Position numbers and translations under genes: made by a program | Notes under the pieces: model-generated | The model's database searches: none | Told to the model about the DNA's origin: nothing | The model's input: only the letters and a program-made list of their open reading frames with translations | From: Chryseosolibacter indicum | Lineage (GTDB): Bacteria; Bacteroidota; Bacteroidia; Cytophagales; Cyclobacteriaceae | Assembly (NCBI RefSeq): GCF_018598585.1 | Contig: NZ_JAHESD010000037.1 | Location: 1-55,128 of the forward strand | Length of the DNA stretch: 55,128 nt | Reading direction: 5' to 3' | Shown: piece by piece, positions 1-55,128 of the stretch | How positions within the stretch are numbered: position 1 is the stretch's first letter | Layout of the letters: the number at the start of each line of letters is the position of its first letter

Positions 1-552
1 TTGCGCAAAAACCGTGAAGCACGTTTTCAACAACTTAAAGTGAACGCTCCTCAATACGGATTTGAAGTTGAAGAAATCCCACGACAGGATGTTGATAATG
101 TAGGCGTTAGCTCAACTAAAATCCGTAAAGCACTTGAGCAGGGCGATGTACTAACTGCTAGCCATTTCCTTGGTCGTAGTTATAGTCTTACAGGTCGCGT
201 TATTGCTGGTGATAAGATTGGCAGACTGTTGGGTTTTCCTACTGCGAACCTTGAATTAGACAGCAAGCATAAACTCATACCAATGGAAGGTATTTATGCG
301 GTAACCGTTCAGCACGAGCGTGACTTATACAAAGGCATGCTTTACATAGGTTATCGCCCTACAATTAATGGCAACAAATTAAACATTGAAGTGAATATCT
401 TTGAATTCGACAAAGATGTTTATGGTGAAAATATCACAATCAATTTACATCACCTTATTCGCGGCGATGCAAAGTTTAGCGACCTTGAACAATTAAAAGA
501 CCAGCTAAAGTTAGACAAGCTTGACGCTCTGAGGCTTTTATCTTCTATCTAA
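1..552 (+). CDS. ribF: Bifunctional riboflavin kinase/FAD synthetase, 3' part
   Basis: This is the C-terminal 183 residues of RibF; the nucleotidyltransferase half lies mostly upstream of the window. RibF phosphorylates riboflavin to FMN and then adenylylates it to FAD in the cytoplasm. The stretch GVSSTKIR near residue 36 is the end of the FAD synthetase domain. The flavokinase domain follows, with the LGFPTANL signature (about 77-84), a GYRPTIN segment (about 117-123) and IEVNIFEFD, where the glutamate matches the catalytic base of the family. The reading frame is open at the left edge, so the TTG at base 1 is not a start. The 36 bases to the next gene contain an inverted repeat, GTTTACA/TGTAAAC, at 561-580. 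Confidence 0.93.
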   Translation: MRKNREARFQQLKVNAPQYGFEVEEIPRQDVDNVGVSSTKIRKALEQGDVLTASHFLGRSYSLTGRVIAGDKIGRLLGFPTANLELDSKHKLIPMEGIYAVTVQHERDLYKGMLYIGYRPTINGNKLNIEVNIFEFDKDVYGENITINLHHLIRGDAKFSDLEQLKDQLKLDKLDALRLLSSI

Positions 553-587
553 TCCATAAGGTTTACATTTTTTTGTAAACTTGTTTT

Positions 588-2546
588 ATGGAATCATCTC
601 ACCTTTTGTGGACGCCGTCGGAGAAAATGAAGAAGGATGCTAACCTTCGTCATTACATAGATTGGTTACGAGAACGCAAGCAACTTACCTTCTCTGATTA
701 TCAGGCATTATGGAATTGGTCTGTTACTGATATTAACAGTTTCTGGAAAAGCATCTGGGAATACTTTGATATACTACATGACGGAGAGATCTCACAGATC
801 TACTCCGGCGAAATGCCTGCAGTAAAATGGTTTGAAGGCACTAAACTTAATTATGCAGAGCATATTTTTAGAAAAGCCAATGATACGCACCCTGCTATCC
901 TATTTAAAAGTGAGTCTACTGCACTGAGGGAAGTAAGCTGGAAAGAATTATCAATGTCGGTTTCTGCATTACAAGCTCTTTTTAAGGCAGAGGGTATTCA
1001 GCAAGGTGATACAATAGCAGCTTATCTTCCATGCATTCCTGAAGCTTCCATGGCCCTCTTGGCTACCACATCTATTGGCGCAGTCTGGTCTAGCTGTTCT
1101 CCCGACTTTGGGACTAATGCTGTGATAGATAGATTTAACCAAATAGAACCGAAGGTCCTTTTTGCAGTTGACCAATATACTTACAACGGAAAATCTTTTG
1201 ACAAAACTTCTGTTGTTCAAGATCTCATCAATGCGCTCCCCTCACTGAAATGTATCATTCTCGTATCGGATCAGTCTAAACTTGTAAGCACCAAACAAGT
1301 AATCTTATGGAAGGACATTCAGCGCAATGATAATGCAGCCCCTGAATTTACACGCGTCTCTTTTAACCATCCTATCTGGATCTTATATTCATCAGGCACA
1401 ACAGGTCTACCCAAAGCGATTACACATTCTCATGGTGGCATTTTGCTCGAACAACTAAAGTACGGTTCATTTCATAACGACTTTAAACCAGGAGAGCGTT
1501 GCTTCTGGTATACTACAACAGGATGGATGATGTGGAATTACATTCATGGAAGCTTGCTCACAGGAGGCACTATGGTGTTATATGATGGAAGCCCGGGATA
1601 CCCTGACTTAAGTGTATTATGGGAGTATGCTGAGCAATCGGAAATACATCACTTCGGGACGAGCGCTGCGTTTATCCTTGCCAACCTGAAAGAAGGAATT
1701 ACACCATCCAAAAAATTGCAACTTGCCAATCTCCGATCAATCGGCTCAACAGGAAGCACTTTGCCACCCGAAGGTTTCGAGTGGATTTACCAGCATGTTA
1801 AACAAGACATCTGGCTGGCTTCAATGAGTGGTGGCACTGATGTGTGTAGTGCATTTGTTGGGGGTAATCCGCTTTGGCCTGTTTATGCTGGTGAAATTCA
1901 ATGCAGAGCTTTAGGCTGCAAGCTAGAAGCTTTTGATGACGATGGGAAGTCGATCACCAATAGTGTTGGCGAGATGGTGATCAGCAAACCCATGCCTTCT
2001 ATGCCCGTATTTTTCTGGAATGATCCAACCTTCGAGAGATACAAAGAAAGTTACTTTGAAATGTTCCCTGGAGTTTGGCGCCACGGTGATTGGATTGAAA
2101 TTACAAGCAGACAGGGAGTGATAATCTATGGAAGATCTGATGCAACATTAAACCGCGGTGGTGTAAGAATTGGAACAAGCGAGATTTATCGTGCAGTAGA
2201 TAAAGTTGAAGAAGTGAAAGACAGTTTGATCATTTGCATTGAAAAAGAGAAGGGAGAGTTCTGGATGCCTCTGTTTGTTGTAATGAAAGCAGATCATACT
2301 TTAACTGATGATATTAAAAAGAAAATCAATACAGTAATCAAAAATGAATATAGTCCTCGACATGTTCCGGATGAAGTTGTAGCAGTTGAAGATATTCCTT
2401 ATACGATCAGCGGAAAGAAGACCGAAACTCCAGTTAAAAAAATACTGATGGGAAAAGATCCTAAAACAGTAGTAAACTTTGGCTCTTTAAGAAATCCTAA
2501 ATCTATTGATCACTTTATTACCCTGTTCAAACACAAAAGGCCATAG
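588..2546 (+). CDS. Acetoacetyl-CoA synthetase (acetoacetate-CoA ligase)
   Basis: A 652-residue ANL-superfamily adenylate-forming enzyme, expected to activate acetoacetate with ATP and CoA in ketone-body or leucine breakdown. The AMP-binding P-loop YSSGTTGLPK lies at 267-276. The C-terminal ISGKKTE motif carries the catalytic lysine at about 610. The N-terminal acetyl-CoA-synthetase-type extension, with WFEGTKLNYAEH at about 81-92, and the motif TTTGWMMWN fit acetoacetyl-CoA synthetase (about 650 residues) better than ordinary acetyl-CoA synthetase. The ATG at 588 follows ribF by 36 bases, so the two may be cotranscribed. Substrate is inferred from family resemblance; another short acyl substrate cannot be excluded. 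Confidence 0.85.
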   Translation: MESSHLLWTPSEKMKKDANLRHYIDWLRERKQLTFSDYQALWNWSVTDINSFWKSIWEYFDILHDGEISQIYSGEMPAVKWFEGTKLNYAEHIFRKANDTHPAILFKSESTALREVSWKELSMSVSALQALFKAEGIQQGDTIAAYLPCIPEASMALLATTSIGAVWSSCSPDFGTNAVIDRFNQIEPKVLFAVDQYTYNGKSFDKTSVVQDLINALPSLKCIILVSDQSKLVSTKQVILWKDIQRNDNAAPEFTRVSFNHPIWILYSSGTTGLPKAITHSHGGILLEQLKYGSFHNDFKPGERCFWYTTTGWMMWNYIHGSLLTGGTMVLYDGSPGYPDLSVLWEYAEQSEIHHFGTSAAFILANLKEGITPSKKLQLANLRSIGSTGSTLPPEGFEWIYQHVKQDIWLASMSGGTDVCSAFVGGNPLWPVYAGEIQCRALGCKLEAFDDDGKSITNSVGEMVISKPMPSMPVFFWNDPTFERYKESYFEMFPGVWRHGDWIEITSRQGVIIYGRSDATLNRGGVRIGTSEIYRAVDKVEEVKDSLIICIEKEKGEFWMPLFVVMKADHTLTDDIKKKINTVIKNEYSPRHVPDEVVAVEDIPYTISGKKTETPVKKILMGKDPKTVVNFGSLRNPKSIDHFITLFKHKRP

Positions 2547-2609
2547 CCGCCGCCTTCGGCCTACACTGAAAAAGATTTTAAATAGCAGGAAAGAAAATCA
2601 ACTATCCTT

Positions 2610-2617
2610 TACATTTG
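2610..2617 (+). promoter_or_regulatory. Candidate -7 element upstream of gldC
   Basis: TACATTTG matches the Bacteroidota -7 consensus TAnnTTTG and ends only five bases before the gldC ATG. A transcript started here would have almost no leader. No clear TTG-type -33 element sits at the usual distance, so this is a weak call. Confidence 0.35.
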
Positions 2618-2621
2618 CCAA

Positions 2622-2954
2622 ATGAAGAAATCAAGCATCAACTTCACCGTACATTTAGATCAAAATAACATTCCTGAAAAAATACAATGGGATGCTACCG
2701 ATAAACCAGACCCTCAGTTATCTGAAACTAAGTCTATTAGCGTAGCTCTTTGGGATAGCAAACAAAAGAACACCCTTCGTATTGACCTTTGGACCAAAGA
2801 CATGCCCGTTGAAGAGATGAAGCGATTTTTCATTGATTGTATCGGCGGATTAGCCCAAAGTATCCTTACTTCCACCGGCGATGAATACATGGCCAGCGAA
2901 ACCAATGCACTTTGCGAAAAGCTGGTTAAACACCTGCAAGAGGAAAACAAATAG
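2622..2954 (+). CDS. gldC: Gliding motility protein GldC
   Basis: The 110-residue product matches GldC in length and character: a small soluble protein with no signal peptide, beginning KKSSINFTVHLD and containing the segments IPEKIQWDATD and ALWDSKQKNTLRIDLWTKDMPVEEMK. GldC is encoded by gliding Bacteroidota and in Flavobacterium is required for, or improves, gliding motility; its biochemical role is unsettled. It stands alone here, 75 bases after the acetoacetyl-CoA synthetase and away from gldB or other gld genes. Presence of gldC does not prove that the organism glides, because it is also conserved in non-gliding relatives. Confidence 0.88.
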   Translation: MKKSSINFTVHLDQNNIPEKIQWDATDKPDPQLSETKSISVALWDSKQKNTLRIDLWTKDMPVEEMKRFFIDCIGGLAQSILTSTGDEYMASETNALCEKLVKHLQEENK

Positions 2955-3006
2955 AAACGGCCTTTCAATCGTTTGTTTTATTCTAAAAATTTGTACTTTA
3001 CAGAAA

Positions 3007-3039
3007 GAAATGCTCTGTATGCATAACATATTGCATTTC
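3007..3039 (+). promoter_or_regulatory. Inverted repeat upstream of the TonB receptor
   Basis: GAAATGC (3007-3013) and GCATTTC (3033-3039) form a perfect 7-bp inverted repeat 43 bases before the receptor start. It could be an operator or a leader hairpin. No known regulator was matched. Confidence 0.3.
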
Positions 3040-3081
3040 TAATAACCCTATTTCTTTAAAATTCAACTACTTAAACATTCT

Positions 3082-5811
3082 ATGAAGCATTTTTACAATG
3101 GTTTATGGGCAGCAATTACTTTAGTAATGTTGCTCAATTCCGCGGTTTATGCCCAAACCACTATCTCGGGAAAAGTCGCGGATGCCGCTACTGGAGAGAC
3201 ATTAGCAGGGGTGAATATTGTTGTTAAAGGAAAAGTGATTGGCACCATTACAAATACCAATGGACAATTCTCTCTTGCTGTCAATGATGCTCCTCCTTTT
3301 ACACTTGTCTTTTCTTTTGTTGGTTATCAATCTCAGGAAGTATCTATTAGCGACAACAGTGCTACAGGACTCGATATTAAACTTAGTGAACAAACGGTTC
3401 TGGGTCAGGAGATCGTAGTATCTGCCTCACGTGTTGAAGAGAGCATTATGCGTTCTCCCGTTACTGTTGAAAAGGTTGATTTGCTTGCAATACAGCAGAC
3501 TCCAGCACCTGAATTTTATGAAGCCTTAGCTTCTGTTAAAGGAGTTCAATTCACTTCAAGTAGTTTAAATTTTCCGCAGGTAAACACCAGAGGATTTGCC
3601 ACCATTGCAAATGTTAGATTTGTTCAGCTTGTTGACGGTATAGATACACAAGCCCCCCTATTGAACTTCCCTACAGGTAACATTGTAGGTATCGGTGAAT
3701 TAGATGCAGAAAGCATGGAGCTTGTACCAGGGGCTGCATCAGCGCTTTACGGGCCAAATGCTTTTAATGGTATTCTTATTATGCGCAGTAAAAGTCCTTT
3801 TGAATACCAGGGCTTAAGCGCTCAATTTAAAGGAGGTATCACAACCTCAGATGCGCAAGGCAAAGCTTATCCAATGTATAACTTTGGACTACGTTACGCG
3901 AAGTCATTCAATAACAAGTTCGCCTTCAAAGTAAACTTCTCCATATTGGACGCCGAAGACTGGCATAGCAACGACTACAAGACTGATGTAGTTAATCCGG
4001 AATCAAAAATTGATCTTTCTGGCCAACCTAATTTTAATGGTGTTAATACATATGGCGATGAAGTAGTAATTCCTGTTCCTATTGGAGGAACATTTGGTTC
4101 CCTTGATTTACGAAGAACAGGATGGAAAGAAGAGGACATAATCGATAACTATGACGCAAGAAGTATCAAAGGAGACGCCGCACTTCATTATAGAATAACT
4201 GATAAAGTAGAAGCTTTATATAATTATCGTTTTGGCGGCGGTAGTTCGGTATACCAGGGTTCGCAGAAGTATGCACTCAGAGATTTTACACAACAGTTCC
4301 ATAAAGTTGAGTTAAAGTCAGATAACTTCTTTGTAAGAGGCTATATAACAGCAACTGACGCTGGTGACTCTTACAATATGGCTGCATTAGGCGCGAATCT
4401 GAATGAAAGAATAAGCCCTACAGCAACTGAATGGGCACCTACCTATGCACAAACTTACGTACTTGCCATGCAAGGCTATCTCCCTGGTGTACCTGCCGGA
4501 AACTCTGCTGCAGCGCATCAAGCTGCGCGTACCCGGGCCGATGCAGGACGAAATGCTTTAACGGAACAGGAAAGAAAAGCACTTATTGAAAGTGTAAGAA
4601 ATGACTACTTCCAACGCAATCCTGCAGGTGCAAAGTTTATTGACAACTCTAGGTTGTATCATGGAGAATTCAACTACAACTTTGCTCATCAAATAAAGTT
4701 TGCAGAAATACAGGTAGGTGGTAACGTTCGTCAGTACAGCTTATTCTCTGACGGAACTATCTTTAATGAAGATCCTGATGATGGAACAGATTTCAACAGA
4801 ATAACTATAAACGAATTCGGTGTTTATACCCAGATCTCTAAAACTTTCCTTGAATCGCTTAAGCTGACAGGATCGTTGAGATATGACAAAAATGAAAACT
4901 TTGACGGCCGGGTGACACCAAGGATCTCCGCTGTTTATACTTTCAATCAAAACCATAACATCCGTGCTTCCTTCCAAACAGGATTTAGAAACCCTGATAC
5001 ACAGGCGCAGTTTATCTACTTCCCTGCTGGAACAAACATATTGTTAGGAAGCGCGAAAGCAAATGCTGAACGCTACGGAGTACACAACGGAGGTTCATGG
5101 ACAAGAGCTTCTTATGAAACATTCCGCAGAACTGGGAACACGGCAGATCTTGTTCAGGCGAATATCGCATCTGTACAACCCGAGAAGTTAAGCGCTTTTG
5201 AAGTAGGTTATAAGGGTGTAGTTAATAAGAATTTCCTTTTTGATGTAAACGCATACTACAACAGTTACGAGGACTTTATTGGCTCATTAGATGTTGCAAG
5301 TAAAAATCCTACGACTCATCAGGGTAGAGAAGTTCCTGCGGGAACAATATTCTCTCCTTATGTAAACTCTCCTGCTACTGTGGCCTCTTTTGGTGTAGGT
5401 TTTGGTGTAACATACAATCTTCCGAAAGGGTACCAGTTCAATGCAAACTATAATTATGCAACGCTTGAAGAGGACAAAGATCAGGACCCAAGCTTCCGCT
5501 CGGGCTTCAACACGCCTGAGCACAAATTCAATATTGGTATTGCAAACAGAAAGGTTGTTAAAAATATTGGCTTCAGTGTAAACTACCGTTGGCAGGATGA
5601 ATTCCTTTGGGAATCTGATTTTGGTTCATGGAATGTTCCTTCATTTGGTGTAGTAGATGCTCAGGTAAGCTATCGTGTTCCATCTATAAAAACCATCGTT
5701 AAATTAGGTGGCTCTAACATAGCAGGTGGCGATTATCGCACAAACCTAGGCGGACCATTTGTTGGTCAGCAATATTATATCTCGCTTACATTTGATGAAT
5801 TCTTCCGTTAA
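3082..5811 (+). CDS. TonB-dependent outer-membrane receptor (CarboxypepD_reg-like type)
   Basis: A 909-residue TonB-dependent receptor with a signal peptide (about 1-24), a CarboxypepD_reg-like beta-sandwich (about 26-105, beginning TISGKVADAATGE), a plug region from about 115 (VVSASRVEES, later NTRGFATIANVRFV) and a long barrel ending in aromatic-rich strands (ISLTFDEFFR). Such receptors import bulky ligands across the outer membrane using TonB/ExbBD energy. No SusD-like partner is present. Instead an SGNH-hydrolase lipoprotein begins 18 bases after the stop, so the pair is probably cotranscribed and may act on one ligand, perhaps an ester or lipid. The ligand cannot be read from sequence. 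Confidence 0.9.
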   Translation: MKHFYNGLWAAITLVMLLNSAVYAQTTISGKVADAATGETLAGVNIVVKGKVIGTITNTNGQFSLAVNDAPPFTLVFSFVGYQSQEVSISDNSATGLDIKLSEQTVLGQEIVVSASRVEESIMRSPVTVEKVDLLAIQQTPAPEFYEALASVKGVQFTSSSLNFPQVNTRGFATIANVRFVQLVDGIDTQAPLLNFPTGNIVGIGELDAESMELVPGAASALYGPNAFNGILIMRSKSPFEYQGLSAQFKGGITTSDAQGKAYPMYNFGLRYAKSFNNKFAFKVNFSILDAEDWHSNDYKTDVVNPESKIDLSGQPNFNGVNTYGDEVVIPVPIGGTFGSLDLRRTGWKEEDIIDNYDARSIKGDAALHYRITDKVEALYNYRFGGGSSVYQGSQKYALRDFTQQFHKVELKSDNFFVRGYITATDAGDSYNMAALGANLNERISPTATEWAPTYAQTYVLAMQGYLPGVPAGNSAAAHQAARTRADAGRNALTEQERKALIESVRNDYFQRNPAGAKFIDNSRLYHGEFNYNFAHQIKFAEIQVGGNVRQYSLFSDGTIFNEDPDDGTDFNRITINEFGVYTQISKTFLESLKLTGSLRYDKNENFDGRVTPRISAVYTFNQNHNIRASFQTGFRNPDTQAQFIYFPAGTNILLGSAKANAERYGVHNGGSWTRASYETFRRTGNTADLVQANIASVQPEKLSAFEVGYKGVVNKNFLFDVNAYYNSYEDFIGSLDVASKNPTTHQGREVPAGTIFSPYVNSPATVASFGVGFGVTYNLPKGYQFNANYNYATLEEDKDQDPSFRSGFNTPEHKFNIGIANRKVVKNIGFSVNYRWQDEFLWESDFGSWNVPSFGVVDAQVSYRVPSIKTIVKLGGSNIAGGDYRTNLGGPFVGQQYYISLTFDEFFR

Positions 5812-5829
5812 TCCCCAAAGCATATACTT

Positions 5830-7485
5830 ATGAAAAAGATAAAATATCTTGGATATACATTGGCATTGATACTTGCTCTCAGCGCCTGCGAGCAAGACAC
5901 TATAGATTTACAACAACCAGAGCCAGACTTAACAAACGTAGGAACAGATGCATGCCCCCAAGGTGCATCTAAAGGATCAGCAGATTTTACTAAAGTTGTA
6001 GCCATTGGTAATTCATTGATGGCGGGCTACCAGTCAGGTGCTTTGTTTGACGCAGGTCAGCAGAATTCATTACCGAAAATCCTATCAAAACAATTTGTTT
6101 GCGTCGGCGGAAGCGAAACATTCAACCAACCGGATATCCGCTCAGAATATGGATTCTATACAGGAGGAACGAACCCTGTTGGAAATATCTTTTTAGGGCG
6201 GTTATTTATCTATGGCGCAGCACCTGCACCTTATAAATATCCTAGCCAAGAGGCTGCAGCTTCAAGCATACCAAATCCTCAGGTGAATCCTAATTTTATG
6301 TATGCGGGTTCTCAGGGCGCCGTGCCTACAAAAGACCTGAATAACTTTGGAGTACCAGGGATCGTCCTAGGACAAATTTTTACAACAGCTACAGGTAATT
6401 GGAGTAATCCAAATCCCGCAGCAGGCTTTAATCCTTTTTATGCACGTTTCGCCTCGGATGGAGGTGCAGGTACTAGCACCATTCTTCAGGATGCTACTAC
6501 CTCCCTGGCAAATGGGGGTACGTTTTTTCTTATGGAAATTGGAAATAACGATGTGTTAGGATATGCTATAGGTGGTGCTGCGAGTACCGGTGTTCAAATG
6601 ACATCTACAGCAGATTTTACTATGCAATATCAAGGTGCTCTTCAAACATTACTTTCTGTTCCTAATGTAAAAGGTGCTGTTGCTAACATCCCTGATATTA
6701 CTTCAATTGCCTATTTTAATACAGTAACATGGAATCGGATTGCATTTGATGAAGCAAAACCAACTGACGTTGCTACTGTGGCACAATTAAATGCAGCCTT
6801 TGCTGGATTAAATAGTGCTCTTGATGGTTTATCCGCCAATGGTCTTATTTCTGCAGCAGAGGCTGCAAAAAGAAAAGTTAGTTATCAGCTGGGCAATAAT
6901 CCTATTCTTATCAACGACGAAGACCTGGAAGACTTAGGTCCTAAATTTGACGTCTTACTTTCTGTAAATGCCATTACTCAAGAACAACGTCAAAGACTTG
7001 TGCCTTATGAACAATCGAGACCATTGGTAGCTGGCGAGCTTGTACCTCTTGGGGCCGGAGCTGTGTTAGGTACACTTGCTAATCCGCAAGATCCTACTAC
7101 GGTATGGGGTGTAGCTGTACCATTACCAGATCAGTATGCATTAACAGCAAATGAAATTACTGCAATTCAAACTCGTACGAATGAATTTAACACTATTATA
7201 GCAAATGCTGTAGCACAATTAGGCGGCGACAGGGTAGCGCTAGTTGATGTTAATGGTAAATTTAATCAATTGAAAATGGCAGGTGCTGACGTTGTTAACG
7301 GTGTAACCATTACTCCAACATTAGCGCCTCCTACTGGTGGTTTCTCAGAAGACGGAATCCACCCAAATCAAAGAGGATATGCTTATTTAGCCAACATCTT
7401 CATTGACGCCATCAATACTAAATTTGGTGCTTCTGTTCCTAAAGTAAACATTAGCAAATACAGCGCTAATGGTTTACCTCGGTAA
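5830..7485 (+). CDS. SGNH/GDSL-family hydrolase lipoprotein
   Basis: A 551-residue lipoprotein (lipobox ending LALSAC, Cys20) with a GDSL/SGNH esterase fold. Block I reads IGNSLMAGY, placing the predicted nucleophile at Ser62; the usual Asp before Ser is Asn here. An IGNND motif matches block III. The C-terminal DGIHPNQRG supplies the catalytic Asp (about 508) and His (about 511). The region between holds a long insertion rich in Ala, Asn and Gly, making the protein far larger than simple GDSL esterases. It follows the TonB receptor by 18 bases and is probably surface- or periplasm-anchored, trimming an acylated ligand for that receptor (inference). Confidence 0.82.
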   Translation: MKKIKYLGYTLALILALSACEQDTIDLQQPEPDLTNVGTDACPQGASKGSADFTKVVAIGNSLMAGYQSGALFDAGQQNSLPKILSKQFVCVGGSETFNQPDIRSEYGFYTGGTNPVGNIFLGRLFIYGAAPAPYKYPSQEAAASSIPNPQVNPNFMYAGSQGAVPTKDLNNFGVPGIVLGQIFTTATGNWSNPNPAAGFNPFYARFASDGGAGTSTILQDATTSLANGGTFFLMEIGNNDVLGYAIGGAASTGVQMTSTADFTMQYQGALQTLLSVPNVKGAVANIPDITSIAYFNTVTWNRIAFDEAKPTDVATVAQLNAAFAGLNSALDGLSANGLISAAEAAKRKVSYQLGNNPILINDEDLEDLGPKFDVLLSVNAITQEQRQRLVPYEQSRPLVAGELVPLGAGAVLGTLANPQDPTTVWGVAVPLPDQYALTANEITAIQTRTNEFNTIIANAVAQLGGDRVALVDVNGKFNQLKMAGADVVNGVTITPTLAPPTGGFSEDGIHPNQRGYAYLANIFIDAINTKFGASVPKVNISKYSANGLPR

Positions 7486-7507
7486 TCAAACAGGACTTAG
7501 ATAAAAT

Positions 7508-7545
7508 AAAAGAGACTGCTCTCCATGCAGTCTCTTTTATTTTTG
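7508..7545 (+). terminator. Intrinsic terminator after the receptor/hydrolase pair
   Basis: A perfect 12-bp stem, AAAAGAGACTGC (7508-7519) with GCAGTCTCTTTT (7527-7538), has a 7-base loop and is followed by ATTTTTG. It closes the 3082-7485 unit. The A-rich left side means it could also end minus-strand transcription from 7571. Confidence 0.9.
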
Positions 7546-7570
7546 TCTAGCAGAGAAAAAAAGTATATTA

Positions 7571-7804
7571 CTAATGACCCTTTTTCTTCTGTTGTCCGGG
7601 AGCATGTGGCTTAGCAGACTGATGTCCAGCTGCCTTTTTCTGTTGCCCAGGGGCATGTGATTTGGCTGATTGGTTGCCTGCTACTTTCTTTTCATGTCCA
7701 GGAGGTGTTTTCTTCGGTGTTATCACCACCGTTTTACTGGAACATGAAGCAAGAAAAAGAACTACAACGCAAATCAGGCAAACTCTGAATAATCTTATTT
7801 TCAT
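7571..7804 (-). CDS. Small basic repeat lipoprotein
   Basis: A 77-residue lipoprotein precursor (lipobox LASC, Cys21). The mature part is short, basic and repetitive: two 17-residue units, AGNQSAKSHAPGQQKKA (42-58) and AGHQSAKPHAPGQQKKK (59-75), preceded by a shortened PPGHEKK. I recall similar small Bacteroidota proteins carrying database names such as quinol oxidase subunit 4, but nothing in this sequence supports a role in respiration. The polycationic, histidine-containing tail could bind a polyanion or metal (inference). It lies 14 bases after the stop of the minus-strand barrel gene and is probably cotranscribed with it. Confidence 0.65.
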   Translation of the reverse strand: MKIRLFRVCLICVVVLFLASCSSKTVVITPKKTPPGHEKKVAGNQSAKSHAPGQQKKAAGHQSAKPHAPGQQKKKGH

Positions 7805-7818
7805 TGTTAAAACGGTTA

Positions 7819-8442
7819 CTAGTTAAAATTGTATCTGATACCTATACCTCCCTGGCCAAAGAAGTTGAATGGATCATCCGCCAGTTCCAGAAGTAGATTT
7901 ATATCTGCAAAAGCAGAAAGAGGCGCACCTGGAATGTGATATTCCAAGCCAATAACTCCGTCAACACCAAAGTCTACATCGGTAACCTTTTCTGAAACGT
8001 GTACCCATGTATTTCTTTCGCTGTAACGGTATCTATATGTGAAGGTGTTAAACCTGAGCTGAGGTCCAACACCCCAGTACCACTGAAGTCCTTGAGCATT
8101 GGGGAAGTCTTTTTGAAAAAGTAAATGACCTTGAATGCTTATTGCACTATTTTTTCTATGGCCTAAATAATAGTAATCTCTGAAATCTCGATCGTCATAA
8201 AACCGATCACGGTAATCATATCCCCAATAACTTGATTGTCCGATATTAAACTCAAGTGCCTTCCCATTAGCCAGATATTTCTTAGCAGATACTCCAAGTG
8301 GGTCTCCCAGGCGAATTCCAACACCCCAATTGGTTGGTGTTGAACTTGTTGCTTTGTTTTTTCCTGCGCTTTGTTTCTTTGTCTGTGCTTGTGAAATAGT
8401 AATCGTTAACATCAATACAATAAGAATGTACCTGTACTTCAT
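7819..8442 (-). CDS. Outer-membrane beta-barrel protein
   Basis: A 207-residue protein with a signal peptide (about 1-19, ending ISQAQ) and alternating hydrophobic/aromatic strands typical of a small barrel. It contains GVGIRLGDPLGVSAKKYL near the start, many Tyr/Arg/Asp turns (about 72-95) and a C-terminal GGIGIRYNFN ending in an aromatic-polar strand. It resembles uncharacterised Bacteroidota outer-membrane proteins. It is divergent from the sigma factor gene at 8581, with a 138-base shared upstream region, and precedes the small repeat lipoprotein. The specific function is unknown. Confidence 0.7.
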   Translation of the reverse strand: MKYRYILIVLMLTITISQAQTKKQSAGKNKATSSTPTNWGVGIRLGDPLGVSAKKYLANGKALEFNIGQSSYWGYDYRDRFYDDRDFRDYYYLGHRKNSAISIQGHLLFQKDFPNAQGLQWYWGVGPQLRFNTFTYRYRYSERNTWVHVSEKVTDVDFGVDGVIGLEYHIPGAPLSAFADINLLLELADDPFNFFGQGGIGIRYNFN

Positions 8443-8580
8443 TTTAATAATTTTGGTTTATCTACACCTTTAGTATTTAAACCGGCCCTTACCCTGTAGT
8501 GCATTGAAAAAATTTTAACAATAATTTTAAATTCTATTTTTAGCCTTTAAACGCTACTTTTAAGTACTTTTTACGGATTC

Positions 8581-9144
8581 ATGGGCGAACTGGCACAACA
8601 AGACTTCGACACACTTTTTCTAAAATACCACCGTGAGCTATTGAACCTTGCCTATAATATTGTTAGAGATAGAGATATTGCTAAAGATGTTGTACAGGAG
8701 GTATTTACTAGTCTTTGGAAGAACAGACACTCAATTCAGTTCGGCGAACAGATAAAAAATTATCTCTTCAAAGCCACCTCTCATACCTCGCTCAATGCTT
8801 TGAGAAAGCTGAAGACATCCTATAAACTGGATGATTACCAGGAAATTTCAATGCTAATAGCACCCTCAGGCCCCGAATCTCCTGCTTATGGTGAGCTTGA
8901 ATTACGCGTCAGGCAAGCGATCGACCGCCTCCCCCCGCAATGCAAAACAATTTTTCTTCTGAGCCGGCACGAGGGACTAAAATACCAGGAAATAGCAGAA
9001 ACCCTTGGATTATCAGTAAAAACAGTTGAAAGCCAGATGGGAATAGCCCTTGAAAAACTGCGCCAGGACCTTAAACCCTTCTTAACACTCGAATTTCTGG
9101 CAATCCTGCTCGCAGCAAGCCTCTTATTTTATATTCTCTTTTAA
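8581..9144 (+). CDS. ECF RNA polymerase sigma factor with C-terminal membrane tail
   Basis: A 187-residue FecI-like sigma-70 factor. Region 2 spans about 9-75 (LFLKYHRELLNLAYNIV, DIAKDVVQEVF). Region 4 spans about 110-160 (LPPQCKTIFLLSRHEGLKYQEIA, then a helix-turn-helix ending VKTVESQM). After region 4 the last 20 or so residues form a hydrophobic helix (about 167-187, FLAILLAASLLFYILF), an addition to a normally soluble protein. It heads a unit with a small lipoprotein and a FecR-like anti-sigma, so the pair probably controls an envelope response. No SusC-like receptor is adjacent. The target genes are unknown. Confidence 0.88.
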   Translation: MGELAQQDFDTLFLKYHRELLNLAYNIVRDRDIAKDVVQEVFTSLWKNRHSIQFGEQIKNYLFKATSHTSLNALRKLKTSYKLDDYQEISMLIAPSGPESPAYGELELRVRQAIDRLPPQCKTIFLLSRHEGLKYQEIAETLGLSVKTVESQMGIALEKLRQDLKPFLTLEFLAILLAASLLFYILF

Positions 9145-9224
9145 TTTTTTTTCATACTGGTTAGGGGTATAGGCGGTGTTGTGTGCTATAGAAATATAGA
9201 TACAAGAAATAAACCCCATTTTCA

Positions 9225-9347
9225 ATGAAAAAGATGATTCTTCTAACCATTTTAACGGTGACAATACTAAGTTCCTGTTCTTCTCATGTATGTCCTACTT
9301 ATGCAAAATTTAGCCCTCATAAGAAGACAAAGGTGAGATACAGGTAG
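9225..9347 (+). CDS. 40-residue lipoprotein between sigma and anti-sigma genes
   Basis: A short frame starting with ATG at 9225 and ending with TAG at 9347. The 40-residue product begins MKKMILLTILTVTILSSC, a clean signal peptide and lipobox with Cys18, followed by only about 22 residues (SSHVCPTYAKF, then a basic tail). Codon use and the signal peptide look real. It lies 80 bases after the sigma gene and 13 bases before the FecR gene. Similar tiny CPTYAKF-type proteins seem to occur in other Bacteroidota, but I know no function. It could be a periplasmic signal or cofactor of the anti-sigma protein (inference). Confidence 0.6.
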   Translation: MKKMILLTILTVTILSSCSSHVCPTYAKFSPHKKTKVRYR

Positions 9348-9360
9348 TACTTTTAATTTT

Positions 9361-10443
9361 ATGGAGATTGATAAAGAACAATTAAGCAAGTTTGTTTCGT
9401 ATTTTAATGGTGAACTAACAGATGCAGAAAAGGCTGAAATAGAACAGTGGATTACAGCATCAGAAGAAAACAGAGTCACCTTTTCAGAAGCAAAGAAGAT
9501 CTGGGATAGTGCAACAGTACGCCTGCAATATCCTTATATAGATTCTTCTAAGTTTCTTATTGAAACAAAAAGCAGGATTAACAACACGCAATCTGGTAAT
9601 AAAGTTATCTCCTTTATTAGCACGCATGCGCTTAAAATTGCAGCAAGTGTCACCATCATTTTCATCATCTCCTACTTCACATTTAAATCTTCGATTAAGG
9701 ACGAAATAATGTTTGCTAGTGGTGACAAAGTGGCCACGCTATACCTTCCTGATAGCAGTAAAGTCTGGCTTAACGTTAATAGTAAGCTTACCTATTCAAA
9801 AGATTTTAAAAAACGCCATGTTGAGCTTTCAGGGGAGGCATTTTTATCTGTTAGAAAGGATACAACTGCTTTTACAGTTACTACCAAAAATACCATAACG
9901 CAGGTATTAGGTACCTCCTTCAATCTAAAAGAACAAGGTGATACTGCAGTAACACTTACGGTAGCAGAGGGTGTTGTTAAGTTTTCCGATCGCAATGTTT
10001 CTGAAAATGAGCGGGCAGTTGTTAATGCACATGAGAAAGCGGTAGAAAGTACAAAGTCCGGTTTGCATAAAACGAAAAACGATGATCCCACTTTTGCCAA
10101 ATGGAGAGAGCTTAACAACCCTGCTTTCGAGGATGAAAAGAATAACCCGCAAAAGTTTCTCTCTAATACTTATTCATGGAAAAAGAATCAAATTAATCAG
10201 TCAGTGATTGAGGGGACATTGACTAATCACGGTAACCTTGCTGCTTATACGAAAATTGTTCTCAACGTCTCCTACACAAAGCCAGGTGGTACTGCTGTAA
10301 ACTCAAATATTGTAATTTATGACGCAGTATACCCTGGGAAAAAACTACATTATAAAAAACGACTTTTAGATGTTTTTACAGATACCAAAGCTGTAAATAT
10401 TACCATTAAATCTGCTAAAGCAACAGCCAATAACTCATTCTAA
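9361..10443 (+). CDS. FecR-like anti-sigma factor with atypical C-terminal domain
   Basis: A 360-residue single-pass protein. Residues 1-60 form the cytoplasmic helical anti-sigma region (FVSYFNGELTDAEKAEIEQW). A transmembrane helix spans about 89-108. The FecR beta domain spans about 118-212 (LPDSSKVWLNVNSKLTY, HVELSGEAFLSV, VLGTSFNL). In place of the usual C-terminal STN/DUF4974-type secretin-like domain, residues about 265-355 resemble an FxLYD-like beta-sandwich (VIEGTLTNHGNLAAYTKIVLNV). It should hold the sigma factor encoded at 8581 at the membrane. The replaced C-terminus and the lack of a receptor partner suggest a signal other than a TonB receptor (inference). Confidence 0.82.
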   Translation: MEIDKEQLSKFVSYFNGELTDAEKAEIEQWITASEENRVTFSEAKKIWDSATVRLQYPYIDSSKFLIETKSRINNTQSGNKVISFISTHALKIAASVTIIFIISYFTFKSSIKDEIMFASGDKVATLYLPDSSKVWLNVNSKLTYSKDFKKRHVELSGEAFLSVRKDTTAFTVTTKNTITQVLGTSFNLKEQGDTAVTLTVAEGVVKFSDRNVSENERAVVNAHEKAVESTKSGLHKTKNDDPTFAKWRELNNPAFEDEKNNPQKFLSNTYSWKKNQINQSVIEGTLTNHGNLAAYTKIVLNVSYTKPGGTAVNSNIVIYDAVYPGKKLHYKKRLLDVFTDTKAVNITIKSAKATANNSF

Positions 10444-10453
10444 TCTCTACATT

Positions 10454-10768
10454 ATGAACGATACAGTAGTAATTGAAGCCGAAGCAAAAACAATTATTTG
10501 TATTGGTGAAAAAATTATCAACCTTCACACAAACCTGGGTCCCAAAAGTCCTATCAATAATGTGATGATAGCGGACCTCAATTCTAAAATTTCAATTGCA
10601 AGACAAAAGCATGAAGAAGGAGAGAAATATAAGAAGTTAATGGAAGATGCCTGGCGTGAAAGAGACCTATGCCTTAAGAAGAAAGAGAAGGGTGTTATAG
10701 AAATGTTGAGGTCGATAAAGAATATGCTTCTCGGAGAAAACAGAAGCATTAGTGACTGGGGATTTTAA
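10454..10768 (+). CDS. Small coiled-coil hypothetical protein
   Basis: The 104-residue product is not recognised. It has no signal peptide or membrane segment. The middle (about 38-90) is highly charged and likely helical (ISIARQKHEEGEKYKKLMEDAWRERD), with coiled-coil character. It starts 10 bases after the FecR-like gene and so probably belongs to the sigma/anti-sigma transcript. It ends 42 bases before a convergent gene. It may be a cytoplasmic partner of the sigma circuit, but only its position suggests this. Confidence 0.6.
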   Translation: MNDTVVIEAEAKTIICIGEKIINLHTNLGPKSPINNVMIADLNSKISIARQKHEEGEKYKKLMEDAWRERDLCLKKKEKGVIEMLRSIKNMLLGENRSISDWGF

Positions 10769-10810
10769 CAAATGGTGATGCTGTAAGCGCCTACCGCAAC
10801 AATAGTTCGC

Positions 10811-11647
10811 TTAGGCCTCTTGAATAAACTCAAGTATTAGCTTATTCACCTTCTCCGTCTTCTCGTGATGAAGCCAATGTGTGGCATCTTGTAACATCAC
10901 AAGTTTGCCATTAGCACAATGGTCCTTACTTTTTTCTGCCATCTCCGCTGATAGAAACTGATCCTTCTTACCCCAGATGATTAAGGTCGGGACATTGACA
11001 GTAACGTCGTTAGTCGATTTGTAGTACTTAAACGCTCTATACCAATGAAGCATTGATGTTAACGCATTCGGCTGTTGCCATGCGTGTTTATATCTGGTAA
11101 GATCTTCACTATCAAAAGTACCTTTAATCGAAGTATTTAGCAGAGACCTCTCTAAAAACTTAAAGTTAAACACCTTCAGCAAAAGCTCGGGCAATACAGG
11201 CAATTGAAACAAAGCCTGGTACCAACTCTTAATCATTTGTTTGGGATTAGTCTTTACCTCATGCAACATTACCGCAGGATGAGGCATGTTCAATATTACA
11301 AGCTTCTTTAATAACGAGGGATGCCGAATCGCTACTTCCCAGGCAACGCAACCTCCCCAATCATGGCCAACCAGAAAAACTTTTCTAGTACCAATTAATG
11401 CGACAATGTCTGCTACAAGGTTATCAATAATATAAGCTTTTACTCCTTCAGGTTTGCTACTCATGTTATAGCCTCGCTGGTCAGGTGCTATAGCATGATA
11501 ACCCACACTGGCCATAAAATCCAATTGCTTCTTCCATGCGCCACCATATTCAGGAAAACCATGCAGAAATATAATTGCTTCTTTATTCCCCTCGCCCTCC
11601 TCCGAGCAGTGTAAGGTAATGCCGTTTGCATGGTTGAAAGTTTCCAT
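10811..11647 (-). CDS. Alpha/beta hydrolase, epoxide hydrolase-like
   Basis: A 278-residue cytosolic alpha/beta hydrolase. The oxyanion motif HGFPE is at 29-33. The nucleophile elbow GHDWGG is at 94-99, with Asp96 as nucleophile, which is the arrangement of epoxide hydrolases and haloalkane dehalogenases rather than serine esterases. The acid is probably Asp229 (WGKKDQF) and the catalytic histidine His257 (DATHWLHHE). The DQRGYNMS motif also fits epoxide hydrolases. The substrate is unknown. The gene converges on the sigma-circuit transcript and is followed on its 5' side by a 366-base stretch that holds only a possible gene remnant. Confidence 0.82.
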   Translation of the reverse strand: METFNHANGITLHCSEEGEGNKEAIIFLHGFPEYGGAWKKQLDFMASVGYHAIAPDQRGYNMSSKPEGVKAYIIDNLVADIVALIGTRKVFLVGHDWGGCVAWEVAIRHPSLLKKLVILNMPHPAVMLHEVKTNPKQMIKSWYQALFQLPVLPELLLKVFNFKFLERSLLNTSIKGTFDSEDLTRYKHAWQQPNALTSMLHWYRAFKYYKSTNDVTVNVPTLIIWGKKDQFLSAEMAEKSKDHCANGKLVMLQDATHWLHHEKTEKVNKLILEFIQEA

Positions 11648-11760
11648 TTGCTTATTAGAAATTTCGCCAACACCGAATAATACAATGCCAGCTAAGCATG
11701 CGGCTAAACTAAAATAGAATTAGATAATTAGATGAATATTAGGAAGTAAGCAAGGTTTTC

Positions 11761-11919
11761 TTACTCTATATCCAGATTGTATTTATAAAGAAGGCCCGTA
11801 AGATTAAGTGCTGAAAACCTGGTCTTCTTCATCTTATTACTATCAGGGTCAATAGCAAAATTCTGCGCCGTTCTGCGGTCCGTTTTTTCCAGGTTTGTAT
11901 TTGAAAACCTGGCTCCTGC
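11761..11919 (-). pseudogene. Possible gene remnant (start-less 52-codon frame)
   Basis: In the 366 bases between 11647 and 12014 the minus strand holds a stop-to-stop frame encoding a protein-like 52 residues, with segments RRTAQNFAIDPDSNK, KKTRFSALNLTGLLYKYNLD and a terminal IE. There is no start codon at the left end, only an internal ATG before KKTRF. It reads like the C-terminus of a regulator-type protein, but I cannot name a family. The region also holds a CCAGGTTT/AAACCTGG inverted repeat (11889-11912), and AAAACCTGG recurs at 11814 and 11904. It may be a decayed gene end or just chance. Confidence 0.3.
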
Positions 11920-12013
11920 TTAACTCACTGTTTTTAAAAGGGCTTCAAATTAAATCTAAATCAGCTAAACCTAGCTTCTTTTAAAGAACAACTGGTGTAT
12001 ACGTTTTCCTAAG

Positions 12014-12403
12014 CTACTCCTGGATAGGCATCTTCTTTTTCTTCCATCCATCAAAACCTTCAGGAAGATTATATACTTCCTTAAATCCTTCTTTTGCCAT
12101 CAACTCTTTTGTTTCGCCACTTCTGCCTCCACCTGCGCAATAAATGAAATACACCTTATTCTTGTCCAACGCTCTTATCTGGTCTTCGAAATTCTTATTG
12201 AAATAGTCTATCTGCACCGCGTGCGGAAGCATGCCTTTCTTTAATTCATCCGGTGTTCTCAAATCAAGCAACACAGCTCCTGGCTTCGACTCGAGCTTCG
12301 TTTTGAACTGTTCAGCTGTAAGGTCTTCTGATATAACATTACCTTGTGAAAAAGCCGTAACAGAAGCGGCAACTAATATTGAAATGAATACAAATGTTTT
12401 CAT
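12014..12403 (-). CDS. Periplasmic rhodanese-like domain protein
   Basis: A 129-residue protein with a signal peptide (KTFVFISILVAASVTAFSQ) and one rhodanese domain (ISEDLTAEQFKTKL, VLLDLRTPDEL, IDYFN). The catalytic cysteine is present in the loop CAGGGRSGE, so it may be active as a persulfide or thiosulfate sulfurtransferase in the periplasm; the in vivo acceptor is unknown. The ATG at 12403 was chosen over an in-frame TTG six bases upstream because it lies two bases after the TGA of the upstream YdcF-like gene (TGA-GT-ATG), an arrangement typical of translational coupling. Confidence 0.85.
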   Translation of the reverse strand: MKTFVFISILVAASVTAFSQGNVISEDLTAEQFKTKLESKPGAVLLDLRTPDELKKGMLPHAVQIDYFNKNFEDQIRALDKNKVYFIYCAGGGRSGETKELMAKEGFKEVYNLPEGFDGWKKKKMPIQE

Positions 12404-12405
12404 AC

Positions 12406-13173
12406 TCAAATATAACCTGCAAATTTATAGGCTACTATACCAACCCACTCTTTTATCAGCCTCTGCCAAAGTGAAAACGCCTCCAGCTTGGGAATAAAAA
12501 GAGTATCAGGATAAAAATTGCGCTGATGCGTGTAAAAATCAGTGCTAAAAGTTTCAATGTTTAGCCCCACCTTTCTGTAGCAGGCAATGGAGCGCCTCAT
12601 ATGAAATGCTGAAGTTACCAGCAGACAATCTTCAGACTTATAGTTCATCTGCTTCAGCAGCTTTTGAACTTCAATTGCTGATTCTGCCGTATTGCGTGTC
12701 TCATTTTCAATTAAAATTACCTCTTCAGGCACCCCCATCAATATCATTGCACTTCTGAATTTATTAGCTTCTGGCTCGTCTTCTGTAACCAACCGCCCTG
12801 AACCTCCGCTAATCAATATCTTCTCTACAAGACCAAGCTTGTATAATTGCACTGTATGTACTACCCTATCGGCACCCTTGCTAAAATAAACTCGATCACT
12901 AGGATAGAGATCTCCCTGGGTTGAACCAGTGAGCACAATGGCCAGCTTGTACTTGCGCATCTCTTTAAAAGGTTTTGCCTTAACTTCCCACGCACGCATT
13001 GCTTCGTTCGCAATAAAGTCATTAGAGAAGAAGAGAAGCATCACAAATGCAGTCCAAAAAGTACGTTTGCGCCACTTTGTATTTTTAATCAAAACACTTA
13101 CAATGAACAGAACACATACAATTGTAAAAGGTTGAATGAGATAACCTAATACTTTAGAAAGAACAAAAAACAT
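12406..13173 (-). CDS. YdcF/SanA-like (DUF218) membrane protein
   Basis: A 255-residue membrane protein with two N-terminal transmembrane helices (MFFVLSKVLGYLIQ onward) and a DUF218 domain: AIVLTGSTQGD, SDRVYFSKGADRVV, KILISGGSG, EANKFRSAMILMGV, ENETRNTAES and LLVTSAFHMRRSI. The family includes ElyC, SanA and YdcF, tied to envelope polysaccharide or peptidoglycan metabolism in enterobacteria; biochemistry is mostly unknown. The ATG at 13173 gives the usual family N-terminus; a GTG at 13212 in the same frame would add 13 residues. It is coupled to the rhodanese gene downstream and lies close after the large ABC transporter gene. Confidence 0.8.
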   Translation of the reverse strand: MFFVLSKVLGYLIQPFTIVCVLFIVSVLIKNTKWRKRTFWTAFVMLLFFSNDFIANEAMRAWEVKAKPFKEMRKYKLAIVLTGSTQGDLYPSDRVYFSKGADRVVHTVQLYKLGLVEKILISGGSGRLVTEDEPEANKFRSAMILMGVPEEVILIENETRNTAESAIEVQKLLKQMNYKSEDCLLVTSAFHMRRSIACYRKVGLNIETFSTDFYTHQRNFYPDTLFIPKLEAFSLWQRLIKEWVGIVAYKFAGYI

Positions 13174-13228
13174 AATCAGCCCGATTATAGAAATCACATA
13201 AAACAACCACACACTTCATTATACACTT

Positions 13229-16200
13229 TTACTTGCGCCTGTAGATTGGATTTGAAAGGTTACCAATGCCGTCAATAATCCTTCTTAAAACATCGAAATA
13301 AAGTGTTAATGCAAGAACAAACGTCATGGACCAAATCACGCCTGTGTTAAAGAACAACGTATCTACCCGCGTATTCAGAAAGTGCTTCGACGGCATATAG
13401 AACTGCGCATCAAAATCAACCATGTGCTCAGGGTCGGGATCTTTATATATCGGATAGATTTTTTGTACAAGCCTGCCGTCGCTTTCAATAATGCGGTGGG
13501 TTTCAGTCAGGTTCTTAACAAGTTCAGCAACTGCGTCGTTATGATATGACTCTCTTAACTTTTCAAATGCTTTTTCTTTTTCAACTGTGCTTGTAAGCTC
13601 TTGTATGCGCTTTTCTTTTACCTGATCTGCAGCATTATATCGCTTCATATAGAATTGCTTGAGCTGATTCAAAAACGCTGAAAGATTTTCATACACGGTT
13701 GAATCGAACTTAGTAACAGTTAAATCGCTAACACCTTTGTATTTATCTTGACCTACAACCTCAAGCTCCTTAACCACTTCTGCCTGTATAAGTTGCAGAT
13801 CGGTGGCTACCTTTGCACGGTCCGCATCGTCTTTAGACTTATAACTCTGAAGACAGTATTGAAGCCTTGTTTCAAGTTCTGGAATGAGATACACTTTTTG
13901 AAAGTCGGCGTTGGCCATGGCTTTATCATACTTATAAAATTCCTCTCCAAAGCGATTATCCTTAAACTGCGTTACCATAGCTGCCTCAAAAGCCCAGCGC
14001 GAAGCCATTAGATCTCCAACAAAGGGTACTGTAGCTGTATTACCTATGGTAGGATTAAGCTTATCAAACTTTACGACAACCCCACTTAATATAAGTTGTG
14101 GAATCAGTAATAACGGTATAAGTATATAGATAGTAACTGCAGAGTTAAAGCCTGAAGAGATATTAAGTCCTAACAGGTTAGCAAAACATGAGGTGGTAAA
14201 CAGTATCAGCCAATGCTCCAGGAAGAGACCTTCAATTTCAAGAATATAATTTCCAACCAGTACAAACATAAAGGTTTGTATGGCCGATAACATAAACAGT
14301 ATCGAGATCTTCGAGAGAATATAACTGCTGCGACTTAAATGAAGGAACGCTTCTCGCTTAAGAATCTTTCTGTCTCTGATAATTTCCTCAGCACTAACTG
14401 TTAACCCCATAAAAAGGGCTACGATTACGCTCATAAATAAGTAAGCAGGAATATTCAGATTCTTTCCAAATAAATATCCTGTGAGGTGTTTATCGTCAAC
14501 ATTATAATACCTTACAATAAATGCAAGTATAAAAGCAAGTACAGGAGCCTCAAGAAGGTTGATGACCATGTATTGCGTATTATGAATTTTAGCTTGGATA
14601 TCCCTCAAAGAGAACAAGCGCGTTTGCTTCAAGCGCGTAGGAATATTCAATGTAGAATGCGGTACATCATCAGAAGGTTTGATAGTGATTGGCCTATGGT
14701 ACTTGAGATAAGACTCATTCCATTGCTGTGCACTTATCTTACGCTCATTTGTAAAATGTCCATATTCATTGATCACCTTCGATTCTATGATGTTGAAAAT
14801 CTGCTCAGGGTTAACATTACCACATTCGTGGCACTCCCCTTCCTCACTGTTGATCATGTTAATTGTGCGCTTGAAGTACACAATAGCATCAACCGGATTA
14901 CCATAATAGATCTGGTATCCACCTGTATCGAGTATCACAAGCTTATCAAACATTTTGAAAATGTCTGATGAAGGCTGATGAATTACAGCAAACACAAGCT
15001 TACCTTTAAGGGAAAGCTCTTTTAGCAGGTCGATAATGTTTTCAGAATCGCGCGAGGATAGACCACTGGTAGGCTCATCGCAGAACAGCACCGCTGGCTC
15101 GCGAAGAAGTTCCAGACCAATGTTTAGTCGCTTTCTTTGCCCACCGCTTATTGTCTTATGTAACGGCGAGCCTACTTTCAGGTCTTTACTTTCTGCAAGG
15201 CCCAGGTCTTCGAGCACGGTCATCACAAGACCATCTATTTCAGCTTCGCTTTTATGGCTAAAGCATAACCTAGCAGCATAATACAGATTCTGATATACGG
15301 TAAGGTCTTCAATAAGCAGGTCGTCCTGAGGAACAAAACCAATGACACCTTCAATGCGCTCCGGATTTTTGTGAATGTCAATACCATTAATCAGCACCTG
15401 TCCTTCCGAGGGTTTTTCAGATCCGTTAAGTACGTGCAGTAAGGTAGATTTCCCTGCACCGCTTGCTCCCATCAATGCGATCAAATTCCCAGATTCAGTA
15501 GCGAGATTAACATCTCTTAAGCCTAACTTTCCATTCTTAAACTTGAAGCTTATATTCTTTGCTTCAAAGGAAATTCTATTTAAGCTGGCAAAGTTTACAA
15601 ATTGCTTAAGTATAGAACCATAGTATACAGGCTCATCCTTATCCCACCGTAGCAAACTTCCTACCGCCAACACACTTATCCTTCCTGGTTTTACAGGCAC
15701 TCCGTTAAGAAACACATCGGTAGCACCAAGGTACTTTATAAAATAGAGATCGTTCTGTTTAACATGAAGAACTGAAATAAACCCATAGAGATGAGTTCTT
15801 ACAATGTGTTTTGCTTTTGAGAAATTAGATGTAAGTAAAGAATCAATAATCAGAATATCCGGATGATCTAATTGCTCTGCTTTGTTGCCCAACACAAAAA
15901 CCTCAATGGCGTCGATCTCCTCCTCATTCACCTTAAATGTCTCCCCTATTACTTTCATCAGATGGTCTTCATGCGCAGAAATATTTCCATCAGCCTGAAT
16001 AATTGTAATTAATTCAAGGATAATAACAACCTTTTGTTTCTGCGTAAGCTGGGCATTTATCTCCTGGCACAGTTTACGAATGGTATTTTCATCGACATGT
16101 GTATCGGCAAGAGTTTTAATGTATTCATCAAATTGATGAAGGTAATTATCAACAGCTGGTTTACTCAGATGCTCATGTAGAAAGAAGCTGATCTGTTCCC

Positions 16201-16279
16201 TTTCTTGTTTTGTTACTCCGCCTTCTCTGGCTACCTGGGCAAATAAGCGTAGAATGGCTTTGAGTAATGCTTCGCTCAT
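13229..16279 (-). CDS. ABC transporter with N-terminal TerB-like and FHA-like domains fused to ABCG-type ATPase and permease
   Basis: A 1016-residue multidomain inner-membrane protein. A TerB-like helical domain spans about 1-130. A small beta domain resembling FHA spans about 165-225. An ABCG-type ATPase spans about 235-465, with Walker A GASGAGKS (271-278), Q-loop Gln318, signature SGGQRKR (378-384), Walker B VLFCDEPTSG (397-406) and H-loop His434. A CHEC cysteine pair sits at 483-486. The permease begins near 575, with a cluster of helices, a charged soluble insert of about 200 residues, and a last helix near 985. The layout is that of a half-transporter that dimerises and exports a lipid-like or hydrophobic substrate; the substrate is unknown. 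Confidence 0.85.
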   Translation of the reverse strand: MSEALLKAILRLFAQVAREGGVTKQEREQISFFLHEHLSKPAVDNYLHQFDEYIKTLADTHVDENTIRKLCQEINAQLTQKQKVVIILELITIIQADGNISAHEDHLMKVIGETFKVNEEEIDAIEVFVLGNKAEQLDHPDILIIDSLLTSNFSKAKHIVRTHLYGFISVLHVKQNDLYFIKYLGATDVFLNGVPVKPGRISVLAVGSLLRWDKDEPVYYGSILKQFVNFASLNRISFEAKNISFKFKNGKLGLRDVNLATESGNLIALMGASGAGKSTLLHVLNGSEKPSEGQVLINGIDIHKNPERIEGVIGFVPQDDLLIEDLTVYQNLYYAARLCFSHKSEAEIDGLVMTVLEDLGLAESKDLKVGSPLHKTISGGQRKRLNIGLELLREPAVLFCDEPTSGLSSRDSENIIDLLKELSLKGKLVFAVIHQPSSDIFKMFDKLVILDTGGYQIYYGNPVDAIVYFKRTINMINSEEGECHECGNVNPEQIFNIIESKVINEYGHFTNERKISAQQWNESYLKYHRPITIKPSDDVPHSTLNIPTRLKQTRLFSLRDIQAKIHNTQYMVINLLEAPVLAFILAFIVRYYNVDDKHLTGYLFGKNLNIPAYLFMSVIVALFMGLTVSAEEIIRDRKILKREAFLHLSRSSYILSKISILFMLSAIQTFMFVLVGNYILEIEGLFLEHWLILFTTSCFANLLGLNISSGFNSAVTIYILIPLLLIPQLILSGVVVKFDKLNPTIGNTATVPFVGDLMASRWAFEAAMVTQFKDNRFGEEFYKYDKAMANADFQKVYLIPELETRLQYCLQSYKSKDDADRAKVATDLQLIQAEVVKELEVVGQDKYKGVSDLTVTKFDSTVYENLSAFLNQLKQFYMKRYNAADQVKEKRIQELTSTVEKEKAFEKLRESYHNDAVAELVKNLTETHRIIESDGRLVQKIYPIYKDPDPEHMVDFDAQFYMPSKHFLNTRVDTLFFNTGVIWSMTFVLALTLYFDVLRRIIDGIGNLSNPIYRRK

Positions 16280-16332
16280 GGTGGGTTATTTGGTTAGGCG
16301 CTAAAGATAATGAAAGATGCAGTTTCTACCAT

Positions 16333-16364
16333 AAAAAAGGGACCGGTGAAAACCCGGTCCCTTT
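16333..16364 (-). terminator. Intrinsic terminator of the 16388-17281 lipoprotein gene
   Basis: An 11-bp stem, AAAGGGACCGG (16336-16346) with CCGGTCCCTTT (16354-16364), is followed on the minus strand by a T run (complement of the AAAAAA at 16333-16338). It separates the lipoprotein from the ABC transporter, which therefore needs its own promoter. Confidence 0.9.
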
Positions 16365-16387
16365 CCTATTATGATGTAATATTTTAA

Positions 16388-17281
16388 TTAACCAGTGATG
16401 GCTTTTCTCAATCTTTCAGTAATCACGGTGATGCCTTCAAGATTTTTATCTGATAAAACTAAATCAGCACGGTTGTTCTTAATCTGCTCTTCAATATTTA
16501 AAGAGTTATAAGTTTTTTCAAGTTCTTTTAAATCTGCTACAATAGCTGTAACAGGTTCAGTTTGTTCAACACGCGAAAGCATTTCAACAAGATCAGATAC
16601 TGATTTTTTCTGTTCAAGTACAATACGCATAATTGGTGTAAGTACCAGGTTACGCTTATCGTCAGGAAGAATGTTTTTAGGATATGATTTGATTAAACCT
16701 GTAGAGATGTATAAACCTTCAATGAAGCTTCCTGTAATAACAAGCGATGAAAGCTTGTTACGGTTATCATCATTAAGATAATTTTCAGTCTTCTTGATAG
16801 TTCTGTCTAAAAGGTGTGTTAAAGAATCTTTGTTAGAAATATTCTTTTCAAACTTATTAATTACTTCAGCATCAAAAGTACCGATAAGACCTAAGTTATC
16901 AGCAAGGGTTTTGCATGCTGTCAGGTAATCGATTGCTTCCTGTGTTTTATCATAAGAGCTCAGGTACCCGATGTCTGCAGCATAAACACCAAGGTTTAAA
17001 GCAGCCTTATCAGAACGTGAAGCATATTGATCTACTTTTGAACGAGGATTTACAAGGCCTTCATTATATTCTGCACCTGTAGCCTGTAACAGGTAAGGTA
17101 TTTCAGATGGTGACGGAATATTGTATACAACATCTTCAATCTGTTGTTTCAGATTTTCATTGGCTTTGTCAAATTCTTCACTGTTTTTGTCCTTTTCTTC
17201 CTTGGAAGAATTACCGCAGGAAGCCAGTCCCGCAGCAAGGACGATCGCTAGAAAGAAATAAATAGGTCGCTTAATATTCAT
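16388..17281 (-). CDS. Hypothetical lipoprotein
   Basis: A 297-residue lipoprotein precursor (lipobox LASC, Cys22) followed by a charged linker (EEKDKNSEEFDKANENLKQQ) and an all-helical body with no recognised motif. Regions such as VYNIPSPSEIPYLLQATGAEYN and LGVYAADIGYLSSYDKTQEA look conserved-type. I recall the family only as an uncharacterised Bacteroidota lipoprotein. It is monocistronic, with a terminator directly downstream and an upstream intergenic of 324 bases shared with the divergent response regulator. Confidence 0.7.
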   Translation of the reverse strand: MNIKRPIYFFLAIVLAAGLASCGNSSKEEKDKNSEEFDKANENLKQQIEDVVYNIPSPSEIPYLLQATGAEYNEGLVNPRSKVDQYASRSDKAALNLGVYAADIGYLSSYDKTQEAIDYLTACKTLADNLGLIGTFDAEVINKFEKNISNKDSLTHLLDRTIKKTENYLNDDNRNKLSSLVITGSFIEGLYISTGLIKSYPKNILPDDKRNLVLTPIMRIVLEQKKSVSDLVEMLSRVEQTEPVTAIVADLKELEKTYNSLNIEEQIKNNRADLVLSDKNLEGITVITERLRKAITG

Positions 17282-17605
17282 GGTAATTAAGAAAGGTTTA
17301 GAAGATTCAATTTTAATACATTTTTTATCAGCAAAAAACCTACGTATTACATTTTAGCGTCATTATTTTTATTATAGAGCGGTTCTTTTTCTAAGTTAAA
17401 TTTAGACAGCGCTACAGGTGAAGAAATTCTTCCTCAGATAACTGAACGAAAAAATCTCGCTTTTTTAATATTAACCTGATTACAGCATAGAGCCCGATGA
17501 CCACCCACCCTCCCCCGCCATAGCATTTTATAGTAAATCAGTTGTTTTTTTAAGAGTTTTCCTTAAGTTTATTGCCGATACATTTAGAGAACTAACAGGC
17601 TGAGG
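17282..17605. other. Divergent intergenic region without a gene
   Basis: This region lies between the lipoprotein (minus) and the response regulator (plus). It is AT-rich, except for a C-rich patch at about 17500-17520. No frame, hairpin or RNA gene was seen. A GGCTGAGG stretch just before the 17606 ATG could act as a ribosome binding site. Confidence 0.5.
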
Positions 17606-18001
17606 ATGGTAGAAAAGACAGTGCTAATCGATGACAGTGATATAGACCTGTTCATACAGCGCAGGTTTCTGGAAGTCTACGGGTTTTCATCTAAACTCAT
17701 TGTTTATAAATCGGCCAAAGAAGCACTGAACTGGCTTCAGAAACTAAACGGAGAAGCTCCTCCAGACGTTATTTTCCTTGATTTGAACATGCCAGATGTA
17801 GACGGTTTTGGCTTTTTAAAGGGCTTTGAATCTTTAGAAGATGGGATAAAGGGAAAAACCAGAATAGTTGTGCTCACCAGCTCCAATAGCCTTCAGGACC
17901 GAAAAATGGCTTTCGAAAATAAAAACGTAATTCATTTCATCACCAAGCCTCTCAAACAAAGCGATATTGAGGAGCTGAATGGAATGATATCTAAAAATTA
18001 G
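17606..18001 (+). CDS. Stand-alone response regulator receiver protein
   Basis: A 131-residue CheY-like receiver with no output domain. The acidic pair is Asp9/Asp10 (LIDDSD), the phosphoacceptor is Asp59 (IFLDLNMPD), the switch residue is Thr91 (VVLTSS) and the conserved lysine is Lys114 (ITKPL), so all key residues are present. It probably relays phosphate to a partner or modulates a protein complex. No kinase is adjacent on the same strand; the LytS-type kinase/LytTR pair at 18350-20126 converges on it. The cognate kinase is unknown. Confidence 0.88.
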   Translation: MVEKTVLIDDSDIDLFIQRRFLEVYGFSSKLIVYKSAKEALNWLQKLNGEAPPDVIFLDLNMPDVDGFGFLKGFESLEDGIKGKTRIVVLTSSNSLQDRKMAFENKNVIHFITKPLKQSDIEELNGMISKN

Positions 18002-18349
18002 GAGCTGACTGGCTTCTAAAATCAAATTCTTTCAAATTTACCTTTCAGAGGATCACTGAGCCTAAGTCCTTCTTGTAAAATGTAACACGAATTAAAGATT
18101 CGAAATCCTTTATTATAGTAGCCCTTTTCGTACCGCAAGTCGGATCATACCGGTACATGAGCCCGAGATGAGCCGTACTTGAGCCGTATAAGAGCCGGGT
18201 AAGCTGCGTTTTTAGCGAAATTTGAGGCCTTATACGGCTCATATACGGCTCAAATACGGCTCAACCCCCACTGAACTATGGCTAATGTCCTATTCCGGAC
18301 ACTTTTATAGTGCTGAATTTTCTGGTAAAGGTGCGCTTAAGAGAAGGTA
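18002..18349. repeat. Intergenic region with an inverted array of 11-bp repeats
   Basis: Between two convergent regulator genes there is a compact repeat structure. Four tandem 11-bp units start at 18158, 18169, 18180 and 18191 (TGAGCCCGAGA, TGAGCCGTACT, TGAGCCGTATA, AGAGCCGGGTA). After a 29-base spacer come three units in the opposite orientation at 18231, 18242 and 18253 (TATACGGCTCA, TATACGGCTCA, AATACGGCTCA). Units 2-4 can pair with the inverted units at 29 of 33 positions. Just upstream, GTACCG (18130) and CGGTAC (18151) form another inverted repeat. No gene is present. It could be an iteron-like protein binding array, a long hairpin, or a member of an interspersed repeat family. Confidence 0.75.
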
Positions 18350-19111
18350 TTACCTGTCGAGCCAGTCTTTGAATTCCTGAACGCGTTCGCGGGCTACTAT
18401 AACCTCGTTATCCTGGGAGCCTTTTAAGACCAACCTGAGCCTGCTATTGGTGTAATTGATAATGTCCTGGATGGCGGGTGAGCTGACCAGGTACTTTCTG
18501 TTGATGCGGAAGAATTGGGCCGGATCAACCAGTTCCTCCAACTGTTCAAGGGTATAATCGAGGATAAAGTTGCGGTTGTCTTCCGTAACACAGAATGTGG
18601 TTTTATCCTGACTAAAGAAATACCGGATGGCACTTACCTCGATGGTTTTCAGATGCTCACCGACTTTTATAACAAAGCGGTTCTTATATTTCTTCATCAG
18701 CATCTGCACGGCGTGGCCAATGTTGTCGAGCATTTGCTGTGTTTGTGATTCATTCCCTGTAAAGGTCTTTAATTTCTTTAAAGCATTGCCCAGTTCATCT
18801 TTATCAACAGGTTTTAGAATGTAGTCGATACTGTTAACTTTAAATGCCTTGAGGGCGTACTCATCATAGGCCGTGGTAAATATAATGGGTGCTTTTATAT
18901 CACAGTGCTCAAATATTTCGAAGCTGATTCCATCGGCCAGCTGAATGTCCATCAAGACAAGGTCGGGCACGGTGTTGCCTTTAAACCATGCAACTGACTT
19001 TTTAACTGTATCCATCTTTGCCAGAATATTGGCATTACTGATTAGCTCCTTCACCAGGCGTTCGAGACGCTGTGCAGCCTGAGGTTCGTCTTCTATAATA
19101 ACTACGTTCAT
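18350..19111 (-). CDS. LytTR-family response regulator
   Basis: A 253-residue response regulator. The receiver (1-120) has acidic residues at 7-9 (IEDE), phosphoacceptor Asp55 (LVLMDIQLADG), TTAYDEYALKAF and Lys100 (YILKPVDK). A LytTR DNA-binding domain follows at about 145-250 (FVIKVGEHLKTIEVSAIRYF, FRINRKYLVS). LytTR proteins bind tandem direct-repeat sites near promoters. The gene starts one base after the stop of the LytS-type kinase gene and ends the receptor operon. It probably controls that operon or an envelope function (inference). Confidence 0.92.
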   Translation of the reverse strand: MNVVIIEDEPQAAQRLERLVKELISNANILAKMDTVKKSVAWFKGNTVPDLVLMDIQLADGISFEIFEHCDIKAPIIFTTAYDEYALKAFKVNSIDYILKPVDKDELGNALKKLKTFTGNESQTQQMLDNIGHAVQMLMKKYKNRFVIKVGEHLKTIEVSAIRYFFSQDKTTFCVTEDNRNFILDYTLEQLEELVDPAQFFRINRKYLVSSPAIQDIINYTNSRLRLVLKGSQDNEVIVARERVQEFKDWLDR

Positions 19112-19112
19112 T

Positions 19113-20126
19113 TTATGACAAGGTGAGTAAAGGCAACTTTACAACAAATGTTTTTGAATTGTTTGATACCTCTACATTATTACTGCTGAGAAATTCATAG
19201 CGCTTGCAAATGTTTTCGAGCCCGACTCCGGCGGAAGGTTCACCTATAGAGGTCTTTTTCTGAAGATTATTTTCAACTACAATAAAGCCCTTGTCTTCAA
19301 ATACTTTGACCGTGAGTGGATCATCTTCTGATACAACGTTATGCTTAATGGCATTCTCAATCAACATTTGCAGAGCCAATGGAGCTACTCCCCCTTTAAT
19401 AGTATTGATTGATATTTCAATGGATAGCTTGTCGGCAAATCTGATTTTTTGAAGATAAATATACGAGTTTAAAAACTTAAGCTCATCAGCAAGCGGAACA
19501 ACCTCCTTCTCACGGGTATCCAGAACATAGCGATATACTTCTGACAGTTGTTTGATAAATTTAACAGCTTTATCCTGATCTTCATATACCAAATTAGAAA
19601 GTGCATTAAAACTGTTAAAGAGGAAGTGCGGGTTAACCTGATTCTTCAAGCTTTCATACTTAGCTGCAATACTCTCTCTTTTCAGTTGCTCGGCTGTAAC
19701 AACACTTTGCTTCCAGTTAATGAGAAATGCACGGCTATGCATAAAAAGAGAAATAATGATGGTAATAATTACAGAGTAGGTGATACCAGCGGTTAAGTTA
19801 AATTTAAAAGACAATGTATAGATGGCACCCAGTATATACATTGCCAGGAATGTATATGTGATGGTAGCTACTAAGCCAACAAGGAAGCGTTTTCCCGGTT
19901 GATCAATCCATGACATTTTTGTTGATATATAATCAGCGAGGTACGAATTACCTTTCCATAGCAAGACCCACATGAGCGCGGTAAAGCTTGCGACAATCCA
20001 GAACTCGCGTGAATTGTCATAACAGTTTCGACATGTTACTCCAGCCCACGTCATCAAAATTCCGACGAGCATAAGTATAACAATATCTCTTACCTCTCTC
20101 CATATAATTTTTCTATCCAATGCCAT
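19113..20126 (-). CDS. LytS/YpdA-type sensor histidine kinase
   Basis: A 337-residue inner-membrane kinase with four hydrophobic segments within residues 13-135. A CxxC pair (TCRNC, Cys32 and Cys35) lies just after the first helix. A short linker leads to the His_kinase domain with phosphoacceptor His167 in NPHFLFNSFN. The HATPase region has the N box LIENAIKHN (about 257-265) and a GVGLENICKRYEFL G box. It partners with the LytTR regulator encoded directly downstream. The CxxC in a predicted exported loop might sense redox state or metal (inference). Confidence 0.9.
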   Translation of the reverse strand: MALDRKIIWREVRDIVILMLVGILMTWAGVTCRNCYDNSREFWIVASFTALMWVLLWKGNSYLADYISTKMSWIDQPGKRFLVGLVATITYTFLAMYILGAIYTLSFKFNLTAGITYSVIITIIISLFMHSRAFLINWKQSVVTAEQLKRESIAAKYESLKNQVNPHFLFNSFNALSNLVYEDQDKAVKFIKQLSEVYRYVLDTREKEVVPLADELKFLNSYIYLQKIRFADKLSIEISINTIKGGVAPLALQMLIENAIKHNVVSEDDPLTVKVFEDKGFIVVENNLQKKTSIGEPSAGVGLENICKRYEFLSSNNVEVSNNSKTFVVKLPLLTLS

Positions 20127-20131
20127 GTATA

Positions 20132-20548
20132 CTACAGCAATAATCCGATTCCAAGAATAATTAAAGATAGGGCCAAAACAAAAATTCCTGTATAAAGTAA
20201 TTTAATCCAACCATTTGGTTTTACAGCATTCTTATACAGGGCAGAAAAAAAGAAACCTCCGCTAACCATAAGCGCAGCTAAGGGCAGACCTGCTCTTACC
20301 ATCCATACCCAAAGAGTTGAGAGCGCAGCGTGATCTGCCAATACCTGGCAAATCAACGAAAGTATGACCAGCACACCTGCATGCGCATGCCCCGCTCTAA
20401 ACATGGCCTTCTGAAAGTTATTGAATTCAATTTTCTTAAAACTACCCGACAAAACTGTTAACAAAAAGTATCCTCCATATTCAATGGAAGGAATTGTAAC
20501 AAGTGTAATGCCACACATGAGTTTTGCTTCTTCAGTCATACTTGTCAT
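20132..20548 (-). CDS. Four-helix integral membrane protein with HAHAG motif
   Basis: A protein of 138 residues from the ATG at 20548; an in-frame ATG at 20611 would overlap the region between genes and give an unlikely basic leader. Four transmembrane helices are evident, and the second begins with RAGHAHAGVLVILSL. The intramembrane histidines could bind heme or metal, but I know no assigned family. It sits 5 bases before the kinase gene and after the helical-repeat protein, in the same transcript as the TonB receptor. The function is unknown. Confidence 0.68.
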   Translation of the reverse strand: MTSMTEEAKLMCGITLVTIPSIEYGGYFLLTVLSGSFKKIEFNNFQKAMFRAGHAHAGVLVILSLICQVLADHAALSTLWVWMVRAGLPLAALMVSGGFFFSALYKNAVKPNGWIKLLYTGIFVLALSLIILGIGLLL

Positions 20549-20626
20549 AAAATTGTTTTTAAGTATAAGGATTAACCTAAAATATAACGTGAAGCGTAGC
20601 CTACAGGCCACACTTCACTACTTACG

Positions 20627-21280
20627 TTATTTACAGTTTGTCTTAAGTTTTTCTGCCATTTGTTTTCCCCACTGTGGTGCCAATGCATTTTCTGATTTAT
20701 AGGAATCAAATTTTTCAAGTGCTTTTTGTAGTGTGCCACATGCTTCGGATGTTGATGAACCGAAGAACTGTGCGGTGCCGTACTGCATCTGCGCCAGAAG
20801 TGAAAGCGCACGTGGGTTGTCACCATTAAATGCCAACGCCTTTTGATACGCCTGAATGGATAACCCTGAGTATTGCTGGCCTCTGGAAGCCGGATCAACT
20901 GTTACCCTTATCATGTAGGCAAAACCTTCAAGCGCTATTACCTCGGATTCTTTAGGCGCAACTGCTTTTGCTTTCTCGATGGCCTTCATCGCTTGATCGA
21001 GGTAAGCATCCTTCTTTGCACCATCCTGCTCACGCGTGGCCATTATAATATAACCGTAAGCTGCATAGTAAGATGGTTCCCATTTATCTTTTTCGGCGCT
21101 GCCGATTCTTTCAAAAGCGTTTACAGTTGCCTGAAGTTGTTCAATAGTTTGTGCTTCATAAATGGCTTTGATATTCTTTTGCATAGCTTCGAAATACTTA
21201 CCATCGTTGGCCAGGCCAAGACGTGTAAGCGCAAGAACAAGGATAAGTACAAGAACAGGTACAATGTTTAATGTTTTCAT
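20627..21280 (-). CDS. Exported helical-repeat (TPR-like) protein
   Basis: A 217-residue protein with a signal peptide (about 1-24, ending RLGLA). The rest is made of paired helices of TPR type (MKAIEKAKAVAPKESEVIALEGFAYM and AYQKALAFNGDNPRALSLLAQ), with two cysteines late in the sequence (EACGTL, NCK end) that could form a disulfide. It is probably a periplasmic scaffold. It lies 11 bases after the TonB receptor and before the membrane protein, so the four are probably cotranscribed. Confidence 0.72.
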   Translation of the reverse strand: MKTLNIVPVLVLILVLALTRLGLANDGKYFEAMQKNIKAIYEAQTIEQLQATVNAFERIGSAEKDKWEPSYYAAYGYIIMATREQDGAKKDAYLDQAMKAIEKAKAVAPKESEVIALEGFAYMIRVTVDPASRGQQYSGLSIQAYQKALAFNGDNPRALSLLAQMQYGTAQFFGSSTSEACGTLQKALEKFDSYKSENALAPQWGKQMAEKLKTNCK

Positions 21281-21291
21281 AGTGTTAGTAA

Positions 21292-23433
21292 TTATAGAGT
21301 TGGTAATTGGTTTACTGATTTATCTTTAGAAAGTGTTATGAATATGCCCACGAATAAGAATCGGGTTGCAGCTTGTCGAATGGGCCTTGCGTTGTAAAGA
21401 CCCTCTTGATTCCTCACATCACCATACTCATATCCGAAGATATTATCGCGACCAAGAAGATTTGTACACGACAAGTGAATGATGATGTAAGGCTTAGGAA
21501 GATAACTCCAGTTAAAGCTCAAGTCAGCATAATAAGGTGTTCTTCCGCTGTTAGTTTTATCGTTGTTAAGATCATTGTAAGGACGTGGTGATGTGTAAGA
21601 GTAGGTAGCACCAATTTGGCTCTTTAACTTTTGCACGAAATATTTACCTACTACAGAAAAGTTATGTTTAGATGCAAAGGAAGGCATTGCTTCTTCAGTG
21701 AAATTAAGATAGTTGCGTTTAGTATCGAGAAAAGAATAGGATACCCAGTAGTCAATATTTCTGATGGAGCGGTTGTCTCTCCAAAACAACTCAATACCTT
21801 TTGCAAATCCATCACCGGTTGCCTTAAGATCGGATAGATCATACGCGGTATACTTCACAAGATCACTGTAACGTTTGTAGTAAGTTTCAATTCTGAAGGT
21901 GCGGTTATTATCGATACGCTGGTAGTTAAGAATAAAATGTTCTGCCTTTTCTTCGTTAAGCGCTGTATTAACTCTCAGGTATTCATTCTTTGCAGACTGT
22001 CTGAATCTTCCATAAGCAAATGAAACCTGTCCTGTCGATCCTGTTTTATAGGCCATTGACAAGCGAGGGTCAACGCTCAACTTTTCCAGAAGGTTATTAT
22101 ATTCTACCCTGCTCCCAACGCGCGTTACAAAATTATTACTGGCATACAGGTCAGCTTCAACAAATGTAGCTGCGATAACTTCGTTAAATTCGCGGTTACC
22201 AGCGCCGTAGATAGCTTGTTCATAATTTCTATTGATAACTTCAGCACCTGTTTTAAGTTCTAATTGATCAGATATTGAACCTTCAAAAACTGTTTTCGCA
22301 TGTATGCCTTTTTCGATGTCTCCAATAGCAGTTTGATCAAGTTTGATGTTGTTATCAAGTAATGTATATGAAAGACCGCCCCTTACAATCCAATTATTGC
22401 TAAGTACATCTTTGTAGGATGCATTTAGATAATTGTAATTATTTTCAAGATCGTAAAGTTGTGTCTGGTTGTAGTCGTCGATATCATGATTATACAACGA
22501 ATAGTTAGTATGGCTGAAATTGCCATAGAGCTTAACCATGCCATTTTTACCAACCTGTTGACGAAAAGATGAAATACCTTCAATTGACTCTGGTGCTGTT
22601 TTCCAATCAATCTCCTGATTGATTAAACCATAGTAAGGACGGATGTTGGTATACTGTAATTTACCCGAGATGGAACCTGATTCCCACGCTTGTGTATGTG
22701 TTACATCGCCTCCAACGGATAAGATTCCGATATCGGTGCGTGTCATCTCCGCTTTGTCTCTGGAGTCAAGAACCAGTGTTGATGACAAGGCTTGTCCGTA
22801 TTCAGCAGAGTATCCACCGGTGCTAAAGCTTGTGCCCTTGAACATAAAAGGCAGAAATCTTCCGCGTGATGGTGTGTTCGGTGCTGAGGGGCCGTAGGCA
22901 TCCAACACCAGCATGCCATCAATAAACGTCCGTGTTTCGTTGCCTTCGCCTCCGCGTACAAATAATCTTCCCGTCTCTCCTACTTTTTGCGTTCCTGGCA
23001 AGGTATTAAGCGCACCGGCAATATCAGCAGTAGCTCCTGCGGTAGTGGCAATGTCCATCGCCTTAAAAACTGTTCTGCGTGATTCGTCACTTGCTGCAAA
23101 TGTGCCCGCAGAAATCGTCACTGCCTTAAGTTCGCTGATCTCCTCTTCCAGAACGATATCTATGTTTAAGGGCTTTCCAGATAAAGTAACTGGCATTTGA
23201 TACGCTTTGAAACCTATAAACTTTACCAGAAGGATCTTAGTGCCTTCTTCTGTTGTTGTAAAACTGTACTTTCCATCGTTATCTGAACTTGCCCCATCAT
23301 ATGTATCAAGCAATAGTACATTTGCCAATGCAATAGGGTTAGTGGCTTTGTCGGTAATTCTACCACTTATTATTGTTTGGCAGAATGCACTCATTGTAAT
23401 AAGGGTTAGAAGCAGGGTAGAAAGTGTTTTCAT
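21292..23433 (-). CDS. TonB-dependent receptor heading a regulatory operon
   Basis: A 713-residue TonB-dependent receptor with a signal peptide (about 1-19), a CarboxypepD_reg-like domain (about 21-97, IISGRITDKATNPIALANVLL), a plug (about 105-225, VGETGRLFVRGGEGNETRTFIDGMLV) and a 22-strand-type barrel (NLLGRDNIFGYEYG near the C-terminus). The short length and RGGEGNE-type plug fit small-ligand or metal-complex receptors more than SusC. It heads an operon with a helical-repeat protein, a membrane protein and a LytS/LytTR pair. The ligand is unknown. Confidence 0.9.
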   Translation of the reverse strand: MKTLSTLLLTLITMSAFCQTIISGRITDKATNPIALANVLLLDTYDGASSDNDGKYSFTTTEEGTKILLVKFIGFKAYQMPVTLSGKPLNIDIVLEEEISELKAVTISAGTFAASDESRRTVFKAMDIATTAGATADIAGALNTLPGTQKVGETGRLFVRGGEGNETRTFIDGMLVLDAYGPSAPNTPSRGRFLPFMFKGTSFSTGGYSAEYGQALSSTLVLDSRDKAEMTRTDIGILSVGGDVTHTQAWESGSISGKLQYTNIRPYYGLINQEIDWKTAPESIEGISSFRQQVGKNGMVKLYGNFSHTNYSLYNHDIDDYNQTQLYDLENNYNYLNASYKDVLSNNWIVRGGLSYTLLDNNIKLDQTAIGDIEKGIHAKTVFEGSISDQLELKTGAEVINRNYEQAIYGAGNREFNEVIAATFVEADLYASNNFVTRVGSRVEYNNLLEKLSVDPRLSMAYKTGSTGQVSFAYGRFRQSAKNEYLRVNTALNEEKAEHFILNYQRIDNNRTFRIETYYKRYSDLVKYTAYDLSDLKATGDGFAKGIELFWRDNRSIRNIDYWVSYSFLDTKRNYLNFTEEAMPSFASKHNFSVVGKYFVQKLKSQIGATYSYTSPRPYNDLNNDKTNSGRTPYYADLSFNWSYLPKPYIIIHLSCTNLLGRDNIFGYEYGDVRNQEGLYNARPIRQAATRFLFVGIFITLSKDKSVNQLPTL

Positions 23434-23435
23434 AG

Positions 23436-23468
23436 GCTAATCGTTGTGATTACCCTGCAAAGATTAGC
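23436..23468 (-). promoter_or_regulatory. Inverted repeat in the leader/promoter of the receptor operon
   Basis: GCTAATC (23436-23442) and GATTAGC (23462-23468) form a perfect 7-bp inverted repeat directly upstream of the receptor ATG (23433). It is followed further upstream by a short direct repeat, ACGAAAACGAA (23480-23490). It could be an operator or leader hairpin. A link to the LytTR regulator of this operon is only a guess. Confidence 0.35.
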
Positions 23469-23778
23469 ACTGGTCGTTACGAAAACGAATTACTCTTACC
23501 GAACTGTAAAACAGATAGGATGAGCTGTAGTAAGCCCGAAACGTGCTGTTTTAGGCATTGTGTAATAGACGCAAATAGTGGTAACAAAAAAGGGAGTGCT
23601 TCAATGAAGCATTCCCTTTTTGTTATTGGTTCAATGTTCTGCGTTCTGCGTTCGGGGCTGGAAGTTGTTTCAAGTTTAAGGTTACATGTTACAGGTTGCG
23701 CGATCGGTGATTGTCAACTGCTCATTGTCAACTGTCAACTAATTCCATTGCCTATTGAATCGTGCCTACTGCCTACTG
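23469..23778. other. Intergenic region with direct-repeat low-complexity tract
   Basis: Apart from the terminator at 23586-23622, the stretch 23710-23778 is made of degenerate short repeats: TGTCAACTG-type units at 23712, 23726 and 23733, then GCCTACTG units at 23764 and 23771, with a variant GCCTATTG at 23750. No real gene is seen; the 95-residue plus-strand frame here overlaps these repeats and is not convincing. Similar CAACTG/CCTACTG strings are, to my recollection, seen between genes in other Bacteroidota. Confidence 0.5.
23586..23622 (-). terminator. Strong hairpin terminator, possibly bidirectional
   Basis: AAAAAGGGAGTGCTTC pairs with GAAGCATTCCCTTTTT across an AAT loop, with a single internal G-T position. 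There is an A run on one side and a T run on the other, so it can end transcription from either strand. It lies about 160 bases after the DUF885 stop. Confidence 0.85.
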
Positions 23779-25548
23779 TTACTTCTCTTCTTCAATCCAT
23801 TTATTAATCCGCGCTTCCAGGATATTCAGGGGCAACATGCCATACTTCAAGACCTCATCATGGAATAAGCCGATCTTAAACTTGTCACCCAATTCTTTTT
23901 CTGCACGTTTACGTAACGATACTATTGTCAACTGTCCGATCTTATAAGAAAGTGCCTGGCCTGGCACCGCCATATAACGTTCAATTTCTGCTACGGCAGA
24001 TTGCTCAGCAATAGGCTCGTTATCCATCATGTATGCAATAGCCTGCTCGCGTGTCCATCCTTTCGTGTGCAATCCTACATCTACCACAAGGCGGATAGCG
24101 CGATGCATCTCATCCCCAAGATGACCAAAGTATTGAATTGGATCGGTAAACAATCCAAGCTCTTTCCCAAGGGACTCAGTATATAATGCCCATCCTTCAG
24201 CATAGGCGCTGTACAGTAATGTTCTTCTAAATCTTGGCAGCTCCTGATTCTCCAATTGAAGGGAAACCTGATAGTGATGCCCTGGGATGGCTTCATGTAA
24301 AAACAAAGTCTCCATTCCTGAAATATTATATTCTTCAGGATTAATAACAGGAACATAAAATATACCAGGACGAGAACCATCAGGAGAACCAGGGTTGTAT
24401 TCAGCACTGGCTGACATCTCTCTGAAAGCTTCCGTTTGTCGCACCTCAAACCGAGTTTTAGGAGTCATATTAAATAACTCTTTAAGCCTTGGAGCAATTT
24501 TACTTTCGATCCCCTTAAATGCATCTATTACTTGCTGATCGGTTTTGTACGGCATAAACTTCTTATCCTCATTAACATATTTGAAAAATGCCTGAAGATC
24601 TCCCTGGAAACTAACTTGTTCTTTAACCTTTTCCATTTCGCCCTTTATTCTTGCTACTTCCGACTCTCCAAGCCTGAAAATTGAATCAGGGTCAAGATTT
24701 GTAGTGGTATAAGACCTTATCATCATCTGATAATAAGCATTGCCATTCTGGATAGCGTTAATGCCTGCATTGGTCCTCGTGCGCGGAATATACTCGTTCT
24801 TTAAAAAGTCATGCAGTTTTGTATAAGAAGGGACAATTTTCTCTTTTATAGCTTTCGTATAGGCGTCTTTTAATCTTGCCTTGTCGTCAGCGCTAATGGA
24901 ATCAGGCATATTGGTAATTGGTTGATAGAAGATGCTTTTAGTAACATCCTTGACCATCATATCCTTGCATTGCGGTAATACTCTTTCCATCAGCACCTTA
25001 GGGAAGGTATATCCTTCGGAAAGTCCTTGTTTCATGTTTACTATGGCAGTATCAACCCAAATGGCGAAAGCGTCAATGCGTTTAAGAAAATCGTCATAAT
25101 GCTTTGCTGTTTTAAAAGGCTGAAAACTTTGGCCGCTGCCTATCTGAGGCATGGTTAAAGCCATTCCCCACATCTGCTGTACCGGCATAAGGTGTTCAGG
25201 ATACTCCAAAAGCTCCTGCCTGAAAGATAATTCCCTTGCAAGGATATCGAAGCTTAATTGCTGTGCATCGGGCAAAGAAGCCCTATCGTAATTCAGAAGG
25301 GAATCCTGGTAGCGTTTATAGAACGTCTGCAGAGATTGGCGATACGTATTGCTGATGTCAATCGGAAGCTGATCATTGTACCGGAAGTCGTTGATCTGTG
25401 TTGCTTCCAGCGGATTCAACTTCAGATAATCTTCATAGTAAAGGTCCAGCAAGTTATTGAAAGACTGGTTAGTGACTGTTTTCTTTTCTTCCTTCTGAGA
25501 ACAGGCAAGAAAGAGAATTGCTAATACAACAATTGATAATCGATACAT
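23779..25548 (-). CDS. DUF885 family lipoprotein, metallopeptidase-like
   Basis: The product is 589 residues from the ATG at 25548; a TTG 24 bases upstream is less likely. It is a lipoprotein (lipobox FLACS) of the DUF885 family. The zinc-binding signature HEAIPGHH (about 418-425) is intact, followed by SAYAEGWALYTESLG, which supplies the distant glutamate. Such proteins resemble gluzincin carboxypeptidases; their substrates in bacteria are mostly unknown. It is divergent from leuS; a possible -7 element on the minus strand (TATTTTTG, complement of 25608-25615) lies about 60 bases before the start. Confidence 0.85.
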   Translation of the reverse strand: MYRLSIVVLAILFLACSQKEEKKTVTNQSFNNLLDLYYEDYLKLNPLEATQINDFRYNDQLPIDISNTYRQSLQTFYKRYQDSLLNYDRASLPDAQQLSFDILARELSFRQELLEYPEHLMPVQQMWGMALTMPQIGSGQSFQPFKTAKHYDDFLKRIDAFAIWVDTAIVNMKQGLSEGYTFPKVLMERVLPQCKDMMVKDVTKSIFYQPITNMPDSISADDKARLKDAYTKAIKEKIVPSYTKLHDFLKNEYIPRTRTNAGINAIQNGNAYYQMMIRSYTTTNLDPDSIFRLGESEVARIKGEMEKVKEQVSFQGDLQAFFKYVNEDKKFMPYKTDQQVIDAFKGIESKIAPRLKELFNMTPKTRFEVRQTEAFREMSASAEYNPGSPDGSRPGIFYVPVINPEEYNISGMETLFLHEAIPGHHYQVSLQLENQELPRFRRTLLYSAYAEGWALYTESLGKELGLFTDPIQYFGHLGDEMHRAIRLVVDVGLHTKGWTREQAIAYMMDNEPIAEQSAVAEIERYMAVPGQALSYKIGQLTIVSLRKRAEKELGDKFKIGLFHDEVLKYGMLPLNILEARINKWIEEEK

Positions 25549-25638
25549 AAGAAAAAGGTAATTTTTCGGCAAAATTAAATATTTGTAGAATCCGGCAGTC
25601 TGCTATTCAAAAATAGGCAAACAAAGCCCTAATAATGA

Positions 25639-25667
25639 TTTGCTATTCAGCAGAATAATTAATTTTG
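25639..25667 (+). promoter_or_regulatory. Predicted leuS promoter
   Basis: TTTG (25639-25642) and TAATTTTG (25660-25667) are separated by 17 bases and match the Bacteroidota -33/-7 consensus TTTG...TAnnTTTG. The -7 element lies 19 bases before the leuS start. TGCTATTCA occurs twice nearby, at 25601 and 25641, the second copy overlapping the -33 element. Confidence 0.65.
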
Positions 25668-25686
25668 TGGCTCATTTTTCAATACT

Positions 25687-28494
25687 ATGGCCGATTACAA
25701 TAAAGAAGAGATTAGACGTATCGAAGACAAGTGGCGTGCTGCATGGGAACAACGAGGGGTTTATAAAGTTTCGAATAAATCAAACAAACCGAAGTATTAT
25801 GCTTTGGATATGTTCCCCTATCCATCAGGAGCAGGACTTCACGTTGGCCATCCTCTCGGTTATATTGCTTCCGATATTGTATCAAGATTCAAAAGACTAA
25901 AAGGATATAATGTTCTTCACCCGATGGGTTTTGATGCCTTTGGTTTGCCTGCGGAACAATATGCTATTGAACATGGCATCCATCCTGCCAAATCAACCGA
26001 GCAGAACATCAAGAACTTCATCAGGCAGTTAAATAAAATTGGCTTTTGTTATGATTGGAGTCGTGAGGTAAGAACGTGCGACCCCTCTTACTACAAATGG
26101 ACACAATGGATCTTCCTTCAAATATTCGACAGCTGGTTCAACCGGAAAAAAGAGAAAGCTGAACGCATTGCTGTGCTCGTAAGCATTTTTGAGCAGGAAG
26201 GAAATGTGAACCACCCATTCCCAAATTTGAAATATAAACTTCCACATTCTAATAAAATCACTTTTACGAATACTGAATGGAAGTCGTTTGATGAGAAATA
26301 CAAGCAGGAGATACTGATGCAGTATCGTCTGGCCTACCTGGCGTATACGGATGTTAACTGGTGTGAAGCACTTGGTACTGTACTTGCCAACGACGAGGTG
26401 ATTAATGGTGTTAGCTACCGCGGAGGGTTTCCTGTGGTGCGTAAGCAGATGCGCCAATGGAGTTTGCGTATCACAGAATATGCTGAACGCTTGTTAAAAG
26501 GTTTGGATGAAATTGATTTCAGTGAGTCTATGAAAGAGATTCAGCGCAACTGGATCGGCAAGAGCATAGGAGCCAAAATCAATTTCAAGGTAAAAAGTGA
26601 GCAATCAAAAGTAGATTCGCTTACCGTGTTTACAACCAGGCCCGATACAATTTATGGTGTTGACTTTATGGTTATTGCACCTGAGCATGAAATTGTAAAG
26701 GACATCACCAGCAAAGCACAACAAGCGGAGATCGATCAATACCTGAAATATGTTGAAAGCCGTTCGGAAGTTGAGCGAATGGCAGAAGTGAAAAAAGTAA
26801 CAGGTGCATTTACAGGTGCCTACGCTGTTAATCCTATCAGTGGTCGCGAAGTTCCTATCTGGATCAGTGAATATGTGTTGGCTGGCTACGGCACAGGTGC
26901 TATTATGGGCGTGCCTTGCGGCGATGAACGCGATCATAAATTTGCAAAGCATTTTAATCTTCCGATTACCAACATTATTGGTTCTTATTATAATGGTAAG
27001 GAAGCCAATCCTACATACGATGCCGTGCTTGAAAATTCAGATTTTTTAAATGGCTTAACCATGAAGCAGGCTATTGACGTTGTAGTGAAAAAACTTGAAG
27101 AGCTGGGTATAGGCCAGAGACAGGTGAACTACAAAATGCGCGATGCCGGATGGAGCAGACAGCGCTATTGGGGTGAACCCTTCCCTGTTGTTTTTAAAGA
27201 TGACATGCCTTACGCCATGGATGAGAAAGATCTTCCATTAGAGCTTCCTGATTCAAATAACTTTAAACCTTCAGGTACTGGTGAGGGTCCATTGGCAAAT
27301 TTGAAAGACTGGATTAACATCAGTGAAAATGAACGTAGAGATTCCAACACCATGCCTACCCATGCTGGCGCTGCCTGGTATTTCCTGCGTTTTACTGATC
27401 CCCATAATGACAAAGAATTTGCAAGCCGCGAAGCATTAAATTACTGGAACCAGGTCGATGTTTATATCGGAGGTTCAGAACATGCTGTAGCGCATTTATT
27501 GTATGCAAGACTTTGGGTTAAGGTACTTCATGATCTTGGCTATTTAGGATTTGATGAACCTTTTAAAAAACTAATTAACCAGGGAAAAATTACTGGCGAT
27601 TCACGCTTTGTTTACAGAGTTCGCGGAACACATAAATTCGTTTCGGCAGGGCTAAAAGGTGAGTATGAAACAGATCCATTGCATGTTGACGTAAACATCG
27701 TTAATGGCTTGGAACTGGATACAGAAGCATTTAAGAAGTGGAAGCCTGACTTTGCCAATGCGGAGTTCATACTAGAAGACGGCAAATATATTTGTGGTTC
27801 TGCAATTGAAAAGATGAGTAAATCATACTTCAATGTTGTTAACCCTGATGACATTATCGAAAACTACGGAGCAGATACATTAAGAATGTACGAGATGTTC
27901 CTCGGCCCTTTGGAAATGTCCAAACCCTGGAACACCAACGGTATTGATGGCGTATTTAAATTCCTGAGAAGGTTCTGGAATCTATTCCACGATGATAAAG
28001 GTAACTTTAGTGTTTCAGATACTGAACCTACTAGAGAAGAACTGAAAGCGCTTCATAAAACATTAAAAAAGGTAGAGCAGGACATCGAGAATTTCTCTTT
28101 TAATACTTCGGTTAGTGAGTTTATGATTTGTGTAAATGAACTGAGTTCGCTGAAGTGCAATAAGCGAGCTATTCTTGAGCCACTTGCCATCGGGTTGGCT
28201 TCGTTCGCTCCGCACATTACAGAAGAGCTTTGGGAGAAACTAGGACATGAAGATACAATTCTCAATGCTTCCTTCCCTCAATATAATGAGGAGTATCTCA
28301 AAGAAAACTCTTTTGAGTATCCTATTTCCATCAACGGAAAAGTTCGAGCGAAGATGGAGTTCGCATTAGATATGCCCAAAGAAGATATTGAAAAAACCGT
28401 GCTTGCAGCTGAGGTTGTGATGAAATGGACAGAAGGTAAACCTCCAAAAAAGGTTATTGTAGTACCTGGAAGAATTGTGAATGTTGTAGTTTAA
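25687..28494 (+). CDS. leuS: Leucyl-tRNA synthetase
   Basis: A 935-residue class I aminoacyl-tRNA synthetase charging tRNA-Leu. The HIGH motif is HVGHPLG (52-58) and the KMSKS motif KMSKS is at 709-713. The CP1 editing domain is present (TTRPDTIYGVDFMV, GTGAIMGVPCGDERD). The C-terminal anticodon domain ends in INGKVRAKMEFALDMPKED. The length exceeds the roughly 860 residues of E. coli because of an insert near residues 150-200, which appears usual for Bacteroidota. It has its own promoter and is closed by the terminator at 28514-28547. Confidence 0.98.
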   Translation: MADYNKEEIRRIEDKWRAAWEQRGVYKVSNKSNKPKYYALDMFPYPSGAGLHVGHPLGYIASDIVSRFKRLKGYNVLHPMGFDAFGLPAEQYAIEHGIHPAKSTEQNIKNFIRQLNKIGFCYDWSREVRTCDPSYYKWTQWIFLQIFDSWFNRKKEKAERIAVLVSIFEQEGNVNHPFPNLKYKLPHSNKITFTNTEWKSFDEKYKQEILMQYRLAYLAYTDVNWCEALGTVLANDEVINGVSYRGGFPVVRKQMRQWSLRITEYAERLLKGLDEIDFSESMKEIQRNWIGKSIGAKINFKVKSEQSKVDSLTVFTTRPDTIYGVDFMVIAPEHEIVKDITSKAQQAEIDQYLKYVESRSEVERMAEVKKVTGAFTGAYAVNPISGREVPIWISEYVLAGYGTGAIMGVPCGDERDHKFAKHFNLPITNIIGSYYNGKEANPTYDAVLENSDFLNGLTMKQAIDVVVKKLEELGIGQRQVNYKMRDAGWSRQRYWGEPFPVVFKDDMPYAMDEKDLPLELPDSNNFKPSGTGEGPLANLKDWINISENERRDSNTMPTHAGAAWYFLRFTDPHNDKEFASREALNYWNQVDVYIGGSEHAVAHLLYARLWVKVLHDLGYLGFDEPFKKLINQGKITGDSRFVYRVRGTHKFVSAGLKGEYETDPLHVDVNIVNGLELDTEAFKKWKPDFANAEFILEDGKYICGSAIEKMSKSYFNVVNPDDIIENYGADTLRMYEMFLGPLEMSKPWNTNGIDGVFKFLRRFWNLFHDDKGNFSVSDTEPTREELKALHKTLKKVEQDIENFSFNTSVSEFMICVNELSSLKCNKRAILEPLAIGLASFAPHITEELWEKLGHEDTILNASFPQYNEEYLKENSFEYPISINGKVRAKMEFALDMPKEDIEKTVLAAEVVMKWTEGKPPKKVIVVPGRIVNVVV

Positions 28495-28513
28495 AATTGT
28501 GATTCTTTAAGAT

Positions 28514-28547
28514 AAAAGGCAGTTCTTACGTAAGAGCTGCCTTTTTT
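28514..28547 (+). terminator. Intrinsic terminator of leuS
   Basis: AAAAGGCAG (28514-28522) pairs with CTGCCTTTT (28537-28545), enclosing the 12-bp palindrome TCTTACGTAAGA. A run of T follows. It lies 20 bases after the leuS stop. Confidence 0.92.
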
Positions 28548-28610
28548 ATTTACACTAACACTCATTCGTTACAATTCTGTATTTTAGCTGGCTTTTTAAA
28601 CACAACCAGA

Positions 28611-29609
28611 ATGCATTATTCCAAAATTATTGGGCTCGGCCACCACATGCCTGAAAATGTGATTACCAATGAATATCTCTCTACTGTGATGGAAACAAAT
28701 AATGAGTGGATTGTAGAGAGGACGGGTATCAAAGAAAGAAGATGGATGGATCCTGCCAAAGATACTGTCGCTAATATGGCTGCTAAAGCCACACGGATGG
28801 CTTTAGAAAGAGCCAAACTTTCCGAAAAAGACGTCGACTTTATTGTTTTTGCTACCATTACCCCTGACTACTTCTTTCCTGGTTCAGGAGTTCTATTACA
28901 AAGAGAACTTGGATTAGAATCTATACCGGCCTTAGACATACGAAATGCATGCTCAGGCTTCATCTATGCCTTATCTGTAGCCGATCAATTCATTAAAACA
29001 GGAATGTATAAAACTGTATTGGTTGTCGGTGCTGAAATTCAATCAACCGCTTTAGACATCTCTACGCGGGGAAGAAATACTGCCGTTATCTTTGGTGATG
29101 GAGCTGGTGCTGTTATTCTGCGAGCATCAGAAAAACCCGGCATCCTTTCAACACACCTTCACTCCGATGGGCGTTTTGCTGAAGAGTTATATGTAAAAGA
29201 TCCAGGTAGTTCACGCCCTCACAAAGAAAGGCAACCTGAACAGATCTTAGATACCAGTTCATTTAAAGTTGTTATGAATGGAAATCAGGTCTTCAAGTAC
29301 GCTGTTGTTAAGTTTATGGAAGTCATCCAAGAGGCACTGCAAGCCAATAACCTCAAAAAAGAAGATATTAACTTACTGGTACCTCATCAGGCAAACCTCA
29401 GAATTAGTCAGTATATTCAGGAAAAACTTGAATTATCAGATTCGCAGGTTTATAATAACATCATGCGTTATGGTAATACTACCGCAGCATCTATCCCTAT
29501 TGCATTAAGCGAAGCCTGGGCAGAAGGGAAAATCAAAGAAAATGATTTACTTTGTTTAGCTGCGTTTGGCAGTGGCTTTACCTGGGCATCTGCCTTAATA
29601 AGATGGTAG
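28611..29609 (+). CDS. FabH-like 3-oxoacyl-ACP synthase III
   Basis: A 332-residue ketoacyl synthase III with an intact Cys-His-Asn triad: Cys114 (NACSGF), His259 (VPHQAN) and Asn289 (YGNTTAA). It also has the FGDGAGAVIL motif (about 161-170). The family condenses acetyl-CoA or a branched acyl-CoA with malonyl-ACP to start fatty acid chains. It stands apart from plsX, rpmF and other fatty-acid genes, so it may be a second copy with another acyl substrate (inference). Confidence 0.9.
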   Translation: MHYSKIIGLGHHMPENVITNEYLSTVMETNNEWIVERTGIKERRWMDPAKDTVANMAAKATRMALERAKLSEKDVDFIVFATITPDYFFPGSGVLLQRELGLESIPALDIRNACSGFIYALSVADQFIKTGMYKTVLVVGAEIQSTALDISTRGRNTAVIFGDGAGAVILRASEKPGILSTHLHSDGRFAEELYVKDPGSSRPHKERQPEQILDTSSFKVVMNGNQVFKYAVVKFMEVIQEALQANNLKKEDINLLVPHQANLRISQYIQEKLELSDSQVYNNIMRYGNTTAASIPIALSEAWAEGKIKENDLLCLAAFGSGFTWASALIRW

Positions 29610-29675
29610 AATAATGGTAGCGCGTTGAAGCTGAAGGCTTCATATATTAGTAATTCATAACACAACTTCAAGAAG

Positions 29676-30989
29676 ATGTCTATAATCATTGTTTCCTTTT
29701 GCATCATCGTGCTCATCCTTCTGATAACGCAATTTAAGGTCAATGCATTTCTGGCTTTTCTTCTAATTTGTATTCTTGCCGGGTTTCTACTGGGTATTGA
29801 TAGTACAAAGATTGTTGGTTCTATACAGAAGGGCATCGGTGACATGCTTGGCTCTCTTGTAATAGTAATTGTAAGCGGTGCCATGCTCGGAAAACTAGTT
29901 GCAGAAAGCGGAGCTGCCGAACGAATAGCTTCAGGCATGATGAGGTTGTTTGGAGAGCGGTATATTCAATGGGCATTGGTAGTTACAGGATTTGTTATAG
30001 GCATTCCGTTGTTTTATAACGTAGGTTTTGTTCTTGTAATGCCTCTGGTTTTTTCGGTGGTTTACCGATACAAGTTACCTTCCATTTATGTGGGATTGCC
30101 AATTCTTACAGCCCTATCAGTAACGCATGGCTTTCTTCCTCCCCATCCGTCACCTGCAGGATTAGTTAGTCAGTTTGACGCGGACATGGGAAAAACATTG
30201 CTGTATGGGATCCTAATTGCCATTCCTACAGTAATAATTGCCGGCCCGATCTTTTCAAAAACCCTGAGAAGAATCAATGCGCCCATGTTAAAAACATTTA
30301 AACCCAGTGATACACCAGAAGATCAATTACCAGGGTTGACAAATAGTCTTATCTCGGCACTGCTTCCTGTTATCCTGCTTACAATTACTACCGTACTTAC
30401 TTACATCATACCACCATACAGCCCATTAAGCAAAACAATTCTTTTCTTAAGCGATCCTGCATTGGTACTATTACTTTCTTTGTTCATCGTAACCTTTACA
30501 CTGGGTATTAACATGAAAATGAGTATGAAGAAAATCATGGATATCTATAGCGATTCGGTAAAAGATATCGCTATGCTTCTACTTATCATGAGCGGTGCAG
30601 GTGCATTAAAAGAGATTTTGATTGTTAGCGGTGTAAGCATGGAGATAGCAGGGCTACTGAATGGCCTTAATGTTCATTTACTTGTGTTAGGTTGGCTGCT
30701 CGCTTCCGTTATCAGAGTATGTCTTGGTTCAGCAACAGTAGCTGGTCTTACTGCTGCTGGCATCGTTGCTCCGCTTTTGAATGGCTCAGGAGTTGATCCC
30801 AACCTTATGGTACTATCTATTGGAGCAGGAAGTCTCATGTTTTCACATATTAATGATGCAGGCTTCTGGTTGTTTAAAGAATATTTTAATACAAGCATTC
30901 GTGATACAATCAAATCGTGGTCAATGATGGAATCTATTGTTGCAGTTAGTGGTTTGGTGGGTGTTTTGATTTTGAATTACATTATATAA
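29676..30989 (+). CDS. GntP-family permease (gluconate/D-serine transporter type)
   Basis: A 437-residue inner-membrane transporter of the gluconate:H+ symporter family, with about 12 hydrophobic helices, GFLPPHPSPAGL (a family signature, about 152-163), GVSMEIAGLLNGL and GAGSLMFSHINDAGFWLFKEYF near the C-terminus. GntP members carry gluconate or other sugar acids; DsdX of E. coli is a D-serine permease in the same family. Here the gene begins a same-strand series with RidA, a PLP enzyme and a dipeptidase, favouring an amino-acid substrate (inference). RidA starts 140 bases later, so an internal promoter is possible. Confidence 0.9.
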   Translation: MSIIIVSFCIIVLILLITQFKVNAFLAFLLICILAGFLLGIDSTKIVGSIQKGIGDMLGSLVIVIVSGAMLGKLVAESGAAERIASGMMRLFGERYIQWALVVTGFVIGIPLFYNVGFVLVMPLVFSVVYRYKLPSIYVGLPILTALSVTHGFLPPHPSPAGLVSQFDADMGKTLLYGILIAIPTVIIAGPIFSKTLRRINAPMLKTFKPSDTPEDQLPGLTNSLISALLPVILLTITTVLTYIIPPYSPLSKTILFLSDPALVLLLSLFIVTFTLGINMKMSMKKIMDIYSDSVKDIAMLLLIMSGAGALKEILIVSGVSMEIAGLLNGLNVHLLVLGWLLASVIRVCLGSATVAGLTAAGIVAPLLNGSGVDPNLMVLSIGAGSLMFSHINDAGFWLFKEYFNTSIRDTIKSWSMMESIVAVSGLVGVLILNYII

Positions 30990-31061
30990 GCAGAATTCTT
31001 AACTCCTTATTCTGAGCTCTCCTACCAATGCGTGGCACACACATTCTTCATTATTACTCAA

Positions 31062-31126
31062 AATGTTAAATTTTGTAACATTATCTCAATGATAATTCTC
31101 AAATTGGATGCTCAATTAACATGTTA
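31062..31126 (+). promoter_or_regulatory. Palindromic TGTTA/TAACA operator candidates before ridA
   Basis: Two palindromes with the same half-site occur upstream of ridA. AATGTTA and TAACATT (31062-31068, 31076-31082) are separated by 7 bases, and TAACATGTTA (31117-31126) is a perfect 10-bp palindrome. The second one covers the first in-frame ATG at 31121, which supports translation from the ATG at 31130. The pattern looks like an operator pair for a dimeric regulator. Confidence 0.5.
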
Positions 31127-31129
31127 CAA

Positions 31130-31597
31130 ATGAGTACTTCACCTGATCAAAGATTTGCAGACTTAAAGCTTACCCTTCCTCCTGCTCCTAAACCACTTGG
31201 CGTATACAAACCTTTTCTTATAGTTGATAAGTTCGTTTATGTTTCAGGACATGGAACAGTAAAAGAAGATGGAACACTCATTATCGGACGCATAGGAAAA
31301 GATATGAGTATGGAAGAAGGAAAAGCTGCAGCACAACAAGTAGGTCTCGCCATACTTGCAACACTAAAACAGAATCTCGGAAGCCTCAACAAGATTAAAC
31401 GTGTAGTTAAAGTCCTTGGTATGGTAAATTGTGTTCCGGAGTTCGAAAGACATCCTTTTGTTATCAACGGATGCAGTGAATTGTTTGCAAAAGTATGGGG
31501 TGAAGAGAATGGAATAGGTGTGCGTAGTGCAGTAGGCATGGGTTCACTTCCAGATAATATTCCGGTTGAAATTGAAGCAATGTTTGAATTACAATGA
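31130..31597 (+). CDS. RidA-family (YjgF/YER057c/UK114) protein
   Basis: A 155-residue RidA-like protein, longer than the typical 130 residues but with the family layout (FVYVSGHGTVKEDGTL, AAQQVGLAILATLKQNLGSLNKIKRVVKVLGMVNC, FVINGCSELFAKVWGEENGIGVRSAVGMGSLP, VEIEAMFEL). The arginine in GVRSAVG fits the imine-binding arginine of active members. RidA removes reactive 2-aminoacrylate released by PLP-dependent dehydratases. It overlaps the start of the PLP enzyme gene by 4 bases (ATGA), tying its role to that enzyme. The ATG at 31121 is an alternative start. Confidence 0.87.
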   Translation: MSTSPDQRFADLKLTLPPAPKPLGVYKPFLIVDKFVYVSGHGTVKEDGTLIIGRIGKDMSMEEGKAAAQQVGLAILATLKQNLGSLNKIKRVVKVLGMVNCVPEFERHPFVINGCSELFAKVWGEENGIGVRSAVGMGSLPDNIPVEIEAMFELQ

Positions 31598-32700
31598 GCA
31601 ACGCTTGGTATACTTTTAATAACGTGGACGAGATTGATTCACCTGCCCTCCTGATATATAAGGAGCATGTGAAGGACAATATTGAGACACTAATAAATTC
31701 CATCGATTCTAAGGAACGTCTTCGCCCTCATATAAAAACACATAAATCTCCTGAAGTGTCAAGCTTGATGCTTAAGGCTGGCATCACAAAATTTAAGTGT
31801 GCTACAATTGCTGAAGCAGAAATGCTTGCCAATGCAGGAGCACAAGACGTCTTACTTGCTTACCAACCCGTAGGACCTAAAGCAAAACGCCTGGCTGAAT
31901 TAGTAGAAGAATTTCCAGGCACTACATTTTCCTGTCTGATAGATAATTACAATACAGCGTCAGCACTATCCAGTGTCTTTACATTAAACAATTTAAGTAT
32001 CAATGTATATATTGATGTAAATGTAGGAATGAACAGAACTGGAATATCTACTGAAGGAGTGACTGAACTGTTTCGAATCTGTGAGAATTTAAAAGGAATA
32101 TCCATAGTAGGCTTACATGCCTATGATGGACATATTCGTGATACTGATTTCGAGGCAAGGAAAAAGAAGTGTGATGAGGGCTTTAATAGTATCCAAACAA
32201 TAGCAGAGCAAATAGAACAATCATCCGGAAAGAAACTTATAATAGTTGCAGGCGGAACGCCAACATACTCTGTTCACTCCCGAAGAAAAGAAATTGAATG
32301 TAGCCCTGGCACATTCATTTATTGGGACAAAGGATATGAGCAGATACTTCCTGAACAGCATTACAAATTTGCAGCACTTGTTTTAACTCGGGTTATTTCC
32401 AAACCAGCAAGCAATCTCATTTGTATTGATCTTGGGCACAAAGCAATTGCCTCTGAGAATCCTCTTAATAATCGAGTATACTTTCTTAATGCACCTGAAC
32501 TGTTTCCTGTTGGCCATAGTGAAGAACACATGGTACTACAAACTACGGATAAACAGTATGAGGTTGGTGATGCACTTTATGGTGTTCCCCATCATGTATG
32601 CCCTACTGTTGCACTTCATGACCAGGCTCATGTTGTTGAAAAACATATGGCTGTTGATGTCTGGTACAATATCTCAAGGAATAGAAAAATAACAATCTAG
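31594..32700 (+). CDS. Fold-type III PLP enzyme: D-serine dehydratase / D-threonine aldolase family
   Basis: A 368-residue alanine racemase-fold PLP enzyme. The PLP lysine is probably Lys48 in RPHIKTHK (44-51). The C-terminal metal site is His334-x-Cys336 (PHHVCPTVAL). From memory, D-threonine aldolase binds its metal with His and Asp at this site, whereas eukaryotic-type D-serine dehydratase uses His and Cys, so the Cys points toward the dehydratase. Coupling to RidA also fits a reaction making 2-aminoacrylate. A database name of D-TA family enzyme is still the safe call. It follows ridA with a 4-base overlap and precedes the dipeptidase by 5 bases. Confidence 0.82.
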   Translation: MSNAWYTFNNVDEIDSPALLIYKEHVKDNIETLINSIDSKERLRPHIKTHKSPEVSSLMLKAGITKFKCATIAEAEMLANAGAQDVLLAYQPVGPKAKRLAELVEEFPGTTFSCLIDNYNTASALSSVFTLNNLSINVYIDVNVGMNRTGISTEGVTELFRICENLKGISIVGLHAYDGHIRDTDFEARKKKCDEGFNSIQTIAEQIEQSSGKKLIIVAGGTPTYSVHSRRKEIECSPGTFIYWDKGYEQILPEQHYKFAALVLTRVISKPASNLICIDLGHKAIASENPLNNRVYFLNAPELFPVGHSEEHMVLQTTDKQYEVGDALYGVPHHVCPTVALHDQAHVVEKHMAVDVWYNISRNRKITI

Positions 32701-32705
32701 GATAC

Positions 32706-33776
32706 ATGTTTATTATTGATGCGCACCTCGACCTCGCCATGAATGCAATGGAATGGAACAGGGATCTAAGAAAACCCATAGAAGAGATAAGGAACCGTGA
32801 GGAACATCTTAAAGATAAACCAGACAGAGGAAAAGGCGTTGTAAGCTTCCCTGAGTTAAGAAAGGGAAACATTGGACTGGTAGTGGCGACACAAATAGCC
32901 CGATACGTAGCTCCTGATAATTCATTGCCGGGTTGGAATTCTCCTGAACAAGCATGGGCACAGACTCAAGGGCAACTGGCATGGTATAAAGCCATGGAAG
33001 ATGCAGGAGAACTAGTACAAATAAAAGATCTTCCATCGCTCGAAAAACATTTACAGCTTTGGAATGACGGTAACTCAAACACCAATAAACCTATTGGCTA
33101 TATCCTTAGCCTTGAAGGTGCTGATTCTATTGTTACAGTAAAACATCTTGAACGTGCTTATGCTTACGGTTTACGTGCTGTAGGGCCAGGACATTATGGA
33201 CCTGGAAGGTATGCACAGGGCACGAATGCAACAGGCGGAATTGGCCAGACCGGGCGTGAGCTTCTTAAAGAAATGGAGCGCCTGAATATTATTCTCGACG
33301 CGACGCATTTGTGTGATGACAGTTTCTGGGAGGCTATGGATCACTTCCATGGCAATGTTTGGGCGAGTCATAATAATTGTCGTTCGATTGTAGACCATAA
33401 CAGGCAATTCAGTGATGAGCAGATCAAAGAACTTGTTAGTCGTGGTGCCGTAATTGGCAGCGTGCTGGATACTTGGATGATGGTCCCTAACTGGATCAGG
33501 GGAGAATCTACTCCTGAGAACACTAATTGCAACCTGGAGGTTATCATCAACCATATGGATCACATTTGTCAGCTTGCCGGCAATGCTTTACATGTTGCCA
33601 TCGGATCTGATCTTGATGGAGCATTTGGCAAAGAGCAATCACCTTATGATCTTGAGACCATTGCAGACTTGCAAAAAATATCTAACCTTTTACAAAAGCG
33701 TGGTTACGCAAACGCTGATATAGAAAACATTATGCACGGGAACTGGCTTCGTTTTTTAAGAAGAGCCTGGAAATAA
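32706..33776 (+). CDS. Membrane dipeptidase-type (M19) peptidase
   Basis: A 356-residue M19 zinc peptidase without a signal peptide, so probably cytoplasmic. The binuclear metal ligands are evident: His7 and Asp9 (DAHLDL), a glutamate in LSLEGAD, a histidine in DATHLCDD and another in ASHNNCR, and aspartates in IGSDLDGAFG. The family cleaves dipeptides, including ones with a C-terminal D-residue. In this operon it could release D-amino acids from peptidoglycan-derived or foreign dipeptides for the PLP enzyme (inference). Confidence 0.9.
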   Translation: MFIIDAHLDLAMNAMEWNRDLRKPIEEIRNREEHLKDKPDRGKGVVSFPELRKGNIGLVVATQIARYVAPDNSLPGWNSPEQAWAQTQGQLAWYKAMEDAGELVQIKDLPSLEKHLQLWNDGNSNTNKPIGYILSLEGADSIVTVKHLERAYAYGLRAVGPGHYGPGRYAQGTNATGGIGQTGRELLKEMERLNIILDATHLCDDSFWEAMDHFHGNVWASHNNCRSIVDHNRQFSDEQIKELVSRGAVIGSVLDTWMMVPNWIRGESTPENTNCNLEVIINHMDHICQLAGNALHVAIGSDLDGAFGKEQSPYDLETIADLQKISNLLQKRGYANADIENIMHGNWLRFLRRAWK

Positions 33777-33857
33777 TTACTAGTATACTTTGAAGATTAT
33801 AGCTATGCCTGTTGTTGCATCTTTTTATAAATCAACAACAGGCATATCAGTAATTAT
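33773..33857. terminator. Nested inverted repeat between convergent genes
   Basis: A perfect 14-bp stem (33804-33817 with 33833-33846, TATGCCTGTTGTTG type) sits inside a second perfect 9-bp pair, ATAATTACT (33773-33781) and AGTAATTAT (33849-33857). The outer arm includes the stop codon of the dipeptidase gene. There is no long T run, so termination may rely on the stable hairpin in both directions. Confidence 0.6.
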
Positions 33858-33872
33858 AAGTTGAACTAACGC

Positions 33873-36866
33873 TTATTGATTAACTTTTTCCAGGTTAATC
33901 TTCTGGACTTTCTCATATCCAAAAAGCTCATCTAGTGAGAGCTCTTGTATTTTTCCATAGCGTTTTAACTCCTGGAAGTTGATCTTATCTTTATTTCCGA
34001 TTAATACAACGTTAAAGTTTTTATTCTTAAGATACTCGCCCTGGAATTTCTCAACATCTGCTAACGTAAACCTTTGTACCTGGTCATAAACATCTTTGCG
34101 TATATCATAAGACAACCCTTTTTTACGTGCAGATTCGTAATTGAATAAGATGCCTGCTTTGGTAATGCGTTCACTTTCTATCTGGTTAAGAATTGAATTC
34201 CGTGCAACTTCAAATCCATTATCGGACTTAGGAAAACTTTGCAGCAGGCCCAACATTGCTTTCATTGCCTCCGGTTGCTTATCAGCCTGTGTTCCCATAT
34301 AGGCGTAGAAAAAGTCGTTCTTGGTTGGTTTAGCTGCTGTACCATAATAAGCAAAGGCAGAATAAGCTAACCCTTGAGATTCCCTTAATTCCTGAAAAAC
34401 AGGAGAACTCATATTTCCTCCAAAGTATTCATTAAACATTCTGCTTATCGCAATTCTGTTCTTATCAAACTCCTCGCTTTTCGTCAGGAACATGATCTCT
34501 TCCTGCACCATATCATAGTCAGTCCAGTAAACAGATGGCTCTTTTGCATCAGCCATATCAAACTTTACTGGTTCAGGTGTTGGTTTTAATTTATCAGGCA
34601 GCACATGATACTGATTAACAGTAGCCAGCAACTCCTGTTCTTTCTTAGGCCCATAGTACAAAACTCTGTGCTCTGTTTTCGTAAAGTCTTTGATGATGCT
34701 AGTCAGCTCCTCGCTCTTTAACTCACGGAGCTCCTTATTGCTTAATACATTTGTAAATGGTGACTTCGCTCCATACAATCCGTAGTTCATTAAACCACTA
34801 AACATGATCGTAGACTTGCTTTTCTTAGCATCCTCTCTCTTTTTAAAGATGCCATCGACCATCTTCTTAAGCGCTTCATCATCAGCCTTCGCATTTGCCA
34901 GTAATTTCTCAAATAGGGCAAGTGATTTATCCATGGTCTCACTCAGCCCTTCTAAATATATATACGTCTGGTCTTCAGCGGCGAATACGTCAAAATTAGA
35001 ACCGAGTTTATAGAACTCCTTTTTAACATCCTCAGCCGACATATCATCGGTACCTACATACTGAAGATATTCAATGGCAATGTTCATCCGAGGATCGTTA
35101 TTTGTTCCTACGTCGGAGAGATAGTAAAGTGAATAAAGTTCATTTTCCTGATTAGGTGTGTATAGAACTTCAACGCCTTTATTCATGGATAACTTCTTAA
35201 TGTCTTTATCATAGTCAAGAAAAACAGGCTTTAACTTCTCTACCTTGTTCTTACCTATACGTTCATGGAAAGGTGATTTATTTTCTTTATTAAGAACAAC
35301 TTTTGTAATAGAAGGCTTATTAACCTTCTTAGCATTTAAATCCTTTCCGGTTCGTTTATAGACGATCACATAATTATCCTTGTAATTCTCATTCGCAAAC
35401 TTTACAATATCCTCCTTCTTGAATTTTCGCAATGCTTCAATTTCACCAATGTATTTATTCCATGGAATACCATTTGTAAAAGCAATCACCAGGTCATTTG
35501 AACGAGACCAGTTCTCTTCACTATCCTTTATCTTGCTTTTCTTTAAATCATTAATAGTCGCTTCGATCAGCCAATCTTCAAACTCCCCTTTTTTAAGTAA
35601 TTCAATTTGTTCCAGTAGCAGCTTCTTTACATCATCAAGGCTTTGGCCTTCACGCGGCCTTCCTGAAAAAGTATGAATTGCGTAATCATTAAGATAATCG
35701 ACATAACTACTTGGCTCTATAACAGCCTGCTTCTGCTTCAGGTTAATATCTATTAGGCCTGCTTGCGAATTAGCAAGGATCATATCAGTTAATCTTAACA
35801 ACTGGAAATCATCAGAGCTTCTTCCCTTGAAACGAAACCCTATATTGATCCATTCTGCATCCGGTCCGTAAACTTCCTTTACTACAGGTTGCTTAAGCGG
35901 TTCTTCTTCAATTCTTTCAAGTGGAGTGATTTCACCGTTAGGCTGCCAGGTAGAAAAATATTTATCAATTGAAGCAATAGTCTTATCGTAGTCCATATCA
36001 CCACTCAGGCATATGGCGACATTGTTAGGACGATAATACTTAGTAAAGTAATTCTTAATCTCGGTAATCGAAGGATTTTTTAAATGCTCTATGGTGCCAA
36101 TAACTGTTTGGGTGCCATACTGATGTTTTGGAAACATACCAGCATACAATGCTTCGTAGGTTTTCCAGTAATCATTGTCAAGACTTCTGTTCTTCTCTTC
36201 ATATACAGCTTCAAGCTCGGTATGAAACAAGCGGGGAACAATTTTCTGAAAGCGGTTCGCCTCTATCTGAAGCCAGTTTTCAAGCTGATTTGACGGAATA
36301 TCATTAATATAAACAGTCCTGTCTTCTGTAGTATAGGCATTGGTACCCTTTGCACCTATTTCACTTACCATTTTATCATACTCATTTGCAATAGCGTATT
36401 TGGATGCTTCATTTGAAACCTTATCAATAAGTTTGTAATAGTTTACGCGTGTTACAGAATCTGTTAAGGCACCATAGGTTGTAAACATATTTTCGATGCT
36501 GTCGAGAAGAACTTCTTCTTTCTTCCAATCAAGTGTACCGAAATCTGCGGTACCTTTAAACATAATATGCTCAAGATAATGGGCAAGACCAGTATTGGTA
36601 GCAGGATCATTTTTTCCACCCGCCTTTACTGCAATCTGGGTTTGTATTCTCGGTTCACCCTCGTACTTGCTTAGATAAACTTTAAGGCCATTTTTTAGGG
36701 TATAGATCCTTACTTTTAAAGGGTCGTTGGTAACATATTCGTAACTATAGCCGTTACTTTCTCCCTGTTTTACTTCATATTGAACTTCATCTTTACATCC
36801 AATAGTAAACAGCAGAACCAACACAAGTAGAATTCTGAGGGTTTTGTCAATCATAGGTATAGACAT
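33873..36866 (-). CDS. M16 family (insulinase-like) metallopeptidase lipoprotein
   Basis: A 997-residue two-half M16 peptidase, a lipoprotein by its N-terminus (LFTIGC, Cys24). The inverted zinc motif HYLEH (His96, Glu99, His100) is intact, and a downstream glutamate lies in EAVYEEKNR (about 213-221). The second half lacks such a motif, as is normal for the inactive partner domain. These fused proteins act in the periplasm or at the envelope on small peptides. It is divergent from the S41 peptidase gene. Confidence 0.93.
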   Translation of the reverse strand: MSIPMIDKTLRILLVLVLLFTIGCKDEVQYEVKQGESNGYSYEYVTNDPLKVRIYTLKNGLKVYLSKYEGEPRIQTQIAVKAGGKNDPATNTGLAHYLEHIMFKGTADFGTLDWKKEEVLLDSIENMFTTYGALTDSVTRVNYYKLIDKVSNEASKYAIANEYDKMVSEIGAKGTNAYTTEDRTVYINDIPSNQLENWLQIEANRFQKIVPRLFHTELEAVYEEKNRSLDNDYWKTYEALYAGMFPKHQYGTQTVIGTIEHLKNPSITEIKNYFTKYYRPNNVAICLSGDMDYDKTIASIDKYFSTWQPNGEITPLERIEEEPLKQPVVKEVYGPDAEWINIGFRFKGRSSDDFQLLRLTDMILANSQAGLIDINLKQKQAVIEPSSYVDYLNDYAIHTFSGRPREGQSLDDVKKLLLEQIELLKKGEFEDWLIEATINDLKKSKIKDSEENWSRSNDLVIAFTNGIPWNKYIGEIEALRKFKKEDIVKFANENYKDNYVIVYKRTGKDLNAKKVNKPSITKVVLNKENKSPFHERIGKNKVEKLKPVFLDYDKDIKKLSMNKGVEVLYTPNQENELYSLYYLSDVGTNNDPRMNIAIEYLQYVGTDDMSAEDVKKEFYKLGSNFDVFAAEDQTYIYLEGLSETMDKSLALFEKLLANAKADDEALKKMVDGIFKKREDAKKSKSTIMFSGLMNYGLYGAKSPFTNVLSNKELRELKSEELTSIIKDFTKTEHRVLYYGPKKEQELLATVNQYHVLPDKLKPTPEPVKFDMADAKEPSVYWTDYDMVQEEIMFLTKSEEFDKNRIAISRMFNEYFGGNMSSPVFQELRESQGLAYSAFAYYGTAAKPTKNDFFYAYMGTQADKQPEAMKAMLGLLQSFPKSDNGFEVARNSILNQIESERITKAGILFNYESARKKGLSYDIRKDVYDQVQRFTLADVEKFQGEYLKNKNFNVVLIGNKDKINFQELKRYGKIQELSLDELFGYEKVQKINLEKVNQ

Positions 36867-36895
36867 TTTAAGGTAATTGTTAAATTTATAGAAGA

Positions 36896-36912
36896 ATTAC
36901 TTAAGAAGTAAT
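36896..36912. promoter_or_regulatory. Palindrome between divergent peptidase genes
   Basis: ATTACTTAAGAAGTAAT is a perfect 17-bp palindrome (7-bp arms, 3-base centre) in the shared promoter region of the M16 and S41 peptidase genes, 30 bases from the first and 91 from the second. It could be a site for a dimeric regulator. Confidence 0.4.
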
Positions 36913-37002
36913 ACTTGTTGTCCAATTTTAAACATTTGCTTTCAAGGGATACTTTTAAAAGTCATTTTGCGTTATCTACTGTTAAATAATTTTCCAATCC
37001 TT

Positions 37003-38649
37003 ATGAGGAAGAAGGTACTTTTCCCTTTTATTGTTATTGCTTGCATCGTTGCTCTTTCGTTTACTAAACCTGCTGACCGCTATTTCGAGATTGCAAAGAA
37101 CCTCGACATATTCGCTACCCTTTTTAAAGAGGTTAATGCATTATATGTCGATGAAGTTAATCCGAACAAGTTGATTAGAACTGGTATTGATGCAATGCTT
37201 GGATCTCTCGATCCCTACACAAACTACATCGCTGAAGATGAAGTTGAAGATTATAGAACTGTAAACACAGGCCAATATGGTGGTATTGGTGCGATAACCC
37301 GCGAGATTGGTGGAAAGACAATCGTTACCATGATAATGGATGGGTATGGTGCACAAAAAGGCGGATTAAAGATTGGCGATGAAGTACTTGAAATAGATGG
37401 TGTGCAACTTTCTAAATTATCAAGGGAAGAGTCTGGCCAACTTATGAAAGGCCAGGTGGGCACACCTGTAACACTGACCATTAAACGCTACGGAAGCGAG
37501 CAGCCGATTAAACTTCAGTTCAAAAGAGAAAAGATCAAGGTACATAATGTTCCTTATTCCGGAATGTTATCCAACGACATTGCTTACATTCAATTATCAG
37601 ATTTTACACCGGATGCGGGCAAAGAGGTCAGAAATTCACTTATTGCCCTTAAAGAAAAAGGTGCTAAAGGCGTTATACTCGACCTGCGAGGCAATCCCGG
37701 CGGTTTGCTAATCGAGGCTGTTAATATATCTAACATATTTATTCCGAAAGGAAAACTGGTTGTGAGCACGAAGGGAAAAATTCCCGAAAACAACCTTAGC
37801 TATGAGACATTAAATGCTCCTGTTGATACTGAAATTCCTGTTGCTGTATTGATCAATCGCGGTAGCGCCTCTGCTTCTGAAATTGTAGCTGGTACCTTGC
37901 AGGACTACGACAGAGGGGTAGTACTTGGTGAACGATCTTATGGTAAAGGTCTTGTACAGGTAAGCAGACCGCTTTCCTACAACTCACAGCTCAAAGTAAC
38001 AACTGCAAAATACTATACTCCTACCGGCCGTTGTATACAGGTTCTTGATTATGCGCATAGAAGAGACGATGGAAGTGTAGCCTCTATTCCTGATTCAATC
38101 AAGAGAAGTTTTAAAACTTCTACAGGAAGAACTGTTTATGATGGTGGAGGTATCGAACCAGATATAAAGGTAGAAGCTGTAGAGGCCAGTGCATTGACGC
38201 AGGTGCTGTTTGAAAAGGGCTTTTTATTCGACTTTGCTACGCAATATGTTTACAAGAATCCGGAAGTAGTTGACCCTAAAACATTTTCGTTAAGTGACGA
38301 AGGATACCAACAGTTTGTAACATGGATGAAGGGTAAAGACTATAGCTACAAATCGTACCTTGAACACGAGCTGGAAGAGCTAACGGGCGAAGCAAAAAAA
38401 GAAAAATACTACGGTGAAATAAAGAATCAGCTGGAACAGGTGAAGACAAGAATAGCAGAGAATAAAAAGAATGAGCTTATGCTTTATAAAAACCAGGTCA
38501 AGATGCTTTTGGAAGAAGAAATTATTGCAAGATTCCATTTAGAAAAAGGTAGCGTTGAAGCAGGATTTAAGTATGACAATGAGGTTAAAAAGGCTATTGA
38601 AGTTTTGCATGATACTCAGCAATACAAAAAGGTGCTGAACATTCAGTAG
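37003..38649 (+). CDS. S41 family C-terminal processing peptidase
   Basis: A 548-residue periplasmic peptidase with an N-terminal membrane/signal segment (VLFPFIVIACIVALSF). A PDZ domain spans about 90-160 (GGLKIGDEVLEIDGVQL). The S41 catalytic core has ILDLRGNPGG, a serine in GSASASE (about 288-292) and a lysine in SYGKG (Lys315). The C-terminal part is helical and charged. Such Tsp/CtpA-type proteins degrade or process envelope proteins from the C-terminus. The ATG at 37003 was chosen because the upstream TTG at 36967 would place extra residues before a clean signal sequence. Confidence 0.92.
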   Translation: MRKKVLFPFIVIACIVALSFTKPADRYFEIAKNLDIFATLFKEVNALYVDEVNPNKLIRTGIDAMLGSLDPYTNYIAEDEVEDYRTVNTGQYGGIGAITREIGGKTIVTMIMDGYGAQKGGLKIGDEVLEIDGVQLSKLSREESGQLMKGQVGTPVTLTIKRYGSEQPIKLQFKREKIKVHNVPYSGMLSNDIAYIQLSDFTPDAGKEVRNSLIALKEKGAKGVILDLRGNPGGLLIEAVNISNIFIPKGKLVVSTKGKIPENNLSYETLNAPVDTEIPVAVLINRGSASASEIVAGTLQDYDRGVVLGERSYGKGLVQVSRPLSYNSQLKVTTAKYYTPTGRCIQVLDYAHRRDDGSVASIPDSIKRSFKTSTGRTVYDGGGIEPDIKVEAVEASALTQVLFEKGFLFDFATQYVYKNPEVVDPKTFSLSDEGYQQFVTWMKGKDYSYKSYLEHELEELTGEAKKEKYYGEIKNQLEQVKTRIAENKKNELMLYKNQVKMLLEEEIIARFHLEKGSVEAGFKYDNEVKKAIEVLHDTQQYKKVLNIQ

Positions 38650-38674
38650 TAACTGCATCTATAATCATTTACCA

Positions 38675-39544
38675 ATGATGAGTTTTAAAGTAGCCACTTA
38701 TTGTGGCATCACTTTAATTGTCTTTGCTCTCCATTCTTGCCTGACTTTCAGAACAAAGCCTAGAAAGCTGGAAACGTACTTCCGTCAAAAGCAAATTACG
38801 GCAATACAAGATGTTTATCAGTATGGATTCAGAGATATTCATTATGTTAAAACTGGAGATACCTTAAAGCCTTTGATCTTATTCGTGCATGGTTCACCAG
38901 GCTCGCTTAATGCCTTTGTTCATTTCTTAACAGATACCATTCTCCTAAACCACGCTCAACTGATTACAGTTGATAGACCAGGGTTTGGATATTCCAATTT
39001 TGGCAATGCTGAAGTGTCAGTAAAAAAACAGGCAGAAATATTAACACCACTACTGAAACGATATAAAGGGAACAGGAAGGTAATATTAGTAGGACATTCA
39101 TTAGGTGCACCAGTGGTAGCCAGAGTAGCAATGGATTATCCTGATTTAGTAGATGGACTTGTACTAGTGGCAGGTTCACTTGCTCCTGAGCTTGAACCTG
39201 ACGAAACATGGTTTCGAGCACCACTAGCCTCACCCTTTTTAAGTTGGATATTGCCCCGTGCTTTTAGAGCTTCTAATGATGAAATCTATCATTTAAAACC
39301 CGAGCTGGAAATGATGTTGCCATTTTGGAAAAACATCACATGCCCTGTAACCGTGATTCAAGGCAACAGGGATAAATTTGTTTCACCAGACAATGCAAGT
39401 TTTGCCAAGAAGATGATTATAAATGCTCCGCTTGACCTTATTATCGAAGAAGATATGGATCACTTTGTTCCCTGGTCTCACCCACAGCTGATTCAACAAG
39501 CGTTGTTAAATCAGCTTCGTAATATCAAAACATCAGGAAACTAA
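38675..39544 (+). CDS. Alpha/beta hydrolase, putative lipoprotein
   Basis: A 289-residue hydrolase with a hydrophobic leader and possible lipobox (FALHSC, Cys22). The catalytic triad looks complete: Ser142 in GHSLGA, an aspartate in GNRDKFVSP (about 233) and His263 in DMDHFVPW. The oxyanion motif is HGSPGS (72-77). It follows the S41 peptidase gene by 25 bases, so the two are probably cotranscribed. The substrate is unknown. Confidence 0.8.
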   Translation: MMSFKVATYCGITLIVFALHSCLTFRTKPRKLETYFRQKQITAIQDVYQYGFRDIHYVKTGDTLKPLILFVHGSPGSLNAFVHFLTDTILLNHAQLITVDRPGFGYSNFGNAEVSVKKQAEILTPLLKRYKGNRKVILVGHSLGAPVVARVAMDYPDLVDGLVLVAGSLAPELEPDETWFRAPLASPFLSWILPRAFRASNDEIYHLKPELEMMLPFWKNITCPVTVIQGNRDKFVSPDNASFAKKMIINAPLDLIIEEDMDHFVPWSHPQLIQQALLNQLRNIKTSGN

Positions 39545-39561
39545 ACTATTCTCAAATCCAT

Positions 39562-39597
39562 AAAAAAAAGCGGACTCCTTAAGAAGGAAATCCGCTA
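39562..39597 (-). terminator. Intrinsic terminator of glnN
   Basis: On the minus strand the stem AGCGGA/TCCGCT continues as TCCTT/AAGGA with a small internal bulge and is followed by eight T. It lies directly after the glnN stop and also at the end of the convergent hydrolase gene. Confidence 0.85.
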
Positions 39598-39620
39598 TAG
39601 GTTTAGGTTAAAATAGAGAC

Positions 39621-41783
39621 TTATCGGATAAACAGAAGCTCTCTGTATTTTACCAATGGCCAATCTTCATCATCCACTAGCAATTCAAGCTTGTCAACCG
39701 CCTCGCGTATTACATCAAAGTACTTCTCCTTGATGTCGTCGCAATAAGCAATTGCACGTTTGTGAGTATCTGTTATTTTATTAGCACGTTTACGCTCTTC
39801 GATCATCTCGCGAACACCATTTTTAATGGTTTCAATAAATCCGGAGATCTCCCTGATCGTTTGAACAACAGCCTTGTTGTCTATACCCAAGCCTGCAAGA
39901 CCATTCGCATTAGTAATTAACTTATTCTGATATGCGATAGCTGTAGGAACAATGTGGTTCATAGCAAGGTCACCTAAAACACGTGCTTCTATTTGTACAC
40001 GCTTGATGTAAGATTCAAGTCTTATCTCGGTACGAGCTTCTGTCTCTTTATGTGACATTACTTCATGCTTTACAAAAAGATCAAGAGACTTCTTTGTAAT
40101 GTATGCATCAAGCGCACGCGGGGTGTTCTTTACATTAGAAAGTCCACGTTTCGCAGCTTCCTGTACCCAATCTTCAGAATAGCCATCTCCTTCAAAACGG
40201 ATATTCTTCGATTCCTTAATATATTGACGAAGGACATTTACCACTGCAAGTCTTTTCTCCTCACCTTTTTCTATCTGTGCATTTACTGCGTCATAGAAAT
40301 GAAGAAGCTGATCTGCAACAATAGTATTCAGAGCCGTCATGGCAGTAGCACAGTTATCACTTCCTCCTACTGCACGGAATTCAAATTTATTTCCTGTAAA
40401 TGCAAAAGGTGATGTACGATTTCTGTCAGTAGCATCTAAAATGATCTCAGGTATTTGGTCTATACCTAATTTCATATACATGTTGTCACCTTTCTCAATC
40501 TTCACGTTACCTTTCTTCTCAAGCTCATCGAGTACGGCTGTCATTTGTGAACCAATGAACACCGACATAATAGCTGGAGGGGCTTCATTTGCACCCAGAC
40601 GAAAATCATTTGCTGCAGTAGCAATACTTGCACGAAGAAGGTCAGCGTGCTCGTGAACCGCTTTTATAGTAGTAACAAAGAAAGTGAGGAACAAGAGGTT
40701 ATCACGGGCACTGCTTGTGGGAGCATATAAGTTAACACCGGTGTCAGTTATTAATGACCAGTTGTTATGCTTACCTGTTCCATTTAACCCTGCAAATGGT
40801 TTTTCATGAAACAACACTTTTAGATTGTGCTTGTCTGCCACACGTCCCATAACATCCATCATCAACTGGTTATGGTCATTGGCAACGTTTACTTCCTCAA
40901 ACAAAGGAGCCACCTCAAACTGGCTCGGTGCTACTTCGTTATGACGTGTGCGCACAGGTATACCTAATTTCCAGCACTCAATTTCAAATTCTTTCATGAA
41001 ATCATAAATGCGGGAAGGAATAGATCCGAAATAGTGATCTTCCAATTGCTGACCACGCGCTGGCGAATGACCAAATACAGTCTTTCCTGCCATTACAAGA
41101 TCAGGACGAGCAAGGAATAAATCTTTATCAACAACAAAGTACTCTTGTTCCGGGCCAAGTGAAGCCACAACACGTTGAATATCTTTATCGAATAACTGAC
41201 AAACTTTTGTTGCAGCTAAGTCAACTGCTTTTAATGCCTTCAGTAATGGTGCTTTTTGATCAAGAGTTTCTCCTGTATAAGAAACAAATATGGTAGGAAT
41301 ACACAATGTTTTTCCGTAGAGGAACATGGGTGAAGTTGGATCCCACGCGGTGTAACCACGGGCTTCAAAAGTGCTTCTTATTCCACCACTAGGAAATGAT
41401 GATGCATCTGGTTCCTGCTGAACCAATTCGCTTCCTTTAAATTTTTCAATTCCTGCAAGGGCATCGAAAAAAGAATCATGTTTTTCTGCTGTACCTCCGG
41501 TTAATGGCTGAAACCAGTGCGTGAAGTGGGTTGCACCTTTTGCCATTGCCCACGATTTAGCCGCTGATGCCACAGCGTCAGCTGTAGCGTCATCAATTTT
41601 TTCGTGGTTTTTAATTGCCTGACTCACCTTTTTAAATAAGCCAGGTGCTAGTGTCGCACGCATCTGTTCGATACCATACACATATTCTCCAAAAAACTTA
41701 GAGACTACAGGGTTAGGTACCTCAACATGGACACGTGGGCGTTCGCTCAGTTTTTTCAGAGCTTCAAATCTTAATTGCGCCAT
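39621..41783 (-). CDS. glnN: Glutamine synthetase type III
   Basis: The 720-residue length is diagnostic of GSIII, the large dodecameric form common in Bacteroidota, which makes glutamine from glutamate, ammonia and ATP. It has RSTFEARGYTAWDPTSPMFL, GPEQEYFVVD, RHNEVAPSQFEVAP, GLNGTGKHNNWSL, NRTSPFAFTGNKFEFRAVG and a helical C-terminal extension. No GlnB, AmtB or NtrC-type gene is next to it. A possible -7 element (TAGATTTG, complement of 41823-41830) lies 40 bases upstream. Confidence 0.96.
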   Translation of the reverse strand: MAQLRFEALKKLSERPRVHVEVPNPVVSKFFGEYVYGIEQMRATLAPGLFKKVSQAIKNHEKIDDATADAVASAAKSWAMAKGATHFTHWFQPLTGGTAEKHDSFFDALAGIEKFKGSELVQQEPDASSFPSGGIRSTFEARGYTAWDPTSPMFLYGKTLCIPTIFVSYTGETLDQKAPLLKALKAVDLAATKVCQLFDKDIQRVVASLGPEQEYFVVDKDLFLARPDLVMAGKTVFGHSPARGQQLEDHYFGSIPSRIYDFMKEFEIECWKLGIPVRTRHNEVAPSQFEVAPLFEEVNVANDHNQLMMDVMGRVADKHNLKVLFHEKPFAGLNGTGKHNNWSLITDTGVNLYAPTSSARDNLLFLTFFVTTIKAVHEHADLLRASIATAANDFRLGANEAPPAIMSVFIGSQMTAVLDELEKKGNVKIEKGDNMYMKLGIDQIPEIILDATDRNRTSPFAFTGNKFEFRAVGGSDNCATAMTALNTIVADQLLHFYDAVNAQIEKGEEKRLAVVNVLRQYIKESKNIRFEGDGYSEDWVQEAAKRGLSNVKNTPRALDAYITKKSLDLFVKHEVMSHKETEARTEIRLESYIKRVQIEARVLGDLAMNHIVPTAIAYQNKLITNANGLAGLGIDNKAVVQTIREISGFIETIKNGVREMIEERKRANKITDTHKRAIAYCDDIKEKYFDVIREAVDKLELLVDDEDWPLVKYRELLFIR

Positions 41784-42161
41784 ACTAAGGTTGTAATTGT
41801 TTAGTTGTGTTGTTTAGTACATCAAATCTAGATGTTTTTTTGAATAGCACGGCTAAAAATGAACCCAATTACAAAGTTTTAATAATGAAATCGTTTACAT
41901 AAGGGTAATTTTTAATCCACCTTAATTAAAACAGGTTTTATTACATAATTTTAATTAATACTGCCCGTCATTGTAATATAAGTGAGATAATGTTGGTGAT
42001 TGAAATGCTTGTCTTTCATGAAATTATGTCAAGAATCATTCATGATCAGCATAAAATTTCTTTTAACGATAAAACACTATTTTACAAAGCTTATTGATAC
42101 GTAGCAATGGCTATCAATAGGTTATTCCCTTATTCATAACTTCTCAACCACCGCAAGGGCA
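41784..42161. other. AT-rich intergenic region upstream of glnN
   Basis: About 380 bases with no gene. Apart from the possible -7 element at 41823-41830, it holds AT-rich repeats (TTTTAATTA type at about 41920-41960) and a TTCATGAAA/TTCATGAT stretch at about 42015-42050. No RNA gene was recognised; nitrogen-responsive sites may be hidden here. Confidence 0.4.
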
Positions 42162-42162
42162 T

Positions 42163-42192
42163 AAAAAAAGAGGATTACGACGTGTAATCCTC
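42163..42192 (-). terminator. Intrinsic terminator of the DUF2807 gene
   Basis: GAGGATTAC (42170-42178) pairs with GTAATCCTC (42184-42192) over a 5-base loop, and the minus strand continues with a run of seven T. It lies 26 bases after the stop codon. Confidence 0.92.
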
Positions 42193-42217
42193 ACCCAAAA
42201 TTTTTATCAAAATAATA

Positions 42218-42898
42218 TCAGTTTACCTTTTTTACTGATCCGCCACTGCTTGAATTGGTAACGGACTTGTCCGGATTACCACGATAGCGAATTCCTCCAC
42301 CGCTACTGGCATGGGCGTTAAGGTTTTCTGTCACATTAATTTTAATAGAAGCCCCACTGCTTGCCTCGGCATTTACTGTTTCAGCTACCAGATCATACGC
42401 ATCTATTTCTCCTGCACTGCTTGCATCTACAGAAATGGTCTTAGCCCTTCCCTTTAAGTCAATATCAGCCGCACTGGAGGCACTTGCCTCAACTCTATTG
42501 CCATCGACTGTTACATCGATTGTTCCTGCACTCGAAGCACTGATTTCAATATCATCTGCTTTAATTGTTTCTTCTCCAAAAATGCTACCAGCCGAACTTG
42601 AAGAAAGTTTATCAATATGAACATAGGTTACATAAACCTTCACGTTGATGTTTCGATGGTTGCCCTCGCGCATGTGAACTTTTAAATAGGATCCCGACAC
42701 TTCCGTAAGCACATCAGTTAATTTACCACCAGAAACCTCTACTCTTGCTGTTTCCTTATCTCCTTTTTTAAGGTATACATCAATTCCCTCAGAAGCTTTT
42801 ACGCCAGAAAATGAACTCAAATTCCTCGTTTCAGAAGTCTGGGCTAAACTAGTGATGGCTATGTAACTCAGTAAAATTATGGCAACTATCTTATTCAT
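42218..42898 (-). CDS. DUF2807 (head GIN domain) exported protein
   Basis: A 226-residue secreted protein with a signal peptide (about 1-19, ending ITSLAQ). The body is a run of short beta repeats of the head-GIN/DUF2807 type (ASSAGTIDV, ASSAADIDL, ASSAGEIDA, ASSGASIKI, ASSGGGIRY), roughly one turn every 20 residues, consistent with a right-handed beta-helix. The family is called putative auto-transporter adhesin, but there is no autotransporter barrel. The function is unknown; it is probably periplasmic or surface-exposed. Confidence 0.85.
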   Translation of the reverse strand: MNKIVAIILLSYIAITSLAQTSETRNLSSFSGVKASEGIDVYLKKGDKETARVEVSGGKLTDVLTEVSGSYLKVHMREGNHRNINVKVYVTYVHIDKLSSSSAGSIFGEETIKADDIEISASSAGTIDVTVDGNRVEASASSAADIDLKGRAKTISVDASSAGEIDAYDLVAETVNAEASSGASIKINVTENLNAHASSGGGIRYRGNPDKSVTNSSSGGSVKKVN

Positions 42899-43056
42899 AT
42901 TACTAATTTTGTCTTAAAGACAGCCCTTAAAATGAAGGGTTGCATCAGATTGCAAAACTCACATTTTTTTTAAATGTATTAAAACATTGCTTTTTTAATT
43001 AATTTTCAAGCTATTATTTCCTTCATTTGCATCAGTCAAAAACCAACATAGCTAAT

Positions 43057-43461
43057 ATGATTTTCGATAAAAAAGCGGAACTGAATGTTCTCATAAATCT
43101 TGCTGCCAGCGATTCGCAAGTGGCTGAACGCGAAGCAAAGTTAATTCACATGATTGGCAAGGCTAATGGTCTTTCAGTTGATGAAATTAACCAGATGATT
43201 GCAAATCCTAAACCTATCAGCAATGTTACCGCTCTAACTACCGACCAAAAATTTGAACACCTATATTACCTTATTCAGCTCATGAAAATGGACGGACAGG
43301 TTTTCCGCAGCGAAATTGTATTCTGCGAGCAGATAGCTGAGAAACTTGGATATAAAAAAGGTGTTGTAGCCGAAATATCTCAACATGTTTACAGTGATCC
43401 TTCTATTACTGCTGATCGCGATATGATCAGAAAGAAAGCTGATAAATACATGAGAGCTTAA
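43057..43461 (+). CDS. TerB-like helical protein
   Basis: A 134-residue cytoplasmic all-helical protein with the TerB-like acidic pattern (LINLAASDSQVAEREAKLIHMIGKANGLS, then LIQLMKMDGQVFRSEIVFCEQIAEKLG). TerB-like domains bind metal at acidic residues in tellurite-resistance proteins, but the function of single-domain forms is unknown. The ATG at 43057 was chosen over the TTG at 43027. Another TerB-like domain occurs at the N-terminus of the ABC transporter at 13229-16279. Confidence 0.78.
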   Translation: MIFDKKAELNVLINLAASDSQVAEREAKLIHMIGKANGLSVDEINQMIANPKPISNVTALTTDQKFEHLYYLIQLMKMDGQVFRSEIVFCEQIAEKLGYKKGVVAEISQHVYSDPSITADRDMIRKKADKYMRA

Positions 43462-43481
43462 TATTTACATCACGATGTATG

Positions 43482-43518
43482 AAAAGGAAGGAGATTTATC
43501 CTTCCTTTTATTTTTTTT
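43482..43518 (+). terminator. Intrinsic terminator of the TerB-like gene
   Basis: AAAAGGAAGGA (43482-43492) pairs with TCCTTCCTTTT (43499-43509) and is followed by A and a run of eight T that reaches the stop codon of the convergent gene. Confidence 0.92.
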
Positions 43519-44005
43519 ACATTTTCCTCAGCCACGCATATGCTGCATAAGACGAGTCGAAAAACTCCATCTTAAGCGGTTTTCCGGTAAGGGAAGGTTG
43601 AATCATATCCTTTATAATGAGCCGACCCAATACAGTTTCCGGCATAACCAATGCGTGATACCTCACCCCTGCATTAATAATTCCCGGAAGCACAGTATTT
43701 TTATAGAACTCAATATCTTCATTTGCCGCCAATCCTGCCTTACTGCAATCCGTTACAAGATGTAACTTGAAGTAATTGGGCCGTTCGGTGTTAATCTTCT
43801 CTAATAATTGCAGGTGAACTATTTTAAAATGTTCACTGCAAAAAGGAATACCCGTAAGCTTCAGCTTTACACACGGAATGGATTCCATAAAAGAAATCTT
43901 TGCATAATCATCTTCATAATGTACCCCCCCTACATTGATCTTCTGATTGGGTACTTTGTTCTCAAAACGCTGATTGAAAATCTCAATTGTATTTGTCTGT
44001 AGCAT
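43517..44005 (-). CDS. STAS/SpoIIAA-like protein
   Basis: A 162-residue soluble protein. The C-terminal end (MEFFDSSYAAYAWLRK) and the alternating beta-alpha pattern (YFKLHLVTDCSKAGLA, GVRYHALVMPETVLGRLIIKDM) resemble SpoIIAA-like STAS folds. No phosphorylatable serine pattern is clear. It is encoded three bases after the stop of the trans-envelope anti-sigma/barrel gene, so it may be part of that regulatory unit (inference). Confidence 0.6.
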   Translation of the reverse strand: MLQTNTIEIFNQRFENKVPNQKINVGGVHYEDDYAKISFMESIPCVKLKLTGIPFCSEHFKIVHLQLLEKINTERPNYFKLHLVTDCSKAGLAANEDIEFYKNTVLPGIINAGVRYHALVMPETVLGRLIIKDMIQPSLTGKPLKMEFFDSSYAAYAWLRKM

Positions 44006-44008
44006 ATC

Positions 44009-45820
44009 TTATTTCTTTAACCACTTATACCCTACTGTTACATACGCACCAGTTGTTATCAATTTTACACTTGTCCATCCTAAACCCTGAGTAGGAAGTT
44101 TTAAATAAGGTTCAATTCCTATAAATACATTGGGATTAATATGACGTTGATATCCTGCCGATAAATGAATTACTTTAAATGGGTACTTTGATGATTTTGA
44201 TGTATCCCATCCTTTCGCTGCCCCGGGGTTTGCCGACTTGAACTTATATTGGTAATTCTCGCTCAACATAATGTAACTTGATACACCACCTGAGACAAAG
44301 AATATATTCTTTGCAGTAGCATGAAAGTTATATTGTAGCGATAACGGAATTTCAATTACCGAACATTGTCCTTTTATTTCATTAGGAACAACACCATTCG
44401 TTACATACTGCCAATACCCTTCCGGAGGTGTATAGTCACTTCCTGCTCCTATATACTTCTTGGTTGTTTTAATAAATCCTGAAGTAATGATAAATCTTTC
44501 GGTAATGTAATACCCCAACTGAATACCATACGCCTCACCAGGTACTGTATACTTATTCATACGTGTGGCGCTAAAATCTGGTGAAACGTTTAGGGCAAAA
44601 CGGAATAAACTCCTTCTTGCTTCCTCTTTCCTTTCAACAGTATCTTTCTTACTGCCACCTTCTGTCACTACAATTGTTTCATCTGCTTTCTCTAGCGTAT
44701 CTTCTTCAATTTTTACGGGGAGCTTCGCGTTTGTAACTGAAGTATCACCTAAAACTGCAATATCTGTAATAGATCCATTCTTACTATTGTCGTCAGTGAA
44801 TGTTGGGTGTGCTAAACTATCACCTGCATTTTTACTTTCGTCGATTGTATTACTCAAATGCCAGTCCCTTGCTTTCTCTTGTCCGATGCTAGCATTGATA
44901 TTTTTCCCTGAATTGCTGAGGTCGCTTACTGCGTCAACTGTTGCAGCGATGTTCACATCATGCTTACTATCTTTTCTTGTGACTGTATTCACTACGCCAG
45001 TTGTCTCACTTAACAATTTTTTTTCAGGCGCTCGATCATTTCTCTCCGTAGCAAATTCATCCGAAAGAGAAAGCGTATCAATATGTTTATCAATTGAAAT
45101 ATGGTTTTCATCGGCTCCTTTTTTAGCAGACAAGGGCATTTTGGTTTCCGCCAACTCTTTTACCATCGTTTCCTTACCAATATTGCCAATAGCATCGGCC
45201 TTAGCAAGGTCAATTCTCTTATCTGTTCTATCTTCCGTTGACCTCTTATGTAAAACTTCCTTGCGTGTAGTTGCATCGGTTTCACTTCTTTTACTTTTAG
45301 CTATGTTAGTAGCGGGTATTTCTATTTCGCTACTAACGCCTATTGTATGGTTCAGTTTTTCTTTTTCTGGCTGCTGTCCATTAAGAGTTAGCGTTGAAGG
45401 TTTCTTCTGATTCACAGCCCCCTCATATGTTGAATTCTCTTCTAACATTTGCATGTGGGGCGAGGCGGTATCTTGCTTTATTTCAGATGGCTCAAGATTA
45501 TCAACTGCCACTTCCTTATTATCTGTTGGATTACTTGTGCTTGAATTATTTTCAGTTGCGACAGCATTTGTTCGAGCTGTGGATACTGTATCTGTTTTTT
45601 TATTAATGAAATAAAAACCAATGATGGATACAGCCACCAAAGCAAGTGCTGCAATTCCCATTCTCACATAAGGAAACGTAGGTGCAGGACGCATAGCGGG
45701 ATCTGCGTCCAGAAGTTTTTCCATATCCTGCCAGTCACTGTCCCTGAATTCAATGTTCTCAGGTTGATTAACCGCCTTACGGAAAAAATTCTCAATATTG
45801 TCGTCTGTTCCTTTAGACAT
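44009..45820 (-). CDS. Anti-sigma-like protein fused to an outer-membrane barrel
   Basis: A protein of 603 residues from the ATG at 45820. A cytoplasmic acidic N-terminus (about 1-50, NIENFFRKAVNQPENIEF) precedes one transmembrane helix (about 54-72). About 330 residues of low-complexity Ser/Thr/Lys/Asp-rich linker follow, then a C-terminal barrel of about 200 residues (RFALNVSPDFSATR, GIQLGYYITERFIITSGF, VKLITTGAYVTVGYKWLKK). This suggests one chain running from cytoplasm through the periplasm into the outer membrane. The ATG overlaps the sigma gene stop by 8 bases, so translation is coupled. It probably regulates that sigma factor. Confidence 0.7.
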   Translation of the reverse strand: MSKGTDDNIENFFRKAVNQPENIEFRDSDWQDMEKLLDADPAMRPAPTFPYVRMGIAALALVAVSIIGFYFINKKTDTVSTARTNAVATENNSSTSNPTDNKEVAVDNLEPSEIKQDTASPHMQMLEENSTYEGAVNQKKPSTLTLNGQQPEKEKLNHTIGVSSEIEIPATNIAKSKRSETDATTRKEVLHKRSTEDRTDKRIDLAKADAIGNIGKETMVKELAETKMPLSAKKGADENHISIDKHIDTLSLSDEFATERNDRAPEKKLLSETTGVVNTVTRKDSKHDVNIAATVDAVSDLSNSGKNINASIGQEKARDWHLSNTIDESKNAGDSLAHPTFTDDNSKNGSITDIAVLGDTSVTNAKLPVKIEEDTLEKADETIVVTEGGSKKDTVERKEEARRSLFRFALNVSPDFSATRMNKYTVPGEAYGIQLGYYITERFIITSGFIKTTKKYIGAGSDYTPPEGYWQYVTNGVVPNEIKGQCSVIEIPLSLQYNFHATAKNIFFVSGGVSSYIMLSENYQYKFKSANPGAAKGWDTSKSSKYPFKVIHLSAGYQRHINPNVFIGIEPYLKLPTQGLGWTSVKLITTGAYVTVGYKWLKK

Positions 45821-46367
45821 AATCAACCTCAAAAAAATCACTTAATATTTTACGAAGTGCTTCCTTGGCCTTTGAGAGATTGGACTTGGAAGTACCTACT
45901 GATATACCCAGCATGCTTGCTATTTCCTCATGCGTGTATCCTTCAATAACATGGAGATTAAACACAGTGCGATAGGCCGGAGATAATTTCTGAAGCAATG
46001 AAATTATCTCATCGTAAGAAATACCCGAGATAATCTTCTCAACGTTAGCTTCCTTGTCAGCTTTCTCCAATTCCTCAGCCTGTATTTGTCTCTGTTTTTC
46101 ATGATAGTGATTGATCGCTGTATTAATCATCACTTTCCTGAACCAGGGCTTGAATGACTTACTCAAATCAAATTGGCTGATGTTTTTAAATATCTTCATA
46201 AAACCATCGTTTAAGATTACCGCAGCATCATCGCGCGTATCCGCATATCGCAAACAAATGCTCATTCCATAACTGTAGAATTTTTGATAGAGCAATTTCT
46301 GGCTGGCCCGGTGCATTTTCGAGCACCCGATCAGTATCTCAGTCAAATGATCTTCTTTTTCTATCAA
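45813..46367 (-). CDS. ECF RNA polymerase sigma factor
   Basis: A 184-residue sigma-70 factor. Region 2 is LYQKFYSYGMSICLRYADTRDDAAVILNDGFM (about 26-57) and region 4 is LSPAYRTVFNLHVIEGYTHEEIASML (about 128-153), with helix-turn-helix end SVGTSKSNLSKA. The start is uncertain: no ATG precedes the conserved region, so the TTG at 46367 is proposed, and the first ATG (codon 18) would cut into the family core. It overlaps the downstream anti-sigma/barrel gene by 8 bases. It differs from the 8581 sigma factor by lacking a membrane tail. Confidence 0.87.
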   Translation of the reverse strand: MIEKEDHLTEILIGCSKMHRASQKLLYQKFYSYGMSICLRYADTRDDAAVILNDGFMKIFKNISQFDLSKSFKPWFRKVMINTAINHYHEKQRQIQAEELEKADKEANVEKIISGISYDEIISLLQKLSPAYRTVFNLHVIEGYTHEEIASMLGISVGTSKSNLSKAKEALRKILSDFFEVDYV

Positions 46368-46707
46368 AAGGAATTCTGCTTTTATAGACAGTACAATGAT
46401 TTTAAGAAGAGGGTTGCCTCTGTCTGAAAAATTAATGAAAGTTTAGTAAAATGAATTTTGGTGTAGAATGATAAACCGCTCAGCCTACTTTATTATATGC
46501 GAATGGGCGTAATAACAGACTCGTTTCAGCAGTACCCAATGTTACTTTACAAAAACGAAGAAATCTAAAATATTGTAAAGATCGAAAACCAGGTTAAAAC
46601 CGCGATCTTATTAAGTTTATAGCGGCCATAGCAGCAATCTGATCCTATACCTACCCCTCGAAATTGCACGCTCTACTACTAAGGCGTAATTACCCATATA
46701 CACAGTT
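46368..46707. other. Intergenic region upstream of the sigma gene
   Basis: 340 bases between the sigma gene (both neighbours on the minus strand) and the amidohydrolase stop. A GATCG/CGATC-type imperfect inverted repeat surrounds AAAACCAGGTTAAAACC at about 46580-46605. No gene, terminator or RNA was recognised; the sigma promoter should lie here. Confidence 0.4.
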
Positions 46708-48417
46708 TTACTTTTGATATACTACTTTTCCGCCTACAATAGTCATCAATACTTCTGTTTTAAGTAGTTGATCTTCAGGAACCTCAATGATATCCTGAGA
46801 TAATATTGTAAAATCTGCAAGTTTTCCTTTTTCAATGGATCCCTTGGTGTTCTCTTCAAATGATCCGTAAGCCGCGTCAAGCGTATACGACTTCAGTGCC
46901 TGTGCCCGCGTCATTTTTTCTTCCGGTTCATAACCTTCTTCAGGCTGTCCTTTTAACGTTTTTCTTGTAACAGACGCATATAATGAAGGAATTGGGTTGA
47001 TTGGTTCTACGGGGGCATCGGTACCATTTACAACATGTGCACCAGATTTTAGAAGGGATTGCCACATATAAGCGCCTTCTTTGATTCTTTTTTCCCCCAG
47101 ACGGTCAATTGCCCAAGGGCGATCGGACGACATGTGAATAGCCTGCATTGCAGGAATAACACCAAGCCTGCCAAACCTTGCTATATCGTCGGGATGCAAA
47201 TGTTGAGCATGTTCAATTCTGAACCGCACGTCTTTTGCCTGATCTGGATTTTCTTTGAATGCTTGTTCATATCGATCCAGGATCTCGCGGTTGGCCCTAT
47301 CACCAATAGCATGAGAGCAAACTTGAAAACCATACTTGAGGCCATCGCGTGCTGACTTAAGTACCGTATCCATGGATAAGGTAGCCATACCAGAAAAATC
47401 AGGACGATCTGTATAAGGCTCCAACAACCAAGCTCCCCTTGAGCCCAAAGCGCCGTCCGTGTAAAGCTTTATTGAGCGAACTGTTAGCCAATGCGTGGTA
47501 TCTATATCGGGTCCTTTTTTATACCACTCATAAATGAGGTCGCGTTCGGCACCTGACAACATCACATACATTCTCACCCTCAACTTACCCTGCTCTTTCA
47601 ATTTGTAAAAAAGATTCAAACTACTGCGGCCAACACCAGCATCAACAACACTGGTTATTCCATTTCTTAAACAAGCATCAAAAGCAAGATTTAGGGCCTG
47701 CTCATCCAATGCCTCATCCTTCTTAGGTATGTGTTGATAGATGAGTGACATGGCGTTTTCACTAAAAATACCTGTAGGGTTGCCCAATTCATCGCGTAAC
47801 ACTTCACCTCCCTCACTTCCTATATTTTTCTGTCTTTCCTTCGAAAGCATATTAACACCAGCCAGTTCCATTGCCCTTCCATTAGCAATAGCGAGATGGC
47901 CGCTGGCGTGCTCTAAAAAGACGGGGTTATTCGGTGACACTTCACTTAACTTCTGATGCGTCTGAAATCCTTTGATGAGTTTTTCGGGTTTCTTTTCCCA
48001 TTTATCCTGGTGCCATCCTCTTCCTAAGATCCATTGTCCGGGCTTCGCTTTGGCTACTGCCTCCTTTACCCTTTCTACTATTTCATCATAGCTTTTGGCA
48101 TCCATCAGGTTAAGGTTCATTTCATTATAACCCACTTCAATAACATGGGCGTGGCCCTCAATAAAACCGGGAATCATGACACGGTCTTTAAGCTCTATGA
48201 CCTGCGTATTCTCTCCTTTAAGCGACTCAACATCTGTCTTTTTCCCTGCAAAGACTATTTTATCACCTGACACTGCCACCGCTTCAACCTTTGGTTGTTG
48301 TTCATTTACGGTATAGATTGTTCCAAGAATAATTAAATCTGCAGGTTTTTCTTTAGGCTTACACCCAATCGCAACAAGTAGAATTAAGATAAAATAGTAG
48401 CAAGATCTGATTCGCAT
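46708..48417 (-). CDS. Amidohydrolase (amidohydrolase_3 / YtcJ-like) lipoprotein
   Basis: A 569-residue lipoprotein precursor (LLVAIGC, Cys19). The metal-dependent hydrolase fold is clear: GFIEGHAHV (His89, His91), a histidine in QVCSHAIGDRANR, a histidine in RIEHAQHLHPDD and an aspartate in NGTDAPVEP. YtcJ-like proteins hydrolyse amides or formamide-type bonds of mostly unknown substrates. An envelope location is suggested by the lipobox. It is divergent from the LtaS-type gene, with 80 bases between starts. Confidence 0.85.
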   Translation of the reverse strand: MRIRSCYYFILILLVAIGCKPKEKPADLIILGTIYTVNEQQPKVEAVAVSGDKIVFAGKKTDVESLKGENTQVIELKDRVMIPGFIEGHAHVIEVGYNEMNLNLMDAKSYDEIVERVKEAVAKAKPGQWILGRGWHQDKWEKKPEKLIKGFQTHQKLSEVSPNNPVFLEHASGHLAIANGRAMELAGVNMLSKERQKNIGSEGGEVLRDELGNPTGIFSENAMSLIYQHIPKKDEALDEQALNLAFDACLRNGITSVVDAGVGRSSLNLFYKLKEQGKLRVRMYVMLSGAERDLIYEWYKKGPDIDTTHWLTVRSIKLYTDGALGSRGAWLLEPYTDRPDFSGMATLSMDTVLKSARDGLKYGFQVCSHAIGDRANREILDRYEQAFKENPDQAKDVRFRIEHAQHLHPDDIARFGRLGVIPAMQAIHMSSDRPWAIDRLGEKRIKEGAYMWQSLLKSGAHVVNGTDAPVEPINPIPSLYASVTRKTLKGQPEEGYEPEEKMTRAQALKSYTLDAAYGSFEENTKGSIEKGKLADFTILSQDIIEVPEDQLLKTEVLMTIVGGKVVYQK

Positions 48418-48472
48418 AAGAATAAATTGATCCTGTAATTTTACTGAATAATTATTAAAAGCCCTTACTTCT

Positions 48473-48480
48473 TATCTTTG
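48473..48480 (+). promoter_or_regulatory. Candidate -7 element for the LtaS-type gene
   Basis: TATCTTTG matches TAnnTTTG exactly, 17 bases before the ATG at 48498. No convincing -33 TTG was found at the expected distance. Confidence 0.45.
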
Positions 48481-48497
48481 CGGGATAATTTATCAGC

Positions 48498-50318
48498 ATG
48501 CGCGCACGCTTACGCCTTTTCGGCTTCTTCGCTATTTTTTGGGTTTCTTATCAGATTATTATCAGAGCAATTTTTTTACTGTATAATCAAGCATTTACTG
48601 ATGATCTTACGGCCTCTGAAATTCTGCAGGTTTTCTTTCATGGATTTAAAATGGACCTGAGCATTTGTGGGTATTTTCTCATGCTTGTCGGTCTTCTCCT
48701 TTCAATATCGGTATTTGCAAAGGGAAAAGTTATCGGCAGAATACTGAACATCACAACTATCCTCATACTGCTGCTATCGTCAATTATTGTTATTGTTGAT
48801 CTGGAACTATACCATCACTGGGGTTTCAGACTAAATACTACTCCCCTCTTTTATGTAGGATCAGAAGCAATGGGTAGTATAGGCTTTTCAGTATATGTAA
48901 AACTTATACTTATACTCATTGCAATTTTCACCCTATCTCTGTTTTTCTATTTCAAACTCATCGTTCCAAAATTTAATGCTTTAACGCAACCTGCTAAAAA
49001 AGCATTTATTCCGCTATTTGTACTTTCTGCGTTTATGTTCATTCCTATCAGAGGAAGCTTTACCGTGGCTCCCATGAACACCGGGTTTGTTTACTTCCAT
49101 AAATCAAAAGCATATGCCAACCACGCTGCAATAAATGTAGTTTGGAATTTTTTGTATAGTATTAAAAAGAACTCCCAGATCAAATACCCGGAGAACTTCT
49201 TTGATCAGGCAAAAGCAAACGATCTTTTTAAAGATCTTTATACAGAAAGCGACTCCACCGTTGAATTGCTCAACATAAAAAAACCTAACATTATCTTTTT
49301 CATTCTCGAAAGTTTCACAGCTGATGTATTTGAACCATTGGGTGGAGTAAAGGGAGTTGCTCCTAATCTGAGCAAACTATGTGAGGAAGGTATCCTCTTC
49401 GATAATTTTTATGCTAGTGGTGATAGAACTGATAAAGGTCTCATCAGCATATTAAGTGCATACCCTGCTCAGCCTCAAACATCAATCATTAAATTTCCAT
49501 CCAAAACCCAACGACTCCCCTATGTAAACCACTACATAAAGAAGTTAGGATACAACACTTCATTTATTTATGGGGGTGATATTGATTTTGCAAATTTCCG
49601 TTCTTATCTCACCAATTGTGGTTTCGATTACATTACCCGGGATGAAGATTTCCCTGATGAGCTTAATAAAAGCAAATGGGGCATTCATGATGATATTGTT
49701 CTTGAAAGAGCTTTTTCAGAAGTTGATACAGCGCGGGCACCATTCTTTAAAGTTATTCTAACACTAAGCAGCCACGAGCCTTTTGATGTACCCGTAAAAC
49801 ATATTAAAGGTAGTGAGCCCGACTCGCTATTCCTGAACAGCTGTTACTTTACAGACAGTACGGTAGGTGCGTTTATTAACAAGGCAAAAGCAACTACCTG
49901 GTGGAATAATACGATTGTTGTTTTTGTAGCCGACCATGGCCACAGGCAACCGGGAAACAAACAAATGAAAGATTCAAGGCGATTTAAAATACCGTTTCTA
50001 ATCGTTGGAGGCGCCATTAAAAAAGATACTGTTATTCACACCCTGGGGAGCCAGACAGATATTGCGAATACATTATTAGCACAGCTCGACAAGCCTTCAA
50101 AGGATTTTACATTCAGCAAAAACCTGCTTTCTCCTACTGTTAAACCTTTTGCTGCATACTTTTTTAATGACGGATATGGGTTTCTTCTTCCTGATAAGCA
50201 TATTGTGTACGACAACCCTGGCAAGCAGTTTCTGAAAAAGGACAACGCCACGGAATCAGACCTTGAGTTAAGTAAAGCTTACCAACAGGTGTTGTATAGT
50301 GATTATAATAGAAAGTAG
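48498..50318 (+). CDS. LTA synthase-type sulfatase-fold membrane transferase
   Basis: A 606-residue protein with five N-terminal transmembrane helices (about 8-200) and an extracytoplasmic sulfatase-like domain. The metal/nucleophile residues are present: Glu271 in ILESFTADVF, Thr311 in SGDRTDKG, and DHGHRQPG near 482. In Gram-positives LtaS polymerises lipoteichoic acid; in Bacteroidota relatives probably transfer phosphoglycerol or phosphoethanolamine to an envelope glycolipid (inference). A barrel protein gene follows after 25 bases. Confidence 0.88.
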   Translation: MRARLRLFGFFAIFWVSYQIIIRAIFLLYNQAFTDDLTASEILQVFFHGFKMDLSICGYFLMLVGLLLSISVFAKGKVIGRILNITTILILLLSSIIVIVDLELYHHWGFRLNTTPLFYVGSEAMGSIGFSVYVKLILILIAIFTLSLFFYFKLIVPKFNALTQPAKKAFIPLFVLSAFMFIPIRGSFTVAPMNTGFVYFHKSKAYANHAAINVVWNFLYSIKKNSQIKYPENFFDQAKANDLFKDLYTESDSTVELLNIKKPNIIFFILESFTADVFEPLGGVKGVAPNLSKLCEEGILFDNFYASGDRTDKGLISILSAYPAQPQTSIIKFPSKTQRLPYVNHYIKKLGYNTSFIYGGDIDFANFRSYLTNCGFDYITRDEDFPDELNKSKWGIHDDIVLERAFSEVDTARAPFFKVILTLSSHEPFDVPVKHIKGSEPDSLFLNSCYFTDSTVGAFINKAKATTWWNNTIVVFVADHGHRQPGNKQMKDSRRFKIPFLIVGGAIKKDTVIHTLGSQTDIANTLLAQLDKPSKDFTFSKNLLSPTVKPFAAYFFNDGYGFLLPDKHIVYDNPGKQFLKKDNATESDLELSKAYQQVLYSDYNRK

Positions 50319-50343
50319 GATTTTTAGATAACCTTATCTGCTC

Positions 50344-51072
50344 ATGAGAAAAAGTAAATATCTCTTCGCTTCACTGGTGCTCTTATGCTTTGCAGGCGTT
50401 TCTAACGCCCAGGATTTTGGTTTATCCTTTTCCTACTTTATTCCCAAGAATGGCGAGTTTTCAACACCAATAAGTCCATTTTCCATTAGAGGTGTCGGAG
50501 TAGACATCAATAGATATTTGGCGTTAGAAACCGGTGCATCTCTATATAGAATGAGTGGTTTAAACCTGAAAGACCTTCCTTTTGAAAGCAAGAAATCTTT
50601 GATCGGTCCTAACTTTACAATACTTATTCCGGCAGAATTGGTAATACAACTAAAAGGCTCGCGTGTAGAATTTGATATCAAAGGCGGTGGCTTCTTCTTC
50701 TTTGGATTTGCTCATAAAATCAACTACGGTAATCTTGACCGGGCTATTCGAGACCATGAACAATGGGATGTCGCAAATGCAGATGTCTCTTTTAAAAACA
50801 ATCCAGGCTTTGGATATCATGCAGGTGCCGAGCTCACTGTGTTTGTAACCAGTCAGTTTGGCATCTCCCTCGAAACAAATTATCTCGTAGGTGCCGCTAA
50901 ATTTCCTTTAACAGGTTCTTACACAGGAGGAACAAGCGCGACATTCGAAACTAAACCAATAGATTACAAGGATGCTAAAATTGACATGACTGGCCTTGAA
51001 TTCTCCATTGGTTTAATTTTTAGTTCTGGTAACAGTGCCCCAAAAAGACCTAAACAAAAAAGAAGACGGTAA
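50344..51072 (+). CDS. Outer-membrane beta-barrel protein
   Basis: A 242-residue exported protein with a signal peptide (about 1-22, ending VSNAQ) and a barrel-like alternation of strands: FGLSFSYFIPKNGEF, GVDINRYLALETGASLYRM, FDIKGGGFFFFGFAHK, FGISLETNYLVGAAKF and LEFSIGLIFSS. The C-terminus is basic (PKRPKQKRRR), which is unusual for a barrel and would follow the last strand. It is in the same transcript as the LtaS-type gene. The convergent neighbour stops 6 bases away. Confidence 0.65.
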   Translation: MRKSKYLFASLVLLCFAGVSNAQDFGLSFSYFIPKNGEFSTPISPFSIRGVGVDINRYLALETGASLYRMSGLNLKDLPFESKKSLIGPNFTILIPAELVIQLKGSRVEFDIKGGGFFFFGFAHKINYGNLDRAIRDHEQWDVANADVSFKNNPGFGYHAGAELTVFVTSQFGISLETNYLVGAAKFPLTGSYTGGTSATFETKPIDYKDAKIDMTGLEFSIGLIFSSGNSAPKRPKQKRRR

Positions 51073-51078
51073 CGGTAA

Positions 51079-52662
51079 TTATTTTACCGAAGACACTTTG
51101 CCTCGCTTATTATTCAACTCTACTTCTCTGCGCCTCATGTCTTCCTGCGTGGCTTGCAGTTCTTCCATGTTCTGGCGAAGTTCTTCTTCCTGTGAGCGCA
51201 ACGCTTCAGCCTGCTCTTGGGTTTCTGTTAAAAGTTTTGCAGTGCGTTCATTGGTTTTTGTAGTATAGAGAGAAGATGCAATAACTTCACCGGCTTTTTC
51301 AAGAAACTCTATTTCGTGCTGTTCAAACTTTTTAAAGCTTGCCAGCTCAAGCACAGCTTCTATTCTTTCATTATACTTCATAGGAACTATAATAACACAA
51401 CCTGGTGTTGCATCTCCCAATCCTGATGTGATCTTAATGTAGTTCGCTGGTACATCCGTAAGTAATATCGTATTGCCTTCCAAAAACGCCTGCCCTATTA
51501 AACCAGATCCTATATCAACTCTTTTTTCAACAAACTTCTTCTTATCAAAAGCGTAACATGCAGTAAGTTTTAAGTACGCTTCTTCAATTTCTTCATTGTG
51601 AAGTACAAATAAACTTCCTTGCTGTGCGCCTGTATGCTTTGTCAGGAAGCGAACCACTTCAAGGGAAAGCATTTCAATATTATTCTGATTATGGCGTGCT
51701 ACATCAGAAAACTTCGCAAGCCCTTCAGTACTCCACAACCTCTTTTCGTCTAACTCTTTAACCCGCTTCATCTTATCGCGCATTTTAATAAGATCACCAG
51801 CGATGTTCTCCTGGTTGAGATGCTCATTTGCAGGTGTAAGTCCATCCCAGGTTACGGCGTAGTTACCCTGTGCAATATCTTTAATAAATGACGATGCCTT
51901 TTTCATGTTTGCTATCGAACTTTCAATAATTGCCTTCCCGTTATCAGCCTCTATTTCTTCTCCTGAATCAAAAAGATAGCGTTTGTTATTACCCTCAAAC
52001 TCTTCCAGCAACTTTCTACGATTGCCTTCGTCTCTTTTAATTTTATACATTACCATAACCAGTGTGGGAATGGTTAGAACGATAAGAAACACCTGGAAGA
52101 AAACGTTTCTATCCATTGCTGCCTGGTATTTGGCTACGGCCTGATCCATTAGCTTATCCTGATGTGCGTTGATAGTGCTGAACATTGGCGAAAACGCCCT
52201 CCATAGATAAAAGCCCCTGTCTTCATTCAAGAGTGTTACAAAATGCGTAAGACTATCCTCCTTTGAAAAGAGGTACATTTCGTTCATGTATTCAAGAAAG
52301 GCCTCCAGTTTGGGCTTAAACAACTCGAATTGGTCTTTTAAAGAATCCAGTTCCTGAACTACTAACAAGCTGTCTATCTCTTTTATCGATTTGGGCATTG
52401 CTTTTAAACCGTCACGATACGGATTAAGAAGTTGTTCATTGTGGGTTAAGGCATATCCGCGTAAACCCATATCCATTCTACGCAGGTTGTTTTCGAAGAC
52501 AGAATTCCATACGTTTTTTACATGAACAGTTTGCTCCTGTAAAACATTGTTTTTCATCATTACAGAACGATTATAAAACATCAGAATCGCATTAATTACG
52601 ATAAGGATTATAAGGGTAATGAGAGAAACATTGATAAAATTCTCCTTTAACTTCTTGAACAT
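51079..52662 (-). CDS. Membrane sensor protein: CHASE3-like, GAF and coiled-coil, no kinase domain
   Basis: The 527-residue product has one transmembrane helix at about 11-30, an extracytoplasmic CHASE3-like helical domain (about 35-185, RRMDMGLRGYALT), a second helix (about 188-206), a HAMP-like linker, a GAF domain (about 320-468, DIGSGLIGQAFLEGNT, GCVIIVPMKYN) and a terminal coiled coil (about 472-518). No histidine kinase, cyclase or output domain follows, so it may act through partner proteins. The layout recurs in Cytophagales to my recollection. Confidence 0.82.
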   Translation of the reverse strand: MFKKLKENFINVSLITLIILIVINAILMFYNRSVMMKNNVLQEQTVHVKNVWNSVFENNLRRMDMGLRGYALTHNEQLLNPYRDGLKAMPKSIKEIDSLLVVQELDSLKDQFELFKPKLEAFLEYMNEMYLFSKEDSLTHFVTLLNEDRGFYLWRAFSPMFSTINAHQDKLMDQAVAKYQAAMDRNVFFQVFLIVLTIPTLVMVMYKIKRDEGNRRKLLEEFEGNNKRYLFDSGEEIEADNGKAIIESSIANMKKASSFIKDIAQGNYAVTWDGLTPANEHLNQENIAGDLIKMRDKMKRVKELDEKRLWSTEGLAKFSDVARHNQNNIEMLSLEVVRFLTKHTGAQQGSLFVLHNEEIEEAYLKLTACYAFDKKKFVEKRVDIGSGLIGQAFLEGNTILLTDVPANYIKITSGLGDATPGCVIIVPMKYNERIEAVLELASFKKFEQHEIEFLEKAGEVIASSLYTTKTNERTAKLLTETQEQAEALRSQEEELRQNMEELQATQEDMRRREVELNNKRGKVSSVK

Positions 52663-52930
52663 AGCGTAGTATCTTTTAATCTCTATCTAATTTCTATCTT
52701 ATTCTTGCAAATTTCAGTATGCACTGCTAATTCAATCAAGGGTATCTTTTAAAAGACACCTATTTGCGGAAACTATATTTATAGGCAGAAAGTAATTGCG
52801 GTAACCAACCGTATTGATGGATGTGTATGTCCCTACACATAATATCGGCACTTTTATCAATATTTCCTAAACTTTCTTTAAAGACGGTAGTAATAGTTGA
52901 TTACAGGAATGTACTTACAAATTATCCGCA

Positions 52931-54235
52931 CTATTGTTTCTCCTTTTCTTTAATAACAGCTTCGTTTAACCTGATGTTTTTTAATACAAAATTTGCATCT
53001 GGCTGTGAGAAAGGTCCAATCTGTATCCTTCTTCCAAGCTGGTCATTAATTATTCTGATTTCTGTTTCCTTCTGCAAATATTGGCGTACTTGTAAAGTAT
53101 CTGACTCTGTTCCTCTATACTCTATTACATAAGAAGGCTTACTGCTAAATTCGTTGATATTAAGGTTATGCTTCTTATACAAATTTCGCGAGTCTGCAAG
53201 AAAAACTTTAAAAGCCTCTCTACCCTCTACATCTTTTACATATTTATTTATTTCAGATTCAACAGTAGGAATAGGAAATACATAATAGTTTTTCTCTGCA
53301 TCTGCCGTACGATGAACCCATTGTAAAATATAACTTGCGGTGTCTATCCCTGTAAAAGATATACTGTCATTTACTTTAATTTTCTCAAGTTCTATTCTAA
53401 TCATTGCACCGCCATCAGTGTACCTTTTCCGCTGCCCTGAAACAAAATTACCAAGAGAATAGGCTATCAGTTGGTTTTTCTCTTTACGCCACTCCATCGG
53501 CTGAAGAACATGGGGGTGTGCGCCGATAACAAGCTGTACACCTTTTTTGAAACAGAACTCTGCTACATCTTTCTGCCACTTAGAAGGAAGGCTCTGATAT
53601 TCGGCACCCCAATGCATAAAAACAATAATAGCATCCGGCATTAATCCTTTTGCTTTAACCAGGTCTTTCGCTATTGAGGCCGTGTCTATCAAATTTACAA
53701 TGTTTGGCTTGTATACAGGGAGACCGTTAGTTCCGTAGGTATAATTGAGTAGTGCAAGTCGAAATCCCTTTCTTTCAATAAGTAGTGGATTAAGTCGCAA
53801 TTTCTCCTGCTCGTTTGTGAATGTACCAGTATGCGGAATCTTTAAGCTGTCTAACATTTTTATTGTTCTCCCTAATCCTTTTTTTCCGGTGTCAACGCAG
53901 TGGTTGTTGGCCGTAACCAACGCGTCCATTCCCATATCTTTTAAAGCGAAGAGAAGTTGATCAGGTGCGCTAAACTGAGGATATCCTTTATATGGAGGGC
54001 CCGCCAATGTAAGCTCTAAGTTTCCTATGGCAAGATCCACTGCCTGTGTATATGGTTTTACATATTGAAAACAAGGTTTGTAGTCATACGTTTTGGTAGT
54101 TGGGTTATAAGCATCGCTGATCTGCGAATCGTGTTGCATAATATCACCCAGAAACAATAATGAAAGACGTGTGGTATCCTGACTAAAAGAGGTATAATGT
54201 AAAAGCGTTAAGAAAACAAATAGGTATTTTTTCAT
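52931..54235 (-). CDS. CapA-like metallophosphatase-fold protein
   Basis: A protein of 434 residues from the ATG at 54235, one base after the upstream stop; a longer start would overlap. It has a signal peptide (ending HYTSFSQ) and the CapA/PgsA capsule-type fold: LLFLGDIMQHD (about 26-36), AIGNLELTLAG, TANNHCVDTG, FMHWGAEYQ and GAHPHVLQP. The family is linked to poly-glutamate capsule export, but single exported members in Bacteroidota have unknown roles. It is probably cotranscribed with pdeM. Confidence 0.85.
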   Translation of the reverse strand: MKKYLFVFLTLLHYTSFSQDTTRLSLLFLGDIMQHDSQISDAYNPTTKTYDYKPCFQYVKPYTQAVDLAIGNLELTLAGPPYKGYPQFSAPDQLLFALKDMGMDALVTANNHCVDTGKKGLGRTIKMLDSLKIPHTGTFTNEQEKLRLNPLLIERKGFRLALLNYTYGTNGLPVYKPNIVNLIDTASIAKDLVKAKGLMPDAIIVFMHWGAEYQSLPSKWQKDVAEFCFKKGVQLVIGAHPHVLQPMEWRKEKNQLIAYSLGNFVSGQRKRYTDGGAMIRIELEKIKVNDSISFTGIDTASYILQWVHRTADAEKNYYVFPIPTVESEINKYVKDVEGREAFKVFLADSRNLYKKHNLNINEFSSKPSYVIEYRGTESDTLQVRQYLQKETEIRIINDQLGRRIQIGPFSQPDANFVLKNIRLNEAVIKEKEKQ

Positions 54236-54236
54236 T

Positions 54237-54872
54237 TTATACGGATAATATTTTATTGTCTGCAACTACAAACACTTTATCATTCTTCCTGGGATTAATT
54301 AAAGCAAGACCTGTAAATAATCCAAAAGCAGGGAGATAAGCCTGTTTTGCTCCAAAGTAAAAACAAGGCAAAGTTACTGATTGTCTTCCTTTTCCTTTTA
54401 AATGAATTCCAGGATGAATATGCCCTGCAATATTATATGCTGTGTCTGAAAATTCTTCTAACGGATGATGCGTAAATAAGAACGGTCCCATGAAAAGTTT
54501 GTCGTGCAGTTTAATGCCTTTTCTTTCGTATTGATGATCACTCATAATATCATGATTCCCAACTACAAGTTCGAATGAAATGGCAGCGTAATGATTTACA
54601 AGTTCTCCAAATACTTCCCATTCGGAGTTATAGTGACTGTGGAATAAATCACCCAGACAGATAACCCGTTGCGGTTTTGTTAAATTAATGATATCCATCA
54701 ACACTTCGAGATTTCTATCATTAGCCTTCACGGGCACTGGTATACCGGATTTCCTGAAGTGATTAATCTTTCCCAAATGAAGATCTGCCAGAAAAAGAAC
54801 GTTTTGCTTCTTCCAAAACATAGCCTTCTGGGGATACAACACTACCTGTTCGCCAAGAATCTCAACCTCCAT
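54237..54872 (-). CDS. pdeM: Ligase-associated DNA damage response endonuclease PdeM
   Basis: A 211-residue calcineurin-like metallophosphoesterase with all metal motifs: ADLHLGK (about 29-35), GDLFHSH, GNHDIM, a THHP segment and GHIHPG. The length and motif pattern fit PdeM, which is usually encoded with an ATP-dependent DNA ligase, an Lhr-like helicase and an exonuclease in a DNA-repair cluster. Here none of these partners is visible; the neighbours are capA-like and an esterase gene. The name is given by family match only. Confidence 0.82.
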   Translation of the reverse strand: MEVEILGEQVVLYPQKAMFWKKQNVLFLADLHLGKINHFRKSGIPVPVKANDRNLEVLMDIINLTKPQRVICLGDLFHSHYNSEWEVFGELVNHYAAISFELVVGNHDIMSDHQYERKGIKLHDKLFMGPFLFTHHPLEEFSDTAYNIAGHIHPGIHLKGKGRQSVTLPCFYFGAKQAYLPAFGLFTGLALINPRKNDKVFVVADNKILSV

Positions 54873-54926
54873 GAAAGCGGGTATATAATTTTCTGTAAAT
54901 TAAAGTTCGAAGATAATAGATTACGC

Positions 54927-55128
54927 ATGCACAGACTATTCTTGGGGCTTATCGCTTTAACAATTTCAAATACAATAGCTCTTTCTCAGGCACTTCAGGG
55001 AAAAGATTTATTTGATAAACTGCTTTATATCAGCAAGGGAGATTCCTTACCCTATCGGTTATTGAAACCGGTTAATCCGCAGGCGATGGAAAAATTTCCG
55101 CTCGTAATTTTTCTGCACGGCGCAGGAG
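54927..55128 (+). CDS. Esterase/prolyl oligopeptidase-like protein, 5' end
   Basis: The first 67 codons of a gene cut by the window edge, starting with ATG at 54927. It encodes a signal peptide (FLGLIALTISNTIALSQA) followed by LQGKDLFDKLLYI, then KFPLVIFLHGAG, the oxyanion-hole strand of an alpha/beta hydrolase of the phospholipase/carboxylesterase or poly(3-hydroxybutyrate) depolymerase type. The catalytic residues lie outside the window. Confidence 0.7.
   Translation, partial: MHRLFLGLIALTISNTIALSQALQGKDLFDKLLYISKGDSLPYRLLKPVNPQAMEKFPLVIFLHGAG

Follow-up and report, generated by a model that had tools for sequence, protein, structure and literature searches.

Four adjacent genes on the forward strand of the window (the whole 55,128-nucleotide stretch of Chryseosolibacter indicum DNA that was analysed) raise the question of which compound their products would process, for which the first-pass annotation had proposed D-serine or a related D-amino acid. 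Open reading frame positions and Pfam matches agreed with that annotation on the four protein families, their locations and the tight spacing of the last three genes:

29676..30989, + strand: GntP-family permease, GntT/IdnT-like (gluconate type), 437 aa; Pfam GntP_permease 2e-143
31121..31597, + strand: probable Rid1-type imine/enamine deaminase, 158 aa; Pfam YjgF_endoribonc 2e-14, Ribonuc_L-PSP 3e-7
31523..31525, + strand: Arg135 codon of the Rid protein, equivalent to the Arg required for imine hydrolysis, present in 89/89 aligned
31594..32700, + strand: fold-type III PLP enzyme, 368 aa; Pfam Ala_racemase_N 6e-22, D-ser_dehydrat 5e-19
31735..31737, + strand: Lys48 codon of the PLP enzyme, the PLP Schiff-base lysine
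32140..32142, + strand: Asp183 codon of the PLP enzyme, at the position of the catalytic base His193 of AxDTA
32593..32601, + strand: His334-Val335-Cys336 codons of the PLP enzyme, the metal site
32706..33776, + strand: M19 metallohydrolase (membrane-dipeptidase family), 356 aa; Pfam Peptidase_M19 5e-48

The first 4 bases of the PLP gene are also the last 4 of the Rid gene (31594-31597), 5 bases (32701-32705) separate the PLP and M19 genes, and 131 bases separate the GntP and Rid genes. The Rid protein may instead start at 31130, at the second ATG. Scans around the operon gave 17 sigma-70-like promoters, relative to 12.3 +/- 2.8 in shuffled sequences (no telling excess), and 2 terminators, relative to 3.3 in shuffles (no excess); a promoter pattern typical of Bacteroidota had no match within the operon.

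The proposal that these genes form a single operon was supported. Their order is conserved and recurred in many genera when other genomes were searched for it. In 39 unselected loci, drawn without regard to gene context, the order GntP-Rid-PLP-M19 (GRPD, where G is GntP, R is Rid, P is the PLP enzyme and D is M19) was present in 15 and the order Rid-PLP-M19 (RPD) in 6 further loci. Rid lay upstream of the PLP gene in 23 of the 39 (GRPD 15, RPD 6, RP 2), and in 12 the PLP gene had none of its three partners in range. The named loci, picked by similarity, comprise the best 80 of 583 confirmed relatives and are thus biased to close kin; among the 61 of them flanked on each side by 4.5 kb or more (the other 19 of the 80 were short on one side and excluded), 43 had Rid-PLP-M19, 20 of these with GntP. 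At least one locus belongs to both the named and the unnamed set, as L034 and L120 are identical in sequence, and locus L174 has just 0.9 kb past its PLP gene, so that an M19 gene could not have shown there. Fifty-five genomes had a match; the 25 with distant homologues (25-32% identical) were set aside, so that the window and 29 others remained. Taken together, the four genes are kept together in many Bacteroidota and look like a small pathway.

The residues of the PLP enzyme bear on the type of reaction. Lys48, His334 and Cys336 were invariant in 118/118 aligned members of its clade, window included (L174 and L165, two of 120 loci, were excluded from residue counts because a stop codon interrupts their matched frame). 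Lys48 aligned with a lysine in 7/7 solved relatives aligned, and His334 and Cys336 aligned with His347 and Asp349 of AxDTA, the metal-ligand positions given in PMC4401734, as well as with the His and Cys of 3anu, 3wqc and 3llx. This alignment, set beforehand as an attempt at refutation, placed Cys336 within the metal site, and together with the invariance of the pair it upheld the dehydratase-type His-x-Cys site noted at first pass. The position of the AxDTA base His193 was occupied by His in 4/4 solved aldolases, all of which carry both the metal Asp and the base His, and by other residues in 3/3 solved HxC enzymes; among the clade members, the corresponding Asp183 position was His in only 4 of 118. 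Because the His334/Cys336 pair is invariant and aligned with dehydratase metal ligands, and the aldolase base is missing, the prediction from sequence that this enzyme is a dehydratase/deaminase of a beta-hydroxy-D-amino compound is well supported.

In a tree (FastTree, midpoint rooted), the PLP enzyme belonged to a third clade, which lay outside the clade of 3anu, 3wqc and 3llx with a support of 0.998. Structural-alignment identity was approximately 24% with 3anu and 22% with 3wqc, and residues 175-180 and 309-312 were conserved within the clade and unlike those of the 7 solved relatives aligned. An AF2 model (pLDDT 93.2, pTM 0.91) gave Foldseek TM scores of 0.89 with 4v15, 0.86 with 3anu and 0.85 with 6qkb, and sequence matches to solved proteins followed at E values of 1e-29 (4v15), 2e-27 (6qkb) and 2e-20 (3anu). 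The enzyme passed no NCBIfam cut-off, its best match being the BhcC model at 133 bits versus a cut-off of 690. A phage or viral origin was rejected, as a query of viral contigs with a single protein, a method that finds close relatives only, returned no relative.

The permease, introduced at first pass as belonging to the family of the D-serine transporter DsdX, is GntT/IdnT-like rather than DsdX-like: it shared 47% identity with E. coli GntT and 33% with DsdX, passed the TIGR00791 gluconate:H+ symporter model (491 bits, cut-off 293), scored under the cut-off of the DsdX model (245 bits, cut-off 618), and grouped with GntT and IdnT rather than DsdX in a tree without branch supports. The sequence search found no solved GntP-family relative. 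Dehydration, as proposed at first pass, is thus well supported, and the assignment to D-serine is not: the enzyme falls outside the clade of D-serine dehydratases, it is slightly closer in overall sequence and fold to D-threonine aldolase than to D-serine dehydratase, and the permease sits with gluconate/idonate carriers. The enzyme may nonetheless also act on D-serine, as the published enzyme OngC does.

For the M19 protein, H7, D9, E137, H163, H201, H222, R233 and D302 were conserved in 88-91 of the 91 proteins aligned (two weak matches excluded), the exceptions being gaps and one H163W. We take the metal and catalytic roles of these residues from renal dipeptidase, and they are presumably those of amide hydrolases. 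With its catalytic residues present, the earlier suggestion that M19 frees the D-amino compound was judged reasonable, and we predict that it does so from an N-acyl or aminoacyl form. The protein called RidA at first pass is indeed a Rid protein coupled to the PLP enzyme, but appears nearer to Rid1-type proteins, judging by its closest solved relatives, which were, in order, 3d01, PA0814 (9bk9), 2otm and ACIAD3089 (9bkb); PA0814 and ACIAD3089 are classed as Rid1 in Table 3 of PMC5619798. Like all 89 aligned Rid proteins, among which it is counted, it also has the Arg (Arg135) that corresponds to the Arg needed for imine hydrolysis according to PMC4433059.

Our main reading, to which we assign a probability of roughly 0.45, is that this is a Bacteroidota operon that breaks down a beta-hydroxy-D-alpha-amino compound, with D-glucosaminate (2-amino-2-deoxy-D-gluconate), obtained from an N-acyl form by M19 as the N-deacylase, as the most likely substrate; a glucosamine-derived acid, as in oxidised chitin, is more likely the substrate than D-serine. 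The N-acyl form, for example N-acetyl-D-glucosaminate, would derive from oxidised chitin or from some other glycan that contains hexosamines and would be taken up as a sugar acid by the gluconate-type GntP permease, after which M19 would strip the acyl group off the nitrogen. The PLP enzyme, with its His-Cys metal site, would then remove the beta-hydroxyl as water to give an enamine/imine, which the Rid1-type protein would hydrolyse to a 2-keto acid and ammonia. From D-glucosaminate the product would be 2-keto-3-deoxygluconate. Some relatives have, within or next to the cluster, genes for a kinase and an aldolase that could act on this product by phosphorylation and cleavage; for the organism of the window, the reading does not explain this last step.

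A sugar-acid product is suggested by genes that flank the operon in some relatives, namely a KDG-type kinase, a KDPG aldolase or glycosidases. One genus has 7 GRPD loci: in 4 of them (L047, L141, L143 and L145) a KDG-type kinase and a KDPG aldolase lie between Rid and PLP, and in 7/7 GH20 and DeoR genes adjoin the operon; the PLP and GntP proteins of this genus sit on long branches. In L072 both genes lie directly upstream of PLP, the kinase being truncated where the contig ends; in L057 they lie just downstream in convergent orientation, and in L070 a kinase alone lies between PLP and M19. Arcicella aurantiaca (L117) has SusC/D and GH29 genes upstream of the operon and a GH20 gene downstream, and L131 has a GH20 domain upstream. 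In 15 of the best 80 of 583 loci, all titled Mucilaginibacter, a GH63-like gene lies downstream of M19. GH20-like matches in L068 and L091 were on the opposite strand and uncounted, and the GH20-query match upstream in L118 is actually a glucose/sorbosone dehydrogenase with accessory domains. Upstream of Rid, 15 of the best 80 of 583 loci (14 titled Mucilaginibacter) carry a 368-aa gene that had no NCBIfam match in L077; its L032 relative had no Pfam match, and profile comparison ruled it out as GH20-like. Other neighbours that our reading does not explain are 3HCDH, SDR, Aminotran_3, ceramidase-like and PAP2 genes.

The KDG genes are linked in few lineages: the 4 cases in the unselected set come from one genus and one lineage (chance approximately 0.12), and the aldolase occurred in 2 of the best 80 of 583 loci versus 0.27 expected (P approximately 0.03), both chances being rough estimates that assume 1.5 copies per 5.3 Mb. 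At the genome level, a KDPG aldolase was present in 28/30 carriers of the PLP clade versus 122/266 others (26 of 150 genomes counted had no match over the family cut-off), a co-occurrence that we set aside as evidence because it is confounded by kinship and genome size. The window's own genome, a draft that is 99.4% complete, had no match to PF01081 KDPG aldolase or AA10 LPMO, none above cut-off to HpcH/HpaI, a single DHDPS-family match, and a KDG-kinase match that is a fragment of 147 aa. It had 4 GH18 and 4 GH20 matches, and the frames inspected around the GH20 closest to the operon-linked ones revealed no such neighbours.

The D-glucosaminate reading is favoured by the conserved gene order, the invariant dehydratase metal pair without the aldolase base, the GntT/IdnT-like permease, the KDG-type kinase, KDPG aldolase, GH20, GH29, GH63-like, glucose/sorbosone dehydrogenase, SusC/D and DeoR genes in relatives, an M19 paralogue in genome G249 (L137) that lies with a 2-keto-3-deoxygalactonate kinase and a KDPG-type aldolase, the precedent of the ong cluster, and the organism's own GH18 and GH20 genes. 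Against it stand the absence of KDPG aldolase and AA10 LPMO matches from the organism's own genome and its short kinase, the few lineages with KDG linkage, the long branches of the one genus in which it recurs, the loci whose PLP gene lacks partners, and the unexplained neighbours. Additionally, we know of no M19 enzyme that deacetylates N-acetylglucosaminate, and in ong a D-aminoacylase-type enzyme and an SSS transporter are used instead. We consider it rather unlikely that Bacteroidota have their own route (GntP importer, M19 deacetylase, third-clade PLP dehydratase and Rid1) for N-acetyl-D-glucosaminate from C1-oxidised chitin or other glycans with hexosamines, separate from the ong pathway of Gammaproteobacteria. 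In such a route, the organism of the window, in which several chitinase genes but neither AA10 LPMO nor KDPG aldolase were found, would be a scavenger. A literature search, judged by titles and abstract openings, returned no description of this four-gene operon or of a Bacteroidota glucosaminate route.

M19 dipeptidases have a specificity for C-terminal D-residues, which suits an alternative in which M19 would release D-serine (or D-threonine) bound in dipeptides or N-acyl forms, dehydration by the PLP enzyme would follow, and Rid1 would hydrolyse the resulting 2-aminoacrylate (or 2-aminocrotonate) to pyruvate (or 2-ketobutyrate). This pathway would need no KDPG aldolase and would make use of the Rid partner, and the His-x-Cys pair is that of chicken D-serine dehydratase, D-threo-3-hydroxyaspartate dehydratase and 3llx. 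In addition, 2-aminoacrylate is a substrate of Rid1 proteins, and a ridA mutant can be complemented with them (PMC5619798); OngC also takes D-serine and D-threonine (PMC9537276). We consider this alternative a serious one but rather unlikely, given the clade of the PLP enzyme, a permease closer to GntT/IdnT than to DsdX, and the kinase, KDPG aldolase and glycosidases of some relatives, which would have no evident role.

Quite improbable, in our estimate, is that the same dehydration-deamination core acts on another amino sugar acid such as galactosaminate, or that M19 is a lactonase. An M19 paralogue in genome G249 (L137) adjoins a 2-keto-3-deoxygalactonate kinase and a KDPG-type aldolase, GFO/IDH/MocA or SDR dehydrogenases adjoin M19 in L127 and L135, and the GH29 and GH20 of L117 would suit fucosylated glycans rather than chitin; however, none of these findings points directly to a galacto substrate of the PLP clade, and the M19 catalytic residues are presumably of amide-hydrolase type. 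Finally, the top sequence and fold matches of the PLP enzyme are aldolases and its best NCBIfam match, far under cut-off, is BhcC, so that an aldolase of the D-threonine or D-3-hydroxyaspartate type, yielding glycine and an aldehyde and leaving Rid another role, might be envisaged. This is very improbable, as the metal ligand is Cys rather than Asp, Asp183 replaces the base His, and the conserved Rid partner suits an enamine product.

The D-glucosaminate reading provides a testable substrate for an uncharacterised operon of many Bacteroidota, for its PLP-enzyme clade, and for Rid1 proteins, for which a 2015 paper stated that no substrate was known in vivo (PMC4433059). If it is true, a second phylum eats oxidised amino sugars with different enzymes, and an M19 enzyme has a new role.

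Among known systems, the PLP enzyme shares with D-serine dehydratase (3anu) and D-threo-3-hydroxyaspartate dehydratase (3wqc) its fold, PLP lysine, His-x-Cys pair and lack of the aldolase base His, but differs in its separate clade and its own residues at 175-180 and 309-312. It resembles D-threonine aldolase and BhcC in fold and has its highest overall similarity among solved proteins to them, but lacks their metal-ligand Asp and base His193. As in E. coli dsdXA, a GntP-family permease lies beside a PLP enzyme; however, the permease is the less DsdX-like one described above, and DsdA of E. coli belongs to a different PLP fold type. The ong cluster of Pseudoalteromonas prydzensis (OngA-OngB-OngC-OngD-KdgK) serves oxidative chitin (N-acetyl-D-glucosaminate) use, its OngC acts on glucosaminate as well as on the two D-amino acids, and complete ong pathways are reported from Gammaproteobacteria and one Betaproteobacterium (PMC9537276). 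Compared with that description, the window's operon has M19 in place of the D-aminoacylase-type OngB, GntP in place of the SSS transporter OngIT, a protein of apparent Rid1 type, and no kinase or aldolase in the window, with SusC/D and DeoR in relatives; of the further parts expected of an ong-type pathway, the organism's own genome gave no match to KDPG aldolase or AA10 LPMO and a KDG-kinase match of 147 aa only, while kinase and aldolase are present in some relatives. Like ong, the operon combines a fold-III PLP deaminase (OngC), a RidA-family protein (OngD), an N-deacylase (OngB), as M19 is predicted to be, and a permease, and some relatives add a KDG-type kinase, a KDPG aldolase, GH20, TonB-dependent uptake and a regulator, so that those with the kinase, KDPG aldolase, GH20, SusC/D and DeoR hold much of the ong parts list.

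The operon is real and conserved, and its four genes in the window are:

29676-30989, + strand, GntP permease
31121-31597, + strand, Rid protein
31594-32700, + strand, PLP enzyme
32706-33776, + strand, M19 hydrolase

The close coupling of the last three genes described in the first-pass annotation, a 4-base overlap followed by a 5-base gap, was confirmed, and 131 bases separate the permease gene from the downstream Rid gene. By inspection, the upstream flank holds leucyl-tRNA synthetase and a ketoacyl-ACP-synthase-III-like gene (which clusters with genes from eight named loci, its L052 counterpart scoring as ACP_syn_III), and the downstream flank a convergent M16-like peptidase gene; these neighbors look ordinary.

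The four-gene order, which had been proposed for a search in other genomes, recurred in 15 of 39 loci of the PLP clade (the window enzyme and its close relatives), taken from genomes sampled evenly across the phylum (29 in addition to the window's own) and class (10 new), a sample that left out 25 further genomes with distant homologues. The other loci had Rid-PLP-M19 (6), Rid-PLP (2), PLP-M19 (2), M19 before PLP (2) or PLP alone (12). Among the best 80 of 583 named relatives, order was counted in the 61 loci with at least 4.5 kb on each side: Rid-PLP-M19 in 23, GntP-Rid-PLP-M19 in 20, PLP alone in 7, GntP-PLP and Rid-PLP in 4 each, GntP-Rid-PLP in 2 and PLP-M19 in 1. As a rule, similarity to the window's proteins in this second sample was higher for Rid and M19 than for the PLP enzyme encoded beside them (for example 84%, 74% and 55%, respectively, in L064). 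Three genomes from the same family as the window's carry GntP-Rid (L149-L151) and M19 (L132-L134) at separate sites and gave no match to the PLP enzyme; a 768-797-aa gene lies upstream of GntP in L149-L151, with a weak secretion-tail match, under the cut-off, in L150.

The PLP enzyme belongs to the Pfam families Ala_racemase_N and D-ser_dehydrat and passed no NCBIfam cut-off (top model BhcC, 133 of 690 bits). As the first-pass annotation had anticipated, Lys48 fell on the PLP lysine of solved relatives, and His334-x-Cys336 aligned with their metal pair in both pairwise and joint alignments. All three residues were unchanged across the 118 aligned clade members, while position 183, Asp in the window, was His in four of them. 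Passages of PMC4401734 give the metal pair of a D-threonine aldolase, AxDTA, as His347 and Asp349, that of chicken D-serine dehydratase and 3llx as His and Cys, and the AxDTA base His193 as absent from the latter two. In our joint alignment, the solved aldolases had the metal Asp and the base-position His in four of four cases, the solved His-x-Cys enzymes had Cys and lacked this His in three of three, and the window enzyme had Cys at the metal position and Asp183 at the base position. We consider it very improbable that the enzyme is an aldolase, although its overall sequence is closer to the solved aldolases and one of these, 4v15, was the top Foldseek match (TM 0.89) of its confident structure model (pLDDT 93.2). 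Because chicken D-serine dehydratase (3anu, 0.86) and the aldolase 6qkb (0.85) scored close to this, overall fold does not decide between the two activities. The tree placed the window clade as a third group beside D-serine dehydratase/D-threo-3-hydroxyaspartate dehydratase/3llx (support 0.998) and D-threonine aldolase/BhcC (0.992). The likely chemistry is dehydration followed by Rid-assisted deamination (probability about 0.8 in our judgement).

The Rid protein falls in the YjgF/Rid family (Pfam, NCBIfam), its closest solved relatives being 3d01, PA0814, 2otm and ACIAD3089. Excerpts of PMC5619798 class PA0814 and ACIAD3089 as Rid1, and describe deamination of 2-aminoacrylate in vitro by Rid1-3 proteins and rescue of a ridA mutant by Rid1 proteins. 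Arg135 of the window Rid was present in 89 of 89 aligned proteins. The M19 hydrolase is a Peptidase_M19 member (Pfam, NCBIfam) in which the positions that we take to be metal and catalytic residues were retained in 88-91 of 91 aligned proteins, the others being gaps save for one substitution.

As substrate, an amino sugar acid of the D-glucosaminate type is our tentative assignment, to which we give somewhat less than even odds. The permease is of the GntP_permease family (Pfam, NCBIfam) and passed the gluconate subfamily model TIGR00791 (491 bits, cut-off 293); it scored 489 bits to the gluconate transporter model and 245 to DsdX, both equivalog models under their cut-offs. Its identity to E. 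coli GntT was 47.1%, against 44.6% for IdnT and 32.6% for DsdX, and in a tree given without branch supports the operon permeases clustered with GntT and IdnT, the L057 permease being sister to the window's.

Genes for 2-keto-3-deoxygluconate (KDG) metabolism accompany the operon in some relatives. Four genomes of one genus (L047, L141, L143, L145) have the order GntP-Rid-kinase-KDPG aldolase-PLP-M19 with SusD upstream (SusC was read in L047), and GH20 and DeoR lay beside the operon in seven of seven four-gene loci of this genus. Three further cases lie beyond that genus: in L070 a KDG-type kinase gene sits between PLP and M19; in L072 an aldolase gene is immediately upstream of PLP and the kinase gene is truncated by the contig end; and in L057 convergent kinase and aldolase genes lie just past M19, a linkage that may be coincidence. 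The three kinases scanned (L141, L070, L057) had KDG-kinase or aldolase-kinase-fusion top models, all under cut-off; of three aldolases, those of L072 and L057 each passed one KDPG aldolase model and that of L141 none, the last passing its Pfam cut-off. This linkage is known from about four lineages, and the estimate of chance is rough. Arcicella aurantiaca (L117) has the order DeoR, SusC, SusD, alpha-L-fucosidase, Rid, PLP, M19, GH20 (SusD and GH20 assigned by similarity). The upstream neighbor is a GH20-domain gene in L131 and, in L118, a glucose/sorbosone dehydrogenase with carbohydrate-binding modules. A GH63-like gene is 3' of M19 in 15 of the best 80 of 583 loci, six with a gap of at most 30 bases (Pfam check on L101, L129 and an L032 gene sharing the same hits). 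Within a sugar-acid cluster without a PLP gene (L137:4350-12999), an M19 paralogue stands with 2-keto-3-deoxygalactonate kinase, a KDPG-type aldolase, 3HCDH, a sugar-type MFS carrier, FecR and a TonB receptor.

In the window's own genome we found no KDPG aldolase, one DHDPS-family gene, no HpcH/HpaI match over cut-off and, for KDG kinase, a match to a frame of just 147 aa; KDG would therefore have no known outlet in this organism. D-serine or D-threonine is a less probable substrate, though a D-serine-like one would yield pyruvate and escape this problem; another amino sugar acid, or a lactone variant, is less probable again. The 147-aa frame, an N-terminal part (contig G000:C100, L158:7757-8200, - strand), adjoins a full-length altronate/galactarate dehydratase gene (L158:8441-10087, + strand), and, as the genome gave no KDPG aldolase match, the pair looks like a decayed hexuronate route. 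The genome gave no AA10 LPMO match, and four each for GH18 and GH20; GH18 sites lie at G000:C95:77994-84920 and 121019-121972, three close together with long frames (1154, 751 and 928 aa), and this grouping suggests a chitin utilisation locus.

Other neighbors also occur. In Mucilaginibacter-type loci (L074, L077, L085, L090, L098, L100, L101, L106, L114, L116, L125, L128, L130 and others), a larger conserved cluster 5' of Rid comprises 183-aa, 312-aa, PAP2-domain, DoxX-like and 368-aa unknown genes. In L053, L064 and L165 the PLP gene is accompanied by a short-chain dehydrogenase and a 3-hydroxyacyl-CoA-dehydrogenase-like gene, both lying between PLP and M19 in L053 and L064 with a further gene (in L064 a fatty-acid hydroxylase by Pfam). 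M19 precedes PLP in L040 and L041, where two dehydrogenases of the 3HCDH type, a ceramidase-like gene and a class III aminotransferase are also present (Pfam from L041 only). Given these unexplained dehydrogenase, hydroxylase, aminotransferase and ceramidase-like neighbors, specificity may vary within the clade.

The closest comparison is with the oxidative-chitin (ong) pathway, as described in portions of PMC9537276. In Pseudoalteromonas prydzensis, OngB deacetylates N-acetyl-D-glucosaminate, the fold-III PLP enzyme OngC deaminates the product to KDG (D-serine and D-threonine are also substrates), and KdgK phosphorylates KDG; OngA is a GH20 enzyme, and the RidA-family OngD is essential, its role unexplained. 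In the same portions, complete ong pathways are confined to Gammaproteobacteria apart from a single case in a Betaproteobacterium. If elimination releases an enamine, OngD and the window Rid would share one job. Genes beside some Bacteroidota operons cover much of the ong parts list in those portions, but these operons have M19 in place of OngB and GntP in place of the SSS carrier.
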